Both the position numbers and the translations under genes were made by a program. A DNA stretch of 64,000 bases from Chloroflexota bacterium (GTDB lineage Bacteria > Chloroflexota > Anaerolineae > Aggregatilineales > Phototrophicaceae). Location of the stretch: contig QUBZ01000010.1 in the NCBI GenBank assembly GCA_014338005.1, positions 1-64,000 of the forward strand. The letters are read 5' to 3'. The notes below the pieces were generated by a model. The model saw nothing but the letters and a program-made list of their open reading frames with translations. It made no database searches and had not been told where the DNA came from. Below, piece after piece: positions 1-64,000 of this stretch. Positions within the stretch are counted from its first letter, which is position 1, and every line of letters begins with the position of its first letter.

Positions 1-744
1 CTGGTGATTCCCTACGACGAGTTTATGGCGCTGCCGAGCATCGAGTTTTCCGCGACGATTGCCTGTGTCGGCAGCACGCCTGCCCGCCCGCTGATCGCCA
101 GCGCGCGCTGGCGGGGTGTGCCGCTGTCGGCGCTGCTGGCCGACGCGCAGCCGAAGCCGGAGGCGCGTTTCGTCCAGTGTTACGGCGCGGACGGTTATGC
201 CACCTATCTTGAACTGCCGCGTCTGGCCGACGCCATCCTGGCTTACGAGATGAACGGCGAACCGCTGCCGCCCGAACATGGCTTCCCGGTTCGGCTGATT
301 GTGCCGGGCGCTTACGGTTATAAAATGCCGAAATGGATTCAGCGCCTTCAGCTTACCGATACGCCGGTCAACGGCTTCTGGGAAGAACGTGGCTGTTCCG
401 CCAACGGCGACGTGTTAACGCTGTCCGCCATTACCTCGCCGCGCCATCTGGAATCCGTTCGCGGCCTGGTGCTTTTTGAAGGCATCGCTTATGCCGGCGC
501 GCGGTTGATCGCCGGCGTGGACATCAGCATTGACGACGGCCCCTGGATGCCGGCCCCGCTTGGCGCAGCCGTCCCCTACACCTGGACGCCCTGGCGCATC
601 GCCTGGATGCCCCCCGGCCCCGGCGATTATCTGGTCAAAGTCCGCGCCACCGACGGCGGCGGTTTTACCCAGACCGAAGGCGCGCGCGCGTTCCCGAACG
701 GCTCGACCGCCATCCAGTCTATCATCGTCCGCGTCACCGTTTGA
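1..744 (+). CDS. Sulfite oxidase-like molybdopterin oxidoreductase, C-terminal part (5' partial)
   Basis: The frame is open from base 1 to the TGA at 742-744, so the start lies outside the window; the GTG at base 4 is not a credible start. The visible part carries the end of the molybdopterin-binding fold: a segment around YGADGYATYLELP, then the conserved GAYGYKMPKWI stretch that in SUOX-type enzymes lines the cofactor pocket. From about residue 130 onward comes an Ig-like dimerisation domain (VRGLVLFEGIAYAG, then IDDGPW). Family knowledge: such enzymes oxidise or reduce small oxo-anions or sulfoxides and are often exported. The cofactor Cys would be upstream and cannot be checked. The stop overlaps the region preceding the next gene, which also looks exported, so the two are probably one operon. 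Confidence 0.85.
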   Translation: MVIPYDEFMALPSIEFSATIACVGSTPARPLIASARWRGVPLSALLADAQPKPEARFVQCYGADGYATYLELPRLADAILAYEMNGEPLPPEHGFPVRLIVPGAYGYKMPKWIQRLQLTDTPVNGFWEERGCSANGDVLTLSAITSPRHLESVRGLVLFEGIAYAGARLIAGVDISIDDGPWMPAPLGAAVPYTWTPWRIAWMPPGPGDYLVKVRATDGGGFTQTEGARAFPNGSTAIQSIIVRVTV

Positions 745-758
745 GGAAATTTCTGGAT

Positions 759-1622
759 ATGTACACCCGCCGACAATTCCTGCAGCTGGCCGGAATCGCC
801 GTCATCGGCAGCCAGCTTCCGCCTTTGTTTAACGAGTCGCTTCAGGAAACGCCGTCCATGCTGGGGCGCGCCCTGGACGCAGCAGCGGTTTATCGCCGCC
901 CATCCCTCGACGCCGCCCCGGTAAACCGGCTGTGGCCGGACAGCATCGTTCCCATCCTCGATCAGCGCGGCGCATGGTATCGGACGCCGGACGGTTACAT
1001 CGCCCGCGAGATGCTCCAGCCGATGAAACCCGTCCCGCCCTTTGAAAGTGTGGCGCTGCCGTCCGAAGCGTTCTGGGCGGAAGCAGCCGGGCCGGTCGCT
1101 CCGGTTCGCCGCTATTGTGCAGCAGACGCGCCGCTGGTCACGCGCATCGGTCACGGCGGCATCGTCAGGGTCATAGACGCGCTGCCGGACGAACCCGCCC
1201 CCTGGTATGGAGTCGCATCCGATACCGGCGATCTGCTCGGCTGGACGCAGGCCGTCCACTGGCGTCCGGCGGTGGAATCGCGGCCAGCCGGCGCGGCTGA
1301 CATCGAAATAGATGTTCGCGCCGGACGGCTGACCGCCTGGGAAAACGGGCGCGCCGTCCTGCAAGCGCCCTTCGCCGCAGGCCAGACCCTCAAACCCGGC
1401 AGCAGCGTCATCACCGGGCGGCTGATGGGCGGCGCGCGGACAGGCAATTTTTTCGGCCTGCCCTGGCGGGTGGTGTTTGGCGATTACGCGCTGGCCGGCG
1501 TTTACTGGCATAACCGGTTTGGCGCGGCTGTACCCGGCCCGGCGCTCCAGGTGACGCCGCTGCTGGCCGAATGGCTGTATCACAGCCTTCAGGAAGGCCG
1601 CAGCCGCCTGATTATCCTGTGA
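759..1622 (+). CDS. Tat-exported L,D-transpeptidase-like protein lacking the catalytic SHGC motif
   Basis: A 287-residue protein. I chose ATG 759 because a GAGG ribosome-binding site (743-746) precedes it; a TTG at 741 overlapping the upstream stop (TTGA) is the alternative. The N-terminus MYTRRQFLQLAGIAVIG is a twin-arginine signal. Residues about 55-165 look like two SH3-like segments (GAWYRTPDGYIAREML and a second around PAPWYGV). The C-terminal third resembles a YkuD/L,D-transpeptidase fold: GVYWHNRFG (about 247-255) matches the usual YWHNNFG block. Where active enzymes carry SHGCVN, this protein reads VPGPALQ, followed by the normal TPLLAEWLY helix. Catalysis is therefore unlikely; a peptidoglycan-binding or scaffold role is inference. 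It follows the molybdoenzyme with only 14 bases between. Confidence 0.7.
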   Translation: MYTRRQFLQLAGIAVIGSQLPPLFNESLQETPSMLGRALDAAAVYRRPSLDAAPVNRLWPDSIVPILDQRGAWYRTPDGYIAREMLQPMKPVPPFESVALPSEAFWAEAAGPVAPVRRYCAADAPLVTRIGHGGIVRVIDALPDEPAPWYGVASDTGDLLGWTQAVHWRPAVESRPAGAADIEIDVRAGRLTAWENGRAVLQAPFAAGQTLKPGSSVITGRLMGGARTGNFFGLPWRVVFGDYALAGVYWHNRFGAAVPGPALQVTPLLAEWLYHSLQEGRSRLIIL

Positions 1623-1663
1623 TGTGAAGGGGACAATTTTCTCATACGAACTTCACGAAAGAT

Positions 1664-1692
1664 TTGCGGCGGCTGGCGGCTCTGATTAGTAT
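1664..1692 (+). promoter_or_regulatory. Candidate sigma70-like promoter for the ccdA-tlpA operon
   Basis: TTGCGG (1664-1669), a 17-base spacer and TAGTAT (1687-1692) lie in the 104-base gap before the GTG start at 1727. The gap otherwise holds nothing recognisable. The match is moderate and made by eye. Confidence 0.35.
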
Positions 1693-1726
1693 CTACCCAC
1701 AAGCTCGCCGGTGGAGATGTTTTATT

Positions 1727-3334
1727 GTGAATCCTGAAAACCTGACACTCGGTTTGGCTTTCATCGCCGGATTAGTTTCGTTCATTTCGCCCTGCGTGCT
1801 GCCGCTGGTGCCGGCGTACATCGGCTATATGGGCGGTCGCGTCACCAATACCGTCGCCGCTCAGGTGTCGGGCGGCGGCCAAGTCGCCGTCCGTCCTGGC
1901 CTCGGCGCGCGTTTTACGACGCTGCTGCATGGGCTGGCCTTCGTGGCCGGTTTTACGTTCGTTTTTGTGGTCATTGGCCTGCTTTCCACCGCTTTCGTCC
2001 AGCAGATCGGCGGCCAGAATATCAACCTGGTGACGGGCATGATCGGGCGCATCGGCGGCGTGGTGATTATTTTTTTCGGCCTGCATTTTATGGGTGTGCT
2101 GCCACAGGTGTTTGCCCGGCTGCTCGCCAACCCGCGTGCGCTGGAAAACCCGCTGGTTACGCCGCTGGTGGCCCTGGGCGGCGCGGCGCTCATCCTGTGG
2201 GGGTTCACCGGCGCGCTGCTGCCCCCGCTGACGACGATCACCCCCACCACCGCCGGTGACATCACCGCCGTTCACTGGCCGACCATCATCGCGCTGGCCG
2301 CGCTGGCGGTTTTTCTGCTGTGGTTGGTGCTGGGCGGCGCGCTCGTACAGCCCGGCGCTTTCTGGAAAAAAACCATCCTCGCCCTGCAAACGGCGCTTTA
2401 TACCGACACCCGCCGCCAGATGACCGCTTCCGGCAAACAGGGACTCAGCGGTTCGGCCATCATGGGCGTGGTTTTTTCCGCCGGCTGGACGCCCTGTATC
2501 GGGCCGGTTTACGGCGCGGTGCTGACGCTGGCCGCCAATACCGGCGACGTGGTGATGGCCGGGCCGCTGCTGGCGGCCTACTCGCTCGGCCTGGGCATTC
2601 CATTCCTGCTCACCGCCCTGCTGCTCGACGGCGCGCAGGGTATCCTGCGCCGCCTACAGCGCCACATGCGAAAAATCGAACTGGCAAGCGGCGCGCTGCT
2701 GATTCTGATCGGCCTGCTGGTCGCCACCGGCACGCTGCAAAACCTCAGCCAGTACCTCAACGCCCAGTTCGCCGATGTTTCCATCCAGGTTGAAGAAAGC
2801 GTGATCGGCGCGCTGACCGGCGAAAGCACGCCCGCTCCCGCCGAGCCGGAAGGCGGCGCGTCGTCGCTCAACTCCATCACCGGCCTGGCCGCCAGCCTGC
2901 CGGAAGTCGGCACGGCGGTCGGCAGCCTGGCCCCCGCTTTTGAAGCATCTACCGCCGGCGGCCAGACGATACGCCTGGCCGATCTGCGCGGCCAGGTGGT
3001 GCTGCTCAACTTCTGGGCGACCTGGTGCGGCCCGTGCCGGTTAGAAATGCCGGAGTTTGAAGCCGCTTTCCAGAAGCACAAAGACGAAAGTTTCACCATT
3101 CTGGCGATCAACAATCAGGAAACGGTCGAAGATGTAACCGGTTTCGGTGAGGAAATCGGCCTGTCATTCCCGCTGGTGATGGACGAACGCGGCGCGATTC
3201 AGCGGTTATACGGCATTGCCGGGTATCCCAGCACCTTCATCCTGAACCGGGAAGGTGTCATCATCGCCCAGTTTTTTGGGCCGATGACGGCAGCGCAGAT
3301 TTCGCAAGCGGTAGAAGATGCGCTGGCATCATGA
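1727..3334 (+). CDS. CcdA-type membrane thiol transporter fused to a TlpA/ResA thioredoxin domain
   Basis: A 535-residue protein. The GTG at 1727 is chosen because GGTGGAG lies upstream and the hydrophobic helix starts directly after; an upstream ATG at 1664 would add 21 atypical residues. The N-terminal half is a CcdA/DsbD-beta membrane domain with the paired cysteines: FISPCVLPLVPAY (Cys23) and GWTPCIGPVYG (Cys257). The first repeat is long, with an inserted hydrophobic loop between the cysteines. After a linker around residue 400, a thioredoxin-like TlpA domain carries WCGPC (433-437) and the cis-proline region AGYPSTF. Family role: electrons from cytoplasmic thioredoxin pass through CcdA to an external thioredoxin that reduces disulfides, often for cytochrome c maturation. 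The fusion puts both steps in one chain. The next gene overlaps its end by 17 bases. Confidence 0.93.
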   Translation: MNPENLTLGLAFIAGLVSFISPCVLPLVPAYIGYMGGRVTNTVAAQVSGGGQVAVRPGLGARFTTLLHGLAFVAGFTFVFVVIGLLSTAFVQQIGGQNINLVTGMIGRIGGVVIIFFGLHFMGVLPQVFARLLANPRALENPLVTPLVALGGAALILWGFTGALLPPLTTITPTTAGDITAVHWPTIIALAALAVFLLWLVLGGALVQPGAFWKKTILALQTALYTDTRRQMTASGKQGLSGSAIMGVVFSAGWTPCIGPVYGAVLTLAANTGDVVMAGPLLAAYSLGLGIPFLLTALLLDGAQGILRRLQRHMRKIELASGALLILIGLLVATGTLQNLSQYLNAQFADVSIQVEESVIGALTGESTPAPAEPEGGASSLNSITGLAASLPEVGTAVGSLAPAFEASTAGGQTIRLADLRGQVVLLNFWATWCGPCRLEMPEFEAAFQKHKDESFTILAINNQETVEDVTGFGEEIGLSFPLVMDERGAIQRLYGIAGYPSTFILNREGVIIAQFFGPMTAAQISQAVEDALAS

Positions 3335-3908
3335 TTTCAAGCGGCTCTTGACTCGGACATTTTTGCTGCTTGCGGCTGCGGCCTGCCTGTCCGCAACTTT
3401 CGTTCTCGTTCTTCATGCCGGGCTGCCGGCACGCGCCGCTTTCACCGGCCAACTGCTGCCTGGCGGGCTGGTCGCCGCGCCGGAAATCGGCGCTCTGGCC
3501 CCACCCATCGAAGGAACGACGCCAGACGGCCAAACGCGCCGCCTGGCGGACTGGCGCGGCAGGCCGGTGATCGTCAACTTCTGGGCGACCTGGTGTGGAC
3601 CCTGCCGGGCGGAAATGCCGCAGTTTCAGGCGCTTTACGACCGCTATCAAAGCCGGGGATTGCATATTCTGGCGATCAACCTGGGCGAAACCGCCGCCGC
3701 CGTCCAGAACTGGACGCGCGCCCTGGGGCTGACCTTCGATATAGTTCTTGACCCGGACGGCGAAACCGCCGCACGCTACCAACTGCGCGGCCAGCCCTCC
3801 ACGTATATCATCTCACCAACCGGGACAATCACCCACATTTTTTACGGCCCGGCCACCTTCGAGATGCTCCAGGCCGCCATCGCGCCTTTTGTCACTGCCG
3901 AAAGGTAA
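3318..3908 (+). CDS. TlpA/ResA-family thiol-disulfide oxidoreductase, membrane anchored
   Basis: A 196-residue protein starting at ATG 3318, inside the 3' end of the CcdA-TlpA gene; the ATGA at 3331 would be out of frame. An N-terminal hydrophobic segment (FLLLAAAACLSATFVLVLHAG) is a signal anchor. The thioredoxin fold follows, with WATWCGPCRAEMP (active-site Cys93 and Cys96) and GQPSTYIIS carrying the cis-proline. It is a paralogue of the thioredoxin half of the upstream fusion (same spacing of LADWRGRPVIVNFWATWCG) and probably receives electrons from its CcdA domain. Whether the substrate is apocytochrome c or other exported disulfides cannot be told, since no cytochrome gene is in the window. 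Confidence 0.9.
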   Translation: MRWHHDFKRLLTRTFLLLAAAACLSATFVLVLHAGLPARAAFTGQLLPGGLVAAPEIGALAPPIEGTTPDGQTRRLADWRGRPVIVNFWATWCGPCRAEMPQFQALYDRYQSRGLHILAINLGETAAAVQNWTRALGLTFDIVLDPDGETAARYQLRGQPSTYIISPTGTITHIFYGPATFEMLQAAIAPFVTAER

Positions 3909-3914
3909 AATTTT

Positions 3915-4688
3915 ATGTCCCGCAGTAAACCGAACGCCACCCTCGCCCTGCGCCTGAACAAGTTTGTCCTCCGGCTGTCGCGGAATTGGCTGCGTATCGC
4001 GCTGGTCATCCTGGGTTTTTATATCAGCCTGCCCTGGCTGGCTCCCACGCTGATGAAACTGGGGCTAACCGGGCCGGGCATGACGATTTATACGCTCTAC
4101 AGCCCCTTCTGCCACCAGTTCGCATTTCGCTCTTTTTTCCTGTACGGCGAACAGCCGGCCTATCCGCGTTATAACACCGGCTCTCCGCTGACGCCTTTTG
4201 AAGCCTATGCCGCTCAACTGCCGGATTTCGACCCCGCCCGCGTCCATCCCATCGGCGGGCGAATTGGCGACATTTATTCCTTCACGCCGGGCTACCAGTT
4301 CGCCGCCCGCGATTTCGTCGGCAACCAGCAGATGGGTTACAAACTGACGCTGTGCGAGCGCGACATCAGCATTTATATCGCGCTGTTCGTGGGCGGGTTG
4401 ATCTACAGCCATCCCCAGGTGCGGCGGCGGCTGCGCCCCGTGCCGATTTACCTGTACGTCATCCTGGGCGTGCTGCCTATCGCCCTGGACGGCCTCAGCC
4501 AGATGCTCGGTTATCCCCCATTCGGGCTGTGGCCCGCCCGCGAGACGCTGCCCATCTTCCGCGTCGTCACCGGCGCGCTGTTCGGCCTTATGAACGCCTG
4601 GTTAGGCTTCCCCTATCTAGAGATGTCGTTCATCGAAACGCGCCAGCAGGTCGAAGCCAAGCTGGCGCGCGCGGGAATCTATCTCTGA
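3915..4688 (+). CDS. DUF2085 family integral membrane protein
   Basis: A 257-residue protein, ATG preceded by AAAGG (3900-3904). It has a basic N-terminus, a first membrane helix (IALVILGFYISLPWLAP), then the DUF2085 hallmarks: YSPFCHQFAFRSFFLYGEQ with a Cys-His pair, LTLCERDISIYIALFVGGLIY with a second cysteine, and the IALDGLSQMLGY helix. Standard family members have CHQxxxRSF and a CxRC site; here one cysteine of the latter is retained (LCERD), suggesting a metal or redox site. An insert of about 55 residues, including YQFAARDFVGNQQMGYK, lies between the two motifs. Function of the family is unknown. It is the last gene of the thiol-redox operon, six bases after the TlpA stop. Confidence 0.85.
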   Translation: MSRSKPNATLALRLNKFVLRLSRNWLRIALVILGFYISLPWLAPTLMKLGLTGPGMTIYTLYSPFCHQFAFRSFFLYGEQPAYPRYNTGSPLTPFEAYAAQLPDFDPARVHPIGGRIGDIYSFTPGYQFAARDFVGNQQMGYKLTLCERDISIYIALFVGGLIYSHPQVRRRLRPVPIYLYVILGVLPIALDGLSQMLGYPPFGLWPARETLPIFRVVTGALFGLMNAWLGFPYLEMSFIETRQQVEAKLARAGIYL

Positions 4689-4720
4689 TACTTCGATACG
4701 CTTAAACTGCCAAAGTCCAG

Positions 4721-4744
4721 GACAGGGGGCTTAAGCCCCCTGTC
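4721..4744. terminator. Perfect 24-base palindrome between convergent genes
   Basis: A perfect 12+12 base inverted repeat centred on CTTAAG, with arms GACAGGGGGCTT and AAGCCCCCTGTC, sits between the convergent DUF2085 gene and the Tad pseudopilin gene. It has no loop and no T-run, so it may act as a bidirectional transcription block rather than a textbook intrinsic terminator. Confidence 0.55.
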
Positions 4745-4760
4745 TCTCTGGATGTTTCAC

Positions 4761-7115
4761 TCAGTCCGATTTGCCGGGATCATCATCATTCGGCAGCGGC
4801 GTATTGGTCGGCGGCGGCGGCTGAGTCGTCGGCACCGGCGTATTGGTCGGCGCTTTGGTCGGCCCCGGCGTCCAGGTCGAGGTCGGCGGGCCTTTGGTCG
4901 GGGTCAGCGATGGCGTATAGGTCGGTCGCGGCGTATTGCTTGGGCCTGGCGTATTGGTCGGCGCCGGCGTCGGCACTTCATCCAGGATGATCTCGCCGAA
5001 CGGGTCGTCGCCAGGGCCGCCGGGGCCGCTGCCGCCGCCGTTGTTCCCGCAGCCGATGATAAACCGGCTGCCGTTGAAGTCCACCGGCGACATGCCGATG
5101 CTGCTCAACGTCGAGGATACACCGTCGAAGTCAATGAAGATCGGCGTGATCGAATTCGGGCTGAAGGTGTAATCCTGTATCCAGCGTCCTTCGGTCTTGC
5201 CATACGTCGGCGGGTTGGCATCCTGGGTGGGACTGTTGGAATCCCATATCTGCACGCTGCCGGGGCTTCCAGGCGGCGCGGCGACCGTTACCCTGGCTAA
5301 GGTCAGCACACCCGGCGCGACCTGCCGCCAGTTGATGGTGAAATCGGTGAACGGCGCGATCTGGTTGCGGTTGTTCACCACTTCCAGCCGCACAATGCCG
5401 AACTGCTCGAAGCGCACAAAACGCACGCGCAGGTCTGCCGAGGCGCAGTCCGGGGTGCGGGTCGGCGACGGCGTGAAGTCCGGGTCGAAGGTCGGCGTGG
5501 GTGTCGGGTCGGGCAGCGCCAGCGTAATTACGCAGTCCGGGCCGCCTTCGGGGTTGTGGAAATAAAACTGCGTGCCGCCGTAATCATGGATGGTGGTATA
5601 CTTTTCCAGCTCCAGCGGGCCGTTGGCGAACAGCGCGCCCCAGGTGGCCGAGTCGTTGGCCGAAATCGTGCGGTCGTTTTCGTCCGTTTCGGCAAACGGC
5701 GGGTTGGACGGGTCGGCATTGGTGTCGGTCGGAGGGTCGCGGTCTATGCCGTGCCAGTGCGGCAGGTTGTTCATGCCCAGGTCAGACACGTACATCAGCG
5801 GGAAGTCCGGGACGGATTTCCAGCGGAACAATGCGCGCGTCAGGAAAGTAGCTCTATCGTTATCATTGGTGATCTCGATACGCACGGTATTCCCGCGAAT
5901 GCTTAGGTCGCCGGCGGTGATGCGCTCGCACAGGAAGGGCGGGCGCGGCGTGGTGGTCAGCGTCGCTGACGGGATGGGTGATGGGGTGTTGGTGCTGGTC
6001 GGCGGCAGCGTTTGCGACGGCGTGTACGAAGGCGTGAAGGTCGGCGTATCGAAGGCCGGGTTGTCCGCGCCGGGGTTGTTGATCGCCCCAACCGCCCGCG
6101 CCGCGCGGAACGATTCGACGATAGCCGTGCGCCGCGCCTGCATGGTGATGTAGTTCCGCAGCCCCAGCGGCGTCACCAGCGGGTGATTGAACGTCACCAC
6201 GATGGTCACGCTGTCGGCAGGGCCGCCGGCGTCCATCCAGGGCAGACCGGCATTTTGCAGCATCCCGCCGTCCGCGACCATCTCAGCCGGCAGCACTTCG
6301 TTCAGCAAACATGACGGCACCGGCGGATCCAGGTCGTTATCGGCGTTGTCACGCAGCGCCGACTCGCCCAGATAGTTGACAAACCGTGTTGTCACCGGGT
6401 TAGCGTCAATTTTATGGAAGGTCGTCGAGCCGCTGTCACGCTCCAGCCGGTCGCGCGTGCTGCAAATCATCACATGGAACCAGCCGCGCTGGTCAGAACG
6501 CGGATACGGACGCTCCCAGACCTGCGCCCAGGGCCAGCTGCCGATGTCTTTTTTGGCATCCTCGCCCGTCGGGATGTCCATCGGGTTTTCTTCCAGCAGC
6601 AGGCCAGAAGCGCCGCGCCGGGCTTCTTCCATGATGGACAGCAGCCGCGCCATATCCTTACGCATATCCTGGTCGGACTCGTTGTTGGGTTCGCAGTTGC
6701 GCCCGTCATTCCAGGTCGCAAACAGGGACTCCAGGCCGCCCTTATAAACCTGCACTTGGTACGACTTTACATTTCCATTTCCGTCCGTATACGAGTACGA
6801 GCGCGTGTCTTTCGTCCCGCGCTGGTCTATACCGCCGTATTCCGGCTCGTCATCATACACGCACGGGATGAAGCCGGTCGGGTCGGACACCTTGTTTTTG
6901 GTGTCCATCACGAACCGGTCTTCGTAATACTGCCCGGTGCTGGCATAACGCGCCGCCGTCCGAGCGGCGTTTTGCAGCGTCACCCAGGCCTGGAAGATGC
7001 GCCCAAACTCGATGATGCCAAACAGCAGCAGCAGCAAAATGGGCAGCGTGATGGCGAACTCGGCCAGAGTCTGACCCTTTCGCCGTCTCCTCTCGCGTTC
7101 GGTGTTGTTGTCCAT
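4761..7115 (-). CDS. Very large TadE-type pseudopilin with duplicated surface domains and TP-rich linkers
   Basis: A 784-residue protein; ATG at 7115 sits six bases after AGGGGG. GTG at 7121 would overlap that site. Residues 10-60 are a TadE signature: RRKGQTLAEFAITLPILLLL, FGIIEFGRIFQAW, NAARTAARYAS. Ordinary TadE proteins have about 150-250 residues, so most of this protein is extra. A region to about 345 follows the usual TadE C-terminal pattern. Then a TP-rich linker (about 355-395), domain A (395-540, VRIEITNDNDRATFLTRALFRW), a second linker (540-557), domain B (557-690, VRLEVVNNRNQIAPFTDFTINW), and a third linker to an acidic tail. Domains A and B align with each other and look duplicated. 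Probably a minor pilin that displays the domains outside the cell. It is the last gene of the tadE-tadG-tadE operon. Confidence 0.88.
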   Translation of the reverse strand: MDNNTERERRRRKGQTLAEFAITLPILLLLLFGIIEFGRIFQAWVTLQNAARTAARYASTGQYYEDRFVMDTKNKVSDPTGFIPCVYDDEPEYGGIDQRGTKDTRSYSYTDGNGNVKSYQVQVYKGGLESLFATWNDGRNCEPNNESDQDMRKDMARLLSIMEEARRGASGLLLEENPMDIPTGEDAKKDIGSWPWAQVWERPYPRSDQRGWFHVMICSTRDRLERDSGSTTFHKIDANPVTTRFVNYLGESALRDNADNDLDPPVPSCLLNEVLPAEMVADGGMLQNAGLPWMDAGGPADSVTIVVTFNHPLVTPLGLRNYITMQARRTAIVESFRAARAVGAINNPGADNPAFDTPTFTPSYTPSQTLPPTSTNTPSPIPSATLTTTPRPPFLCERITAGDLSIRGNTVRIEITNDNDRATFLTRALFRWKSVPDFPLMYVSDLGMNNLPHWHGIDRDPPTDTNADPSNPPFAETDENDRTISANDSATWGALFANGPLELEKYTTIHDYGGTQFYFHNPEGGPDCVITLALPDPTPTPTFDPDFTPSPTRTPDCASADLRVRFVRFEQFGIVRLEVVNNRNQIAPFTDFTINWRQVAPGVLTLARVTVAAPPGSPGSVQIWDSNSPTQDANPPTYGKTEGRWIQDYTFSPNSITPIFIDFDGVSSTLSSIGMSPVDFNGSRFIIGCGNNGGGSGPGGPGDDPFGEIILDEVPTPAPTNTPGPSNTPRPTYTPSLTPTKGPPTSTWTPGPTKAPTNTPVPTTQPPPPTNTPLPNDDDPGKSD

Positions 7116-7161
7116 ACACACCCCCTAAAAAGCGGCCTGTCTCCGGGCCGTTTACCCACCG

Positions 7162-9684
7162 TTATCGAGCCAGGCGCGTGAACATACGCGCGGCGATCTC
7201 GTCGAATACCAGTTGCAGTTCCAGCCCGTCGGTCGCGTTGAAGTAGTTGCCGCAGCTTTCGCCCGGCGCTTTCGGCACGATGATGGTGGTGTGCGGCAGC
7301 CCAGCCGCCTTCACTTCTTCCACTGTATTAAAGCCGGGGATAGGGTCTTCGCACGGGCCGCGCAGCCCCCATTCATCGTTCGGGTTCAGCAGCAGGTTTG
7401 GCTGGCCGTCGTTGCGTAAATCCTGCTGGTAGTCGGTATCAATCTGGAAGTTATCGCCCACATCGGCAATGTAACGCAGCAGCTCCTCGCCCAGGAAGTC
7501 TTCCGGGTTGTCGTCGGCGCTGCCATCGCCTTTGGAGAAACGCAGCCCGAAACCAATGCTGAAGATAGTCGGAAGCTGCAAGTCGCTGCGGTCGCTGCCG
7601 CTGCCGATCTTCAACCAGGGATACGGGTCAATCAGGCCGACATAATCCGCCCAGTCGCGGGCGTAGTCGTCCACGTCATAATAATTCACGTCGCAGTTGG
7701 GGTTGCCCAGGTTGGTATAGATGCTGCCATCGTCCAGTTTGTCGCGCGGGTCGAAGCAGAAGTGCCGCGACTCCGGCTTGGGATCGGAACAGTACGGGAA
7801 ACCGGGCGCTTCGTCGCGCACCAATTCCGCCGGGTTGCCGGTCGTACCGAAGGGGCAAACCCCGAACACGCCGTACTCGCCCTTCAGCGGCGGGTCTGTC
7901 GGGTTGGTATACGGCTCCGGTAGGGTGAGCGGGCGTTTGTTGACCAGCGCCGGGTCGCTGGCGCCGGCAGCGCCGTCGCTCAGCATCACCATCACCCAGA
8001 CCGCGCCGTTGGTGCGTTTGGTGTCCGGGTTCAGCAGCGCGTTATTGGCCGTCCGCAGCGCCGCGCCCATGTTCGTCCCCCGGCAGGATGCCCGCAGTTC
8101 GTAAGTGTACAGCGCCGGGTTGGCGCCGGAGGGCAGCAGCGCCTTCCAGGCCGCCTCGTTATAGTTCGGGATCATGATCGGGTTCACCAGCGCCGTCAGC
8201 GCCGACGGGTAGCGAAACGGGTTATAATCCGGATCGCTGGTATCGCTGGTGGAGCTGTACAGGCTGCGCGGGTAGCCGAGATAAGCGTTATGGAACGGGC
8301 AGCTGTCCTTAACCGGATAATCGGCGATCTGCCCGACCGGCATTTCGACATTCCAGTAATTCCAGCCCACCGGCGTCGTGCCGAAATTAACCTTAAAGTT
8401 ATCCCACACGCCGTCCCCATTGGTGTCGGCGTAGAAGTTCGGCTCGGCGCGCACCCCAACGGCTTTCTGAAGGGTATCAATGGCGTTAAACTCGTTGTCA
8501 ATCATGTGCGTTACTGTCGTGCCTTCGGCGTGGGGCGGCACCAGCAGGTACGCGCCGCGATCAAAGGTGACGACGGCAACGCGGTCGCCGCGCGCGAAGT
8601 CCACCTGTTTGATGAAGTTGATGCTGGCGTCGCGCGCCTGTTTGAAGGGCTGGCACACCAGGTCGTCAAAATTCCAATCCCCATTGGGGTCGTTGCAGCA
8701 GCCGTAGAAGTTATAACCCAACTGGAAGCGGCTGAACCGCGTCGGGTAGCTGATGCCCAGGAAGGCGCTGAATTCTTGCAGCAGGTTGTCGTCCGGGTGG
8801 TAGCCGCCCGCCTCGCCGTTGGGGATTTCGCGCACGCCGGTCGGCCAGAAGCGCACCTGGCACTCCTCGCGCGGCACCCGCGAGTCGCTTAACGACACTT
8901 CCTGCGGCGTGCTGCCGTTCATCACAAACGCGCGGAAGGCGTTCAGCTGATCCTTGAAACGCGGGTCATTGAGGATTTGATTATGCGTCATCGTCAGGAT
9001 TTGTTCCCACAGTTCGGCAGTTTCGCCGCCCGGAACCTGGTCGGCGCGCGGCGGCACGATGCGGGCGCTGAGGTCTTTGGTGCTGCCGTCCGGCTGCGGA
9101 ACTCTCGACCAGTCCTCATGAGAAGTCTCGTTGAGCATGGACTCGGAAACGTCCATAATCAGCACCACGTCCAGCACGGCGGTTTCCGAAATGGCGGAAG
9201 CCTCCAGCAGCACCGTCCCCCAACCCAGCAGCCGTAAGAACACCGTTGGCGACTCAAGCTGCGCCGTCACGCGCACCAGCTTGCGTTGGTCTGCGGTACA
9301 CAGTTCGGGGTCGCTGTAGTCGGTCGAGATGCAGGTTTCCACCAGCACGGCGGAGGGCGTCAGGCCGTAAAATTCGATGAACTGGCGGGCAGCCAGGTTG
9401 ACGGTCGCCAGATTGCGAGCATAGGCGATGCCGTCCGGGCTTAAACCTTTATCGCCGGCCTCCAGGATTTCGGCCTGCGTCGGCGCGGCGCGGCGCACCT
9501 GCCCGGCGGCGGCCACGGCGGCGCTGTCCACCGCGCGCCGCAGCGTGCTGTAACGCACGAACAGCAGCGACACGTCGGTGACGATGCCGACGAAACCCAG
9601 CAGGACGATAAAACCAAACGCCATGATGACGATGGTCTGGCCGGTTTGCCCCCGGCGGAGCATGTGTCGCATCAGTCGTTTCAT
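7162..9684 (-). CDS. TadG-like pilus protein with von Willebrand factor A domain
   Basis: An 840-residue protein; ATG 9684 is preferred over GTG 9690 because GAGG lies at 9690-9693. The N-terminus is TadG-like: RRGQTGQTIVIMAFGFIVLLGFVGIVTDV, then RRAVDSAAVAAAGQ. From about residue 170 a VWA domain begins at LDVVLIMDVSESM, with the DxSxS metal-ion (MIDAS) motif near residues 178-182. Further blocks RGDRVAVVTFD and WVMVMLSDGAAG fit the later VWA strands, and TNMGAALRTANNAL supplies the Thr-containing loop. A long insert separates the early strands. The C-terminus includes a segment around LPTIFSIGFGLRF. Family knowledge: TadG is thought to cap or tip the Flp pilus, and VWA domains bind protein or matrix ligands through a divalent metal. 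The gene lies between two tadE genes and is probably co-transcribed. Confidence 0.9.
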   Translation of the reverse strand: MKRLMRHMLRRGQTGQTIVIMAFGFIVLLGFVGIVTDVSLLFVRYSTLRRAVDSAAVAAAGQVRRAAPTQAEILEAGDKGLSPDGIAYARNLATVNLAARQFIEFYGLTPSAVLVETCISTDYSDPELCTADQRKLVRVTAQLESPTVFLRLLGWGTVLLEASAISETAVLDVVLIMDVSESMLNETSHEDWSRVPQPDGSTKDLSARIVPPRADQVPGGETAELWEQILTMTHNQILNDPRFKDQLNAFRAFVMNGSTPQEVSLSDSRVPREECQVRFWPTGVREIPNGEAGGYHPDDNLLQEFSAFLGISYPTRFSRFQLGYNFYGCCNDPNGDWNFDDLVCQPFKQARDASINFIKQVDFARGDRVAVVTFDRGAYLLVPPHAEGTTVTHMIDNEFNAIDTLQKAVGVRAEPNFYADTNGDGVWDNFKVNFGTTPVGWNYWNVEMPVGQIADYPVKDSCPFHNAYLGYPRSLYSSTSDTSDPDYNPFRYPSALTALVNPIMIPNYNEAAWKALLPSGANPALYTYELRASCRGTNMGAALRTANNALLNPDTKRTNGAVWVMVMLSDGAAGASDPALVNKRPLTLPEPYTNPTDPPLKGEYGVFGVCPFGTTGNPAELVRDEAPGFPYCSDPKPESRHFCFDPRDKLDDGSIYTNLGNPNCDVNYYDVDDYARDWADYVGLIDPYPWLKIGSGSDRSDLQLPTIFSIGFGLRFSKGDGSADDNPEDFLGEELLRYIADVGDNFQIDTDYQQDLRNDGQPNLLLNPNDEWGLRGPCEDPIPGFNTVEEVKAAGLPHTTIIVPKAPGESCGNYFNATDGLELQLVFDEIAARMFTRLAR

Positions 9685-9692
9685 AAGCACCT

Positions 9693-10832
9693 CTACGGGA
9701 AGCGGATTCGCGGCTCGACGGCCGGCACCGGGAAGGCCGCCCAGACCGAAATGGTGGTGTTATCACCCAGGATGGTGAAAACCGGGTTAAAAACCGGGTT
9801 TTTCAGCAGCAGTTCGTGCCGCCAGAACATCTCCACCAGCACCAGGCCGAAGGAAGCCAGCTTGCTGCGCTGCGAGGAGTCTTCCAGCGAAAAGCCCGGC
9901 AGGTTCACCAGCCGCTCGACTTCGGCGATCGTCCATTCCGAACCAATGCAGTGGACGCCCGCCCCGCCGACGTAGTGCTGCCCCACGAAGGAAAAGCCGC
10001 GCTGCCGCTCCAGCGAAGCCGGCGTTCCGGGGGTGTACGGGTCGTAACCAAGTAGTTCATAATAAATGTGGTTTTCCTCAACATCCGACAGCGGAACACC
10101 GCCTTCGGTACGCAGGTCATACGTCCGCACGTTGTCCGTCAGGTAATCAAACGGGTCGCGGCTGTCCCAGGCGAAGGGGTTGCCGTCGTCGTCCAGCTCG
10201 CATTCATTGGCGTTGGTCGGGTAGCGCCCCACCACCAGCACGCGCGGCATGGCTTTCGCTTCATCCACCGTCAGGCCGGGCATCTCGACCACCGCCAGTT
10301 TGCTGCGGTGCGCCGCCGGCACGCGGGCCGGGTCAATCAATTGCAGCGCAAACACCGAAATCACAATATCATCGGGGTACTCGCCCCCGCCTGGGTCCGC
10401 GCCCTGCCGGAAGTCCAGCGGGTCCATGGATTGCAGCATGACGCACGTCAGCACGCTGTAAAAGCCCCGGTAGCGCGCATCCCGCACCACCGAGTTGCAG
10501 TCCCGCACGCCGATACGCTGGGTATCGGTGTTAGGATCGGCAGGAAAGAAGTTTTTAATCGTATTGGGAACCAGGCTGCCGTCGTTATTCCAGGACAGCG
10601 GGCTGGTATCGCCCTGCTGCACCGTGCCATACCGCGCGCCTACGCGGGTGGTTTCCAGCAGGATAAGAAAGTTATTGGCGAACCAGCCGATTTCGACCAG
10701 CCCCATGATGAGAACGATCAAAATCGGCGTGACGAGCGCCAGTTCCACGACACTCTGCCCCCTGCGGCGGTCACCATAAACCGCCGGAGTGCCGTCGAGA
10801 AGCTCGACAAGGGTTTTTAGTAATCTTCGCAT
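9693..10832 (-). CDS. TadE-family minor pseudopilin
   Basis: A 379-residue protein starting at ATG 10832 after GGGCGGGCG. The TadE signature occupies residues 20-75: RRRGQSVVELALVTPILIVLIMGLVEIGWFANNF, followed by ETTRVGARYG. The remaining 300 residues are extracellular, contain several cysteines and end in a predicted beta-rich segment (PVFTILGDNTTISVWAAF). It is longer than average for TadE. First gene of the three-gene pseudopilin operon, eight bases before tadG; the motor genes for the same system lie 35 kb away on the other strand. Confidence 0.88.
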   Translation of the reverse strand: MRRLLKTLVELLDGTPAVYGDRRRGQSVVELALVTPILIVLIMGLVEIGWFANNFLILLETTRVGARYGTVQQGDTSPLSWNNDGSLVPNTIKNFFPADPNTDTQRIGVRDCNSVVRDARYRGFYSVLTCVMLQSMDPLDFRQGADPGGGEYPDDIVISVFALQLIDPARVPAAHRSKLAVVEMPGLTVDEAKAMPRVLVVGRYPTNANECELDDDGNPFAWDSRDPFDYLTDNVRTYDLRTEGGVPLSDVEENHIYYELLGYDPYTPGTPASLERQRGFSFVGQHYVGGAGVHCIGSEWTIAEVERLVNLPGFSLEDSSQRSKLASFGLVLVEMFWRHELLLKNPVFNPVFTILGDNTTISVWAAFPVPAVEPRIRFP

Positions 10833-10877
10833 CGCCCGCCCTCAATAGATTACCGGTTGACGCATATCGGCAATTTG

Positions 10878-10886
10878 ATGATACCA
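10878..10886 (-). promoter_or_regulatory. Candidate extended -10 promoter of the tadE-tadG operon
   Basis: On the minus strand TGGTATCAT reads as an extended -10 element (TGn plus TATCAT, 10883-10878) about 46 bases before the ATG at 10832. No good -35 box is seen at the usual distance. Confidence 0.3.
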
Positions 10887-11033
10887 CAAGCCTGACTTTA
10901 TGCGGTGCGGCTACTGATAAGAAGTTGTACGAGTTTTGTGCAAAAACGGGCAGCCCGCTGGTACTGTGGGGGTGCTTCGCCGCTCATCAGATGGTCTGAG
11001 GGAGCGAGCAGCTTTATCAAGGGGGATCAAACA

Positions 11034-11066
11034 TAAGGGCGCACCGCCATGCGCCCTTACTTTTTC
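11034..11066 (+). terminator. Hairpin with plus-strand T-tract in the 10.83-11.11 kb gap
   Basis: The ten-base arms TAAGGGCGCA and TGCGCCCTTA (loop CCGCCA) pair perfectly and are followed on the plus strand by CTTTTTCTTT. The orientation with a T-tract is plus, although the nearest gene ends here from the minus strand (response regulator at 11113). It may serve both directions or end an unseen plus-strand transcript. The rest of the 280-base gap holds no gene I can recognise. Confidence 0.6.
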
Positions 11067-11074
11067 TTTAACTT

Positions 11075-11095
11075 GCAGCTCGCAGCTCGCAGCTC
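11075..11095. repeat. Three tandem copies of a 7-base unit (GCAGCTC)
   Basis: Three exact head-to-tail copies of GCAGCTC lie between the hairpin at 11034 and the end of the regulator gene. Too short and unspaced for a CRISPR; looks like a simple slipped-strand repeat. Confidence 0.7.
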
Positions 11096-11112
11096 GACAC
11101 TCAGCACCGACT

Positions 11113-11826
11113 TCACCGCGTGCTGCTCACCGTCTCCTGTTCGATTTCCACGCGCGCCCGCACGGCATAACCGCGCCCATGCCGTGACTGGATGATGGCC
11201 GGGCGCTCCGGGTCATCCTCGATTTTGCGGCGCAGATTGCGAACGTGGTTGCGAACCAGAGCGGTATCGCCCGTGCCGCGCGGGTACTGCCACACGTCGG
11301 ACAGCAGCGTTTGAGTCGAGTGAAGCTGGTTGGGTGCGCTGCACAAAAACAGCAGCAGGTCAAATTCCATCTGCGTCAGCATCACCTTACGCTCGTTGAC
11401 ATACACCGTCAGGCTGTCCGGCACAATACGCAGGCGCGGCAGATCATCGTTCTGGCGGTGGATGCGGCGCAGGTGGGCGCGCACGCGCGCCGCCAGCTCG
11501 CGCAAGGCGAATGGTTTGCGTAAATAATCGTCCCCACCGGTTTCCAGGGCATCGGCCACGCCATAGGACGAGTCGGCCTCGTTGAGGAAAAGGATTGGCG
11601 TTCGGGATGTCAGGGGTGCGGCGCGCAGCCGGCGGCACAGCGCCAGCCCATCCATTCCCGGCAGGTGCATACTGATGACCAGCATGTCCGGCGGCGCGGC
11701 CTCGACCCAACGCAGCGCATCATGGCCGGAAGTGGCTTTGGCAACCACATAACCTTCCCGCTTGAGCAGTTGTTCGATCATGTCCAGGGTTTCGGCGTCA
11801 TTGTCTACGAGCAGGATTTTATACAT
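11113..11826 (-). CDS. OmpR/PhoB-type regulator with a degenerate receiver (phospho-acceptor Asp replaced by Ser)
   Basis: A 237-residue protein, ATG at 11826. The receiver fold is clear (MYKILLVDNDAETL to KPFALRELAARV), with the acidic pocket (D8, D10) and the conserved lysine (RKPF) kept. The phospho-acceptor position is changed: the usual LLDxxLPGMDG reads VISMHLPGMDG, giving Ser52 where Asp is expected. The Thr switch residue is also lost (ILFLNEA instead of ILFLTA). The C-terminal winged helix is intact (LTQMEFDLLLFLC, then LVRNHVRNLRRKIEDDP and HGRGYAV). Such pseudoreceivers in other bacteria regulate without phosphorylation. A hairpin-rich gap of 120 bases with an inverted repeat separates it from the intact regulator upstream, so it probably has its own promoter. 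Confidence 0.9.
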   Translation of the reverse strand: MYKILLVDNDAETLDMIEQLLKREGYVVAKATSGHDALRWVEAAPPDMLVISMHLPGMDGLALCRRLRAAPLTSRTPILFLNEADSSYGVADALETGGDDYLRKPFALRELAARVRAHLRRIHRQNDDLPRLRIVPDSLTVYVNERKVMLTQMEFDLLLFLCSAPNQLHSTQTLLSDVWQYPRGTGDTALVRNHVRNLRRKIEDDPERPAIIQSRHGRGYAVRARVEIEQETVSSTR

Positions 11827-11866
11827 TGCGGCCAGTCCCGTTCAGGTAACAGTCTTATATGCAACC

Positions 11867-11872
11867 AGTATA
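11867..11872 (-). promoter_or_regulatory. Candidate -10 box for the pseudoreceiver regulator
   Basis: TATACT on the minus strand, about 40 bases before the ATG at 11826. The -35 region falls next to the inverted repeat at 11894-11911, so a repressor or activator bound there could control this promoter. Confidence 0.35.
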
Positions 11873-11893
11873 GCCTGATAAGCGCGCTACTAC

Positions 11894-11911
11894 TGTTTAC
11901 AGATATAAACA
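11894..11911. promoter_or_regulatory. Inverted repeat TGTTTA-N6-TAAACA, possible operator
   Basis: Perfect six-base arms separated by six bases lie in an AT-rich patch just upstream of the candidate -10 box. The geometry suits a dimeric DNA-binding protein; autoregulation by the adjacent regulator is possible, though OmpR-type proteins usually prefer direct repeats. Confidence 0.4.
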
Positions 11912-11946
11912 ATTTGTGAATTCCTGAACCGGGCAAGCCAGACAAC

Positions 11947-12636
11947 TCAGGCCGAGATCATATATCCGACCCCGTGAATAGTACGAATGTACCGCCGGTC
12001 GGTATTTTTTTCGATTTTGGCGCGCAGGTTACGCACGTGCGCCCGCACCAGGTCAGGGTCGCCGGTGTTGGGTGGATATTCCCACACCACTTGCAGCAGG
12101 TGCGAAGGCGACAGCGCCCGATTGGGATTTTCCATCAGGTAGCGCAGCAGCCGGTGTTCGGTGGAGGTTAGCTGGATGCGATAACCTTTGACGTACACCT
12201 GGTAGGTATCCGAGTCCAGTTTAAGCTCGCTCAACTGGATAACCGCATCGCTGCGCGTTTCGCGCGTGCTGCGGCGCAGCAGGGCATGAACGCGCGCCCG
12301 CAGTTCGGCCAGTTCAAACGGCTTCACCACGTAATCATCCGCACCCGCGTCCAGGCCGTCCACAATATCATCGGTGCTGCCTTTGGCCGTTAGGAACAAA
12401 ATCGGCAGCGCGGTAAAACGCGGGTCGCGCCGAAGCTGCTGGCAGAGCGTGATTCCATCCATGCCCGGCATGATAATATCGAGGATCAGCAGGTCGGGTG
12501 CGCGCTTTTCGATCAGCGGCAGCGCCTCCAGGCCTGAATGAGCCAGGCCAACCTCAAATGCTTCGCGCTCCAGCACGCGGCCCAGCGTATCCAATACCTC
12601 CGGGTCATCGTCCACAGCCAGGATATATGCCATCAT
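11947..12636 (-). CDS. OmpR/PhoB-family response regulator
   Basis: A 229-residue protein. The start ATG at 12636 overlaps the kinase stop as ATGA, implying translational coupling. The receiver is complete: acidic pair in AVDDDPEVL, phospho-acceptor Asp53 in LLILDIIMPGMDG, Thr in ILFLTAKG and Lys in VVKPFEL. The C-terminal winged-helix DNA-binding domain is standard (LTSTEHRLLRYLMENPNRALS, then LVRAHVRNLRAKIEK and IHGVGYMI). It is the output partner of the GAF-rich kinase encoded just upstream. Target genes are not evident from the sequence; the operon partner PspA points to envelope stress. Confidence 0.95.
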   Translation of the reverse strand: MMAYILAVDDDPEVLDTLGRVLEREAFEVGLAHSGLEALPLIEKRAPDLLILDIIMPGMDGITLCQQLRRDPRFTALPILFLTAKGSTDDIVDGLDAGADDYVVKPFELAELRARVHALLRRSTRETRSDAVIQLSELKLDSDTYQVYVKGYRIQLTSTEHRLLRYLMENPNRALSPSHLLQVVWEYPPNTGDPDLVRAHVRNLRAKIEKNTDRRYIRTIHGVGYMISA

Positions 12637-15230
12637 TCAGCGCCTTTCTTTACAGGAAGCCGAACATAAAACGTAGTCCCATCGCCGGGGACGCTTTTAA
12701 CCGAAATGCTGCCCCCCAGGCGTTCAGCCGTCTGGCGGCAGATGTGCAGCCCCAATCCCGTGCCTTCCCCGACCGGCTTGGTGGTGAAGAAGGGTTTAAA
12801 CACCTCCTCGATCAAGGCGCGGGGGATGCCGGGGCCGTTATCGCTCACCTGCACTTCGACGATCTCCTGTTCCGGCAGGTAGTCGGCGCGCACAGTTATC
12901 TTCGCGCCTTCGCGCCCCAACAGGGCGTCGTGGGCGTTCATCACCAGGTTCAGCCAGATGTCATCAAGCTGGCCCGGCACGGCACATACCATCGGCAGCC
13001 GCGCATCCGACAGCTCGGCCACGACCTGGATGCGGTCGCGCTCGATATGCGACTTTACCAGCGATAAAATCCCCTCGATGGTATCCACCACGTCAATCGG
13101 CTGCGGCGGGGTGTCCGGGCTGTTGGGGCGCGCAATCGCCAGCAGGCGGCGCGCTACCCCCGCCGCGCGTTTGCCCGCCCGCGAAATGGCCTGAAGCGAC
13201 TGGTAATTCCGCGAATCCGGCGGTTCGTCCAACAGCAGCATTTCCGAATCGACCATGATGGTCGTCAGCGGGTTATTGATCTGGTGCGCCACCGCCGCTG
13301 CCAGCTCGCCCATTGCGGAAAGCCGGGCCGTCTGCACCAGGCGGTCTTGCGTCTCGCGCAGTTCCTTCAAACTGCGCTCCAGATCATGCACCAGCCGCGC
13401 GTTTTCCAGCGCCGTCGCCGCCTGCGCGACCATCGTGCGCGCCATATCCACATCGCGCTGGCTGAAGGCGCGCCCGCGCCGTACATCCACGAACAGCACC
13501 AGCCCTCGCACCTGGCCGCGATGCACCAGCGGCAGCCCCAAGATGCTGCGCCCCTGCACATTTTCCAGCAGGGCATGAACCCCCGTGCTGGTGAGCTTGC
13601 TGTCCGCCTGTTTGTTAATCGGCGTCTGCGAGGTTAAAGCCTCCAGGACATCCGGGTAATAGGTCAGGTCTATACAGGGCTGCGGCGGTTTCATCCATAC
13701 CGCCTTACCCACCGCCACATGCAGCGAAAGCGCCTGTTTGTCCGGCGTCAGCAGCGACAGTTCGCACCAATCCGCCCTGGTCAGCCGGTTAATGTCCTCG
13801 ATCTCGCGGAAAATGCCGGGGATGCGGGCGGAAACCATCTGGTTAGAGAGCGCCACCAGCACTTCCAGCGCCAGGTGCTGCACCCGTTGAAGGGTATCGG
13901 CGTCCGGTAAATTTTCCGGCGCGCGCGTGTAAAACGTCTGCACCAGGCCGAGTGTCTGGCTGCCCCCCAGAATCGGAATCGCCTGAAGCGTCTCCACCCC
14001 CAGATGATCGAGATGCTCGCGTTCTTCGGGCGGCAGCACGGTTTCTCGGCGGTTGATCGTCACAGGTTGATTCTCGAGCAGTGCCGCGCTCAAAGTCGGT
14101 CGGGATGCCAGGCCGATGACCGGCCCCTGCCCTGCCTGCCAGACGGCACGGAAACAGCGCGCCTGCGCGCGGAGCTGGCCGCGTTCGGCGTCCCATTCGT
14201 AAATTTCCGAACGGCTCACCTTCAACACCCGCACCAACTGTTCGCAGATATTCGGCAGCGTCCGGTCGAGCGAAATCGAAGCATTGATAGACTGGCTGGC
14301 TTCGACCAGTATTTGCAGTTCGCGGGTGCGCTCCAGCGCCTCCTCGTGCGCGCGCGCGTTTTCGATGGCAATGGCGGCGAAGGCGGCCAGATTCAACAGT
14401 AGTTCCTGGTGGCGCCGGCTGAAGACCGCCTCGGTGTTTTTATTATTCACGCCCAGCACGCCAATACTGCTGCCTTTATAGAGAATCGGCACGTACAGCA
14501 GGGCGTTAACCAGATATTCGGTTTTCACCTTCTGCGGCCCCTGCGCGCCGATCAATACCGGGCGGCCTTCGCGGAACACGTGTCCTGCCAGCGTATCTTC
14601 GGTTTTGATACGAAAATTGCGGGCGACCTCGACATCAATGCCCACTTTCGCCCGCAGGTAAAGCTGGCCGCCCTCATGATCGGGCAGCAGGATCATACCT
14701 TCTTCGGCGAACGTCAGGCGGCGGGCGGCCTCCACCACGCGGTTTAAAACTTCGTTCAGGTCAAGGACTTCGGTCAGCGATTTACTGAGGGTGAACAACG
14801 TCTGGATTTCGTCTGAAAACTGAGCCGGCGGCTCGTCAACAGCCGAACCCGCCCCGGAAACAAACGAAACCTGAAGCGCCGCCGACAGCGCCTGCCGGAT
14901 GGCGTCCTGTCCGGGCGCGGCCATCGTCACATTCGACGGCAGGGCCTCCTGGCCGAAGGTGCTGCCGTTACCGGTCAGGCCGATTACGGGCAGGCTTTGC
15001 CGCAGGCGGGCCAGTGCCAGCAGCGTATGTTCGCCGGATCGGCGGTCTACCATCTCCGCTTCAACGATGACGGTATCAAACTCGCCGTTTTCCAGGCTGT
15101 ACAGCCCGTCGGCATGACTGTAAGCCGTTTGCAGGGCAAAACCGCCGGCCTCAACCGCCTGCCGCACCTGCTCGACGACGGCGTAATCGCCGGTCACAAT
15201 GAGAATGCGTTTGACATCTGCTTCCGACAT
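12633..15230 (-). CDS. Multi-GAF sensor histidine kinase with N-terminal receiver-like domain
   Basis: An 865-residue soluble kinase with no clear membrane helix. Residues 1-120 fold like a receiver (KRILIVTGDYAVVEQVRQAVE) but carry Glu in place of the phospho-acceptor Asp (FDTVIVEAEM). Three GAF-like domains follow: about 145-295 (FTLSKSLTEVLDLNEVLNRV to AIENARAHEEA), 300-450 (ILVEASQSINASISLDRTLP) and 455-610 (ending AATALENARLVHDL). A coiled coil leads to the HisKA domain with AVAHQINNPLT (His649), then an HATPase domain with N (NLVMNAHDALL), G1 (VSDNGPGIP), F (FKPFFTTK) and G2 (GEGTGLGLHICRQ) boxes. All catalytic elements are present. It is cytoplasmic and may sense a ligand or redox state through the GAF domains. 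It lies six bases after pspA and overlaps the regulator gene. Confidence 0.93.
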   Translation of the reverse strand: MSEADVKRILIVTGDYAVVEQVRQAVEAGGFALQTAYSHADGLYSLENGEFDTVIVEAEMVDRRSGEHTLLALARLRQSLPVIGLTGNGSTFGQEALPSNVTMAAPGQDAIRQALSAALQVSFVSGAGSAVDEPPAQFSDEIQTLFTLSKSLTEVLDLNEVLNRVVEAARRLTFAEEGMILLPDHEGGQLYLRAKVGIDVEVARNFRIKTEDTLAGHVFREGRPVLIGAQGPQKVKTEYLVNALLYVPILYKGSSIGVLGVNNKNTEAVFSRRHQELLLNLAAFAAIAIENARAHEEALERTRELQILVEASQSINASISLDRTLPNICEQLVRVLKVSRSEIYEWDAERGQLRAQARCFRAVWQAGQGPVIGLASRPTLSAALLENQPVTINRRETVLPPEEREHLDHLGVETLQAIPILGGSQTLGLVQTFYTRAPENLPDADTLQRVQHLALEVLVALSNQMVSARIPGIFREIEDINRLTRADWCELSLLTPDKQALSLHVAVGKAVWMKPPQPCIDLTYYPDVLEALTSQTPINKQADSKLTSTGVHALLENVQGRSILGLPLVHRGQVRGLVLFVDVRRGRAFSQRDVDMARTMVAQAATALENARLVHDLERSLKELRETQDRLVQTARLSAMGELAAAVAHQINNPLTTIMVDSEMLLLDEPPDSRNYQSLQAISRAGKRAAGVARRLLAIARPNSPDTPPQPIDVVDTIEGILSLVKSHIERDRIQVVAELSDARLPMVCAVPGQLDDIWLNLVMNAHDALLGREGAKITVRADYLPEQEIVEVQVSDNGPGIPRALIEEVFKPFFTTKPVGEGTGLGLHICRQTAERLGGSISVKSVPGDGTTFYVRLPVKKGAE

Positions 15231-15236
15231 AACGTA

Positions 15237-15917
15237 TCACGACTTCGGTTTGCTCAATCGCTGGCGGCGAGCCGTCAGATCATCCTCGACGCGCTGTTCG
15301 TCGGCCACCTCGGCTGCCTGGACGGACGGGGGCGGCGTTTGTACTTCCTCTTTCGCGCTGATGATGTCCCCCATGTGGGCGATTTTATCCTGGGCCTCTC
15401 GCAGCACCTCCGAAAGCGACGGCACGCGCGGGTACTGCGCTTCCTCGACCGCCGCCTGCGGTGGGGACGGCTCCGGCTGTTCGGCTTCCTGCGCCCGGCG
15501 CGCATCGGCGACGGCTGCATCTAACTGGTTCACCCGCTGAATCAACTCCTGCGTGACCAGCTGGTGTTCGCGCAGGTCGGCCTCTGCCATCGCCAGCCGC
15601 TGCTGGGCAAGCTGCATCTGCTCAATGGCGCGGCGCGCCTGGGGTTCGTTCCCCGCCGCCACCGCGTCGTCGGCCTGCCGGTCCCACTGTGCGACTTCGT
15701 TTTGCAGCGTTTGCGCGCGCCGCTGAAGTTCGTCCTCGTAAGCCAGCGCCTCGTTGATGCGGGTTCGCAGCGACGCAATCTCCCGGTCAATGTTTTTGCC
15801 CAGTTTTTCCGGCGACAGCGGCCTGCGGCGCGCCCCGCCGATAGCATGGTCTTCGCCCAGCACCTCGTTGACGCTGGCCCGCACCAGAACGTTGAGTTTC
15901 TTAAATAAATCGTTCAT
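15237..15917 (-). CDS. pspA: PspA/IM30 family phage-shock-like protein
   Basis: A 226-residue protein, almost wholly alpha-helical coiled coil: NDLFKKLNVLVRASVNEVLG, then a long heptad-rich stretch to about residue 145 (LQRRAQTLQNEVAQWDRQAD). A Pro-rich break (EPSPPQ) separates a short helix (PSLSEVLREAQDKIAHMGD). Length and layout match PspA/IM30, which polymerises on damaged membranes. The central PspA segment is somewhat shorter than in proteobacterial proteins. First gene of the pspA-kinase-regulator operon. A promoter-like pair lies so close upstream that the transcript may start at or next to the ATG. Confidence 0.82.
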   Translation of the reverse strand: MNDLFKKLNVLVRASVNEVLGEDHAIGGARRRPLSPEKLGKNIDREIASLRTRINEALAYEDELQRRAQTLQNEVAQWDRQADDAVAAGNEPQARRAIEQMQLAQQRLAMAEADLREHQLVTQELIQRVNQLDAAVADARRAQEAEQPEPSPPQAAVEEAQYPRVPSLSEVLREAQDKIAHMGDIISAKEEVQTPPPSVQAAEVADEQRVEDDLTARRQRLSKPKS

Positions 15918-15924
15918 GCCTTAC

Positions 15925-15954
15925 ATTTTACCTTTTTCATAACTCGCCGCGCAA
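15925..15954 (-). promoter_or_regulatory. Promoter candidate for pspA, near-leaderless geometry
   Basis: TTGCGC (15954-15949), an 18-base spacer and TAAAAT (15930-15925) on the minus strand fill the 45-base gap before pspA. Initiation six to eight bases past the -10 box would fall at about 15918, next to the ATG at 15917. Confidence 0.42.
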
Positions 15955-15962
15955 CTGACCTT

Positions 15963-17510
15963 TTAATCCGGGCAAAGGCCATCCCAGGCCAGCGCGTATA
16001 CGGCCATATTCGCGCCACCGGCCTTCGGTGATGCCCTCCCTTCGGTGATGAACACCCGGCACAGGCGCGGGTCGTCCGGGTTCTGGCCGGGTATCTGGTC
16101 GGGGAAAGCCATCAGGTAGCGGGCGTCGTTGGCCTGCATCCAGTCCCACAGCGCCTCCCCATCCCGGATGAATGGGATGACCTCCGGGTTCACCAGCCCG
16201 GCCAAATCCAGAATCGGCCTGGGCGCGAAGTAACCAACCGCGCCGATGTCATGCACGGCCAGGCGGTCTTCCGGCGGCAGGTGGCTTTGAATCCATTGAG
16301 CGGTCGTTACCATTTCCTCGTCAATAATCTGCACGTCGCGGCTGTAAATGCCGGCCCCGGCCAGCGCGAAATAAACGAACGCCAGCGCGCTCGCCGCCGC
16401 CAGCGACCGGCTCACCACACGCCCGGCCAGCGTCCGGCGGCTTTCGCGCAGCATCCAGGCCGTACCGACCACCCAAACCAGCACCAGCGACGGCAGCGCC
16501 GGAATCACGTAGCGCCCATGCTGGTAGGGCGCGGGCAGGCGCGCCGCATACAGCGCCACCAGCGCCAGCGCCCAGCCGACCGGCATCAGAAACAGCAGAT
16601 TTTCCCGGTTGGCCCGCAGCCGCCGCGCCGTCCTCACGATAAAATAAACCAGACCCGGCAGCAGCAAAATCTGCCCCCCGGCGAAAATCGGCTTGAACAT
16701 CTCCCACAGGCGGCGCGGGTACGGCAGCAGCGCGGCGATTGGGGCGTATTCCGCCTGTTTAGCAGCGGCGGTGTTCGGCAGCAGGCCGCCCGTAAGCTGG
16801 AGGTTGAGGATTAAATACGGCGCGATGCATATGCCGAAACCCAGGCCCGTCCCCAGCGCCCAGGGCAGCCAGCGCCGCCAGCCCACCGGCAGCCGCGCCG
16901 CCAGAACAGCCGCCCCCACCATTCCCGCCAGCAGCACGCCTTCCGGTCGCGTGAGCGCCGCCAGCGCCGTGCAAACACCGAACAGCCCGCCCCGCCGCCA
17001 GCCGCCAGCCGGCGCATCCCATCCCAGGGCCATCAGCGCCAGCGTCCACAGGCCGAACAGCATCGTCTCCATGCCGGAAGCCGCCGCCCAGATCAGATGC
17101 CACGTCCCCACCAGCGCCAGCCCGGCGGCCAGCCCGATGTATCGCTGGCCCGGCAGCAGCCGCGCCGCCAGCCGCGCGCCTACCATTCCCGTCCCGGCCA
17201 GCGCCAGCGCCCCCAGGCCGTGCGTCCACAGCTTGAACGGCACATTCAGCGCATAACCCGCCGCCAGCAGTATTGTATACAGCGGCGAGGTGGAAGCGGC
17301 GCTCGGCACACCCGGCACGAAAGCCCATACCCCGGTCTGCGCCAGGCTGCGCCCATAAACCTGGTGTATCCAGCTGTCGTCGAGCGGGAAACCGCCGCCG
17401 GCAGCTGCCGCGTACAGCGCCACCGCCAGCAGCGCAGCGGCCAGCAGCAGTGCGTCAGTCCGGCGAAAAAAGACACGTGAGGGTGAAAAATCGTCAGCAG
17501 CGAATTTCAT
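15963..17510 (-). CDS. GT-C type integral membrane glycosyltransferase-like protein
   Basis: A 515-residue multi-spanning protein with roughly ten to twelve hydrophobic segments. After the first helix comes FPLDDSWIHQVYGRSLA, the acidic pair in the first external loop that is characteristic of GT-C lipid-linked sugar transferases. Other features are AAASGMETMLFG, the Arg-rich PYQHGRYVIPALP and a soluble C-terminal part (TTAQWIQSHLPPEDRLAVHDIGA) typical of this Chloroflexota/cyanobacterial type. Probably transfers a sugar from a polyprenyl-phosphate donor outside the membrane; donor and acceptor are unknown. The start overlaps the upstream gene by 17 bases. Last gene of the glycan operon, 45 bases before pspA. 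Confidence 0.8.
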   Translation of the reverse strand: MKFAADDFSPSRVFFRRTDALLLAAALLAVALYAAAAGGGFPLDDSWIHQVYGRSLAQTGVWAFVPGVPSAASTSPLYTILLAAGYALNVPFKLWTHGLGALALAGTGMVGARLAARLLPGQRYIGLAAGLALVGTWHLIWAAASGMETMLFGLWTLALMALGWDAPAGGWRRGGLFGVCTALAALTRPEGVLLAGMVGAAVLAARLPVGWRRWLPWALGTGLGFGICIAPYLILNLQLTGGLLPNTAAAKQAEYAPIAALLPYPRRLWEMFKPIFAGGQILLLPGLVYFIVRTARRLRANRENLLFLMPVGWALALVALYAARLPAPYQHGRYVIPALPSLVLVWVVGTAWMLRESRRTLAGRVVSRSLAAASALAFVYFALAGAGIYSRDVQIIDEEMVTTAQWIQSHLPPEDRLAVHDIGAVGYFAPRPILDLAGLVNPEVIPFIRDGEALWDWMQANDARYLMAFPDQIPGQNPDDPRLCRVFITEGRASPKAGGANMAVYALAWDGLCPD

Positions 17511-19092
17511 ACAGCTTTACACCGGGAATATCCAGGGGCAGCGGCACGAGGAACGCCGGCGGGTCGCGCAAAATCGGCCACAGGCTGGCCGGGGCCGCCC
17601 CGGCGCGCCCGTCCTCGGTGACGCCCTCCAGCAGCAGATAACCCACCGCATAACGGCAGGCGATGTCCAGAATCACCTCCGGCGCTTCGTTGGGCAGCAC
17701 CACACCGCCCAGGCCGGCGAAATAATACAGCTGCGCCGGGTCGTTAATCATCACGCGGGCATCCGGCGGCAGCATTTCACGCAGGCGGGCATACAGCGCC
17801 GGCGTGCCGTGCGGCAGGGCGCGGTTCGCCAGCCCCACCGTCAGGCTCAGATACAGCGCCGCGCCCACCAGCGCCGTCGAAAAAATCCACTTGGCCTGCC
17901 CCGCTTTCCAGCGCCGCCGGCGCCGCGCGGCCCAATCCACAGCATCATCCAGGCCGGCCACACCCAGCGCCGCCCACCAGGGAACCAGCGCCGCCGCCGA
18001 ATGGAACAGCCCGCCGCGATAGCCCGGATACGGAAAAACCAGCGTCATGACCAGGTGCAGCCCCAGCGCATACAGCCAGAACCCGCGCAGGAACGGCTCG
18101 CGCCGCCGGCGCCACAGGCCGAACAACATCAGCGGGGTCATCACCACCAGCCCTTCGACGGCGATGAACGTGCCTAAATTGCCGGACAGCAGCCCCGTAT
18201 TACCCAGCAGCGCCTCGGCGCGCGTCCTGAAAAACGTCGCCAGCCCATCGGCAAAAAAGGCCGCCGGGTTCGCGTCCGGGGGATAATTAAACAGGTCGTT
18301 ATACTCGGTGAACCAGATGGCCTGCGCCCCGCCCACCGGCAGCGGCGAACCGACCGCCGCCAGATTGCGGGCGAACCAGGGCAGCATCACCAGCAGGTAA
18401 ACCAGAGTCATCAGCCCCGCCGATGCGGCGCGCATTTTAAGTGTTTCCCGCGCGGCCTTCCAGGGCCAGAAAATCACCGCCCATCCTACCATCAGCAGCA
18501 GCAAACCATCGGCGCGCGTCAGGTGCGCCAAGCCGGCCAGCGCCCCGGCCAGCGCCCAGCACGTATACCGGCGTCTCGCACCGCCGTCATCCGCCGCGCC
18601 CATGCAGATCAGCCCCCACACGCCGGCCAGCGCATACGGCGCGAAGGTGTCAATCGTCCCCCAGAAGCGGACATAATAACCGCTGAACAGCGTTAATAAA
18701 CCGGCAGTCCAGGCATGGCGGCGCGCGCCCCCGATTCGCCCGCCCAGCCAGAATCCGGCATAGACCGTCCCGGCGTACAGCAGGGCAAACGGCCATTGGG
18801 CGGCGGCGTAATCCCCCGGCGCGTTCAGCAGCCCCATGCCCAGGGCGGCGGCCAGCGAGGTGAGCGGCATCCAGTACAGGTGCGACGGCGCGGGCAGTTC
18901 TTCCGGCGCGCCGATATACGTCCACAGGTAGGCATCCGTCAATCCCTGGCCGGAGACGACCCGGTTGGCGGCGTTGAGATGATAATAAGCGTCGGTGTAA
19001 TTTGGCGCGGCCACCAGGCCGCGCGTCAGCGCAAACGCGCCAGCCAGCGCGACGGCGGCAAACAACAGGCGTTCTCGCGTGGTTAAGCTCAA
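17494..19092 (-). CDS. GT-C type integral membrane glycosyltransferase-like protein
   Basis: A 532-residue multi-spanning protein. TTG at 19092 forms a TTGA overlap with the preceding stop. The first external loop reads NYTDAYYHLNAANRVVSGQG, with an Asp in the GT-C catalytic position, then APSHLYWMPLTSLAAA. Conserved family blocks include WGTIDTFAPYALAGVWG, LAHLTRADGLLLL and PYPGYRGGLFHSAAALVPWWAALG. The C-terminal globular segment (LREMLPPDARVMINDPAQLYYFAG) is external. Substrates unknown. It sits between two similar genes that are distinct in sequence, so the locus encodes a set of non-identical transferases. Confidence 0.82.
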   Translation of the reverse strand: MSLTTRERLLFAAVALAGAFALTRGLVAAPNYTDAYYHLNAANRVVSGQGLTDAYLWTYIGAPEELPAPSHLYWMPLTSLAAALGMGLLNAPGDYAAAQWPFALLYAGTVYAGFWLGGRIGGARRHAWTAGLLTLFSGYYVRFWGTIDTFAPYALAGVWGLICMGAADDGGARRRYTCWALAGALAGLAHLTRADGLLLLMVGWAVIFWPWKAARETLKMRAASAGLMTLVYLLVMLPWFARNLAAVGSPLPVGGAQAIWFTEYNDLFNYPPDANPAAFFADGLATFFRTRAEALLGNTGLLSGNLGTFIAVEGLVVMTPLMLFGLWRRRREPFLRGFWLYALGLHLVMTLVFPYPGYRGGLFHSAAALVPWWAALGVAGLDDAVDWAARRRRRWKAGQAKWIFSTALVGAALYLSLTVGLANRALPHGTPALYARLREMLPPDARVMINDPAQLYYFAGLGGVVLPNEAPEVILDIACRYAVGYLLLEGVTEDGRAGAAPASLWPILRDPPAFLVPLPLDIPGVKLYEIRC

Positions 19093-20759
19093 GATGAACC
19101 CGATTCCTCAATCACCCGGTAGATCGTCACGCCCCCGGACGAAAATACCACCTCTAAATAAGCGGCGCCGGCCGGATTCCAGTTCCCAAACCGGCGCGCA
19201 TCCTCATCATACCAGACGTACACCGCGCCGGTAACGGCAAGAAACTGCCGCCGCCAGTCATCGGGTGCGGCAGGGTCGTAAAAGCGCCGCATATCCGCCA
19301 CTTTGGCTGCAAAGTCGGCGGTTTCAATCCAGTGTCCCAGGTACACCCGCTGGCCGAGCGCCGCCACCAGCCGCCCGCCGCTGCCCTGTCCGGCGGCGTC
19401 GGTGACGGTCAGCACCAGATCATCGCGCCCGGTCGTTTCACGCCGCATCCAGGCGAAGGCCGCCAGATCGTCCGGGTTGTAAAAAACTGCCCGGTGGCTG
19501 AAAGGTTCGGACAGCGCGGCGATGTTCACCGCCAGCATCCCCACCAGCGCCACCGACGCCAGCCCCAGGTACAGGATGCTCGCCAGCGGGCGCAGCCTGG
19601 CCCGCAGACGCGGCTGCACCGCCCGCGACCAGCCGTAAGCCGCCAGCGCCGCCAGCGGCGTCTGTACGCCCAGCAGGTAGCGCCGCTGCGTAGGGAACGG
19701 CGCGTACAGCAGCATCGCCACCAGCGCCACCCACAGGATCGGCAGCCACCAGCGGTCATCCGGGCGGTCGAGCAGGAAGGCGCGCAGCCCCGGCACAAGC
19801 GGCAGAATAAACGGCAGATAACCCAGCAGATAATACGTCACCGGCGGCGAAAGCGTCTGGTTCTGTTCGGCAAAAGCGGCCCACACCGGATGGCTGTAAA
19901 GCGCGGCATACTGGTAAATAATCAGCGCCCCGTAACAACCCAGCGGCAGCAGCAGCCACAGCGCCCGCCGCCAGGTCAGCCGCCGCGCCGAAAAGGTGTG
20001 GTAGGCCGCCAGTATCACCAGCAGCGGCCCGAACAGCAGCGCCGCGTAAGGCTGGATGATCGCCTGCGCCGCCAGCGCCAGCGTCAAGACCACCAGCGGC
20101 GACACAATATACTCTCCCTTTCCATGTATGGGGGGATTGGGGGGAGGAGTTCGCACCCACGCCTCAAACGCCAGCACGATGATAATCTGCACGATCACCG
20201 CCGCCGCAAAGTGCGGCATCACCAGCGCCCCCAGCAGGTTAAAAGCGTCCGTCAGCCAGAATTCAATCGGCGACAGTTCGGCGGTCATGGCCGGGTCGAG
20301 CGCCAGCAGCAGCCAGCTCCACCCGCTCGCAATCGTGCCGAACAGGGTCGCCAGCCATCGCTCCGCCGGTTTTTCAAAAAAATGGGCGGCAAATGCCCAG
20401 ATCGCCAGCGCCATGCCCGCCGTCAGGGCAAACCGCGCAATGTGGTAAACCGCCGGCAGGCTGAAAGGCGTCAGGCTTGCCAGCGCGCCCAGCGCCACGT
20501 AAAAACCCTGCACCAGCGGCAGACCGGGGTGCGCCTCGTGTGTGAACAGCAGGTGATAAGCCCACTGGCCGCGACACCCCTGCCACATTTTGGCGATGTG
20601 GCTGTTGAAGTCCACCAACGCCCCGGTCGGCACGGCTGCCGCGCCGCTGTACTGCCATCCCGGCGGCGCGCTCCAACTGCCCACCGCATACGGCAGCGTC
20701 GTCAGCGCCGCCAGCGCCAGCCCGAACAGCCACACCGCAAGCGGGAATCGCCTCATCAT
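19089..20759 (-). CDS. Multi-spanning membrane protein of GT-C type, with in-frame palindrome-derived insert
   Basis: A 556-residue protein. ATG 20759 is chosen for its ATGA overlap with the upstream stop; a longer frame from 20807 would run back into the preceding gene. The external loop after helix 1 has VDFNSHIAKMWQGCRGQWAYHLLFTHEAH. Blocks around AIIQPYAALLFG and LPFILPLVPGLRAF follow, then a C-terminal soluble part (FAWMRRETTGRDDLVLTVTDAAG, KVADMRRFYDPAAPDDW). Between helices, residues near 215 read TPPPNPPIHGKGEY, unlike the rest; the underlying DNA is a GC-rich palindrome (20113-20147) of a type also found in two neighbouring genes. Probably a glycosyltransferase; activity not shown by the sequence. 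Confidence 0.75.
   Translation of the reverse strand: MMRRFPLAVWLFGLALAALTTLPYAVGSWSAPPGWQYSGAAAVPTGALVDFNSHIAKMWQGCRGQWAYHLLFTHEAHPGLPLVQGFYVALGALASLTPFSLPAVYHIARFALTAGMALAIWAFAAHFFEKPAERWLATLFGTIASGWSWLLLALDPAMTAELSPIEFWLTDAFNLLGALVMPHFAAAVIVQIIIVLAFEAWVRTPPPNPPIHGKGEYIVSPLVVLTLALAAQAIIQPYAALLFGPLLVILAAYHTFSARRLTWRRALWLLLPLGCYGALIIYQYAALYSHPVWAAFAEQNQTLSPPVTYYLLGYLPFILPLVPGLRAFLLDRPDDRWWLPILWVALVAMLLYAPFPTQRRYLLGVQTPLAALAAYGWSRAVQPRLRARLRPLASILYLGLASVALVGMLAVNIAALSEPFSHRAVFYNPDDLAAFAWMRRETTGRDDLVLTVTDAAGQGSGGRLVAALGQRVYLGHWIETADFAAKVADMRRFYDPAAPDDWRRQFLAVTGAVYVWYDEDARRFGNWNPAGAAYLEVVFSSGGVTIYRVIEESGSS
20113..20147. repeat. Intragenic GC-rich palindromic element, translated in frame
   Basis: C-rich arm TCTCCCTTTCC, short ATGTAT centre, then two G runs separated by ATT. 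It lies inside the GT-C gene at 19089-20759 and is read there as PPPNPPIHGKGE. Similar elements occur at 25287, 26888, 26933 and 28191. Confidence 0.6.
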
Positions 20760-21967
20760 ACGGCGGACTCCCCGCCGAACCGCCACCACATCCGGCGCGT
20801 CGGCCACAGCAGCAGCAGGATACCAAACGGCAGCGGCAGATACAGCGTCGGATGTTCAAATTCGCCGGCCACCGTCGTCACAAAATGCAGCCAGGGCAGC
20901 AGCACCAGCGCCGCCAGCAGCAGCGCCACCCACAAACCGCCCCATCTCTGCCGCGCCAGCCGGCTGAAGTAAAACACCAGCGGCAGAAAAAACACTACAT
21001 AATGCGGTGTGGCCGTCCGGGGCGCGATCAGGTGCGTGACCGTCAGCGTCAGCGCCAGCGTCCACAGCAGGCGCGCATCTTTTTTCTGCGCCAGCACGCC
21101 CCACCACGCCCACAGCATCCACCCGGCCAGCGCCGCCGTGACCGCGTATTCGGCCAGGCTGCCCAGCCCCAGATAATACTGCGTCACAATCCACACCGGC
21201 GAACCAAGCGCCGTATAGGACGGATACAGCGAAAGCTGCGCCAGCCAGTCGCCCAGCCAGGACGGCAGCAGGGCAAACGAAGCCAGCAGCGCCGCGCCGA
21301 ACACCGCCGCAAACGCCGCCAGGAAAGACCAGCGCCGCGCCCGCCAGCCCCACAGCAGCAAAAACGGCGCGACCAGAAAACCCATCTGCGGTTTGATGGT
21401 CGAAAGCGCCAGCGCCGCGCCCGCCAGCCGGTTCTGGCCGCGCGCCAGCCCCCAGATCGCCAGAATCTCCAGGAAAACCACCAGCGTCCCCGGCTGTCCC
21501 AGGATCATACCGCGCGCCGAAAAATAGAAAAACAGCGCCCACAGCGCCAGCGCCGCCAGCAGCGGCGCGCCCGGCTGCCAGCGCAGCAGGTTCAGCAGCA
21601 GCAGCAGCGAGCCGATCAGACAAGCGGCCAGCAGTGCCATCCAGGCCGCCGAAGCCCACGAATACGGCAGGTACACCAGCGGCCATACCAGAAAAACCGT
21701 GTAAAACGGGTAGGCGAAATAACCGGGGTCTTCCCCTTCTACCACCGCGCGCCCGTAGATGCGCGTCTGGATGTTCAGGCTGGCCTGTTCGCCGTAGGGG
21801 TTCAGGCCGTCTATCCAGTAGGAGCGCGCGCCTTCCCAGCGCGACATAAAATCGTTCAGTCCCGGATACTTGGCCGTGAAAATGCTGCGGATGCCGACCA
21901 CTACAACGGCGAAAACAACCAGCGCCACCAGCGCCAGAATCAGCTTTTGCGACCGGCTTTCGATCAT
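20756..21967 (-). CDS. GT87-type (DUF2029) membrane mannosyltransferase-like protein
   Basis: A 403-residue protein, ATG at 21967 overlapping the upstream stop as ATGA. The pattern fits the DUF2029/GT87 family: after helix 1, PGLNDFMSRWEGARSYWIDGLNPYGE gives the acidic external loop; FAYPFYTVFLVWPLVYLPY follows; ARGMILGQPGTLVVFLEILAIWG and the hallmark LSTIKPQMGFLVAPFLLLWGW then appear. Actinobacterial relatives add mannose to lipid-linked glycans from polyprenyl-phosphomannose. About ten membrane helices, no soluble tail. Confidence 0.85.
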   Translation of the reverse strand: MIESRSQKLILALVALVVFAVVVVGIRSIFTAKYPGLNDFMSRWEGARSYWIDGLNPYGEQASLNIQTRIYGRAVVEGEDPGYFAYPFYTVFLVWPLVYLPYSWASAAWMALLAACLIGSLLLLLNLLRWQPGAPLLAALALWALFFYFSARGMILGQPGTLVVFLEILAIWGLARGQNRLAGAALALSTIKPQMGFLVAPFLLLWGWRARRWSFLAAFAAVFGAALLASFALLPSWLGDWLAQLSLYPSYTALGSPVWIVTQYYLGLGSLAEYAVTAALAGWMLWAWWGVLAQKKDARLLWTLALTLTVTHLIAPRTATPHYVVFFLPLVFYFSRLARQRWGGLWVALLLAALVLLPWLHFVTTVAGEFEHPTLYLPLPFGILLLLWPTRRMWWRFGGESAV

Positions 21968-23415
21968 GAACCTTCCTCATCGGCATACAGCGTGACGACC
22001 AGATCATTAAACGCCCACTGGCCGGTTTTATCGTAACGCCCTTCAAGCCATTCCAGCGCCGCCTCTAAATCCGACCGCCCCGCCGCCGCGTACTGCCGTT
22101 CGGCGAAGTCGAACATCACCCACCACACCCGACGCGCGCCGCCCGCCGCCGCCTCGACCGTTTCATCGGCCAGCAGCCCCAGCGCCTCTTGGGTGGGCAG
22201 CGCCAGCGTATCTTCTCCGCTGCCGGGCAAATCGCGCAGATACCGCTGTGGCAGCGCGCGCGCATAATATACCATCGGCAGCGCCGAAAGTTTGTTCTGG
22301 TGAACAATGATGTCGCCTTCCTGCCGCTGTTCCTGGATGGCTGCCGCCGCTTCCTCAAAGGGCGAGTTCGGGAAGATCGCCCAGGTGTACTGGTGGTACA
22401 GGCCGATTCCGGCCAGCGCCAGCCCCACCAGCCCGATCAATCCCGCCACCGGGCGCGGCAGCCCGCCGCGTGTGAACAGCCACGCCAGCGCCAGATACAG
22501 CAGCAGCGCCGAGGGCAGCAGGCCGCGAATCAGGTACACCGGCTGAAGCTGCGAAACCAGCCACATCAGCGCCGGCGGGGCGGCGGCCAGCCACAGCGTC
22601 AGCCGCAGCGCATCCCGGTCGGCACGCAGGCGGCGCGCGGTCAGAACGACCTGCACCGCCAGAAACGCCAACATAAAAAGCGCACCCACCAGGGCGATCA
22701 TCGAGCTGGGCGCGGGGATGTCCAGGTTGACCGCCAGGAACGAGCGCGCCGTCAGCAAAAGCTGGCCGATGTTCGGCGGCGACAGCCAGTAATACGAGCG
22801 TACTTTATCAAACTGTCCCGGCAGGTTCACCAGCCAGGGCAGATAGACGATCACCGCCACCAGCGCGCCCGCCGCCGCGCGCAGCAGCAGCTTCCAATCG
22901 CGCCGCAAGACGGGAATCAGCCCCAGCGCGATTAAATAAAAAGCCGCCAACTGCTGCGTATACATCGCCAGCCCGGCCAGCACGCCAAACGCCGCCCACC
23001 AAAGCCAGTTACCTCGGCTGACGGCCTGCGATTCTTCTTCCGCCGGTGTACGAAGGGAGCGGCTGCCCCGCACGAAACACCACGTCGCGGTAGCCAGCAG
23101 CAGCCCCAGCAGCGCATACATGCGCGCTTCCTGCGAATACTGTACATGGAACGGCGCGACAGCCGTAATGAGTGCCGCCATCAGGCCGGTTTTGTCCCCG
23201 AACAGGTCGCGTCCCAGCAGGTATATCAGGCCGACCGTCGCCACACCCAACAGCGCGCTCCACAGCCGCACGGCAAACGGGGACTGCCCGAACAGCGACA
23301 TCCAGGCATTGAGCGTGCCGTAATACAGCAGCGGGTGGATGTCCGCCGCGCCGCCCGCCACCGGCGTCAGCGTGCCGTACAGCATGGCGTCCAGCCCTTT
23401 TTCGCTGAACAGCAC
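21964..23415 (-). CDS. GT39/PMT-type glycosyltransferase; start probably upstream at a non-standard codon
   Basis: The first standard start is GTG 23415, giving 483 residues. The same frame remains open upstream and encodes a clear first membrane helix (SALLLILLLALALRLVNLG) and the family motif RPLWYDEAF, where the Asp-Glu pair is the GT-C catalytic signature. No ATG, GTG or TTG is available there. An ATA at 23535-23533 overlaps the preceding gene's TAA (ATAA) with GAGG about ten bases upstream, mimicking the ATGA couplings used throughout this operon; it would give 523 residues. Other matches: DIHPLLYYGTLNAWMSLFG, FHVQYSQEARMYALLGLL and QLQPVYLIRGLLPSALLL. Either initiation is unusual or the start has been damaged. 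Confidence 0.85.
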   Translation of the reverse strand: MLFSEKGLDAMLYGTLTPVAGGAADIHPLLYYGTLNAWMSLFGQSPFAVRLWSALLGVATVGLIYLLGRDLFGDKTGLMAALITAVAPFHVQYSQEARMYALLGLLLATATWCFVRGSRSLRTPAEEESQAVSRGNWLWWAAFGVLAGLAMYTQQLAAFYLIALGLIPVLRRDWKLLLRAAAGALVAVIVYLPWLVNLPGQFDKVRSYYWLSPPNIGQLLLTARSFLAVNLDIPAPSSMIALVGALFMLAFLAVQVVLTARRLRADRDALRLTLWLAAAPPALMWLVSQLQPVYLIRGLLPSALLLYLALAWLFTRGGLPRPVAGLIGLVGLALAGIGLYHQYTWAIFPNSPFEEAAAAIQEQRQEGDIIVHQNKLSALPMVYYARALPQRYLRDLPGSGEDTLALPTQEALGLLADETVEAAAGGARRVWWVMFDFAERQYAAAGRSDLEAALEWLEGRYDKTGQWAFNDLVVTLYADEEGS

Positions 23416-23531
23416 AGCAAACGCCTCGTCATACCACAGGGGACGAACCCCCAGGTTGACCAGGCGCAGCGCCAGCGCCAGCAGCAGGATGAGCAGCAGC
23501 GCCGAACGATTATCATTAACTAAGCGGCGGG

Positions 23532-23966
23532 TTATTGATCCCAGACCTCGACCTTTTTGTTCTCCAGCACCGCCCCCTGTTTTTTCAGGATATAGACGGT
23601 GGTTTCATCCCGGCCATCAAAACTCACCAATTCCCAGCCGTCGCGGCCCAGTTCGTTGAGCGCGTAATAAATCGGCTGGTCTTTCCAGTCCGGCATGGCG
23701 CTGCCGTTAAAACGGTACTGCGTGCCGTAGGAGCGTTTCATTTCCAGCGCGGCGTACTGCCAGCCGACAGTTTGGCCGTTACCGTTACTGTGACCATTGC
23801 CGTTAAGATGTTGAATCGGTTTGGCTGCCGGCGACATTTCGTCGAGTTTGTCCAGCCATTTCTGCGCTATCGGGTCGTCGCTGGCCTTTTGCAGCACCAT
23901 CCGCGCTTTGTCAAACTGTTTGTCTTCAATCAACTGCCGGGCGATTTCCAGTTCTGGCCGCATCAT
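23532..23966 (-). CDS. Small DUF4177-like protein with N-terminal helical repeat
   Basis: A 144-residue soluble protein, ATGATG at 23966 after an AGGAG site. Residues 1-45 (ARQLIEDKQFDKARMVLQKASDDPIAQKWLDKL) resemble one to two TPR helices. A Gly/Asn-rich linker (HLNGNGHSNGNGQTVG) joins a C-terminal domain with WQYAALEMKRSYG and ALNELGRDGWELVSFDGR, the hallmark of DUF4177 proteins, whose function is unknown. It is the only small soluble protein within the glycan cluster. An 11-base inverted repeat lies in its leader. Confidence 0.75.
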   Translation of the reverse strand: MMRPELEIARQLIEDKQFDKARMVLQKASDDPIAQKWLDKLDEMSPAAKPIQHLNGNGHSNGNGQTVGWQYAALEMKRSYGTQYRFNGSAMPDWKDQPIYYALNELGRDGWELVSFDGRDETTVYILKKQGAVLENKKVEVWDQ

Positions 23967-23980
23967 AAAACTGCTCCTGT

Positions 23981-24031
23981 GAGTGTTGTTATAACATCCA
24001 GCCTACCATTGAGATACCCTTAACAACACTC
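23981..24031. promoter_or_regulatory. 11-base inverted repeat in the leader of the DUF4177-like gene
   Basis: GAGTGTTGTTA (23981-23991) and TAACAACACTC (24021-24031) are exact reverse complements separated by 29 bases. A further AGTGTTAA half-site follows at 24037. In RNA this would be a hairpin ending close to the ribosome-binding site; as DNA it could bind a dimeric regulator. No T-run follows on either strand. Confidence 0.5.
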
Positions 24032-24059
24032 AAGAAAGTGTTAAATTCCTGAAATATCG

Positions 24060-25328
24060 TCAGGCTGCCGGCTCCTGCCGCAGCTTACGGTACAGCGCCG
24101 CGCACACCCCGGCCAGCAAAATCGTCCGCGCCAGCACCAGCATCACAAACGGCCCAACCAGCGCGCCGGCGATTTCGCCGCCGGTATCGCCGGTGCGGAT
24201 GAACAGAAACGGATATTCGATGAACACCGCCGCGCTCAGCAGCACGACGACCAACACGCCGTTTCGCGTCGGGAAACACAGCAGCACCAGCGGCGCGATC
24301 TGCGCCAACCACTGCGGACTCCAGCCCTGCACCTGTAAAAAGAAGATCAGCAGCGTGATGGTCACGAAGGCCGCCAATCCCCGGTCATCGAAGCGCCGCG
24401 CGCGCGCGAACACGAACAGCCCCAGCGCCAGCGCCGCGCCCAGCCGCAGCCATCCCGGCACAACCGCCGGGCTGCCCTGCATAACGTTCGCCCTGGCCGG
24501 GTCGGCGCGGTCGGCCAGCGGGCCAAAATTGCCAGTGCGGTAGTTGCCGTCCAGCAGCGCCCACACCGTCTGGTAGGACGCTTTGTTAAACTGCGCTGTC
24601 AGCGAGGGCAGCGTCATAGCGGCATTTTGCGCCAGCAGCGGCAGATAAACCAGCGCGAACACGCCCGCCAGCAGCGCCGTATAACGCGCCGCCGACCGCC
24701 CATCGCGGAAGCACCAGACCGCGCCGACCAGCAGCGCCGGCGTCAGTTTGGTCAGCGCGCCGGCCGCCGCCGCCAGCGCCGAACGCGCATCACGTTTTTT
24801 GAGCAGCCACCACAGCCCCAGCAGCAGCCAGAAGGCCGCCAGCGGCTCGAACGTCCAGAAGGTGAACACCAGCGGGGCCAGCAGCAGCGCGTAAATCCAG
24901 GCCAGCGCCAACCCGACCGCCGCGCCGTGCAGGTGCGCGCCGATGTTCCGCACCAGCGCCAGATTGCCCACGTCGAAGGCCAGCACCACCAGGCCGAGCA
25001 GCAGCCCGTACCCGGCATAAACGCCGCCCACGCCCTGGTAAATCAGCACCGAAAGATATGTCCAGGCCGGCGGGAACTCGCTCCACCAGTCCCGGAACGG
25101 CGCGCCCAGGCTGTCCGACAGCGCCGCGATATTAAAGTACGTCTGGTAATCGCCGCCGACGGTAATGCCGCGTTCGCCGCCTTCGACCAGCAGCGGCTGA
25201 TAAACCAGCAGCAGCAGCACGCGGAAGGCAACAAACAAAATCAGCAGCAGCCGGAAATCGCCCAGCAGCCCTGTAACCGCTGCCTGCTTTTCCCCGTACA
25301 CGGGGACAGGGAGAGGGGTTTTAGCCAT
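24060..25328 (-). CDS. GT-C type membrane glycosyltransferase-like protein; palindrome-derived N-terminus
   Basis: A 422-residue multi-spanning protein. The first residues, AKTPLPVPVYGEKQ, are encoded by a GC-rich palindrome (25287-25323) and look added; the native start may once have been nearer GDFRLLLILFVAFRVLLLLVY. The first external loop carries GGDYQTYFNIAALSDSLGAP and WWSEFPPAWTYLS. A block TFWTFEPLAAFWLLLGLWW and ALTKLTPALLVGAVWC match GT87/PIG-M-like mannosyltransferases, and VQGWSPQWLAQIAPLVLL is typical of their late helices. It overlaps the upstream gene by eight bases. Confidence 0.78.
   Translation of the reverse strand: MAKTPLPVPVYGEKQAAVTGLLGDFRLLLILFVAFRVLLLLVYQPLLVEGGERGITVGGDYQTYFNIAALSDSLGAPFRDWWSEFPPAWTYLSVLIYQGVGGVYAGYGLLLGLVVLAFDVGNLALVRNIGAHLHGAAVGLALAWIYALLLAPLVFTFWTFEPLAAFWLLLGLWWLLKKRDARSALAAAAGALTKLTPALLVGAVWCFRDGRSAARYTALLAGVFALVYLPLLAQNAAMTLPSLTAQFNKASYQTVWALLDGNYRTGNFGPLADRADPARANVMQGSPAVVPGWLRLGAALALGLFVFARARRFDDRGLAAFVTITLLIFFLQVQGWSPQWLAQIAPLVLLCFPTRNGVLVVVLLSAAVFIEYPFLFIRTGDTGGEIAGALVGPFVMLVLARTILLAGVCAALYRKLRQEPAA
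25287..25323. repeat. Palindromic element at the 5' end of a coding sequence
   Basis: TCCCCGT and ACGGGGA pair around a two-base centre, then CAGGGAGAGGGGTTTT. It covers codons 2-14 of the GT-C gene at 24060-25328 and ends three codons from the preceding gene's stop. Confidence 0.6.
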
Positions 25329-26781
25329 TCATAATCTCCCGCGTGAACACCGCTGCCATTGCATCTTCATAATCCAGCGACCAGCCCGGCTCAACGCGCA
25401 GCTGGCGCGCCAGGCCGCTGCCGGCCTCCACCACCACCAGCCGGATGCCATACCGGTTGAGCGTCTCGCGCCAGCCGTCGCCGCCGGTGGCCGTCCGCAG
25501 ATAGGTATTGGTCAGAAACTCGTCGCCGTACAGGTCGGTGCGCCCGTCCACAAAAACCGGCTCGTCCGGCAGCATGAACATCAGGTAGCCGCCCCAGTTG
25601 TAGCTGTTGAACATCGGCCCGGCGGGGTCTTCATCGCGCAGATATTCCGCCACCTTCACCGGCAGATAGGTTTCCTGCGCCTCGCGGACGGTATCCGCGT
25701 CCAGCACCAGCAGCACTTTGGCCGCCGCGCCCAACACGATCAGCGCCGCCAGCGCGGCGTTCAGCACGCCCATACGCGGCGTCACCCGGCGCGCCGGTTG
25801 AATGACCCATCCGCGCTCACTTAACAGCGCGTCCAGGTGATCGGCCAGAACGGGCGTGGCCGCCACCGCGAACACGGCGATATTGCGACCGGCCAGCAGC
25901 CCCATAAAGGCCGTGCCGGACGCCAGCAGAAAATCCGTCCAGTCCAGCCGTTTGCGGCTGCCGCCCGCCGCCCCCAACAGCCCCAGCAGCAGAAAGATAA
26001 ACGGCCAGGTCGAACGGTCGTGAAAATTCGGCGAGTTCCATTCCTGGATGAAGTTTTGCAGCGCCCCGATGCTGATAGTCTGGAACGGCACGGCCAGCAT
26101 ATGCAGCCCGTAAGGGTTCACCACCAGCGCCGCCGCCGAAACCGCCGTCACCAACACCAGCCTGCGGATGCCGCGCCAGGGAATCACGTGTTCCGCCGTC
26201 GGGCGAAAGAGGTTGTTCAGCACCTCACCGGCTATAAAACCACCCAGAAAGATGAAAGCGATGGAAAACCCGGCGTGCAGGTTGCCCCACAGCCCCACCA
26301 TCACCGGCAGCAGCCACAGCCGGTCTATACCCCGGCGTTTGTACAGGTGCAGCAGGTATAACACCGCCACGCTCAGGAAAAAGGACAGCATTTGCGGGCG
26401 CGGCGACCAGAACACCGCCGCCGCCGCCGCGCCGATCACCAGCACAAACGCCCGGAGGTAAACACTGCCCGGCGACATTTTATACACAAACCACATGCCG
26501 CCGGTCGCCAGGGCTGCCGTATAAACCGCCAGCCCCAGATTGCCCGCCGCCTGCCACACACCGTACAGCACAATCTGCGCGCCCCAACTGTGATTGATCC
26601 AGGGTTCGCCCGCCTTCGTGAACGAAAACGGGTCGGCATAAATCATGCCGTTGGAGAGCGTGTATTCGCCGCAGCGGATGTGCCACCAGGTATCCGTATC
26701 CGTCGGAATCCGTGCCGCCAGCGCGAACAGCAGCGCGAACAGGATGATGGCGGCGGCGCGTTCAATCGTCAGTTGGCGCAT
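25321..26781 (-). CDS. Multi-spanning membrane protein of the GT-C superfamily
   Basis: A 486-residue protein, ATG 26781. After helix 1 comes RIPTDTDTWWHIRCGEYTLSNG, followed by INHSWGAQIVLYGVW; these Asp- and Trp-rich loops define a GT-C-like family common in Chloroflexota and Cyanobacteria. Further blocks are VFWSPRPQMLSFFLSV and GNLHAGFSIAFIFLG. The C-terminal segment is soluble and external, with MFNSYNWGGYLMFMLPDEPVFVDGRTDLYG, which is highly characteristic of that family. Biochemical activity has not, to my knowledge, been assigned; glycosyl transfer is inferred. A 209-base gap with two palindromic elements lies upstream. Confidence 0.8.
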   Translation of the reverse strand: MRQLTIERAAAIILFALLFALAARIPTDTDTWWHIRCGEYTLSNGMIYADPFSFTKAGEPWINHSWGAQIVLYGVWQAAGNLGLAVYTAALATGGMWFVYKMSPGSVYLRAFVLVIGAAAAAVFWSPRPQMLSFFLSVAVLYLLHLYKRRGIDRLWLLPVMVGLWGNLHAGFSIAFIFLGGFIAGEVLNNLFRPTAEHVIPWRGIRRLVLVTAVSAAALVVNPYGLHMLAVPFQTISIGALQNFIQEWNSPNFHDRSTWPFIFLLLGLLGAAGGSRKRLDWTDFLLASGTAFMGLLAGRNIAVFAVAATPVLADHLDALLSERGWVIQPARRVTPRMGVLNAALAALIVLGAAAKVLLVLDADTVREAQETYLPVKVAEYLRDEDPAGPMFNSYNWGGYLMFMLPDEPVFVDGRTDLYGDEFLTNTYLRTATGGDGWRETLNRYGIRLVVVEAGSGLARQLRVEPGWSLDYEDAMAAVFTREIMNG

Positions 26782-26887
26782 AAACCCTCAAAAAAGAAAA
26801 GCATAACGCAAAGACGCAAAACATGGAATCAATTATGTATTTTCGATCAGGGCAATCGTATCAAACTGTAATTTCGCGTCACATTAA

Positions 26888-26916
26888 CCCCTTTCCCGTA
26901 TACGAAGAAAAGGGGA
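26888..26916. repeat. Palindromic element, intergenic copy 1
   Basis: CCCCTTTCCCGTATAC followed by GAAGAAAAGGGGAG. Shares the C-run, TATAC-like centre and G-run layout of the elements inside neighbouring genes. Confidence 0.55.
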
Positions 26917-26932
26917 GTAAGATTCGCATTAA

Positions 26933-26972
26933 GCCCCCTCCTTGAATTCGGGGAGGGGGTTTGGGGGTGGGG
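26933..26972. repeat. Palindromic element, intergenic copy 2, with four G runs
   Basis: CCCCCTCC pairs with GGAGGGGG across a TTGAATTCGG centre, and a second pair of G runs follows. The plus strand has four runs of at least four G with loops of one to three bases (26950-26972), the classic pattern for an intramolecular G-quadruplex. Confidence 0.6.
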
Positions 26973-26990
26973 TCAAAGGGCGAAGCCTGC

Positions 26991-29312
26991 TTATTGAGAC
27001 GATGTATCTTCATGCGATTGCCCTGTATTTTCAATCAAATACACCAGCGCCGCGTCGTCCACCGGGTAATATACCCCCGGCAGGAACCAGCGCGGAATCG
27101 CCAGCCGCAAAAACTGCCCGTAAGCGATATTGATCGCGTCGGCGTCGTCCGTATCCAGCACCCCGCGCGCAAGCCGTTCGCGCGCTGCCGCCGTTTCCCG
27201 CGCCGCGCCAGCCTTGTCCCCGGCCATATGTGCCATCCAGCCGCGCCCGGCGTGTATCCAGGCGCGCTCCTGGGGCGTGATGGCGATTCGTTCAGCAGCC
27301 GCCAGTTGGTTGAGGTCGCCGTCCACCAGCGCGCCAATGATGGCCTTCTGCACGCCGTCCGGCAGGATATTATTTTCCCAGGCTAGACGCGCATTATCCA
27401 GCCGCCCGCTCACAAGCTGCACGACCGTCATGGCCGGCGCGCTCAACCCGACCGCATAAACATCACCCAGGCTCGCCCGCAGCGCCGAATCGTCCCATTC
27501 AGGGTACAAGATCGCGTCCGGGTAAAGCCGCAGCACGTCCCGGTAGGCGGCTTCTGCCCGCGCCGGTTCCCCGGCAGCCTCCGCCGCCTGCCCCAGATTG
27601 AAGGCATACGGCCAGATTTCCGGGTCGAGTTCGGCGGCGCGCGCCCAGGCTTCTAAAGCGCGTTCGGCTTCGCCCACTTCCCACCGCAGCGCCGCCAGGT
27701 TCGCCCAGCCCAGCGCGTAACCGGGGTCGAGCGCCAGAAACCGTTCGTAAGCAGCGCGGCCCGCCCGCGCCGCGTCCGCGTCGCCTTCAGCAGCGGCCAT
27801 GCCGTACAAAAAACCCTGTTCGAGAGGGTACAGGCTCAAATCCGGGTCGGCGTTGATAACCGGCTGGAGCCGTTCCGCCGCGCCCCGGTAGTCGCCTTCT
27901 GCCGTCGCCAGGCGCAGGGCGGCCACATAATCGCTGTAGATGCGGCTGCTCCAGAATCCGCTGACCAGAATCAAAACCCACAGCGCCGTCACGCCCGCCG
28001 GATGCCCAACCAGACGCCATTTCGCCATCATTGGCTGCGGCTGCGCCGGGGCCACCGCCAGCACGAGCGCGATCAGGCCGGTCAGCGCGATGGCCGGCAT
28101 CATCGCCGGGACATCCGTTAGCTGGTGGGCGCCAAACGCGACTACCCCCGCCGCCGCCCCGGCCAGCATGATGCGCCTGCGCTGTTCGTTTCCCCTCGCC
28201 ATGAGAGAGAGGGGGTCAGGGGGTGAAGGCTTCCAGTTCGCCCATACCGACCGCGCCGCCGCTACCAGCGTCACGGCCAGCGCGGCCAACCCCGGCAGCC
28301 CGGTTTCGGCGGCAATTTGCAGGATGATATTATGTGCGTGGCTGTGCGGTTTGTCCGGTTCGATGCCGGGGAGACGCACCAGCTCGCGCCCGTAAGTGAA
28401 CAGGCCGTGTCCGGTGAGCGGCTTTTCGGCGAACAACTGCGCCGCCGCCGCGTATAATTCCGTCCGCAGCCCCACGTCGCGCCCGGTAACCGTTAGCGAC
28501 CGGATCAATAATGCGGACGCCAGCGCCACCACGACCAGCGCCGCCGCGCCGCCCGCCAGCCACACAGCTTTGAGGCCGTTCGGCTGCGCCCGCCACCAGA
28601 CCCGCAGCGAAAACTGCCCGCCCGCCCGCAGCATCAGCCGCAGCCACAGCGCGCCGCCGGCGGCCAGGCCGACCCACGCCCCACGCGAGAAGGTCAAAAA
28701 CAGCAGCGACAGCGACAGCAGGATATAAACGCCCAGAACGCCCCGAATCAACCGGCTGCGGCTGGCGGCGGCGCGGGACATCGCCAGCGGAATCAGCACT
28801 ACCAGGAACGCCCCCAGGAAGTTCGGGTTGCCGAACACGCTCACCGGGCGCGGCAGCCGCTCCGACCCGAACGCACCCGCCCACGCCGCCACCTGCGTAA
28901 CGCCGAACAGGTTCGCCACCACCCCGCCGACCAGCACGCCGTCTACCAGCATCTCGCGCCGGATGCCGCCGTTCGCCAGCGCGTCCAGCAGGGCGTACCA
29001 AACGCCCATGTAAACGCCCACGTACCACAGACCGATGGCGATTCGCCGCCAGGTGTCCAGGTTCGCCAGCAGCGCCAGGCCCAAAGCCAGCGCCCACAGC
29101 GCGAAGGCGGCATCCAGCGGGGTACGAAACCAGCGCCAGCCGCGCCGCCAGCGCCACAGCCGCCAGCCCGCCGCCGCCAGCGCCATCACGGCCAGCACAA
29201 AAGCGCCCAGTTCCGGGTTGAGGATGCTGTTGAAGGTCGCGCCGATGGTCAGGATGATGCTGCACAGCAAAATGACGACCGCGCGCCCGGCCAGGTCGGA
29301 GGATGTTTTCAT
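26991..29312 (-). CDS. O-antigen ligase/polymerase-like membrane protein with C-terminal TPR region
   Basis: A 773-residue protein. The N-terminal 430 residues span the membrane about twelve times and carry O-antigen ligase (Wzy_C) blocks: VSVFGNPNFLGAFLVVLIPLA, LLFLTFSRGAWVGLAAGG, and the external loop ENKPLTG-like AEKPLTGHGLFTYGRELVRLP, with SHAHNIILQIAAETGLPGL supplying the conserved His. The last 330 residues are TPR-like helices (ERFLALDPGYALGWANLAALRW, ARAEAAYRDVLRLYPDAIL). Role: joining or polymerising lipid-linked glycan outside the membrane. An in-frame palindrome (28191-28224) gives the odd loop PSPPDPLSLMARGNEQRR near residue 365. Five bases after the sugar transferase gene. Confidence 0.88.
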   Translation of the reverse strand: MKTSSDLAGRAVVILLCSIILTIGATFNSILNPELGAFVLAVMALAAAGWRLWRWRRGWRWFRTPLDAAFALWALALGLALLANLDTWRRIAIGLWYVGVYMGVWYALLDALANGGIRREMLVDGVLVGGVVANLFGVTQVAAWAGAFGSERLPRPVSVFGNPNFLGAFLVVLIPLAMSRAAASRSRLIRGVLGVYILLSLSLLFLTFSRGAWVGLAAGGALWLRLMLRAGGQFSLRVWWRAQPNGLKAVWLAGGAAALVVVALASALLIRSLTVTGRDVGLRTELYAAAAQLFAEKPLTGHGLFTYGRELVRLPGIEPDKPHSHAHNIILQIAAETGLPGLAALAVTLVAAARSVWANWKPSPPDPLSLMARGNEQRRRIMLAGAAAGVVAFGAHQLTDVPAMMPAIALTGLIALVLAVAPAQPQPMMAKWRLVGHPAGVTALWVLILVSGFWSSRIYSDYVAALRLATAEGDYRGAAERLQPVINADPDLSLYPLEQGFLYGMAAAEGDADAARAGRAAYERFLALDPGYALGWANLAALRWEVGEAERALEAWARAAELDPEIWPYAFNLGQAAEAAGEPARAEAAYRDVLRLYPDAILYPEWDDSALRASLGDVYAVGLSAPAMTVVQLVSGRLDNARLAWENNILPDGVQKAIIGALVDGDLNQLAAAERIAITPQERAWIHAGRGWMAHMAGDKAGAARETAAARERLARGVLDTDDADAINIAYGQFLRLAIPRWFLPGVYYPVDDAALVYLIENTGQSHEDTSSQ
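28191..28224. repeat. Intragenic palindromic element, translated in frame
   Basis: TCCCCTCGCCATGAG followed by GAGAGGGGGTCAGGGGGT lies inside the ligase gene. It shares the CCATG centre and the paired G-run tail of the element at 20113. The encoded loop lies between two predicted helices, where an insertion would be tolerated. Confidence 0.6.
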
Positions 29313-29317
29313 GGCTG

Positions 29318-30739
29318 TTATACGCCGCTCATTTTGATGACCTTACCCACCGTCCGCACCATGATATTTAAATCCAGCGCCAGCGATTGGTGGCGGATGT
29401 AATACAGGTCATACTGCAATTTCACCAGCGCGTCCTCGTCGTTCGCGCCGTAGTTGTAGCGCACCTGCGCCCAACCGGTCAGCCCCGGTCGAATGACATG
29501 GCGCGTGCGGTAAAACGGGATTTTTTCAACCAACCGCTGCACATGCTCCGGGCGCTCCGGGCGCGGCCCAACGATGCTCATGTCCCCACGCAGCACATTG
29601 ATAATCTGCGGTAGTTCGTCCAGCCGGGTTTTACGCATCCAGCGCCCCACCCGCGTCACGCGCCGGTCGCCCCGGCTGCTGAAAACCGCGCCGGTCGCCG
29701 CTTCTGCATCAGCGCGCATGGAGCGGAACTTGTAAATACGGAACACGCGCCCGTTCAGGCCCACCCGTTCCTGGCTGTAAAAAATACCGCCCGGCGAATC
29801 GAGCCGGATGAGCAGCCCAAGCAGCGGCAGCAGCGCCCCGAAGGCCGCCAGCCCAACCAGCGCCAGCAGAATATCCAGCAGCCGCTTAAACACCGGGTAG
29901 GGGTTAAAAATCGAATCGCCTTCGATCGGCAGCACCACCGACCAGTTGTTCATGACATATTCGACCGGCACCTGCCCGGTGATGCTCTCGTACAGCAGCG
30001 GCATCGGCACGATGGTGATGCCGGCCTCGTAAGCGTCCATCACGCCCTGGAACGTTTCGGCGCTGAGGGCATGGGTCGAGGTGACGATCAACTCGCTGAC
30101 AGCTTCCGCCTGCGCCAGCCGCAGCAGGTCGCGCCCCGTCCCCAGGATCGGCACTTCGCAAATATCAGACCCGAAATCATCCGCTTCCCCGATGATGCCG
30201 CGAATATCATAGGCGCGGTGAGCATAGCGGCCAATCGCCCCGATGATAGTAGTCGTCGCTTCGTCCGTGCCGACGATCAACACGCGCCGCCGTTCGCTGG
30301 CCCAGCCCGCCAGCGCCGGGTTAAAAAACCGGAACAGGCCGGTCAGTAAAAATGAGGCCACGCCGTAATACAGAATAAACAGGCGCGGCAGCGCCAATGG
30401 CTGCGCCAGGAAAAACACCAGCAGGTAAATCACCAGCATTTGCAGCGTGATGACGAGCAGCCGCTGCGTCGTTGCCATGCGGCTGGTCGAAACGCGCACG
30501 TCGTAAAAATCGTTGGCGCTGGCGAGCAGCAGCCACAGCCCCGGTAGCACGATGAACCAGACGCTTCGCGGCAGGATGAAATCCAGATCAAACCGGTAAC
30601 GCCCGACCCATGACCAGATCAGCAGCGCGATCAGCACCGCCAGCACCGCTGCCAGCATATCGCCGCCCATCAGCAGCAGGCGGCGCTCCGACAGACGAAG
30701 TTGCGGGCGGCGGCTTTTGGGGGCGGGCGAAAAAATCAT
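29318..30739 (-). CDS. Polyprenyl-phosphate sugar-1-phosphate transferase (WbaP/WcaJ type)
   Basis: A 473-residue protein directly abutting the upstream stop. Four to five N-terminal helices are followed by a CoA-binding-like Rossmann segment (RRRVLIVGTDEATTTIIGAIGRYA, about 150-250). The C-terminal bacterial sugar-transferase domain (about 280-473) is complete: KRLLDILLALVGLAAFG, YSQERVGLNGRVFRIYKFRSM, TRLDELPQIINVLRGDMSIVG, GPRPERPEHV and RPGLTGWAQVRYNYG. The Asp-Glu of LDELPQ is catalytic in the family. It moves a sugar-1-phosphate from a nucleotide sugar onto undecaprenyl phosphate, the first committed step of glycan assembly. This is the only cytoplasmic-facing initiating enzyme seen in the cluster and the best evidence that the locus builds a lipid-linked glycan. 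Confidence 0.95.
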   Translation of the reverse strand: MIFSPAPKSRRPQLRLSERRLLLMGGDMLAAVLAVLIALLIWSWVGRYRFDLDFILPRSVWFIVLPGLWLLLASANDFYDVRVSTSRMATTQRLLVITLQMLVIYLLVFFLAQPLALPRLFILYYGVASFLLTGLFRFFNPALAGWASERRRVLIVGTDEATTTIIGAIGRYAHRAYDIRGIIGEADDFGSDICEVPILGTGRDLLRLAQAEAVSELIVTSTHALSAETFQGVMDAYEAGITIVPMPLLYESITGQVPVEYVMNNWSVVLPIEGDSIFNPYPVFKRLLDILLALVGLAAFGALLPLLGLLIRLDSPGGIFYSQERVGLNGRVFRIYKFRSMRADAEAATGAVFSSRGDRRVTRVGRWMRKTRLDELPQIINVLRGDMSIVGPRPERPEHVQRLVEKIPFYRTRHVIRPGLTGWAQVRYNYGANDEDALVKLQYDLYYIRHQSLALDLNIMVRTVGKVIKMSGV

Positions 30740-32998
30740 CTACCCCTCCTGTCCCGGATTTTTCGAGCGGAACAGCACCAGCGTCACGATCAACGAGAAC
30801 AGGCTCGCCAGCGTCCCCGGCAGCAGCCACCAGGGGTGATATTCCAGCCGCACCTCGTTCGCCCCTGCCGGCACTTCAACCGCCATAAAGGCCAGGTTCG
30901 CCCGCAAAATGCGCGCCGACTGGCCGTCCACGAACGCCTGCCAGCCGGGATAATCGGTGTTGGGGATATACAGCAGGCCGCCGGTTTCGGTTTGTACCTC
31001 AATGATGATCTGGTTTGGCGTTTCGGCCACGCTGGTTACGACCGCCTGCGCCGGCGATTCGTCGCTCACAGGCGGGCAGTCGTCCACGCCCAACAGGTGA
31101 ACCTGCCGCAAAGGCTGCCAATCGGCGGCCAGCAGGCCGGCTTTCAACGAGCTGTTACCAGGATGCCAGCAGGCGGCGTCCATAAAAACCGCGCCGGGCG
31201 GCTGTTCAGGCACGATAGGCGCGCGGCTGCCCTCTGCATCTACGATCCACCCCGTCCCGGCGGCCAGCAGCAGCGTTCCGGCCTGCGCGGGGTTCGCCTC
31301 GATCTGGTCTAGGTACTCGGCAAAGTGTCCCACCAGCAGCGGATCGAAGTTGTTTAAAAGCGGCTGGCCCTCCAGCAGATTCAGGTTCGGCAGGCCGCTG
31401 GCACGGAACGCGCGCCGGTTTTCAACGGCTACCCGGTAATCCCGGAACGGCAAATACCGTTCGTACATGGCCGTTTCCTGTGTTTTTTCCGGCCAGTACG
31501 CACGCGCCGATGCCGTGTTATCGGCTTCCAGCCGATCATAAAAAGCCGCCGGGATGGTCGGGTTCAAACCCTGCGCCGCGTAACCCAGGTCGAAGGCCAC
31601 CACCAGCAGCACAGCAGCCGACCACCAGCGGTACAGGCGGCTGCCCGGCTCTGGCTGCACCAGCGTCAGGTCGCCGGCCAGCGCGCCCATGATGCCGGTG
31701 AAAATCACCGCCTGGATAATCACCCGCACGCCTTCGTTAACCGCCACCTCCGGCGGCAGAAAACGCGGCGCGAACAGCGCCAGCGCCACCGCGCCCAGGC
31801 AGGCCGCCGTCGCCAGCCGCGTGCCGAACAGCAGCCATTTACCGCGCCCCCACGCGCCAACGCCCATCCCGGCCAGCAGACTCAACCCGAAGATCGTCCA
31901 GATGTGCCAGCGCACCGGCGCTTGAAACAGGTCGAAGGTGGGGACATGTTCGTACAGGAACGGAAAAACCGGCGAATTTTTGCCCAGGGCCATCACAAAC
32001 CCGACGATCACCACCAGCAGCCAGAACGGCAGTGTTTCCCAGTAGGCCGGGCGCTCCATCCGGCGCAGGCGGCGCCAGACCCAGGCCAGCGCCACCGCCA
32101 GCGCCGACACAAGCGGAATCAGGCCGATGTACACCGCGTCCTCGAAAAACGCGCCTTCCGTGATATACGTGCCGCTGCCAGGACTGCCGAACACGTTAGG
32201 GGACAACAAGTTGAGCGCCCGCTTCCAGTCGTAGCTGAAGTTCATGGCGAAATCGTAACCCACGCCGTTCGACCGCTGCGATTGCAGCAGCAGTTCGCCG
32301 GTCGCCAGCAGTTGCAGCGCCGCGATACCCGCGCCCAGCAGCAGCGCCCCGCCGACCAGCACCAGCCGCCGCCAGTTGGCCGGGCGGCGTGTGAATGTGA
32401 ACCAGGCCGCGAACGCGCCCACCAGCAGCAGGCTGTACCAGGCCGTTTGCGCGTGTCCGGCCAGCAGCTGCATCCCGGCGAACAGCGCCAGCCAGGCCAG
32501 GTCGCGCCGGCGGCTGCGCGTCAGCACGCCCAACGCTGCCCACAGCAGCCAGGGCATCCAGGCCGCCGCGCTGATGATCGGGTATGTACCCAGCCGCGCC
32601 GCCAGATAAGCCGACAGCCCGAAAGCCAGCGCGCTCAGGCCGCGCCCCAGCGCCGGAACCTCCAGCCGCCCGGTGAAAGCCCACATCCCCCACCCGGCGA
32701 TAAACAGGTGCAGCACCGCCGTCACGCTCATCTGCCAGGCCAGCGGCAGTACAAAACCCGGCCAGTTAAATGGGTACAGCAGCGCCGACTGGTAATTGGC
32801 GAACAGCGGCGCGCCCGCCCCATTATACAGATTCCACAGCGGCAGGTATCCGTCGCGCAGCATGTCAAAGGCCAACTGCCGCCAGGGGACGAATTGCAGC
32901 GCCGGCAGCCCCCAGAAAAACACCTCTCCGGTCAGCAGTCGGTGGAACACGACCGCCAGCGTCCCGGCCAGCACCAGCAGCGAAACCCTCTTGACCAT
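30740..32998 (-). CDS. YfhO-family membrane protein
   Basis: A 752-residue protein. ATG 32998 gives a TGATG overlap with the upstream stop; a TTG one codon earlier is possible. YfhO hallmarks: LPLWNLYNGAGAPLFANYQSA in the first external loop, LLAGHAQTAWYSLLLVG, and a C-terminal external beta domain with NTDYPGWQAFVDGQ and LRANLAFMAVEVPAGANEVRL, ending in a last helix. In Gram-positive bacteria YfhO-type proteins glycosylate lipoteichoic acid or other envelope polymers. Roughly twelve helices. The substrate here is unknown. Confidence 0.88.
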   Translation of the reverse strand: MVKRVSLLVLAGTLAVVFHRLLTGEVFFWGLPALQFVPWRQLAFDMLRDGYLPLWNLYNGAGAPLFANYQSALLYPFNWPGFVLPLAWQMSVTAVLHLFIAGWGMWAFTGRLEVPALGRGLSALAFGLSAYLAARLGTYPIISAAAWMPWLLWAALGVLTRSRRRDLAWLALFAGMQLLAGHAQTAWYSLLLVGAFAAWFTFTRRPANWRRLVLVGGALLLGAGIAALQLLATGELLLQSQRSNGVGYDFAMNFSYDWKRALNLLSPNVFGSPGSGTYITEGAFFEDAVYIGLIPLVSALAVALAWVWRRLRRMERPAYWETLPFWLLVVIVGFVMALGKNSPVFPFLYEHVPTFDLFQAPVRWHIWTIFGLSLLAGMGVGAWGRGKWLLFGTRLATAACLGAVALALFAPRFLPPEVAVNEGVRVIIQAVIFTGIMGALAGDLTLVQPEPGSRLYRWWSAAVLLVVAFDLGYAAQGLNPTIPAAFYDRLEADNTASARAYWPEKTQETAMYERYLPFRDYRVAVENRRAFRASGLPNLNLLEGQPLLNNFDPLLVGHFAEYLDQIEANPAQAGTLLLAAGTGWIVDAEGSRAPIVPEQPPGAVFMDAACWHPGNSSLKAGLLAADWQPLRQVHLLGVDDCPPVSDESPAQAVVTSVAETPNQIIIEVQTETGGLLYIPNTDYPGWQAFVDGQSARILRANLAFMAVEVPAGANEVRLEYHPWWLLPGTLASLFSLIVTLVLFRSKNPGQEG

Positions 32999-34932
32999 CA
33001 ACCCTCAGTCCTCAGCGCGAAATACAAAAACAGCCCCGCCGCTGCCACCAATCCTATGGCGGATACCAGGGCGGCGCTTTCGGTCAGCCGGTTCAGCCCG
33101 TTCACCGTATCCGCGTCCGGCAGGTTCGGCCAGCCCGCCGGCCAGTCGGGGACGGAACGTTCCGCCGGGGCGGGCGTATAATTCCGGTTGGCGTAAATGT
33201 ACACGCCGTTCACGGTATCCACCCATTCCAGGCGCGGATGACTGATCGGGTAGGCCGCAACCACATGGCTGACCCGCCACGCCGCCAGCACGCCCGTTTC
33301 CATAACAGCATCCCGGTTGGCCGACGACAGATCATCCCCCTGAACGCCATAAATCGGCGGCTGAATCACGCTGTAACCGGCACTCATCACGCCGCTTCCC
33401 TGCTCGACCGCCTGCACAATACCCACCAGTTGAAACGGGTCTACCCCACCGAACAGCCGCAGCCCGTAGACTTCCGCGACCTGCTGTTCCAGGCTGTAGG
33501 TCGGGGAATATACGCGGTCGGCGTTCAGGGCGATCAAGCGTTCCGCCAGCGGGCGATGCGGCTCCAGCCACACCTCCGGCCCGCGCCACGTCACCCAATG
33601 AGTCCCGAACCAGACCAGATCGAAAAACACCAGCGCCAGCCACACCGTCGGCAGCCGGCGCGCGGATAAACGCCCGTTCAGCGCCAGCAGCAGCGCAGCG
33701 CCGCTCGTCCCGCCGAAGACCAGCGCCCCAACGCCCGCTTCCGGCAGTTTGAGGACAGCCAGCGCGAACAGCCCCAGCGCCACCACCACAGCCGTTAAAC
33801 CGGCGGCAGCCAACCGCCAGCGCCGAACCGCCAGAATCACCCGCCGGCCTTCCGCCAGCGCCAGCAGGCGTTCCAGACCCAGGCCCGCCAGCAGCGGCAG
33901 CGCCAGCGCCGCGATCAGCCACACCCGCGACGGCACGCGAAACCACAGCAGCCCCGGCACCAGATTAACCGCCATCGGCCACAGTGGGCCGTTCGCGCCC
34001 ATCGCGTACAGCGCCGCGCCCACCAGTCCGGCGGCAGTCAGCGCACGCGCGCGCCGCTCCATCAACCACCAGCCCACCAGCGCCAGCGCCAGCGCCGGCA
34101 GCCCGCCATAAACCAGTGTTTCGACACCCGGCGGGGACGGAAAAATCGCCAATCCCAGGAAATGGCCGGGCTGTATCGCCAGCATCCCGGCCTCGCCCGC
34201 CGACAGATCGGCGCGGCTGAGATACGGACTCCAGGCCAGCAGCGGCGCGATCACCGAAGCGGTCATGGGCAGCGCCAGCGCCCCCGCACCCAATGCTCGC
34301 TGCCACACCCGCCGCCTGCCGCCTGCCATGAACAGCATATAAAGGAAAACCGTCGCCAGCGCGTACAGGCTCACGCGAACGTCGGCCAGCAGCACCAGCG
34401 CCGCCGCCAGCGCCAGCCCGAATATGGACGAGATTTTCCCCGAATCCACCACCAGCCGCGCCGCCGACATCAGCCAGGGCCACCAGGCCAGCGCATATAC
34501 GATGTCCAGATGCCCCGCCCCCAGGTGCGCTGTCAGGCGCGGCGCGAGCGCATACGCCAGCGCGCTTAAGGCGGCGGATTCGGCGCGCAGCCCCAAAAGG
34601 CGCGTCCAACGCCACATACCCGCTCCGGCGATCAGCAGGTGCAGGGCGACCATCAGGTTCAGGTGCAGGGCCGGCGGCAGCAGCAGCGCAAACCACTGAA
34701 GCGGGTAAGCGGTTTTGTTCAGCGGGTTGGCGGCAAACGGCTGCCCGGCCAAAATCGTCTCGCGCCAGGGCGCGAAGCCGTTTTGATTCAGATACAGCGC
34801 GTTCGGCCAGTGCGCGATTACAACGTCCGAATAACGCGCCTGGGTGTTAAAGTAAGGCAGCGCATCCGGGCGCTGGCCGGCCAGCAGTAAAAAAGCTCCC
34901 CCCATCACGACGGCCAGCAGTTTAAGTCGCAT
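32998..34932 (-). CDS. YfhO-like/GT-C membrane protein
   Basis: A 644-residue multi-spanning protein related to its downstream neighbour at the N-terminus: TQARYSDVVIAHWPNALYLNQNG, APWRETILAGQPFAANPLNKTAYPLQW and NLMVALHLLIAGAGMWRWTR parallel the YfhO layout. It has no large C-terminal beta domain; instead a short external segment (AAYPISHPRLEWVDTVNGVYIYAN) precedes the final helix. Probably another lipid-linked sugar transferase; confident only in the superfamily. ATG 34932 overlaps the upstream gene by 11 bases. Confidence 0.75.
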   Translation of the reverse strand: MRLKLLAVVMGGAFLLLAGQRPDALPYFNTQARYSDVVIAHWPNALYLNQNGFAPWRETILAGQPFAANPLNKTAYPLQWFALLLPPALHLNLMVALHLLIAGAGMWRWTRLLGLRAESAALSALAYALAPRLTAHLGAGHLDIVYALAWWPWLMSAARLVVDSGKISSIFGLALAAALVLLADVRVSLYALATVFLYMLFMAGGRRRVWQRALGAGALALPMTASVIAPLLAWSPYLSRADLSAGEAGMLAIQPGHFLGLAIFPSPPGVETLVYGGLPALALALVGWWLMERRARALTAAGLVGAALYAMGANGPLWPMAVNLVPGLLWFRVPSRVWLIAALALPLLAGLGLERLLALAEGRRVILAVRRWRLAAAGLTAVVVALGLFALAVLKLPEAGVGALVFGGTSGAALLLALNGRLSARRLPTVWLALVFFDLVWFGTHWVTWRGPEVWLEPHRPLAERLIALNADRVYSPTYSLEQQVAEVYGLRLFGGVDPFQLVGIVQAVEQGSGVMSAGYSVIQPPIYGVQGDDLSSANRDAVMETGVLAAWRVSHVVAAYPISHPRLEWVDTVNGVYIYANRNYTPAPAERSVPDWPAGWPNLPDADTVNGLNRLTESAALVSAIGLVAAAGLFLYFALRTEG

Positions 34933-36508
34933 AAATCGCCACGCCGCCCGAACGCGCCACCAAACGCAGCGACTCCAGGCAGTTGGATGGCCCTAACTGC
35001 TCCTCCAGCGGCCCGACAATCACGTATCGAACCTGATAGTCATCCAGGAGCGCCTGGCAGTTATCCACCTGGCCGCCGAACCAGTCCAGCACGGCGCGTC
35101 TTTTTGTCGCGGCATCCAGCGTTTCGTAGGGATGGCCGTACACCACCCGCGCCCCTGCCCAGGCCGGAACCCACACGCTCACTTCTTCCGAAGCCAGTAT
35201 CACATCGCTCGACCGCGTATGGTCATGCAGCCATAACAGCGCCCCGGCATAATCCCGGCTCAGGAAGGGGCCGATATTGACGCGCAGGTTGATCGCCAGC
35301 AGCAGCACGATGCTCAGCGTCATCAGCGGCACGACCACTACCAGCAGCCGGTAGCGCCAGCGCCGGTTGACGTACCGAAACCAGAAATCCTCCAGCGAGC
35401 GGGTGGCAAAATAGGCGATTGGAATCATCATGCCGGCAGCAAACCGGCGCTGGATGGTCGTCGGCAGGTAGACCATCACCAGCATCACCAGCAGCCAGAT
35501 CAGCATAAACTGGTCGCCGTCCGGCTCGAAACGCCGCACAGCGCGGTAAATGCCCGGCAGCGCCATCAGCAGCGGCACGCCCAGGCCCAGCAGCAGCACC
35601 AGCGGCGGCGGCGCGGGCGTCACGTTCTGCCGCGTCCACTCGTTTAAGGCCGGGTTATAGGTGATGGCGGCGGCATAATAAGCCGCCATCGGCACTGCAG
35701 GCAGCACAACCACCAGCAGCCAGCGCAGCTCACGCTGGCGAAACCCACGCTGCTGATACCAGCGAACGACCACATAAATCCCGACGGCGATGCCGATGGG
35801 CAGCAGCGCCTGCGGGTACAGCAGCGACAGCGCAAAACTCAACACGCCCGCCAGCAGGCCGCCGTTGTGTACCGCCGGGTCGCCGCTTTCGCCGGGGCGA
35901 AACGCGACAATTACCACGCTGGCGATCAGCGCCAGGCACGTCAGCGCCAGCGGAAAATGCACGTTCACCAGGCTGCTGTAGAGCGGAAACATCTCCGGGA
36001 TGGTCAGATCGGGGAAATTGGCGTCGGGCATCCAGGGGTAAAAAAACCACCCCAGGCCGGAGCCGACCGCCGCGATCACGAAAAAAATCCGCCGGGCGCG
36101 CAGCCGCATCCAGATGCTTGCCCCCATCTGGTACAGCGCCATATACATCACGAACGATGACGCCACCCGCGCCGCGTGGAACAGGGCAATCGGCTGCAAG
36201 CCGACGAAACGCGCCAACTGCCCCAACGCCGGATAAATCACCTGGATGAACGCGCCGCTGTGGGCTTCCGGCGTATGCCAGAAGTACACCAGCCACGAGC
36301 CATTCATACCCTGCTGCATTTTGGATAGATAAGTCGCGCCGTCCCGGTAGTTGTTCAGCACCCCCATAAACTGCCACTGTGTACCAACCACGCCGCTTAA
36401 GGCCACCCATAAAAACGGCACGAACGCCACGATCACCAGCGCCCCGCCAAAGATCACCACCCAGCGCCATTCGGCGGGTGTGATATGAACGGTACTTTGT
36501 GTTTGCAT
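34922..36508 (-). CDS. Multi-spanning membrane protein of GT-C type, first gene of the glycan operon
   Basis: A 528-residue protein, ATG 36508 after AAAGGTG. External loop 1 reads NNYRDGATYLSKMQQGMNGSWLVYFWHTPE, with an Asp in the GT-C position; then PALGQLARFVGLQPIALFHAARVASSF and SGLGWFFYPWMPDANFPDLTIPEMFPLYSS. The C-terminal soluble part (LWLHDHTRSSDVILASEEVSVWVPAWAGARVVYGHPYET) resembles those of neighbouring transferases. It heads a run of minus-strand genes to 15963 with mostly overlapping ends; the divergent gap at 36509-36660 probably holds its promoter, but I see no clear minus-strand boxes. Confidence 0.75.
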   Translation of the reverse strand: MQTQSTVHITPAEWRWVVIFGGALVIVAFVPFLWVALSGVVGTQWQFMGVLNNYRDGATYLSKMQQGMNGSWLVYFWHTPEAHSGAFIQVIYPALGQLARFVGLQPIALFHAARVASSFVMYMALYQMGASIWMRLRARRIFFVIAAVGSGLGWFFYPWMPDANFPDLTIPEMFPLYSSLVNVHFPLALTCLALIASVVIVAFRPGESGDPAVHNGGLLAGVLSFALSLLYPQALLPIGIAVGIYVVVRWYQQRGFRQRELRWLLVVVLPAVPMAAYYAAAITYNPALNEWTRQNVTPAPPPLVLLLGLGVPLLMALPGIYRAVRRFEPDGDQFMLIWLLVMLVMVYLPTTIQRRFAAGMMIPIAYFATRSLEDFWFRYVNRRWRYRLLVVVVPLMTLSIVLLLAINLRVNIGPFLSRDYAGALLWLHDHTRSSDVILASEEVSVWVPAWAGARVVYGHPYETLDAATKRRAVLDWFGGQVDNCQALLDDYQVRYVIVGPLEEQLGPSNCLESLRLVARSGGVAIYAT

Positions 36509-36527
36509 TCACACACCTTTAGCCGGC

Positions 36528-36557
36528 TTGCTTCACGATTCCCGCACGGTGTATAAT
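36528..36557 (+). promoter_or_regulatory. Promoter candidate for the zinc-ribbon/NACHT operon
   Basis: TTGCTT (36528-36533), an 18-base spacer and a perfect TATAAT (36552-36557), about 100 bases before the ATG at 36661. The leader between them contains no recognised structure. Confidence 0.5.
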
Positions 36558-36660
36558 CGCTGCCATAATAAACGATAACTCAATTATCCATTTCGAGCGA
36601 TTAAGGCTCTGTCCATTTTATACCCTCACCGCAGATGCACGCCAGCAAAGGCAGGTTCTT

Positions 36661-37374
36661 ATGTCACAGGCACTCGCGCTGTACCAGCTTCAGGAAATCG
36701 AATTGGGCATCCTGCGCTGCCAGAAACGTTTGAGCGAGATCGCCTCTGCCCTGGAGGACAGCCAGGCCGTTGCCGAGGCCCGCGCCCGGCTGGAATCGGC
36801 GCAAAAAATCCTCTCGCCGCTGCAAACCCGCGCCCGCAGCCTGGAACTGGAAATCCAGTCCAACGCCGATAAAATCCGCGCCACCGACGAACGGCTGTAC
36901 AGCGGCAGCGTCCGTAACCCCAAAGAACTTCAGGAGATGCAGCAGGAAATCCAGGCGCTCAGGCGGCGAAACGGCGATCTGGAAGATGCCCTGCTGGATG
37001 TTATGCTGGCCGTCGAAGAGGCCGAAGCCGCGCTCAACGCAGCCAGGGCGAACCTTCAGCAGGTCACGAGCGATTGGGAAACCAACAACCAAACCCTGCT
37101 GGAAGAACAAACGCGCCTGAAAAACGATGAGGCGCGGTTGATCGAGCAGCGCCGGCAGGCCTTAAGCCACATCAACGCTGAAAACCTTAAACTGTATAAC
37201 GCGCTTAAACCGCGCCGCCACAACCAGCCGGTTGCCGTCCTGGACGGCGATACCTGCGCTGCCTGCGGCGTGGAACAAACGATGGCGATCATCAGTGACC
37301 TCGACCGGGGCGTTTCGCTGGTGAAGTGTATGAGCTGCGGGCGCATCCTGGTTCGCAAGCCCGGAAAGGCATGA
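36661..37374 (+). CDS. Coiled-coil protein with C-terminal C4 zinc ribbon (DUF164/CdsZ type)
   Basis: A 237-residue protein. Residues 1-170 form a long antiparallel coiled coil with the family motif YSGSVRNPKELQEMQQEI (about 80-97). The C-terminus is a zinc ribbon with two CxxC pairs: TCAACGVEQTM and VKCMSCGRILVRK. Family members (C4-type zinc ribbon, formerly DUF164) occur widely; chlamydial CdsZ acts with type III secretion and other members are suggested to bind nucleic acid. It is three bases upstream of the NACHT-like gene, so the two are surely co-transcribed. Confidence 0.9.
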   Translation: MSQALALYQLQEIELGILRCQKRLSEIASALEDSQAVAEARARLESAQKILSPLQTRARSLELEIQSNADKIRATDERLYSGSVRNPKELQEMQQEIQALRRRNGDLEDALLDVMLAVEEAEAALNAARANLQQVTSDWETNNQTLLEEQTRLKNDEARLIEQRRQALSHINAENLKLYNALKPRRHNQPVAVLDGDTCAACGVEQTMAIISDLDRGVSLVKCMSCGRILVRKPGKA

Positions 37375-37377
37375 ACG

Positions 37378-40044
37378 ATGGGTTTCGACTTTGAAAACTT
37401 CGGCATCGGCCTGTTAACCGGCTGGGCCACCGCCTACGGCGTTTACCGCGCCCGCCACCGCATCGGCGCTGCGGTGCGTTCGGCACGCCGGCAGGCCACC
37501 AGCGCCCAGAACTACGCCACCCAAAGCGCCGACAACCGCTATATCAACGATCTGGTGCATCTGGCCGAAACATCGCACCTGGCCGGGCGTTTTGTGAGCC
37601 TGTCGCAGATCGTCGTCGAGCCGCGTTTTATCCCCGCGCCGCCGCTGGCCGCGCCGCCGGACGAGGAAGTCGTTCACAGCGTTTTTCATGTCGTGCCGGT
37701 CATCCCCGATCATCCATATCTGCACGCGCCGTACAACCTGGAGACGCTCTCGATAGACGACCTGAGCGCCGGCGAACGCGCGATTGCCCTGCTGGGCCGC
37801 CCCGGCAGCGGGCGCACCACCGCTTTGATGACTATCATCCTACGCAGCCTGGGTAAAATCCGCTTCGAGCAGCCGGCAGACCGGGTGCAGATGCGGATTG
37901 ATGCTGAAGAAGCCGCCCTCAGCGACAAACAGCGTGCCGTCCGGGTCAAGGAACGCCTGACCATCGAACAGCGCGCCAAAGAACGCCTGGCGGAAGAACA
38001 GGGGCTGGCCTTCGACGCCGACGCCGCCAACAAAACCGCCCTGCCCCTTTTCAACCGCCTGATGCCGGTTTACGCGCATCTGGCCGATATAAACCCCGCC
38101 GACCCCGAATTCGGCAAAACGGTTGACCCTGCCGAGCCGCTGGTGCGTTCGGTGCAGCGCCAGGTTGGGCGCATCACCGCCAGCGCCATTCCGGGCAATC
38201 TCTACAAGCGGTTAAGCCAGGGGCAGGTTTTGCTGCTGGTGGACGGCTACGACGATCTGCCCCCGGACGAGCGCGGCCCCAAACTGGCCTGGCTGCAAGC
38301 CCTGATGAACCTGTACCCGCAGAACTTTTTCATCGTCGCCGGCCCGGTCATCGGCAGCGGCCCGCTGCTGCGCCTGGGGCTGGCCCCGGTGTATCTGCGC
38401 CCCTGGAGCGACCTGGATGCCGCCCGCGCCGCCGACAACTGGGCGGCAGCCTGGCCGAGACTGGCCGGCGCGCGGCGCAGCCGCCTGACCCAACCGGTAG
38501 ACGAAGCGGCGGTCGCCCGCGCCAAAACCAACAATCGGGCGCTTTCGCCGTTCGAGCTTACACTTAAAATCTGGGGAAACTACGCCAACGATGCCGAAGC
38601 GCCCGGTTTTGAAGGCTGGCTGCGCGCGCTGCTGGTCCGTCACCTGCCTGCTGACCAGTCGCTCGGACGGCTGCTGCCGCAGTTGGCGCAGGCGGCGGCG
38701 CTCCAGCTTGATGAAGGGTTTTTCACCCAGGCGCGCCTGGAAGAGCTGCTGGCCGGTTCGGACATGCCAGAAATCGCCGCCGTCGAAGAACCCGAACCGG
38801 ACGCAGCCCCCAAAAAGATGAAAAAAGATGCCGCTGGCAAAAAAGAAGAAACCAGCGCGGTCGGGCGCTTTCTGGCGCTCCTGCGGCGCAGCGGGCTGAT
38901 CGTCTCCTACGTCGGCGGGCGCTGCCGTTTCAGCCATCCTTTCCTGGCCGCCTATCTCGCCAGCCTTACCCTGCGCGACGGCGGCCAGTTGGCCGAAAAA
39001 GCCCGGCTGCCGGAATGGACACAGGCCATCGCTTACGCCGCCCTGCACATGCCCATCGAAGAGGCTGTGCGTCTCCGCCTCGATATGCCGCCGGATGTCC
39101 TGCACAGCCACACACTGGACATCGCCAACTGGCTGCCCTATGCCGGGGCAGATGTCCCCTGGCGCAAGCAGTTTCTCAAATACCTGGGCAATCTGCTGCT
39201 GATGCCCAACCAGTACCCCTTTTTGCGCGAGCGTGCGGCGGCGGCGCTGCTGACCACCCGCGACCGTAACGCGCTGGTCATCTTCCGCCAGGCTTTAACC
39301 AACACGCCCGCTCATACGCGGCAAATCGCCTGCCTGGGCATCGGCGCGCTGGGCGACCCCGACTCCGTCCAAATCATCAGCCCGCTGCTGCAAGACTCGT
39401 ACAGCGATGTACAGCTTGCCGCCGGGCTGGCGTTGGGCGCTGTCGGCACCGAAGCCGCGCTCGAAACGCTGGTGGAAGCCTTCACCCAGGGGTCGGAGCA
39501 GCTCCGCCAGGCCGTCGCGGAGACGTTCGCCGCGCTGCCGGACGAAGGGTATCCTATCCTGTATGATGCCATCCACGACGAAGATATGCTGCTGCGGCGC
39601 GCGGCGGTTTTCGGCCTGCGCCGCCTCAAAACCGGATGGGCGCTCACCGCCATCTACCGCGCTTTTCTGGAAGATTCTCAGTGGTACGTGCGCTCCGCCG
39701 CAGAAATGGCCTTTCAGGAATTGCAGTACGGCGAAGATCGCGGCGTCAAACGGTATCCCCCGGTGGAATCGCTGCCATGGCTGGCGGAATGGGCGGCGCG
39801 GCGCGGCGAGAACCTGCCGCCCGGTGAAGGCGCTAATCAAATGCTGATGCGGGCGCTCCAGGAGGGCGAGCCGGAAATTCAGCAGCTTGCGGCGGCGGTC
39901 ATCGGCCAGTTAGGGCTGGCCTCGGTCGGCAAGGCGCTTTACGGGGCCATGCGCGACCGCCAGCCGCAAACCCGCGACACCGCCTACCGGGCGCTGGCGC
40001 ACCTCCAGGCGTTGATCGGCCAGCCGCTTCCCGCGCCGGTTTGA
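37378..40044 (+). CDS. NACHT-like NTPase with C-terminal HEAT repeats; P-loop lysine replaced by arginine
   Basis: An 888-residue protein. A short hydrophobic stretch near the N-terminus (IGLLTGWATAYGVY, residues 10-23) could anchor it to the membrane. The P-loop at 140-148 reads GRPGSGRTT: the expected Lys is Arg (codon CGC). An acidic, Lys-rich coiled insert follows (180-220). Walker B is GQVLLLVDGYDDLPPDERG, matching the NACHT-style DGxDD. A winged-helix-like region (about 480-520) ends in CRFSHPFLAAYLAS. From about 600 onward come HEAT/PBS-like repeats: ALLTTRDRNALVIFRQALT, ACLGIGALGDPDSVQIISPLL, AAGLALGAVGTEAALETLVEA. STAND proteins act as signal-responsive switches. No defence genes flank it, so an immune role is not supported here. 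Confidence 0.82.
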   Translation: MGFDFENFGIGLLTGWATAYGVYRARHRIGAAVRSARRQATSAQNYATQSADNRYINDLVHLAETSHLAGRFVSLSQIVVEPRFIPAPPLAAPPDEEVVHSVFHVVPVIPDHPYLHAPYNLETLSIDDLSAGERAIALLGRPGSGRTTALMTIILRSLGKIRFEQPADRVQMRIDAEEAALSDKQRAVRVKERLTIEQRAKERLAEEQGLAFDADAANKTALPLFNRLMPVYAHLADINPADPEFGKTVDPAEPLVRSVQRQVGRITASAIPGNLYKRLSQGQVLLLVDGYDDLPPDERGPKLAWLQALMNLYPQNFFIVAGPVIGSGPLLRLGLAPVYLRPWSDLDAARAADNWAAAWPRLAGARRSRLTQPVDEAAVARAKTNNRALSPFELTLKIWGNYANDAEAPGFEGWLRALLVRHLPADQSLGRLLPQLAQAAALQLDEGFFTQARLEELLAGSDMPEIAAVEEPEPDAAPKKMKKDAAGKKEETSAVGRFLALLRRSGLIVSYVGGRCRFSHPFLAAYLASLTLRDGGQLAEKARLPEWTQAIAYAALHMPIEEAVRLRLDMPPDVLHSHTLDIANWLPYAGADVPWRKQFLKYLGNLLLMPNQYPFLRERAAAALLTTRDRNALVIFRQALTNTPAHTRQIACLGIGALGDPDSVQIISPLLQDSYSDVQLAAGLALGAVGTEAALETLVEAFTQGSEQLRQAVAETFAALPDEGYPILYDAIHDEDMLLRRAAVFGLRRLKTGWALTAIYRAFLEDSQWYVRSAAEMAFQELQYGEDRGVKRYPPVESLPWLAEWAARRGENLPPGEGANQMLMRALQEGEPEIQQLAAAVIGQLGLASVGKALYGAMRDRQPQTRDTAYRALAHLQALIGQPLPAPV

Positions 40045-40045
40045 C

Positions 40046-40612
40046 TCATTCAGCTTCCGGCAGCTGCTCATTTGCCGCATCACACGGCAGCGCGTGGTCA
40101 AAATCAGTGTGAAAAATATATTCGCGTTCCCCGGCCAGCAGCACGATGCGGTAGCCGTCAATCTGCACCGCCGTATAGGTTTGTCCGGGCAGCGGACAGC
40201 CCAGGCTGCTGTCCGGCCAGCGCACCGGGCGGACTTCAACCACGCGGATACGGCGGGTCGGCAGGTCCAGGATGTCGCCCAGGCGGCGCTGTGCCAGCTG
40301 CACCAGTTCAGCGGCCACCGGGTCACTCTCCGGCGTTTCCTCATCAGCCGGCCCCGCCGTAACAACATCGCCGGGGCCGGGCAGGGCGGCGCGGGTCGCA
40401 GTCGGCGGTGCGGGTGAGGGCGTATCGGTTATGATGGCCGGGATGAGTGTCAGCGTCGGCGGCGGCGTGGATGCTTCACCCCCCGCGCAGGCGGCCAAAA
40501 AAATCAGCAGGACAAAACCCGGCAGACGGTTAATCCGCCAGCTTGCCGCCCAGTTTTTCCTCAACCTCGGCAGTGGAGATACCTTCCACGCTGATGATTT
40601 TTTCACGCCCAT
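40046..40612 (-). CDS. Putative lipoprotein of unknown function
   Basis: From ATG 40612 the product has 188 residues, but the natural signal peptide begins at residue 27: INRLPGFVLLIFLAACAGG, with lipobox LAAC. The corresponding codon is ATT (40534-40532), overlapping the TAA of the upstream gene by one base. ATG 40612 would leave a 30-residue basic extension and an 83-base overlap. After a TP-rich linker, a compact domain carries WPDSSLGCPLPGQTYTAVQIDGYRIVL and YIFHTDFDHALPC, a pattern I have seen in exported proteins of Chloroflexota and Cyanobacteria but cannot name. Last gene of the pgeF-yggS-yggT-DUF167 operon; it converges on the NACHT gene with one base between the stops. Confidence 0.72.
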   Translation of the reverse strand: MGVKKSSAWKVSPLPRLRKNWAASWRINRLPGFVLLIFLAACAGGEASTPPPTLTLIPAIITDTPSPAPPTATRAALPGPGDVVTAGPADEETPESDPVAAELVQLAQRRLGDILDLPTRRIRVVEVRPVRWPDSSLGCPLPGQTYTAVQIDGYRIVLLAGEREYIFHTDFDHALPCDAANEQLPEAE

Positions 40613-40853
40613 TCGCCCCGGCTACAATCTCGATTCGCTCGGCAGGCACGCCTAACTGCTGTGCCAGAAAATTCACCAGTTCCTCGTTGGCTGCCGGATC
40701 GCCCGCCGGCGACGAAACCAGGCGAATCTTCAGCGTGCCATCCTCCTGCGCCCCAACCAGTTCCGGCGCGACGGCCCGCGTCACAACCCGCACCGTGAAG
40801 GCGGCGCCTCCTCTGGCATCGGTTATTTCAAATTTGCGGCGGTTTTGCGACAT
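40530..40853 (-). CDS. DUF167/YggU family protein
   Basis: A 107-residue protein, ATG 40853 after GAGAGGT. The C-terminal 75 residues match DUF167/YggU: LKIRLVSSPAGDPAANEELVNFLAQQLGVP and RIEIVAGANGREKIISVEGI. Family function is unknown. Position next to yggT and yggS is conserved in many bacteria. The start codon lies 130 bases after the yggT stop, in a gap with a short CTGAG/CTCAG hairpin. Confidence 0.88.
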   Translation of the reverse strand: MSQNRRKFEITDARGGAAFTVRVVTRAVAPELVGAQEDGTLKIRLVSSPAGDPAANEELVNFLAQQLGVPAERIEIVAGANGREKIISVEGISTAEVEEKLGGKLAD

Positions 40854-40983
40854 AAGTACGACCTCTCAGTTTTATCCCCCATTATCGCTGAGAACGCTCA
40901 GAAATAAGGGTTAAGCATTTACCCGTAGAAAGTCTGTTTGCTTCTACTTTACTCTGAGTCGCCTCATTATGCTATCCGGGGAA

Positions 40984-41226
40984 TCAAACCTGGAGCAGCC
41001 GCAGCAGCACCTGGATGATTAAAAACACAATCAGCGGGCTGAGGTCAATCATGCCCGTCTGCGGCAGCAGGTCGCGCACCGGACGCAGCACCGGCTCGGT
41101 CAGGTCGTAAATGATCTGGATAATCGGGTTGCTGCGGTCTACATTCGGGAACCAGCTCATCAGCACCCTTGCCAGCAGGATCAACTCAAACAGCCATAAC
41201 ACGAGAAAGATAATCTGGAGAATCAT
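40984..41226 (-). CDS. YggT family integral membrane protein
   Basis: An 80-residue protein with two hydrophobic stretches. ATG 41226 lies eight bases after GAGG; the longer frame to 41271 runs into the yggS gene. Signature residues are ARVLMSWFPNVDRSNPIIQIIYDLTEPVLRPVRDLLP, which define the YggT family, then a second helix (LIVFLIIQVLLRLLQV). YggT homologues are linked to cell division and osmotic tolerance in some bacteria; no activity is known. Confidence 0.88.
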   Translation of the reverse strand: MILQIIFLVLWLFELILLARVLMSWFPNVDRSNPIIQIIYDLTEPVLRPVRDLLPQTGMIDLSPLIVFLIIQVLLRLLQV

Positions 41227-41242
41227 GCTCATTTCCTCAACC

Positions 41243-41965
41243 TTAACCTTCGCCGAATATAGCGCGGCCAATCCGCACCAGTGTTGCCCCTTCTTCGACG
41301 GCTACCGGATAATCATCCGTCATGCCCATGCTCAGGTCCACCAGCGGTCTGTTGAACGCCTCGGCCAGCGCGTCCCGCAGCGCCGCCAGCCGCGCAAATA
41401 TCGGGCGCGTCTGTTCCATCTCCGGCACGATGGGCGCCATCGTCATCAGGCCGTGTACGTTTAAACCCGGCAGCGCCAGAATTTGTTCGACTTCGCTCCA
41501 TAGGCGGCGGCGGGTTTCATCATTCGTCTGCCAGTCGGCGGCCCCAAAGCCATATTTGGCTGTTTCGCCCGATACGTTCATCTCCAGCAGCACGTCGAGC
41601 GTCCGCCCGGCTTCTGCCGCCAGCGCCGACAGCTTGCCGGCCAGTTTGAGCGAATCGACCGAATGAACCTGCCGGAACAGCGGCAGCGCCAGCCGGGCTT
41701 TGCGGCTTTGAAGATGGCCGATCATATGCCAGGTCAGCGGGCGCGGCGACACTGCGTTAACCGCCGGGATTTTGGTTTCAGCTTCTTCTACGCGGTTTTC
41801 GCCAAAATGTTGCACCCCGGCTTCGACCACCTCCAGGATGGCCGACGCCGGCTGCGTTTTGCTGACGGCGATCAGCGTCACCGCTGCCGGGTCGCGCCCG
41901 GCGCGGGCGCACGCCTCCGCAATGGTTTCCAGCACGCGGCTCACTCGAACGGCAGCTGCTGTCAT
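41243..41965 (-). CDS. YggS/PLPBP family pyridoxal phosphate homeostasis protein
   Basis: A 240-residue protein. ATG 41965 overlaps the upstream TGA as ATGA; the longer frame to 42112 reads through the neighbouring gene. Family motifs: TLIAVSKTQPASAI with the PLP-binding lysine, HFGENRVEEAETK, WHMIGHLQSRKAR, VHSVDSLKLAGKL, LLEMNVSGETAKYGF, LMTMAPIV and LSMGMTDDYPVAVEEGATLVRIG. It binds PLP without catalysis and tunes vitamin B6 and amino-acid pools. Single-domain fold, cytoplasmic. Confidence 0.95.
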   Translation of the reverse strand: MTAAAVRVSRVLETIAEACARAGRDPAAVTLIAVSKTQPASAILEVVEAGVQHFGENRVEEAETKIPAVNAVSPRPLTWHMIGHLQSRKARLALPLFRQVHSVDSLKLAGKLSALAAEAGRTLDVLLEMNVSGETAKYGFGAADWQTNDETRRRLWSEVEQILALPGLNVHGLMTMAPIVPEMEQTRPIFARLAALRDALAEAFNRPLVDLSMGMTDDYPVAVEEGATLVRIGRAIFGEG

Positions 41966-42738
41966 AACGATAACACGGCTCCAAAACGTCCGGTGCGGCC
42001 TTTTTCTGCCCGGTGCGAAAAAAACTCGTCGGTGCGCTCCGCCGTACACAACCCGGCGATTTCGATCTGTTCCACGCCGGCCCGCTGCAAATCGCGCCGG
42101 TTGGCTTCCCACAGGTCGAGATAGGCGCTTCCGTCAGCGGGGTCGCGCCGGATCAACCCGTCTATCGTGCCAAAGTACGCCCGTATCGCCTCCACGACTT
42201 CCTCACCCACCTGGTAGCGGCTCGGCCCGATGCTCGGCCCAATGCCGGCCTGAATGTCCGCAGGCCGGCTGCCATAAGCCTCAACCATCGCCTGCACCGT
42301 GTTCGCGCTTACCCCCAGCGCCGTCCCCCGCCAACCGGCGTGGGCGATGCCGATCACACCGCGCACCGGGTCGTAAAACAGCAGCGGCGTACAGTCCGCG
42401 AAACGCATCGTCAGCGGCGTATCCCGGCGATCTGTCACCATGCTGTCTGCCAGCGCCAGCCAGCGGCGACCGCGCACCGGCCCGTTGGCGATCACCGTAT
42501 CGGCGCTGTGAACTTGCCACACCGTACAGGCGCGCGCCCCGTTCAGGCGCAGCGCCCGGTACATACGTTCGTGGTTTTCCCGCACTGCCGCCGGCTCGTC
42601 CCCAACATTGCCGCCCAGATTCAGCGAGTGCCAGGGGGACGCGCTAACCCCGCCGCTGCGTGTGAAGATGCCATGATTCACGTCCGGCCACATCTCAAAT
42701 TGATAATAAATCAGCCCGTCCTGTTCAACTCGTCGCAA
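41962..42738 (-). CDS. pgeF: PgeF/YfiH multicopper-like purine nucleoside phosphorylase
   Basis: A 258-residue protein from TTG 42738, eight bases after GGAGG. Metal-site motifs are present: WQVHSADTVIANG, FADCTPLLFYDPV and GIAHAGWRGTALGVSANTV, supplying the conserved His, Cys and His. IGPSIGPSRYQVGEEV follows. Family members, formerly called laccase-domain proteins, cleave purine nucleosides and in some bacteria edit peptidoglycan precursors. First gene of an operon with yggS. Confidence 0.93.
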   Translation of the reverse strand: MRRVEQDGLIYYQFEMWPDVNHGIFTRSGGVSASPWHSLNLGGNVGDEPAAVRENHERMYRALRLNGARACTVWQVHSADTVIANGPVRGRRWLALADSMVTDRRDTPLTMRFADCTPLLFYDPVRGVIGIAHAGWRGTALGVSANTVQAMVEAYGSRPADIQAGIGPSIGPSRYQVGEEVVEAIRAYFGTIDGLIRRDPADGSAYLDLWEANRRDLQRAGVEQIEIAGLCTAERTDEFFSHRAEKGRTGRFGAVLSL

Positions 42739-43061
42739 CCTGCCGCCTCCATACCTGTTTCATCCACCTCCATTCTAATTCGCGCGCGCCAACCGCCCAA
42801 GACCCAACCGAATACATTTGTTGCGATGCCCAGCATTTTAGGTGTATACTGCCGATAACGTAATCAAGCGGCTGTGTCACGGGCGGCCCGCTTCAGGATC
42901 ATACAACTGGCGGCACAGCTGACCAAATACATTTGCTTCGGCAGTGAAAAACAGCGATCAGTTCGCGGTCGAGTGTTGTCTGTCTAGCTCACCTTTAGTC
43001 AGGCGATAAGGCCAAGTTTCCCCTTCGATCCAAAGGGGCCATCCAGAGCGCGAGGAGCAAA
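42739..43061. other. Divergent intergenic region with promoter, repeated 12-mer and leader hairpin
   Basis: The 323-base gap between pgeF and the NarL-type regulator holds no gene. It contains the plus-strand promoter at 42821-42850; two near-identical copies of ACCRAATACATTTG about 115 bases apart (42807 and 42922); and a CCCCTT/AAGGGG hairpin (43020-43038) just before the ribosome-binding site GAGGAG. Confidence 0.55.
42821..42850 (+). promoter_or_regulatory. Promoter candidate for the NarL regulator-kinase operon
   Basis: TTGCGA (42821-42826), 18-base spacer, TATACT (42845-42850). The 5' leader would be about 205 bases, long enough to include the second ACCAAATACATTTG copy and the hairpin before the start. 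Confidence 0.45.
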
Positions 43062-43784
43062 ATGAGCGAAAGTAAAGAGCGCCCCAGGAGCATCTCCGTT
43101 TTAGTGGTAGATGACCATCCCCTTTTCCGTGAGGGCTTGCAGCAGGCGCTGGAACTTGAAGATGATATAGTCGTCGTTGGCTTCAGCGAAGACGGCGAAG
43201 ATGCGCTCAGGAAAGCCCGCCAGTTACGCCCGGATGTGGTGTTGTTAGACATCAACCTTCCTGGCATGAACGGCCTCCAGGTGGCGCGCCAGTTGAAGGC
43301 CGAACGCCCGGATATTGCCGTCGTTGTGTTAACGGCCTATCACGATATACAGCAGGTCGTCCACACCATGCGCGCCGGGGCATCCGCCTACTGTTCCAAA
43401 GAAGTCACGCCGGATGAACTGATCGAGATCGTGCGCGATACCGCGCGCGGTTATTATATCGTCGGCGGCGAAAAACTCGACCAGCGCGCGCTCGAAAGCT
43501 GGATTCAGGCCAGCATCGAGGCCATGAGCGGGCCGTACATCATTGACGCCGAGGAACATTTTGTCCCCCTCAGCCCGCGTGAGATGGAAATCCTCCAGTT
43601 CGTCACGCATGGCCTCAGCAACAAGGAAATCGCCCTCAAGCTGCGGATCAGCCAGCAGACCGTCAAAAACCACATGACTTCCATCCTTAAAAAACTGAAT
43701 GTCGAGGATCGCACCCAGGCCGCCGTCAACGCCTTGCGCCGGGGCTGGGTACGTCTCGAAGATGGCCGTTCAAACAAACTGTAG
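43062..43784 (+). CDS. NarL/FixJ-type response regulator
   Basis: A 240-residue protein, ATG after GAGGAG. The receiver is complete: acidic residues in VLVVDDHPLFREGL, phospho-acceptor Asp63 in VVLLDINLPGMNGL, Thr in VVVLTAYHD and Lys in SKEVTPDEL. A linker of about 35 residues joins a LuxR-type helix-turn-helix: LSPREMEILQFVTHGLSNKE and LRISQQTVKNHMTSILKKLN. Eighteen bases upstream of the DegS-like kinase and just upstream of the Tad motor genes, making control of pilus production likely. Confidence 0.95.
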   Translation: MSESKERPRSISVLVVDDHPLFREGLQQALELEDDIVVVGFSEDGEDALRKARQLRPDVVLLDINLPGMNGLQVARQLKAERPDIAVVVLTAYHDIQQVVHTMRAGASAYCSKEVTPDELIEIVRDTARGYYIVGGEKLDQRALESWIQASIEAMSGPYIIDAEEHFVPLSPREMEILQFVTHGLSNKEIALKLRISQQTVKNHMTSILKKLNVEDRTQAAVNALRRGWVRLEDGRSNKL

Positions 43785-43802
43785 ACTTTAGAGTGAAAAT
43801 CT

Positions 43803-44882
43803 ATGGATCGCGATAAAACGGACGCTAAAGAACAGATTATCGAGTTCATCACCCAGGAGATGAAACGCACCAAAGAGCGCCTGGCGGAGATCAAAAGCCA
43901 GATTGACCAGATTCAACTGGTGGTCGGGCGCGAGGAGCAGCGCAACACCGACATCGCCACCGAACTGCGTACCATTCAGGACAATATCGAAACCGTCCCC
44001 CGCCAGGACATCCGCAGTAAATATGACGAGGCGATGGACGCCCGCTTCCGGCTGACGACCATGCGCGGCCAGCTCGAAAAGTTCCAGTCCAGCCGCGAAA
44101 TCCTGGAAAAACAACAGGCTTCGCTGGCTCAACTGCTCAATATCATTCAGGGCGTGGATGTGCTGGCGAACGGGGCAGAAGAAGCCATCGTCGCTAACCC
44201 GAAAGGCAGCCTGAACATCGTCCGTATTGTCCAGGCCCAGGAAGAAGAAAAACTGCGCCTGGCGCGGCTGATGCACGACGGCCCCGCCCAATCGCTGACC
44301 AACTTCATCTTGCAGACCGAAATCTGCCAGCGGCTTTTCGACCGGGACCCGGCCCGCGCCGCCGAGGAACTCAACAACCTGAAAACGACTGCCAGCGTCA
44401 CCTTCCAGAAAGTGCGCGATTTTATCTTCGATCTGCGCCCCATGATGCTGGACGACCTGGGCGTAGTGCCGACGGTGCGCCGTTATATCGATTCCTTCAA
44501 GGATAAAAACGATATTGAAGCTCACCTGGAACTCACCGGCGAGGAGCGCCGCTTGCAGACTCACCGCGAGGTGATGCTTTTCCGGGGCATCCAGGAACTG
44601 ATGGGTCACGCCCGCGATTATGCCAACGCCACCGAAATCACCGTCCGGCTGGATATGACCACCGAACGCATTAAAGTAGATGTGGACGACAACGGGCGCG
44701 GCTTCGACGCCGAAGCTGTTTTTATGGCCGGCGACGAGGTGCATCTGGACGCCCGCGCTCAGGGCATCCTTACCTTAAAGGAAAAGTTCGAGCTGGTCAG
44801 CGGCAATCTGTCCGTTTCCAGTTCTGAAACCGAAGGCACAACCGTCCACCTGGAACTTCCGGCCAGTGACGACACCATATGA
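43803..44882 (+). CDS. DegS-like cytoplasmic sensor histidine kinase
   Basis: A 359-residue soluble kinase. Residues 1-140 form a coiled-coil sensor region (RTKERLAEIKSQIDQIQLVVG, QLEKFQSSREILEKQQASL), similar in layout to Bacillus DegS. The HisKA_3 domain carries EKLRLARLMHDGPAQSLTNF (His158). The HATPase has VDVDDNGRGFD and ARAQGILTLKEKFELVSG. Notably the ATP-lid GxGLxGMRER of typical NarL kinases reads QGILTLKEKFEL, so the glycine-rich lid is weakened. No membrane segment. It should phosphorylate the regulator encoded upstream. Confidence 0.92.
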   Translation: MDRDKTDAKEQIIEFITQEMKRTKERLAEIKSQIDQIQLVVGREEQRNTDIATELRTIQDNIETVPRQDIRSKYDEAMDARFRLTTMRGQLEKFQSSREILEKQQASLAQLLNIIQGVDVLANGAEEAIVANPKGSLNIVRIVQAQEEEKLRLARLMHDGPAQSLTNFILQTEICQRLFDRDPARAAEELNNLKTTASVTFQKVRDFIFDLRPMMLDDLGVVPTVRRYIDSFKDKNDIEAHLELTGEERRLQTHREVMLFRGIQELMGHARDYANATEITVRLDMTTERIKVDVDDNGRGFDAEAVFMAGDEVHLDARAQGILTLKEKFELVSGNLSVSSSETEGTTVHLELPASDDTI

Positions 44883-44903
44883 ATCTTCAAACCATCGGCC
44901 TAT

Positions 44904-44931
44904 TTGACAGCTACCGCCAATTGACTACACT
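44904..44931 (+). promoter_or_regulatory. Promoter candidate for the Tad motor operon
   Basis: Consensus TTGACA (44904-44909), 16-base spacer, TACACT (44926-44931), followed by a short inverted repeat ACAC-TTAAAATT-GTGT. It sits in the 133-base gap before cpaB, about 85 bases from the ATG. Confidence 0.45.
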
Positions 44932-45015
44932 TAAAATTGTGTCTTTACGAATTCTTTGTTGTCTGCCCAGTGACACAACTCGCACGCAGACACCTGAATC
45001 CGAACGGAGGAGACC

Positions 45016-46155
45016 ATGCGCGGTCGCTTGCTAATCCTGGTCGGGTTAGTCATTCTGATAGTTGTTATTATCGCCGTTGTGTTTTTGAGTGGTGGTTTAC
45101 CGGGCCAGCAAACGACTCCCCCTCCTCCGGGAGGTACGGTCGTCCCGCAGGTAACCGCCGGCCCAACCCCGACGCCGATTCGTTTCGTGAACATCGTCGT
45201 GGCGCTGCAAAACCTGCCGCGCGGTTATCGTTTCCCCGAAACTATGGCGGAACTCCAGAACGTCGTCAACTACTTCCCCTGGCCGGAGGACGCCGTGCCG
45301 TTTAACGCCCTCAAGGAAGCCGACGGCGGGTTGGAAAAAGTGCTGGGCAAAATCGCTCGCACCGATCTGTTCCGCGAACAGCCCCTCCTCTCGAATCTCC
45401 TGGTAGAGCAGTTAACCGACATCGCCAACTTCGGCTCGGACGCGGCGGCGGTGCTGCCCTCCGACCGGGTGGCGATTTCTGTCCCCATCAACCGGCAAAC
45501 CAGCGTCGCCTACGGCATCCGCCCCGGCGACCGCGTGGACGTGATTATCTCCATGCTGTTCGTGGATGTGGACGAAGTTTTCCAGAGCATCTCCCCAAAC
45601 CGCATCACCCTGTTCAGCATCAAAGATGATGGGACAATTGAATTCATCCAGGGTGTCGAAGGCCGCCCTGAAACAACCAGCCTCGGCCCGGCGGTGATCG
45701 GCCCCAGTGAACGGCAGCGCCCGCGTCTGGTGACGCAGCGCACCATCCAGGACGCGCTGGTGGTCTGGGTTGGCGATTTCCCGCTGGTCGGCAGTTATAT
45801 CGGTGTGCCGCCCACGCCCACCCCCGTCCCCAAAGAGCAGGAAAGCACCGGCTCCGGCACGCCGCCGCCGCCGCCAACACCCGTTCCGGCGCCGGATATT
45901 GTCACCCTGGGCGTTTCGCCGCAGTACGCCGTCTTCCTCACCTACGCCATCGAGGCCAAACTGCCGCTCACGCTGGTGCTGCGCTCCGCCACCGACACAT
46001 CCCGTGTACAAACCGAACCGGTGACGCTGGATTACGTCATGAACGAGTTCCGCATCACTCTGCCCGGTCGGCGCGATTACACCATCGAACCGGCTATCCG
46101 CAGCATTCGCCAGCTGCTGGCGGGTGACGAAATCAGCCTGACCGGAACACCATAA
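45016..46155 (+). CDS. cpaB: CpaB/RcpC-like Tad pilus assembly protein
   Basis: A 379-residue protein with a strong GGAGGAG site. One N-terminal helix (LLILVGLVILIVVIIAVVFL) anchors it, followed by a Pro-rich linker. A SAF-like region matches CpaB: FVNIVVALQNLPRGYRF, REQPLLSNLLV, and AISVPINRQTSVAYGIRPGDRVDVI. A second half includes VVWVGDFPLVGSYIGVP and the TP/Pro-rich insert. In diderms CpaB partners the secretin; none is present here, as in other monoderm-like Tad systems. First gene of the motor cluster; a strong hairpin follows its stop. Confidence 0.85.
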   Translation: MRGRLLILVGLVILIVVIIAVVFLSGGLPGQQTTPPPPGGTVVPQVTAGPTPTPIRFVNIVVALQNLPRGYRFPETMAELQNVVNYFPWPEDAVPFNALKEADGGLEKVLGKIARTDLFREQPLLSNLLVEQLTDIANFGSDAAAVLPSDRVAISVPINRQTSVAYGIRPGDRVDVIISMLFVDVDEVFQSISPNRITLFSIKDDGTIEFIQGVEGRPETTSLGPAVIGPSERQRPRLVTQRTIQDALVVWVGDFPLVGSYIGVPPTPTPVPKEQESTGSGTPPPPPTPVPAPDIVTLGVSPQYAVFLTYAIEAKLPLTLVLRSATDTSRVQTEPVTLDYVMNEFRITLPGRRDYTIEPAIRSIRQLLAGDEISLTGTP

Positions 46156-46169
46156 CCAAAAATTCATAA

Positions 46170-46197
46170 GAGTCCCCCCGCTTTTGTGGGGGGACTC
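46170..46197. promoter_or_regulatory. Strong hairpin between cpaB and cpaE
   Basis: Ten-base arms GAGTCCCCCC and GGGGGGACTC around GCTTTTGT. No T-run follows (AATTAATCGG), so more likely an RNA-processing or attenuation element than a full terminator. Confidence 0.55.
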
Positions 46198-46199
46198 AA

Positions 46200-46227
46200 T
46201 TAATCGGGCGAGGAATTGGTTTATAAT
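46200..46227 (+). promoter_or_regulatory. Promoter candidate before cpaE
   Basis: TTAATC (46200-46205), 16-base spacer, perfect TATAAT (46222-46227). A leader hairpin (GTGGAGC/GCTCCAC, 46238-46256) lies between it and the start codon. Confidence 0.45.
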
Positions 46228-46305
46228 ACATAGATAGGTGGAGCTATTGGCTCCACTGGTAGTGCCTGCTATCCGTCTTATGCGGAGCGCCGGGGAGGGA
46301 CATGA

Positions 46306-47640
46306 ATGAATAGACCGGGCAGCCCACAGTCTGAAGGTGATGTGATTACCATCCTTCTGGTAGATGACATCCCGGAAGCGCGCGAAAATATCAAAAAACT
46401 CCTGGCCTTTGAACCTGATTTTCGAGTGATTGGCTCGGTCGGTACGGGGCGCGAAGGGGTGGCGATGGCGAAGGAAATGAAGCCGAACATCGTCATCATG
46501 GACATCAATATGCCCGATATGGACGGTATTCAGGCTACCTCGCTAATTACCGAATCCGTCCCTACGGCAGCGGTGATTATGATGTCCGTCCAGAACGACC
46601 CGGACTATCTGCGGCGCGCGATGCTGGCCGGCGCGCGGAACTTCCTCACCAAACCCATTTCGCCCGACGAACTCTACAACACCATTCGTACCGTTCACGC
46701 CCAGCACCGGGTGGTCGCCCAGCGCCTTTCGGCCATGCAGCAGGTCCCGGAGGAATCGCTGCGGAAGGCCGTCCAGGCGGAAGGCACCGAAAACCGTCCC
46801 GGCCATGTGATCGTGGTTTACAGCCCGCAGGGCGGCGTCGGCGTAACCACCATCGCTACCAATCTGGCCTCCGGCCTGATGAAAGAAGGTATCCGCGTCC
46901 TGCTGGTAGATGCCGACTTGCAGTTCGGCGACATCGGCGTGCTGCTCAACATCCAGTCCCAATCCACGATGGTTGACCTGGTGGATAACATTCATGACCT
47001 GGATACCGAGCTTTTTGACAGCATCGTGTTTACCCACGACAGCGGCATGAAAGTGCTGATGGGCCCCGCCCGGCCTGAATATGCCGAGGTGATCGAACAG
47101 AATAACCCGACGGCGGTCGCCCAGATGCTGGAAAAAATCAGCGGCAATTATGATTTTATCGTCGTGGATACCAGCCACCAGTTAAACGAAACCGTGCTGT
47201 CGCTGTTTGATATTGCCGCCAAAATTGTCCTGGTTGGGATGCCAACCCTGGCCTGCGTGAAAAATGTCCGTTTTGTCCTCGACCTGTTCGACCAGTTGAA
47301 TTACCCGCCGGACAAAACCTTCCTCATCCTTAACCGCGTTCTGGATGACCGCAACCGCCAGCGTTTCACCATCCCGTCGGAAAAAATCGCCCGGTTTTTG
47401 AAACGCCCAATCGAACTGGAAATCCCCTCCGACGAGCTGACCGCCCTGGAAGCGATGAGCAAGGGTATCCCGATCATCGCCCGGCGCGATAAATCCCGCT
47501 CGCCGGTGAAAGAGTTAATGTCCCTATCGGATATGTTGTATACCCAACTGGTAGGTCAGGAAGAAGTTGAGGATTTTGACTCGTCAGCCGACAAAGCCCG
47601 GCGCAAACCGGGACTCGGTTTGCGGTTGGGTAAAGCCTGA
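46306..47640 (+). CDS. cpaE: CpaE/TadZ-like pilus localisation ATPase with N-terminal receiver domain
   Basis: A 444-residue protein. ATG 46306 follows GGAGGGA; an ATG four bases earlier opens only a three-codon frame (ATGAATGAATAG). Residues 14-130 are a full receiver domain with Asp66 (NIVIMDINMPDMDG), TM-like switch region VIMMSVQ and Lys (FLTKPISP). The ParA/MinD-like half starts near 165: VIVVYSPQGGVGVTTIATNLA. The deviant P-loop lacks both Lys residues (QGGVGVTT), as is common in CpaE. It then has LLVDADLQFGDIG and DFIVVDTSHQL. It positions the pilus machine. The intact receiver makes it a direct candidate for phosphorylation by a kinase. Confidence 0.92.
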   Translation: MNRPGSPQSEGDVITILLVDDIPEARENIKKLLAFEPDFRVIGSVGTGREGVAMAKEMKPNIVIMDINMPDMDGIQATSLITESVPTAAVIMMSVQNDPDYLRRAMLAGARNFLTKPISPDELYNTIRTVHAQHRVVAQRLSAMQQVPEESLRKAVQAEGTENRPGHVIVVYSPQGGVGVTTIATNLASGLMKEGIRVLLVDADLQFGDIGVLLNIQSQSTMVDLVDNIHDLDTELFDSIVFTHDSGMKVLMGPARPEYAEVIEQNNPTAVAQMLEKISGNYDFIVVDTSHQLNETVLSLFDIAAKIVLVGMPTLACVKNVRFVLDLFDQLNYPPDKTFLILNRVLDDRNRQRFTIPSEKIARFLKRPIELEIPSDELTALEAMSKGIPIIARRDKSRSPVKELMSLSDMLYTQLVGQEEVEDFDSSADKARRKPGLGLRLGKA

Positions 47641-47662
47641 GAGTGATACCGGAGGATAACGA

Positions 47663-49099
47663 ATGTCTTTATTACGTCGTATTGAACGGGGCAGCGGCAG
47701 TGGTGGTGATCCGGGTTCGAGTGGCCGTCCCCCCGAAACCCCTGGCCCCGCACCGGAAAGCGAAGAATCGAAGCTGGCGGCGGCGCGGCTGCGCCGTCAG
47801 TCCATTGGCGATCCGGTGCGCGCGGGCAAAAGCAACAACTACATGGATTTGAAGGCGCGCGTCCAGAACAAACTGCTTTCCGAACTGGACCAGCACGCGA
47901 TGGACGTTACGCGCAAGCAAGAAGTGCGCGAGCATATCGAAGAACTGTTTAACGCCATCCTGGCCGACGAGAGTATGGTGCTGGCCCGCAGCGAGCGCCA
48001 GAACCTTTTTGAGGCCATCGTTGCCGAAATCCTGGGCTTCGGCCCGCTGGAGCCGCTGCTGGCCGATGAAACCATCACCGAAATCATGGTCAACGGCCCC
48101 AAAAACATCTTCATCGAACAAAAAGGGAACATCACGCGCGCCAACGCCACCTTCGAGAGCGATGAACACGTCATGCGGATCATTGATCGCATTGTTGCGC
48201 CGCTGGGCCGCCGCATTGACGAAAGCTCGCCCCTGGTGGACGCCCGTCTGCCGGACGGCTCGCGCGTTAACGCCGTCATCCGCCCGATCTCGCTGGTGGG
48301 GCCGACCATCACCATCCGTAAATTCTTCAAAAAACCCCTGATGGTGGATGACCTGGTGCGCCTGGGTTCGATGACCAAAGAGATGGCCGAGTTCCTGCGC
48401 GCCTGCATTGTCTCGCGGCTCAACATCATCGTGTCCGGCGGCACCGGCTCCGGCAAAACCACGCTGCTTAACGTGCTGTCCAGCTTCATCCCCAACAACG
48501 AACGTATCGTCACCATCGAAAACGCCGCCGAGCTTCAGCTTCGCCAGGAACACGTTGTCACCCTGGAGTCGCGCCCGCCCAACATTGAAGGAAAAGGCGC
48601 AATCACCATCCAGGACCTGGTAGTGAACGCGCTGCGTATGCGCCCCGACCGCATCGTGGTTGGGGAATGCCGCTCTGGCGAGGCGCTGGACATGCTCCAG
48701 GCCATGAACACCGGCCACGATGGTTCGCTGACCACACTGCACGCCAACAGCCCGCGCGATACGCTGGCGCGTCTGGAAGTGATGTGCCTGATGTCCGGCA
48801 TGGATTTGCCGGTGCGCGCCATCCGCGAGCAGGTCGCCAGCGCCGTTGATATGATCTGCCAGCAGAGCCGCCTGCGCGACGGCTCGCGCAAGATCGAAAA
48901 AGTCTCTGAAGTGCAGGGTATGGAAGGTGAAATCATCACCATGTCCGACATCTTCGAGTTCGAACAAACCGGCATCGAGGGCGGCAAAATCATTGGCCGT
49001 ATTCGCCCAACCGGGCTGCGTCCTAAATTCATTGACCGGATCGAAGCTTCCGGCATTCACCTGCCGCCGGCAGTTTTCGGTATTGGACGTGGTTATTAG
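47663..49099 (+). CDS. cpaF: CpaF/TadA secretion ATPase of the Tad pilus
   Basis: A 478-residue protein, ATG eight bases after GGAGG. The N-terminal linker is Gly/Pro-rich. The ATPase domain carries GFGPLEPLLADETITEIMVNG, DARLPDGSRVNAVI, Walker A SGGTGSGKTTLLN (259-267 core), the Asp box (IVTIENAAELQL), Walker B RPDRIVVGECRSGEALDML and the His box GHDGSLTTLHANSP. All catalytic parts are intact. It is the hexameric motor that drives pilin assembly at the cytoplasmic face. Confidence 0.96.
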   Translation: MSLLRRIERGSGSGGDPGSSGRPPETPGPAPESEESKLAAARLRRQSIGDPVRAGKSNNYMDLKARVQNKLLSELDQHAMDVTRKQEVREHIEELFNAILADESMVLARSERQNLFEAIVAEILGFGPLEPLLADETITEIMVNGPKNIFIEQKGNITRANATFESDEHVMRIIDRIVAPLGRRIDESSPLVDARLPDGSRVNAVIRPISLVGPTITIRKFFKKPLMVDDLVRLGSMTKEMAEFLRACIVSRLNIIVSGGTGSGKTTLLNVLSSFIPNNERIVTIENAAELQLRQEHVVTLESRPPNIEGKGAITIQDLVVNALRMRPDRIVVGECRSGEALDMLQAMNTGHDGSLTTLHANSPRDTLARLEVMCLMSGMDLPVRAIREQVASAVDMICQQSRLRDGSRKIEKVSEVQGMEGEIITMSDIFEFEQTGIEGGKIIGRIRPTGLRPKFIDRIEASGIHLPPAVFGIGRGY

Positions 49100-49125
49100 T
49101 TATAAATTTACAACCCAGCGGCATT

Positions 49126-49154
49126 GGGAAGCGCGTCATCTTGACGCGCTTTCC
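49126..49154. promoter_or_regulatory. Strong hairpin between cpaF and tadB
   Basis: GGAAGCGCGTCA pairs with TGACGCGCTTTCC around TCT (one extra T). No T-run follows. The right arm contains the -35 box of a candidate promoter. Confidence 0.55.
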
Positions 49155-49170
49155 ATAATCCACATACAAT
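49141..49170 (+). promoter_or_regulatory. Promoter candidate before tadB
   Basis: TTGACG (49141-49146), 18-base spacer, TACAAT (49165-49170), 35 bases before the GTG start at 49205. The -35 box lies in the hairpin's right arm, so promoter and hairpin may interfere with each other. Confidence 0.45.
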
Positions 49171-49204
49171 GACAGTAAGTTAATTGAGTTGGAGGGTAGC
49201 TGGC

Positions 49205-50197
49205 GTGCCCGAACAGTTAATTCCCATCATTATTGGTATCGCAGGAATTGCGGCTATTGCCGTTATTGTGATCGGCATAGTGAGCGTCCGCTCGGAAAAA
49301 AATCTGGTTGAGGAGCGTTTGGGGCGCTACGAACAGGGTTATCAGTCCTTCCTCGACATCGAAGACGAGGAAGAGGCTCGAATCGAGGATAAACAACAGC
49401 GCAAGGCGCTGCAAGCCATTGATAAAGCCATCGCCGAACGCCCCTTCGCCCGCAAATGGAAACAGCAGCTTGCTCGCGCCGACCTAAAGCTGACGGTCGC
49501 CGAATACGCGGCGCTGCACGTGGTTTCGATAATCGGCTTTTTCGCCGGCGGTTATTTCGTCCTGTTCCGGGGCGATCTCATCATGTCCATCGTCGCCGGT
49601 TTCATCGGCCTGTTTTTCCCGCGTATTTACGTCTCCCGCGCCACCAGCAAACGCCTGCTGCGCTTCGAGCAGCAGCTTCCCGATACACTGGGGCTGTGGG
49701 TGAACGCGCTGCGCTCCGGCTTCAGCGTCATGCAGGCGATGGAGGCCATCTCGCGCGATGCGCCCGAACCCACCTCGACCGAATTCAAGCGCGTGGTGCA
49801 GGAAGCTCAGCTTGGCATTGACGTGGAAGATGCCCTGGAACACCTGTTAGCCCGCGTGGAAAGCGAAGACCTCGATCTGGTTATCACGGCGGTGAACATC
49901 CAGCGCGAGGTCGGCGGCAACCTGGCCGAAATTCTGGAGGTCATCAGCCATACCATCCGGGAGCGCGTCAAACTGAAAGGCGAAATCCGCGTATTAACGT
50001 CCCAGGGGCGTATCACGGGCTGGCTCATCAGCGGGCTGCCGATTGCGGTGGCGCTGTTCCTTTCGGTCATCCAGCCCGGTTTTATGAACCCGATGTTTGA
50101 AAGTCGTACCTGCGGCTGGCCGATGTTGGGCATCGGCCTGGCCCTGATCGGCCTCGGTATGGCCGCCATCCAGAAGATTGTCAACATCGAGATTTAG
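49205..50197 (+). CDS. tadB: TadB-type pilus inner-membrane platform protein
   Basis: A 330-residue protein. GTG 49205 is nine bases after GGAGGG; an upstream TTG at 49184 would place the ribosome-binding site inside the gene. One N-terminal helix, then a cytoplasmic loop, two helices (VVSIIGFFAGGYFVL, IMSIVAGFIGLFFPRI), and the type II secretion F domain: QLPDTLGLWVNALRSGFSVMQAM, VEDALEHLLARVESEDLDLV, VGGNLAEILEVISHTIRER. The last helices contain ISGLPIAVALFLSVIQPGF. It forms the membrane platform with TadC. Confidence 0.93.
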   Translation: MPEQLIPIIIGIAGIAAIAVIVIGIVSVRSEKNLVEERLGRYEQGYQSFLDIEDEEEARIEDKQQRKALQAIDKAIAERPFARKWKQQLARADLKLTVAEYAALHVVSIIGFFAGGYFVLFRGDLIMSIVAGFIGLFFPRIYVSRATSKRLLRFEQQLPDTLGLWVNALRSGFSVMQAMEAISRDAPEPTSTEFKRVVQEAQLGIDVEDALEHLLARVESEDLDLVITAVNIQREVGGNLAEILEVISHTIRERVKLKGEIRVLTSQGRITGWLISGLPIAVALFLSVIQPGFMNPMFESRTCGWPMLGIGLALIGLGMAAIQKIVNIEI

Positions 50198-50215
50198 CGA
50201 AAAGAGGCAGCCGCT

Positions 50216-51148
50216 ATGGAAGGCGTACTGATTATTATCGTATTGCTCGTCATTGCCGGATTAGTTTATGTTGGCCTCCGGGATGATCGCAGCCGCGATC
50301 CGCTCCAGGAGCGTTTGGCGCAGTTCGGCGAACGCGAACTGCCGGATTCGCTGGAAGAAATCGAACTTTCGCTGCCCTTTAAAGATCGTATTTTGCTCCC
50401 GCTCATGCGTAAGGTAGCCGACCTGGTGGTGAAGTTCACGCCCGAAAAGCAGCTTGAGCAAACCCGCCACCAGATCGAACTCGCCGGCATGTCCGGGTCT
50501 ATGGAGCCGACCACCTTTTTCGCCATGCGTATCGGCGCGACCATCGGCCTGGGGCTGATGGCCTTTATGGTCTTTTACGTGCTGTCCCCCAAACGCGACC
50601 CCAACGCCCTGGCTTATGTCATCGGCGGCGCGGGGCTGGGCTACTTTTTCCCGGTGCTGTGGATTAAAAGCAAAATCAGCAAGCGCCAGGATAACATCAT
50701 CAAAGCCCTGCCGGACGCGCTCGACCTGCTGACCATCTGCGTCGAGGCCGGGCTGGGCTTCGACCAGGCGATGGGCAAAGTTTACGAAAAATGGGATAAC
50801 GACCTGGCCGTCGCGTTTGGCCGCGTCCTGCGGGAAATTCAGCTCGGCAAGCTGCGCCGCGAAGCCCTGCGCGATATGTCCGAACGAATGGACGTACCCG
50901 ACGTAACCGCCTTCACTGCCGCCGTCATCCAGGCCGACCAACTGGGCGTCAGCATGACCAAAATCCTGCGCGTTCAGTCCGACCAGATGCGGGTCAAACG
51001 CCGGCAGCGCGCCCAGGAAAAAGCGCACCAGGCGCCGGTGAAGATGATGATCCCGATGGTTCTGCTCATCTTCCCGTCGCTGTGGATTGTGCTGTTGGGG
51101 CCGGCTATTGTCTTCCTGCTCCAAAGCGGTACTTTAGGGAAGATTTAA
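50216..51148 (+). CDS. tadC: TadC-type pilus inner-membrane platform protein
   Basis: A 310-residue protein, ATG after AGAGG, 18 bases past tadB. Starts with one helix (GVLIIIVLLVIAGLVYVGL), then a cytoplasmic loop and the F domain: IKALPDALDLLTICVEAGLGFDQAMG, LGKLRREALRDMSERMDVPDV, AVIQADQLGVSMTKILRVQSDQMR, ending MIPMVLLIFPSLWIVLLGPA. Paralogue and partner of TadB. Last gene of the Tad motor cluster; no pilin (Flp) or prepilin peptidase follows. Confidence 0.94.
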   Translation: MEGVLIIIVLLVIAGLVYVGLRDDRSRDPLQERLAQFGERELPDSLEEIELSLPFKDRILLPLMRKVADLVVKFTPEKQLEQTRHQIELAGMSGSMEPTTFFAMRIGATIGLGLMAFMVFYVLSPKRDPNALAYVIGGAGLGYFFPVLWIKSKISKRQDNIIKALPDALDLLTICVEAGLGFDQAMGKVYEKWDNDLAVAFGRVLREIQLGKLRREALRDMSERMDVPDVTAFTAAVIQADQLGVSMTKILRVQSDQMRVKRRQRAQEKAHQAPVKMMIPMVLLIFPSLWIVLLGPAIVFLLQSGTLGKI

Positions 51149-51196
51149 CGAACCCTTACGCCGTCCTTCAACTGAAACCGCTTTTTACCACCTGGG

Positions 51197-51931
51197 ATGC
51201 CCGATATGCCCGGTCTGTTGCTTTTTTCCTCTTTCCCTTCCGGCCATCCACAAGGCCGGCAGCGTGGTTTTTTTGCGCCCGATTCCAGGTCGCGCCGTCT
51301 GGCGGACGCGCTGGTTGACCTCATCTTCCCGCCGCGCTGCGCGGGCTGTGGCCGTGTGGATTGGGGCTGGTGCGCGCGCTGCCAGGCAGACCTGGAACAA
51401 ACCCCTTATCCGCAGTACGTCCAACCGCTGCCGCCGCTTTCCGGCATGGCCTCCACCGCCGTTCATGAAGGTAAGGTTCAGCAGGCTATCTGGTCGCTCA
51501 AATACGAAAACGCGCGCCATATCAGCCAGCCTTTAGGCGACCGGCTGGCCGCCCACCTGGAGCTGCTGGACTGGCCGGTAAGCTGCATCGTGCCGGTGCC
51601 GATGCACGTCGAACGGCTGGCACAGCGCGGGTATAATCAGGCGCAGCTTTTGGCGGAACAGGCGGCGCGGTTGGCTACCCTGCCCTGCCGCCCGGATGCG
51701 CTGCGCCGCTGGCGTTTTACGCCGTCCCAGGTCGGCCTGGGGCGCGAGGCCCGGCTCGAAAATGTTAAGGACGCTTTTGAGGCTAGCCCGGCGCTCGCTG
51801 ACGGCCAGATTGTGCTGCTGGTGGACGACGTATACACCACCGGCGCAACCCTCAGCGCCTGCGCCGCCGCCCTGCTCGATGCCGGCGCTGCCGCCGTTTA
51901 CGGCTTAACCGTATCGGCAGCCCGTCACTGA
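51197..51931 (+). CDS. comF: ComF-family phosphoribosyltransferase-like protein
   Basis: A 244-residue protein. ATG 51197 or 51206 gives an N-terminal extension of about 35 residues before the expected start (ALVDLIFPPRCAGCGR). A zinc-finger of four Cys (CAGCGRVDWGWCARC) is followed by LKYENARHISQPLGDRLA, IVPVPMHVERLAQRGYNQAQLLA and the PRPP loop VLLVDDVYTTGATLSACA. In naturally competent bacteria ComF helps move single-stranded DNA inwards. It follows tadC by 48 bases, raising the possibility that the Tad pilus takes part in DNA uptake; many ComF genes, however, have no such link. Confidence 0.92.
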   Translation: MPDMPGLLLFSSFPSGHPQGRQRGFFAPDSRSRRLADALVDLIFPPRCAGCGRVDWGWCARCQADLEQTPYPQYVQPLPPLSGMASTAVHEGKVQQAIWSLKYENARHISQPLGDRLAAHLELLDWPVSCIVPVPMHVERLAQRGYNQAQLLAEQAARLATLPCRPDALRRWRFTPSQVGLGREARLENVKDAFEASPALADGQIVLLVDDVYTTGATLSACAAALLDAGAAAVYGLTVSAARH

Positions 51932-51959
51932 CCCTATTTTTTACAGAAGGAGCATAAGC

Positions 51960-52571
51960 ATGGACGTAACCATTCACAGCAACAACATCCGAATGACCGA
52001 TGCTCTTGAAGCCTATACACGCAAAAAACTGGATAAGCTGGATCGTTATCTTCCCAACATTACCAGAATTGAGATTGATCTGTCGCAGCAGCGCAGCCGC
52101 CGGGGAGAAGACCTGGCGATTGCCCAGATCACTATCCGCCACAAACGCGGCGCTATCCTGCGCGCCGAGGAGCGCGTCCCCGGCGATATTCAGACCGCCA
52201 TTAACGCGGCAGTGGATAATATGTACCGCCGCATCCAGCGTTTTAAGGGCAAACGCCAGCGCAAAGGCCGCGAACGTTTTACCGCCACGCTGGAAGAACT
52301 GAGCGTAGCGGAAGCCATCCCGGATGTGGAAGAATTTGTCGAGGAAGAAATCCCTGTCGAAGCGCCGGCGGCAGAAGCCGCGCCCACGATCGGCATCGTT
52401 CGCCGCAAGGCCATCTCTGTGACGGCCATGACCGAAGCCGAGGCCATCGAACAGATGGAACTGCTGGGCCACACCTTTTTCGTCTTTTTCAACGACGGCA
52501 CCGGCGGCGTGAACGTCCTGTACAAACGTTCATCAGGAGGTTACGGCGTCCTCGTGCCGCAGGTGGAGTAA
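51960..52571 (+). CDS. hpf: Long-form ribosome hibernation promoting factor
   Basis: A 203-residue protein with AAGGAG before ATG. The N-terminal S30AE domain (1-105) has IHSNNIRMTDALEAYTRKKLDKLDRYLP and basic residues of the 16S rRNA face. An acidic linker (VEEFVEEEIPVEAPAAEAAP) joins the C-terminal dimerisation domain (145-203): IVRRKAISVTAMTEAEAIEQMELLGHTFFVFFN and GVNVLYKRSSGGYGVLVP. It dimerises 70S ribosomes into inactive 100S particles when growth stops. Confidence 0.95.
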   Translation: MDVTIHSNNIRMTDALEAYTRKKLDKLDRYLPNITRIEIDLSQQRSRRGEDLAIAQITIRHKRGAILRAEERVPGDIQTAINAAVDNMYRRIQRFKGKRQRKGRERFTATLEELSVAEAIPDVEEFVEEEIPVEAPAAEAAPTIGIVRRKAISVTAMTEAEAIEQMELLGHTFFVFFNDGTGGVNVLYKRSSGGYGVLVPQVE

Positions 52572-52587
52572 CGTCCTGAAATCCGTT

Positions 52588-53361
52588 TTATGTGGGGGGC
52601 GCGGGGCGCTGCGCCCCCCATAACGCCTGTAGAAGCCGGTACTTACGCCATTCGTTCCAGGCCATCAGCAGACTCAGGCGGAGGCCGTGCAGCCCATCTC
52701 GCCAGCCTTTTAGCGTTACGAAGCGCCACCAGAACTGCCGCCAGGGCTGCAAAATGTAGTTGTGCGGTTTGGGGCGAATGCCCTGCTCGTATAGGATGCG
52801 CGAGTCGTAGGCCGCGTACCGGCGCTGTTTTTCGATAAACTGCGCCACGTCCCGGTAGTTGAAATGCACCAGATGGTTCTGGAGCGTGCCTTCTGCTTCG
52901 TCCAGCAGCACCAGTTCATGCACCTGCCGCGCCGGGTCATAATGCGCTGCGCCCACCCGCAGCAGCCGCGTCTGGTAATCGGGATACCAGCCCGCGCCCA
53001 ACGTCAGCCTGCCGAAGATATAGTTGTAACGCGGGATGCGCCACCCGGCATAACCCGGCTTTTGGATGGCCTCCCGCGCTTCCGCCGCCAGCTCCGGCGT
53101 CACCCGCTCGTCGGCATCCACGAACAGCACCCAGTCCGCCCGCCCGGCAGCAGCCTCCAGCGCCGCGTTGCGCTGCCCGGCGTAATTATCAAAACGGCGC
53201 CGAATCACCTCCGCGCCGGCGGCTTCGGCCAGTCGCGGCGTATCATCATCGCTGTAGGAATCGAACACAATCACATGATCGGCAAACCGCGCGCTTTCGA
53301 TGCAGTCCGCAATGTGCGCGGCTTCATTTTTCGTCAAGATGATAACAAACAGCGTGGTCAT
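52588..53361 (-). CDS. Family 2 glycosyltransferase (WaaE/KdtX type)
   Basis: A 257-residue protein whose ATG overlaps the upstream stop as ATGA. GT2 motifs: FVIILTKNEAAHIADCIESARFADHVIVFDSYS, then VLFVDADERVTPEL with the DxD that binds the nucleotide sugar, GWRIPRYNYIFGRLTLGAGWYPDYQTRLLRV and VHELVLLDEAEGTLQNHLVHFNY. The pattern WYPDYQTRLL-xx-VHE is typical of the LPS beta-1,4-glucosyltransferase-like subgroup. Cytoplasmic, no helices. Confidence 0.93.
   Translation of the reverse strand: MTTLFVIILTKNEAAHIADCIESARFADHVIVFDSYSDDDTPRLAEAAGAEVIRRRFDNYAGQRNAALEAAAGRADWVLFVDADERVTPELAAEAREAIQKPGYAGWRIPRYNYIFGRLTLGAGWYPDYQTRLLRVGAAHYDPARQVHELVLLDEAEGTLQNHLVHFNYRDVAQFIEKQRRYAAYDSRILYEQGIRPKPHNYILQPWRQFWWRFVTLKGWRDGLHGLRLSLLMAWNEWRKYRLLQALWGAQRPAPPT
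52593..52621. terminator. GC-rich hairpin between hpf and the convergent glycosyltransferase gene
   Basis: TGGGGGGCGC pairs with GCGCCCCCCA around a GC-rich loop, without a T-run. It overlaps the last codons of the minus-strand gene (WGAQRPAPPT). Likely a bidirectional stop. Confidence 0.55.
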
Positions 53362-54293
53362 GGCCTGCGCGCCAGTTCATAAACCGTCCGGTAAGCTTGC
53401 AGCAGCGGCTCTGCCCCATCCCGGCGCGCCTGTTCCAGGCGGCGGCGCATCCCTGCCTGCACCATCAACCGTGCGGCGTGGTACTTCCAGGCCGGGTAAT
53501 GTTTGCGGAACAATCGCAGGCGGCTCATCCACAGGTTGATGATGCTCTGCGGGCGCGCCTGCCCGGTACTCTGCCCGGCCAGATGTACGACCCGCGCCGC
53601 CGGGACGCACAACACCCGCCAGCCGGCTTTGTGGATGCGCCAGGCCCAGTCTATTTCTTCACAATACATAAAAAACTGCTCGTCGAACAACCCTGTCTGC
53701 TGGATGACCTCGCGCCGCAGCATCATTGTCGCCCCCAGGGGGAAATCTACGGGGAACGGCTGGCCGCCCTCATACCGCGCGCGCGGGTAGCGCCCGTTAA
53801 ACTCGCCTTCGATCAAGCGCCCCGGCGTGGGGAAAAACTCCACCCATAACTGCCGCAGCCCCGGAAAATGAAAGGCGCTGTGCTGGAAGCTGCCGTCTTC
53901 ATAACTCAGCCGCGCGCCCACCAATCCCACGTCCGCTTGTGCCATCAGCGCCTTGTACAGCGCCCATGTTGCCCCCGGATACGTTATGGTGTCGGGGTTG
54001 AGCAGGTACACCGCCTTCGGCAAATGGGCGGTGTCCGGCCTGCCAAAACCGATCTCGCGCAGCGCCAGGTTATTTGCCCGGCCAAAACCCAGGTTTTCGG
54101 CGCTGGCGAACACCCTCACCTGCGGGAAGGCCGCCCGCACCGCCTCGGCGCTGCCGTCCGACGAGGCGCTGTCCACCACGTACACGTCCGCCGCCAGGCC
54201 GCTGCTGTCCAGGTCGGCGAGCAGGCTTTCCAGCGCCGCCAGCGCCAGATCGCGCACGTTCCAGGTAACGATGATAACCGCCAGGTCCGCCAT
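53358..54293 (-). CDS. Family 2 glycosyltransferase (rhamnosyltransferase-like)
   Basis: A 311-residue protein; its ATG shares one base with the preceding TAA (TAATG). GT2 blocks: LAVIIVTWNVRDLALAALESL, VYVVDSASSDGSAEAVRAAFP, SAENLGFGRANNLALR, YLLNPDTITYPGATW with the DxD variant NPD, PVDFPLGATMMLRREVIQQTGLFDEQFFMYCEEIDWAWR and VVHLAGQSTG. These last motifs define the rhamnosyltransferase-like subgroup. Cytoplasmic. It pairs with the next GT2, likely adding successive sugars to a cell-surface glycan. Confidence 0.95.
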   Translation of the reverse strand: MADLAVIIVTWNVRDLALAALESLLADLDSSGLAADVYVVDSASSDGSAEAVRAAFPQVRVFASAENLGFGRANNLALREIGFGRPDTAHLPKAVYLLNPDTITYPGATWALYKALMAQADVGLVGARLSYEDGSFQHSAFHFPGLRQLWVEFFPTPGRLIEGEFNGRYPRARYEGGQPFPVDFPLGATMMLRREVIQQTGLFDEQFFMYCEEIDWAWRIHKAGWRVLCVPAARVVHLAGQSTGQARPQSIINLWMSRLRLFRKHYPAWKYHAARLMVQAGMRRRLEQARRDGAEPLLQAYRTVYELARRP

Positions 54294-55303
54294 TAACTGC
54301 CCAACTGTGCGAAGTCCAGGCCGGTGCTGTTCATAAAATCCGCCAGATCGGCAAAATCATCCGCCGTGACCGGCACGAGCGCGCTCTGCGCCAGCAGCGC
54401 CCGCAGTTTGAACGCCTCGGTATTATCTTCGGACATGGCTTGCAGGGTTTCCGTCAGCGCCAGCCGCACCCCCAGGGGGATTTCGTCCGGCATGACCAGC
54501 ACGCCGTAGGGGAAAGTAATCGTCGTCGCCAGGGTCGTGATCGCCTCGGCGGTTTCGCCCAGCGCACCGGCGTATTCTTCCAGCGCGCTTTCGGGGATGC
54601 CCGCTGCATCACAGTCGCCGTCCGCCACCGCCCGGATTAATTCCGGCACGTCGTCATAGTCCACCACCGCTTCCGGGGCGCTCACCGGGTCAAGGCCGCT
54701 GGTGCGCATCACCAGCGACGGCGCAAGCCAGGAATAAAAGTCATCGTAACCCAGGCGACAGAACGTCTGCCCGTTCAGGCCGCGCACGTCACGAATGCTG
54801 CTGTCCTGCGCCACGATGATGAGACCGGCCTCGCCGGAACGGGCGTTCTGCCGCGTCCCCTGTTCGATCTGCAAAACCGGCAGGCCGCAGTTCTGCGCCC
54901 TGGCCGCCATGTAGGTCGGCGCGTTCAGCCAGGCCGCCGACACCTGCCCGCCGGCAGAATCGCACAGCGCCGCCAGCGCCTCTGCATAACGTTCGACCAC
55001 CTCCACCTGCACGGCCAAACCCGACCGCTCCAGGATGGCGGCTTCCACATCGGCAGCAGCGTTTCGGGCGTCCGCCGCCGGCCCCCTGGGGCGCACGACC
55101 AGGCGAATCGGATTGCCTTCAGCGCCCGCAGGAATGAGCGTCGGCACTGCCGGCAGCGGTGTCGAAAGCGGCGTCGGCGTCAGCGGGACCGACGCAGCAG
55201 GTAAATTCTGCGCCGTTTCTTGGCGGCAGGCCGCCAACACCAGCAAACCTATGATTACCAGGACGAGTCGGGTATAGTTTGATTTGCTCACATCACAGTC
55301 CAT
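54293..55303 (-). CDS. PhnD-like phosphate/phosphonate-binding lipoprotein, no ABC partners nearby
   Basis: A 336-residue protein. N-terminal signal LVLVIIGLLVLAAC with a lipobox, then a TP-rich linker (SVPLTPTPLSTPLPAVPTL). The binding fold is PhnD/type-2-periplasmic: NPIRLVVRPRG, VVERYAEALAALCDSAGGQVSAAWLNAPTYMAA, QDSSIRDVRGLNGQTFCRLGYDDFYSWLAPSLVM, and ADGDCDAAGIPESALEEYAG. No permease or ATPase is in the window; it is followed by two GT2 genes. Orphan PhnD-like proteins can serve as sensors. Ligand unknown. Confidence 0.85.
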   Translation of the reverse strand: MDCDVSKSNYTRLVLVIIGLLVLAACRQETAQNLPAASVPLTPTPLSTPLPAVPTLIPAGAEGNPIRLVVRPRGPAADARNAAADVEAAILERSGLAVQVEVVERYAEALAALCDSAGGQVSAAWLNAPTYMAARAQNCGLPVLQIEQGTRQNARSGEAGLIIVAQDSSIRDVRGLNGQTFCRLGYDDFYSWLAPSLVMRTSGLDPVSAPEAVVDYDDVPELIRAVADGDCDAAGIPESALEEYAGALGETAEAITTLATTITFPYGVLVMPDEIPLGVRLALTETLQAMSEDNTEAFKLRALLAQSALVPVTADDFADLADFMNSTGLDFAQLGS

Positions 55304-55339
55304 ATCCCGCAGTCAGGCGTTTGTTAAGCAGGGTGAACG

Positions 55340-55364
55340 AGTGGTTCGCCACTTTTTAATTATA
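55340..55364 (-). promoter_or_regulatory. Minus-strand -10 box and hairpin before the PhnD-like gene
   Basis: TATAAT on the minus strand (55364-55359) lies in the 77-base gap; the best -35 at 17 bases is weak (GTCTTG). Downstream in the leader a small AGTGG/CCACT hairpin with TTCG loop (55340-55353) reads, on the plus strand, as a mini-terminator followed by TTTT. Confidence 0.35.
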
Positions 55365-55380
55365 CTTCACCCGCGCTCAA

Positions 55381-56781
55381 TCAAGACCCGCCGGAAACCG
55401 AAGGGGACGGGTCAATCAGTTCCACATCGCGCGCCCCTACCCGCGAGTTGCGGTCGCTCACTTCCACGTCCTCATGAATCAGCCCCGCCCAGCACTTCTG
55501 CGGGTTGCGGCCCTCGACCAGTTCGGTCATCCGCACCGCGCCCCACACGACGGCCTGCTGGCCGGGCGGCAGATAATAATAGGTGTTTCCGGTTTCCTCA
55601 TCCGCCACCATCAGCAGATCATCCGGCGCGCCCACCGCCCAGCGCCAGGGATAATCGCGCGTGGCCGTATCGCAGTCAAGACCCACCCGCCACGCCCCGG
55701 ACTCGTCGAACCAGCCCAGCGAAGCAGCTACCTGCGTCTGTTCGTAAACCGTGCCGGGCGGCGGCCCGCTGGTGCGGATCGGCACGTCGCCGTAGTTTTC
55801 GACCGTCAGCTTAAAAACCAGCAGATCGCCCAACGGGACATTCACCGCCAGAAAACTCAAATCCTGCGGGTCATCCGGCGGCGCAACCAGCATTCGATTG
55901 CCCCCAAAGTAACTTTCATCATACGGCGCGCGGACGAACACCACGTCCACGCCGATCGGCTGCGGCACGATTTCCGCCTGCGGGTCGCCGCCGTCCTGAA
56001 TGGTCAGGCTGCCGGTTCGCCGCACGCGCTGGCCTTCGGCGTCCTCCGCCACCACCACCACGCTGTAAAGGCCATCCGGCGGCGGGTCGGCCCCCAGGTC
56101 AACCCCGCCGTCATAATCAAAATCGTGCCGCCCCGGCTCGCCCGGTTTGCGCCCTTCCTGCCGCTCCTGCAAAAAAATTCGCAGGCCATCCTCATTTTCC
56201 AGATAAGCGGTGATCTGCGCCGCTTTCGCCAGATAAACGTTAATCCGCGCCCGGTCGCCGATGCCGTCCTGGTTGGGCGTAAAAACCTCCGGCGACACGC
56301 CGAAAGTAACCAGTTCCGGCAGGCTGGTGGAAGCGTCCGTCACCGCCAGCATCCCGGTGCGTTCGATGGTTTCGCCCCCATCGGCGGCAGATGCCGTCAG
56401 CCGCCAGGTATAGCGCCCATCGCGCAGCAAACGGCGCTCCACCTCACCCTGAATGGTTTCGCCCGGCAGAATATACCCATCCACCACGCCGCTGAATTCG
56501 ACCTGATAATCCCCTTCGGCGCGTTGTTCGCCGCTGCGGAAGGTGAACACCTGGCCGTTTTCGCCCTCAAACACCAGCGAAACCCGCGCATTACGCGACA
56601 GGCTGTAGGAAAACACCGTCACATCGTCGCTGCCATCGGCGTTTGGGGTGATCGTCTCCAGCGAAAACTCGGCCTGCATGACGAGCGGCAAATCGGGCCG
56701 CAGCAGCGCCTGACCGGCGACCAGCACCACGCCCAAAACCACGAGGGCGGCGGCCCCGGTAAGCCAGATCGAAAGTCGCAT
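55381..56781 (-). CDS. Membrane-anchored surface protein with two TPNxDG repeats
   Basis: A 466-residue protein. ATG 56781 follows AGGAG; the frame runs on to 56943, but the upstream part is not coding-like. One N-terminal helix (LTGAAALVVLGVVLVAGQALL) anchors it outside. Two Ig-like (FlgD-Ig/gliding-protein-like) units each start with a calcium-binding type motif: ETITPNADGSDDVTVFSYSLS and EVFTPNQDGIGDRARINVYL. A third segment (LGDLLVFKLTVENYGDVPIRT) is CARDB-like. The C-terminal part includes a VGLDCDTATRDYPWRWA block. No enzymatic motif. It is divergent from lon; function unknown. Confidence 0.78.
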   Translation of the reverse strand: MRLSIWLTGAAALVVLGVVLVAGQALLRPDLPLVMQAEFSLETITPNADGSDDVTVFSYSLSRNARVSLVFEGENGQVFTFRSGEQRAEGDYQVEFSGVVDGYILPGETIQGEVERRLLRDGRYTWRLTASAADGGETIERTGMLAVTDASTSLPELVTFGVSPEVFTPNQDGIGDRARINVYLAKAAQITAYLENEDGLRIFLQERQEGRKPGEPGRHDFDYDGGVDLGADPPPDGLYSVVVVAEDAEGQRVRRTGSLTIQDGGDPQAEIVPQPIGVDVVFVRAPYDESYFGGNRMLVAPPDDPQDLSFLAVNVPLGDLLVFKLTVENYGDVPIRTSGPPPGTVYEQTQVAASLGWFDESGAWRVGLDCDTATRDYPWRWAVGAPDDLLMVADEETGNTYYYLPPGQQAVVWGAVRMTELVEGRNPQKCWAGLIHEDVEVSDRNSRVGARDVELIDPSPSVSGGS

Positions 56782-56836
56782 ATTGTCAATCTCCTGCTTC
56801 ATCCAGTGGCTTCGGCTCAGGCAGCCGTCGCCGTGT

Positions 56837-56917
56837 GTTAGTCTAACGTAGAACCCCCCCGCCGCCAACCGCCGGTTTACCGATGCTTTACGCAGCCTGA
56901 AGTCTGCGGTAAACTGG
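56837..56917. promoter_or_regulatory. Two inverted repeats in the lon upstream region
   Basis: GTTAG-T-CTAAC (56837-56847) and a wider pair CCGGTTTACCG (56872-56882) with CGGTAAACTGG (56907-56917; one mismatch) lie in the 168-base divergent region before lon. Neither matches the CIRCE element of HrcA. I found no convincing -35/-10 pair. Confidence 0.4.
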
Positions 56918-56949
56918 TTCATCTTAAGATTGGCGTTTTTCACACCAGC

Positions 56950-59397
56950 ATGGCAACAGGTATCAAGGATTTTTTCAAAATTCAGGACGCAGTACCCGAC
57001 GCGAACGGACTGATCGAACGCCCGTTGATACCGCTGCGCGGCCTGGTGGTTTTCCCCAACGCCGTTATGCCGATTGACGTGCCGACCCCACCGGTTTTAT
57101 CGGCCATTCAGATCGCCCTGCTTAAAAAACAGACCGTGATCGGCGCGGCGCTGCGCGGCCCTGCGCCGTCGTTAATCACGCTGGATGACCTGCATCCCAT
57201 CGGCACGGAAATGGCCGTCGGACACCTGATGCGTCTGCCGGACGACCGCCGCAACGCTCTGGTGCAGGGGCGGCGGCGCGTCCAGATTGTCGAAATCGTC
57301 CAGTCGGCGCTCTACCCGATTGTCCGCGCCAGACTCCTAGACGAAATAAGCGCCCCCCTGGACGAAACACAAGGCATCATGCAGGCCGTCCTGGAGCGTT
57401 TCCAGCGGGCTGCCGAGTTTAACTCATCCATTTCCGAAGATGTGCTGGCCTACGCCCTTGATCTGGCAAACCCCGGCGCGCTGGCCGACCTGGTGGCCGC
57501 CACCCTCACTCTGCCCTTTGATGAACGCCTGCGCCTGCTGGAAACACCCGACGAAAACCAGCGCCTCCAGCACATCGCCGACCTGCTGGGGCAGGAACTC
57601 CAGATGCTGGAACTGAAGGATGAAATCAGCAGCCAGGTTCAGCAGGAAATGGATCGCAGCCAGCGCGAAGTTTACCTGCGCGAGCAGATGCGAATCATCC
57701 AGACCGAACTGGGCGAGCAGGACTTTTTCCAGCAGGAAATCAACGAAGTCCGCGAGTTAATCCTGAAGGCCGAACTGCCGCCGGAAATTCACGACAAGGC
57801 CACCAGGGAGCTTTCGCGGCTGATGATGATGCCGCCGATGGCGCCTGAAGTCGGCATGATCCGCACGTACATTGACTGGTTAACGGCTATTCCCTGGGCT
57901 AAACAGAGCGAGGATAACCTGAACCTGGCAAACGCGGAACGTATCCTCAATGCCGACCACTACGGCCTGCCCAAAGTCAAAGAGCGGATTCTGGAATATA
58001 TCGCCGTCCGCAAGCTGGCGGGCAGCAGGATGAAAAGCCCCATCCTGTGTTTCGTCGGCCCACCCGGCGTCGGCAAAACGTCGCTGGGGCGCAGCATCGC
58101 CAGGGCGCTGGGGCGCGAGTTCGTGCGCGTCAGCCTGGGCGGCGTGCGCGACGAGGCAGAAATTCGCGGCCACCGGCGCACCTACATCGGCGCGCTGCCG
58201 GGACGCATCATCCAGACCATGCGCCGCGCCGGGACGATCAACCCCGTTTTTGTCCTGGACGAAGTGGACAAACTCGGCATGGATTTTCGCGGCGACCCGT
58301 CCAGCGCCCTGCTGGAAGTGCTTGACCCGGAGCAGAACCATGCTTATTCCGACCATTATCTGGAAGTCCCCTACGACCTGTCGAAGGTGCTGTTCATCAC
58401 CACCGCCAACGATCTCGACCCGCTGCCGCCGGCGCTGCTCGACCGCCTAGAAGTCATCGAGTTTTCCGGCTATACAGAAGAAGAAAAAATCGCCATCGCG
58501 CGCCATTTTCTGCTGCCCAACCAGATGGAAGCGCACGGCCTGGCCGGGACAAAACTCACCTTTGAAACCCGCGCCCTGCAAGAGATCATCCGCAGCTACA
58601 CCTACGAGGGCGGCGTCCGCAATCTGAACCGCGAGATCGCCAATATCGCGCGCAAGGTGGCGCGCCGCGTGGCCGAAAACAAACCCATTCCCCGGCGCAT
58701 CACTGCCGCCCGGCTGATGGATTACCTGGGGCCGCCGATTTACACCCACCAGTTTGCCAACCAGGAAGATGCCGTCGGCCTGGCGACCGGGCTAGTCTGG
58801 TCTTACGACGGCGGCGACATTTCCGTAATCGAAGTCGCCATCCTTCCCGGCAAGGGCAACCTCACCCTCACCGGTCAGCTTGGAGAGGTCATGCAGGAGT
58901 CGGCGCAGACGGCGCTCAGCTACGTGCGCTCCAGGGCGTCCGATTTTGATCTGCCGCATGACGATTTTGAAAATTACGACGTACACGTGCATCTGCCGGA
59001 GGGCGCAGTGCCAAAAGATGGCCCCTCCGCCGGCATCACCCTGGCAGCAGCAATTCTATCGGCCTTTACCGAATGTAAAATTCGCAGCAGTTTCGCCATG
59101 ACCGGCGAAATCACCCTGCGCGGCAAGGTGCTGCCGGTTGGCGGCATCAAAGAAAAGGTGCTGGCTGCCCGGCGCGCGCACATCCCCAATGTCATCCTGT
59201 CGTCCCAGAACAAAAAAGACCTGGTGGACATCCCGCCGGAGGCGCTTAAAGACCTGACATTCTACTTTGTAGATGACATGCAGCAGGTGCTTGACCGGGT
59301 GCTGCTGCCACCGCCGCCGGAAGGTCGCCGGCGCGACGCCGAACGGCAGGAAAACGAAAAATCGGAGGAGGCGCTTGAAGCCGCCGGCGAACCATGA
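56950..59397 (+). CDS. lon: ATP-dependent protease Lon
   Basis: An 815-residue protein of the usual length. N-terminal substrate domain (RPLIPLRGLVVFPNAVMPIDV), coiled coil (SQREVYLREQMRIIQTELGE), AAA+ module with Walker A GPPGVGKTS (370-378), Walker B VFVLDEVDKLG, sensor and arginine residues (PPALLDRLEVIEFSGYTEEEK), then the protease domain with PKDGPSAGIT (catalytic Ser693) and GGIKEKVLAA (Lys736 by alignment). All essential residues are intact. It degrades damaged and regulatory proteins. There is no strong ribosome-binding site before ATG 56950. The next gene overlaps it as ATGA. Confidence 0.97.
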   Translation: MATGIKDFFKIQDAVPDANGLIERPLIPLRGLVVFPNAVMPIDVPTPPVLSAIQIALLKKQTVIGAALRGPAPSLITLDDLHPIGTEMAVGHLMRLPDDRRNALVQGRRRVQIVEIVQSALYPIVRARLLDEISAPLDETQGIMQAVLERFQRAAEFNSSISEDVLAYALDLANPGALADLVAATLTLPFDERLRLLETPDENQRLQHIADLLGQELQMLELKDEISSQVQQEMDRSQREVYLREQMRIIQTELGEQDFFQQEINEVRELILKAELPPEIHDKATRELSRLMMMPPMAPEVGMIRTYIDWLTAIPWAKQSEDNLNLANAERILNADHYGLPKVKERILEYIAVRKLAGSRMKSPILCFVGPPGVGKTSLGRSIARALGREFVRVSLGGVRDEAEIRGHRRTYIGALPGRIIQTMRRAGTINPVFVLDEVDKLGMDFRGDPSSALLEVLDPEQNHAYSDHYLEVPYDLSKVLFITTANDLDPLPPALLDRLEVIEFSGYTEEEKIAIARHFLLPNQMEAHGLAGTKLTFETRALQEIIRSYTYEGGVRNLNREIANIARKVARRVAENKPIPRRITAARLMDYLGPPIYTHQFANQEDAVGLATGLVWSYDGGDISVIEVAILPGKGNLTLTGQLGEVMQESAQTALSYVRSRASDFDLPHDDFENYDVHVHLPEGAVPKDGPSAGITLAAAILSAFTECKIRSSFAMTGEITLRGKVLPVGGIKEKVLAARRAHIPNVILSSQNKKDLVDIPPEALKDLTFYFVDDMQQVLDRVLLPPPPEGRRRDAERQENEKSEEALEAAGEP

Positions 59398-60821
59398 ACG
59401 ACGCCGATGATCTGACCAACTGGCTCCGCAGCGGGCGCAGCGCCGAATTGGACTGGTTAGACGCTCAAACCCCGGTCGAAACGCTGGCCGCCCACCTGGC
59501 GGCGATGGCGAACAGCCGGGGCGGTACGCTGCTGCTGGGCATCGGTGCGGGTGAGACGGTTTCCGGCGTGGACGATGCGGCAGATACCCTCGACCGGCTG
59601 CTTCAGGCGGCGCTTTCGCTGGACCCGCCGCTGATAATCCCCCTGCCGGAAAAACGCAGCGCCGGGGACAAAACCGTCCTGGTCGTCCGCGTGCCGCCGG
59701 GGATGCCCCACATTTACGCCGCCGGTGGGCGCTACCTGCGCCGCCAGGAAGCCGCCAATGCCCCCATTTCATCCCGCGAGCTGCGGCTGCTCATCATGCA
59801 GCGCGCCGAAACCAGCTTTGAAACCGAAGTCGCGCGCGGGGCCGGCCTGGGTGATATTGACTGGAACAAGGCCAAAATGTACGTGGCCGGGTTAAGCGGC
59901 ATGGGCGAAACCAGCGTCGAAAAAGTCCTCCTCAAACGCGGCTGTCTGGTCGAACACGACGGCGTGCTGCGCCCTACCCATGCCGGCATTCTGCTTTTTG
60001 GCAAAGACCCGCAGCGGCATCTTCGCGGCGCGGACATCACCGCCGCGCGTTTCGCCGGCGACACCATGAGCGACCGTTTCAGCCGCCAGGACATCCTCGG
60101 CACGCTGCCCGATCAAATCCGCCGGGCGGAGATGTTTTTGATTGACCACCTCCGCAAGGGCGTTCAACTGGGCCAGACGATGGCGCGCGACGAACAGTTC
60201 GAGTACCCGCTGGAAGCGGCGCGCGAGCTGGTGGTGAACGCCGTCGCCCACCGTGATTATCAGATCAGCGGTGACGGCATTCGCCTGTTCCTGTTCAGCA
60301 ACCGGATGGAAGTCATCAGCCCCGGCGCGCTGCCCGGCCCCGTCACCATTGATAACATCAAAGACGAGCGTTTTTCGCGCAATCCCGTCATTGTGCAGGT
60401 GCTTTCCGACATGGGTTTCATCGAACGGCTGGGTTACGGCGTTGACCGCGTGATTGACCTGATGCGGCAGAAGCAGCTCCGCGCGCCCCAGTTCGAGGAA
60501 CGCGCCGGCACTTTCCGCGTCGCGCTTTACAACGAGCCGGTGCCGACTGCCCTGGAAACCCCGCCGCCCGCACCGGCCATTACCTTCAAAGGCACTTACC
60601 AGGGCTTAGAAATCAACCCGCGCCAGGAAATCGCGCTGGTTTACCTGCACGAAAACGCCCGCATCACCAACAGCGACCTGCAAAACCTCTGCCCGGATGT
60701 TCACCCGGAGACGATTCGCCGCGACCTGGCCGATCTGGTCGCCAAAAATATCCTGCGTAAGATGGGGCAGAAACGCGGCTCGTATTACGTCCTTCAACAG
60801 ACGGTGGCGGAGGAAACCTGA
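59394..60821 (+). CDS. Schlafen AlbA_2 / HATPase_c_4 putative regulator
   Basis: A 475-residue protein. The N-terminal AlbA_2 domain (5-125) has SAELDWLDAQTPVETLAAHLAAMANSRGGTLLLGIG. A middle region (FETEVARGAG, ILLFGKDPQRHLRGADI) is typical of the family. The C-terminal HATPase_c_4 part includes YPLEAARELVVNAVAHRDYQ and RLFLFSNRMEVISPG. The end (about 400-475) is a winged helix (ALVYLHENARITNSDLQNLC, ETIRRDLADLVAKNILRK). Such proteins are often annotated as RecG-like helicases in error; they are probably ATP-binding transcriptional regulators. ATGA overlap with lon suggests matched expression. Confidence 0.85.
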   Translation: MNDADDLTNWLRSGRSAELDWLDAQTPVETLAAHLAAMANSRGGTLLLGIGAGETVSGVDDAADTLDRLLQAALSLDPPLIIPLPEKRSAGDKTVLVVRVPPGMPHIYAAGGRYLRRQEAANAPISSRELRLLIMQRAETSFETEVARGAGLGDIDWNKAKMYVAGLSGMGETSVEKVLLKRGCLVEHDGVLRPTHAGILLFGKDPQRHLRGADITAARFAGDTMSDRFSRQDILGTLPDQIRRAEMFLIDHLRKGVQLGQTMARDEQFEYPLEAARELVVNAVAHRDYQISGDGIRLFLFSNRMEVISPGALPGPVTIDNIKDERFSRNPVIVQVLSDMGFIERLGYGVDRVIDLMRQKQLRAPQFEERAGTFRVALYNEPVPTALETPPPAPAITFKGTYQGLEINPRQEIALVYLHENARITNSDLQNLCPDVHPETIRRDLADLVAKNILRKMGQKRGSYYVLQQTVAEET

Positions 60822-60822
60822 T

Positions 60823-62040
60823 ATGGCGCGCTGGTTGGTACTGCTCGTTTTGCTTCTGGCCGGCTGCAATCTTTCACAGCAGCCGGCAACTCCCCAGGCA
60901 CTTCCCACCCTGGATACGCGCCTCTCGTGCGAACAGATCGTCAATGTGGCGGTCGAAACCGCCGGCTCGGCCTGCAATACCCTGGGACGCAACCAGGTCT
61001 GCTACGGCCACCGGCTGGTGCAGGTGGAGTTCCAGGAGGCCGCCGGGGCCGCTTTCGGCGCGCCGGGCGACATCGCCGACCTGCTGGCGGTGCGGCAGAT
61101 CAGCGCCTCGGCCTTCGACTCAACCCAGGTCGCCTGGGGCATCGCGCTGGTGAAGGCGCAGGCTAATATCCCGGACACGCTGCCGGGGCAGAACGTCACC
61201 TTTTTGCTGTTCGGCGAGACTGCACTGGACGCCCTCGCGCCCCGGCTGACGGCGGTGCGCCTGGAAACCCGCCCCGGCCCAACCTCCTGCGTCGAAGCGC
61301 CATCGGCCATGCTGGTGCAAACGCCCGCCGGGACGCAGGTCACGCTCACGCTCAACGGCGCGACACTCACGCTTGGCTCGACGCTTTATCTGACGGCAGC
61401 CCGCAGCGACCAGCTTATCGTCGCCACCATCGAGGGTTCAGCAGTCGTCAGCGCCTTTAATACCACCCGCGTGGTGCTGCCCGGCGCGCTGGTTCGGCTG
61501 CCGCTTGGCGGGGCCTCGGAGCTGGAAGTCACCGGGCCGCCATCCGAACCGGAGCCGTTCGACGCCGAAGCCATCCGCCGCGCGCCGCTTTCGCTGCTGG
61601 ATGCCCCCGTGACCATCCCGCCGCCGATCAGCGCCACCTCGCCGTCGCGCCTGCTGGCGACCGAAACGCTCGGCGTACCGTTCAGCCCACAGCTCCCAAC
61701 CGCTGCGCCCTGCCTGCCGCGCGCCGACTGGACGGCCACCTACACCATCCAGCGCGGCGATACGCTGTTCAGCATCGCCCGGCTTTTTAATATTCCGGTC
61801 GCCGAACTCCAGCAGGCCAACTGCATCGCCAATCCCAATCTGATCCAGGCCGGGCAGGTGCTGCGCGTGCCGTTTGCCCTGGGGCAGCCAACCCTGCCGC
61901 CGACGTTCACGCCCTTCCCAACGCTGACGCTTACGCCGTTCCCGACGTTCACGCCCGCGCCGACCCATACACCGCTGCCGTTCGATAATGATAACCGGGA
62001 CGACGATAAACCTATCGTAACCGACGAGCCGATTCGTTAA
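60823..62040 (+). CDS. Lipoprotein with FecR-like and LysM domains
   Basis: A 405-residue protein. ATG 60823 lies nine bases after GGAGG and starts a lipoprotein signal (MARWLVLLVLLLAGCNLS); the longer frame to 60697 is a shadow. The central part (about 165-225) resembles FecR: MLVQTPAGTQVTLTLNGATLTLGSTLYLTA and VVSAFNTTRVVLPGALVRLPL. Near residues 300-350 one LysM repeat binds peptidoglycan or chitin-type glycans: YTIQRGDTLFSIARLFNIP, then NPNLIQAGQVLRVP. A TP-rich stretch and an acidic tail follow. Probably a wall-associated surface protein, one base after the AlbA_2 gene. Confidence 0.85.
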   Translation: MARWLVLLVLLLAGCNLSQQPATPQALPTLDTRLSCEQIVNVAVETAGSACNTLGRNQVCYGHRLVQVEFQEAAGAAFGAPGDIADLLAVRQISASAFDSTQVAWGIALVKAQANIPDTLPGQNVTFLLFGETALDALAPRLTAVRLETRPGPTSCVEAPSAMLVQTPAGTQVTLTLNGATLTLGSTLYLTAARSDQLIVATIEGSAVVSAFNTTRVVLPGALVRLPLGGASELEVTGPPSEPEPFDAEAIRRAPLSLLDAPVTIPPPISATSPSRLLATETLGVPFSPQLPTAAPCLPRADWTATYTIQRGDTLFSIARLFNIPVAELQQANCIANPNLIQAGQVLRVPFALGQPTLPPTFTPFPTLTLTPFPTFTPAPTHTPLPFDNDNRDDDKPIVTDEPIR

Positions 62041-62133
62041 ATCCGGCGGCTGATCGTCGGTTTCCCGTTCGGTTAACGCCGGTTAATCGCGGTATGCTCG
62101 CCGGTTGATCCGATAACATCAGGATGTAATGTT

Positions 62134-63672
62134 ATGCGTCGTTTGTATTTTTTATTCCTGCTCGTGGCGGCCTCCTGCCAGGCTTTAACGGCTCCATCGC
62201 CCACGCCGACGGCGACGCCGACCGAAACGCCCACCATCACGCCGACCGCTTCGCATACACCCATGCCGACGCCCGAACCGCCCACGCCGACGGCGACGAC
62301 CACCCCGACGCAGACGCCCACCCCCACCATCACGCCGACCCCGACGCTGACGCCCACGCCGTCCATCACGCCTTTACCAGCAGCCGGCTTCGTCTTTGAT
62401 AACTGGGCATTGGTCAACCTGCCGCCGGATGTCCTGACGCTGCTGGAAAACCCGGTTATCGCCTTCATCAACACCAACGACCGGGACGGCGTTGGCGATG
62501 CGCGCACTCCACAGCCGGCCACCAATATCCAGACCTTGTATTTCGTGCCGCCGACCAACTCCGCCGGGCGTATTGCCATCCAGCAGATGGCCGCTTCGAC
62601 CGGACGGCAGGTTTATCTGGCGCCCAATGGCCGCGCGGTGGCCTATTTTGTGGAGGGGACGAACGCCCAGTCCACCGGCCTGTATGTGCTGGATGTTGAA
62701 AGCGGCATCAGCGGGCGCATCCTGCCGCTGCCGTCGCTGGTGCAGCGCGGCAAGGTCAGCGAGCCGGTCTGGTCGCCGGATGGCGCGCGGCTGGCGATTG
62801 CCCTGGCGACCGGCTACAGCATGGACATCTTTGCCATCGGGCGTGACGGCACTAACCCGACCAACCTGACCGCCGGCGGCGCTTACGATTTCTGGCCGGC
62901 CTGGTCGCCCGATGGCCGCTATCTGCTGTTCGTCTCCGACCGCGCCCGCTGCCCAAGCTGGATTCCCGGTGACCCCGACGCCTGCGACGCGCTGACAACC
63001 CCGCCGCCCAACGGCGGTAATCCGTTTGTTCTGAACGTGGATACCGGCCAGGTTACGCAGGTATCCGACCAGTGGGTGACCGAGCCGCCCCGCTGGCTGA
63101 ACAACCGCCAGATTACTTTCGCCAGCGGCGACCCCACCCTGGGCGAACCGGAGCGCACACTCTGGATAGCCGACATCGTGACCACCCAGGCGCGCCAGGT
63201 TCGGCTGGCCGACGGCTCCGACAGCCCAATTCGTCTCTCCGAATCCTGGACGGCAGACGGCAGCGCCGTCGTGTACCAGAGCGCCGGCGATACCATCGAG
63301 ATCATCGCCGTCAGCGTCAACGGCACGCTGCTGGGCCGCACCAGCGAACTGACTTTTGCCCGTTTTGGCATGGCTGCCGACTGGTCACCGGACGGGTCGC
63401 GCCTTGCTATCGGCGGCGCGGGCGGCCAGTGTCCGAACGGCATTGCCGTTTTCGACCGCCAGATTGCTTTCGTCGGGCGGCGGCTGCCCCCGCCCAGCAT
63501 GTGCGAGCCGGTTTATTCGCCCGACGGCGTTTTTCTGGCTTTTACCGGCGTTGTCCCCAACGTGGATGGGCGCGTGGATGTTTATGTCGCCAACCCCAAT
63601 GGGGCCAGCGCCGTCAACCTCACCGGCAGCCTGCGCGGCACGATCACGCTGCTTGGCTGGGTGGGCGGATGA
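62134..63672 (+). CDS. Lipoprotein with TP-rich stalk and TolB-like beta-propeller
   Basis: A 512-residue protein, ATG after AGGAT. Lipoprotein signal [12 protein letters not shown], then a low-complexity stalk of about 70 residues (repeats such as TPTPTIT). The remainder is a WD40-like (PD40/TolB) beta-propeller with SPDG blades: [47 protein letters not shown] and [12 protein letters not shown]. Each blade ends in a polar turn. Function in Chloroflexota is unknown; such proteins may bind peptides or surface polymers. Confidence 0.88.
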
Positions 63673-63713
63673 TGGTATAAACCGGGGATGATAAGCTGCT
63701 AGAGAGGAAGGGA

Positions 63714-64000
63714 ATGCGCCCGGTGTCAACAGATGCCCAGCAGAAGAACGAAACCCTCAAAAATATCATCAAACGCGCGACAATTGACACGCGCTATACC
63801 TATCGCGCCGATGATCTGATCGAAGACAAAATCCGCTTTATGGCAGCCAGCTGCCAGGCAGTATTGGACGTGGGCAAATCATCTCGCCAACGTTACAGCT
63901 ACTTTAAACCCGGCCAGATCAAAACATTAGACATCAACCAGTACGATGATTACCCCGACATCGTAGATGACTTGTGCGATCTGCGCTGTGTTACGCCGGG
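63714..64000 (+). CDS. Class I SAM-dependent methyltransferase, N-terminal part (3' partial)
   Basis: ATG 63714 follows GAGGAAGG; the frame stays open for 95 codons to the window end. The translation includes KIRFMAASCQAVLDVGKSSR and IKTLDINQYDDYPDIVDDLC, which match strand 1 of a methyltransferase (VLDVG) and the acidic end of strand 2 (TLDIN). The base composition is lower in GC than upstream genes. Related proteins often occur in glycan-modification clusters. Substrate unknown. Confidence 0.8.
   Translation, partial: MRPVSTDAQQKNETLKNIIKRATIDTRYTYRADDLIEDKIRFMAASCQAVLDVGKSSRQRYSYFKPGQIKTLDINQYDDYPDIVDDLCDLRCVTP

Follow-up and report, generated by a model that had tools for sequence, protein, structure and literature searches.

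Palindromic repeats that invade protein genes in frame are best known from Rickettsia, where the vehicle that carries them is unsettled. The window analyzed here, a 64,000-nucleotide stretch of a draft Chloroflexi genome, raises the question of whether five GC-rich palindromes lying in and around three genes for glycosyltransferase-like and ligase-type proteins belong to such a family, and by what means they came to lie in frame within genes. The first-pass annotation had likened them to the Rickettsia elements and had left undecided whether they move.

The palindromic unit in the window and in the genome

All five palindromes were recovered where the first-pass annotation had placed them, and they share the common unit that it had proposed, as members of a family dispersed in the genome. 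The unit, of about 38 bp, consists of a C-arm, a short loop, a G-arm and a second G-run, with the consensus CCCCCTYTCC-loop-GGGGAGGGGG-NNN-GGGGGNGGGG, in which the spacer before GGGGGNGGGG measures 2 to 4 bases and frequent forms of the loop are GAATTC, GTATAC and ATGNAAT. It occurs singly, as an inverted dimer (many copies), and as an inverted dimer inside a MITE. At L042, L176, L177, L178 and L025, a further stretch of about 30 nt, GGCGACCGGAGGAAGTCCCTTTAGGGAGG or CTCAGGGGACATACGTCCCCATTCGGGTCGCC, is nested in some of the REP loops.

A covariance model of the unit, R1, was built from 17 copies. In the window it matched positions 26934-26972 (E=6.8e-10), 20114-20149 (E=2.4e-6) and 28190-28228 (E=9.8e-6), with two further matches that are weak by sequence alone, 25292-25318 (E=0.11), which was accepted on the strength of its orthologues, and 26885-26915 (E=0.23), which was accepted because it pairs with a second arm in a composite element. 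Of the five palindromes, three are single REP-like units and the other two lie within one 178-bp MITE (Table 1); the earlier description of five separate palindromes holds for the three singles, whereas 26888-26916 and 26933-26972 are two arms of one element.

Table 1. Positions of the repeat-derived features and of their host genes in the window
Feature	Position	Strand	Remarks
Host gene, integral-membrane GT-C-fold glycosyltransferase-like protein, 572 aa	19089..20807	-	AlphaFold and structure matches
REP-like unit	20112..20149	+	inside GT-C gene 19089-20807 (-); R1 E=2.4e-6
Host gene, GT87-like glycosyltransferase, 422 aa	24060..25328	-	PF09594 E=1.3e-4, just under curated cut-off
Degenerate REP-like unit	25287..25323	+	N-terminus of GT87-like gene 24060-25328 (-); R1 E=0.11
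Target-site duplication, left copy TATTTTCGAT	26838..26847	.	one copy only at G005 empty site
MITE, 178 bp	26848..27025	.	TIR CAGGGCAATCG; two REP arms in inverted order
First REP arm of MITE, degenerate	26888..26916	-	CCCCTATCCCCCCGACCCCCTTTCCCC present in intact copies elsewhere
Second REP arm of MITE, intact	26933..26972	+	R1 E=6.8e-10
Last ligase codons from MITE	26991..27025	-	GQSHEDTSSQ-stop in place of ancestral stop after ...LIENT
Host gene, O-antigen-ligase-type (Wzy_C) protein with TPR repeats, 773 aa	26991..29312	-	PF04932 E=1e-18, TPR matches
Target-site duplication, right copy TATTTTCAAT	27026..27035	.	
REP-like unit	28189..28228	+	inside Wzy_C/TPR gene 26991-29312 (-); R1 E=9.8e-6

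The family is far above chance level in the 4.82-Mb genome of the window (G000; other G numbers denote genomes of relatives), where a strict unit pattern gave 29 raw matches at 17 distinct places, against 0 for the reversed pattern. With R1, at least 118 matches were obtained at E<=1, a lower bound, since 150 of 930 candidates were scored, and some of them are opposite-strand readings of one hairpin. A genome-wide search for the consensus, proposed at first pass as a check, thus returned dozens more copies. The units kept for analysis number at least 88, several of them at contig ends, and fall into about 73 places or clusters; 70 of the 88 are intergenic, and 15 of the 73 clusters hold more than one unit. 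R1 matches were found in 35 of 41 relatives at E<=1e-3 (0 to 149 per genome) and in 41 of 151 genomes sampled from the phylum at E<=1e-4, all genomes being drafts with gene calls from a simple codon model and rough E-values. The order-level relative G029 contains an inverted dimer, ACCTCACCCCC...GGGGGTGAGGT, in other contexts, and a third composite palindromic repeat, of larger size (CCCTCACCCC...CTCTCCCGAACGTGCCTTCGGCACTGGGAGAGGGG...), is present at intergenic sites of G005 and G006 (L211, L214, L221, L222).

Units read in frame within protein genes

Called genes of G000 contain 15 of the 88 units in full and in frame, the gene being antisense to the unit in 12 of the 15. Most are predicted to be read as PPPNPLPxxGEG-like or SPLxEFGEG-like peptides, and the stems of genic copies are largely kept; the unit consensus has a stop codon in two of its six frames. 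In the window, the three genic peptides were confirmed to lie in frame, as claimed at first pass, and the predicted insert-derived segments of the window proteins include TPPPNPPIHGK, PSPPDPLSLMAR and GQSHEDTSSQ.

The GT-C-fold host protein had no match in Pfam; its AlphaFold model (pTM 0.84) matches DPY19, STT3/PglB, AftA and ArnT in structure. The unit is read antisense as TPPPNPPIHGKGE, which the model puts in the loop linking predicted helices 198-219 and 236-251, with pLDDT below 50 at 228-233. The loop after FExW is 21-35 residues long in G000, G005, G006, G008 and G013, compared with 10-13 in the other genomes listed, and the insert is absent in G001, G004, G009, G010, G012, G016 and others. 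In G008 (L094), the REP unit is succeeded, still in frame, by a second palindrome, GGTAGGGACACGATATATCGTGTCCCTACC, which is perfect and of different sequence. The unit in the ligase gene is read as PSPPDPLSLMARGNE, which AlphaFold models as the coil behind predicted helix 339-360 together with the first part of the helix that follows; the loop at this site has 18-41 residues in the same five carriers and 7-8 in others, most other same-genus orthologues have a 12-residue gap there, and in G013 the site is occupied by a complete inverted dimer that keeps the frame. In the GT87-like protein the unit lies at the N-terminus and is read as (M)AKTPLPVPVYGEKQ. In-frame REP-derived N-termini are found in G000, G005 (-3 bp), G006, G008 and G013, plus G001, while the orthologues of G002, G003, G004, G007 and G009 have short N-termini without the REP-derived part.

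Five genomes, G000 and its four closest relatives by identity, have inserts in all three window genes, with divergence in sequence and length. Beyond the closest relatives, most orthologues from the genus lack the peptides at precisely these places, as the first-pass annotation had expected of inserted elements, and the same peptides at the same positions in distant species, which it had named as the finding that would speak against insertion, were not found; the carriers are the four closest relatives and, for the GT87-like gene, also G001. Because the inserts have diverged and their carriers are the four closest relatives, the simplest reading of these alignments is insertion in the common ancestor of the carriers, with drift since then. 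Repeated insertion into a permissive loop is also conceivable, since the GT-C insert of G005 and G006 differs strongly from that of G000 and G008.

Length changes point to a constraint on frame. Among non-zero net changes between G000, G005 and G006, 11 of 11 genic ones are multiples of three, as against 0 of 3 intergenic ones; this tally is small, was drawn up by hand from the alignments and omits copies that align badly, among them the genic C101:14673 and C158:8981, and therefore serves as support rather than as a formal test. For the C91 copy, the element itself contains a 27-bp gap, and an alignment-block value of +76 was set aside as an artefact. In-frame deletions cross the hairpin in the C91 copy of G005 and the C151 copy of G006. 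At C158:30566, a tandem REP-like array in G006 (L231, G006:C177) adds 111 bp to a genic insert without loss of frame.

The MITE, its movement and a candidate transposase

The window MITE is bounded by 17-bp imperfect inverted repeats and by a 10-bp direct repeat with one mismatch. It belongs to the best-defined MITE set, of 173-253 bp, with the TIR CAGGGYAATCGCTT and a 10-bp target duplication; the TIR pattern occurs at 38 places in G000 and at 0 in the reversed control. Three copies have perfect duplications, two (the window copy and L044) have duplications with a single mismatch, and the other, presumably older copies show no duplication at the threshold used. In place of the window MITE, G005 (93% DNA identity at this site) has a clean empty site with a single TATTTTCGAT, and the element is also absent from G006, G008 and G013. 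Another copy, C156:19966-20138, is absent from G005 and G006, the join being clean in G005. The ligase of G005, G006 and G013 ends in LIENT-stop, whereas the G000 open reading frame runs on for 10 residues supplied by the MITE.

These empty sites and 10-bp duplications show that the MITE form has been recently mobile, which settles the question of movement for that form and not for the single units, whose movement was not directly seen. Clean empty sites of single units were sought in G005 and G006, and none was found, most probed copies of G000 being shared with these genomes; a few single-unit differences (C52:2716, C27, C91, C42:11246) look like deletion or replacement. We infer that the single units are what is left of inverted dimers.

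ISAs1 copies in G003 and G027 have the TIR CAGGGCAATCGC, to be compared with the MITE TIR CAGGGCAATCGCTT, and 9-10 bp duplications. The composite MITE showed each of the ISAs1-type features tested, namely an ISAs1-like TIR, a target duplication of 8-10 bp and empty sites. Since the ISAs1 ends and duplications in G003 and G027 resemble those of the MITE, ISAs1 is the best candidate vehicle, and an ISAs1 transposase is likely to have moved the MITE, judging from these terminal sequences. No ISAs1 transposase was found in the draft genomes G000, G005 and G006, and a search by TIR for an autonomous element gave no pair 1-2 kb apart among the G000 places listed. A second MITE family (L010, L021, L023, L025, L028 and others) has ends like ACCTTGATTGCTA in its better-kept copies, resembling those of an IS982-family element in G008 (L184:13116-13928) that sits at the same gene end as the window MITE; nested loop insertions of the CTCAGGGGACATACGTCCCCATTCGGGTCGCC type occur in both MITE families.

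Origin of the inserts and relation to known systems

The explanation that we regard as quite probable starts from REP-like units, each about 38 bp long, that are scattered over the genome as one family; an ISAs1-family transposase would have moved their MITE in trans, and landings in proteins would be kept when they preserve the frame. Such a process would comprise several steps: (i) the units exist in their three forms, the dimers within MITEs among them; (ii) an ISAs1-family transposase, no longer found in G000, would have moved the best-defined MITE in trans; (iii) units landing in flexible protein loops or termini would be retained if the net length change kept the frame; and (iv) the inserted peptide would then drift, shrink or grow by multiples of three, with no function required. 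The insert peptides would accordingly be near-neutral. That the inserts are instead kept for a function, whether as hairpins in DNA or RNA with a part in transcript stability or operon polarity or as useful peptide loops, appears quite unlikely to us: old inserts do persist in five species and genic stems are largely preserved, but sequence, length and stem vary freely between species, and in-frame deletions run across the hairpin, as in a tolerated passenger. Ordinary expansion of low-complexity or proline-rich loops with chance palindromes and no mobile DNA would fit a high-GC genome with proline-rich loops and units made of C- and G-runs; however, one pattern is dispersed through genes and intergenic DNA with a reversed control of 0, the stems have matching arms, presence and absence alternate at one exact site, and the MITE has duplications and empty sites, so that this account seems to us extremely improbable.

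A classical REP/REPIN system, in which single-stranded palindromes are mobilized by a RAYT (REP-associated tyrosine transposase), would resemble the present family in size, in its hairpin with an unpaired tail, in forming inverted dimers and in a copy number that is high and patchy (PMC3116915, PMC3733652). We nevertheless hold it to be unlikely, as the sole Y1 match in G000 is one domain in a large protein that shows no further features of a transposase, four Y1 proteins from relatives score as IS200/IS605, far under the RAYT cut-off, no clear family unit adjoins the gene at the Y1 loci searched, no GTAG or CGTC tag was seen, and the 10-bp duplications of the MITE copies are unexpected under Y1 transposition. 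No RAYT flanked by this REP was found in G000 or the relatives searched, an absence that is not absolute in draft assemblies. The Y1_Tnp (HUH transposase-like) domain lies in the C-terminal part of the large protein (L030:31-1851, G000:C49; also L272, L280, L285 and others), with matches in long open frames of most relatives searched; the usual HUH motif is not evident by eye, and the domain is possibly domesticated.

Compared with described systems, the family has the general features of REPs, being a palindrome of 20-40 bp, in high copy number, mostly intergenic and often in inverted pairs. GTAG/CGTC-tagged REPs are 20-40 bp hairpins with an unpaired end that form inverted dimers and are mostly intergenic, with some in-frame genic copies (PMC3733652), and the present units resemble them in all these respects; unlike them, the unpaired part here is a second G-run (GGGGGTGAGG / GGGGGNGGGG), inspection of units and flanks revealed no tag, and there is no RAYT. 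REPINs are inverted REP doublets, the likely replicative unit, with singlets as remnants (PMC3116915); inverted doublets are shared, yet here they have no RAYT and lie inside TIR-bounded MITEs. The Coxiella element QMITE2, of 150-190 bp with 7-11 bp direct repeats, has some copies in frame, one of which provides a C-terminus and stop codon (PMC5896051). The window composite is likewise a MITE with direct repeats that supplies a C-terminus and stop codon, although in another host, with ISAs1-family-like ends and REP units in its core. With ISAs1-family insertion sequences it shares terminal CAGGGCAATCGC-type ends and 9-10 bp duplications, but it lacks a transposase, REP units replacing the internal sequence.

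Rickettsia palindromic elements (RPE) are palindromic repeats found between genes and, tolerated, in frame within protein genes (PMC2229807, PMC10969869), with a size of 105-146 bp (PMC2229807). The present family also has palindromic repeats in frame in protein genes, and the likeness suggested by the first-pass annotation is one of behavior: the units here are about 38 bp long, built of C- and G-runs and hosted by Anaerolineae/Chloroflexi, with a linked MITE that has 10-bp duplications and a candidate transposase family. A literature search, with subscription journals mostly outside its coverage, found no description of this family, no ISAs1-derived MITEs of this kind and nothing relevant for literal CCCCTCTCC with palindromes. 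The family acts like the Rickettsia elements yet is a different one, apparently undescribed.

Tentatively, and with some doubt, we also consider that the REP unit may be a module that spreads without a REP transposase in MITEs of several unrelated IS families, seeding in-frame peptides across much of the phylum; its carriers would be of ISAs1 type here, with IS982-type ends in the second MITE family and other ends in the order-level relative. Since many copies, close relatives that are about 90% identical, a recently inserted MITE that rewrites a stop codon and a candidate transposase family come together in this system, both element movement and peptide neutrality are directly testable in it. 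For the annotation of Chloroflexi proteins, proline-rich peptides of the PPPNPLPxxGEG type may be repeat-derived rather than functional motifs.
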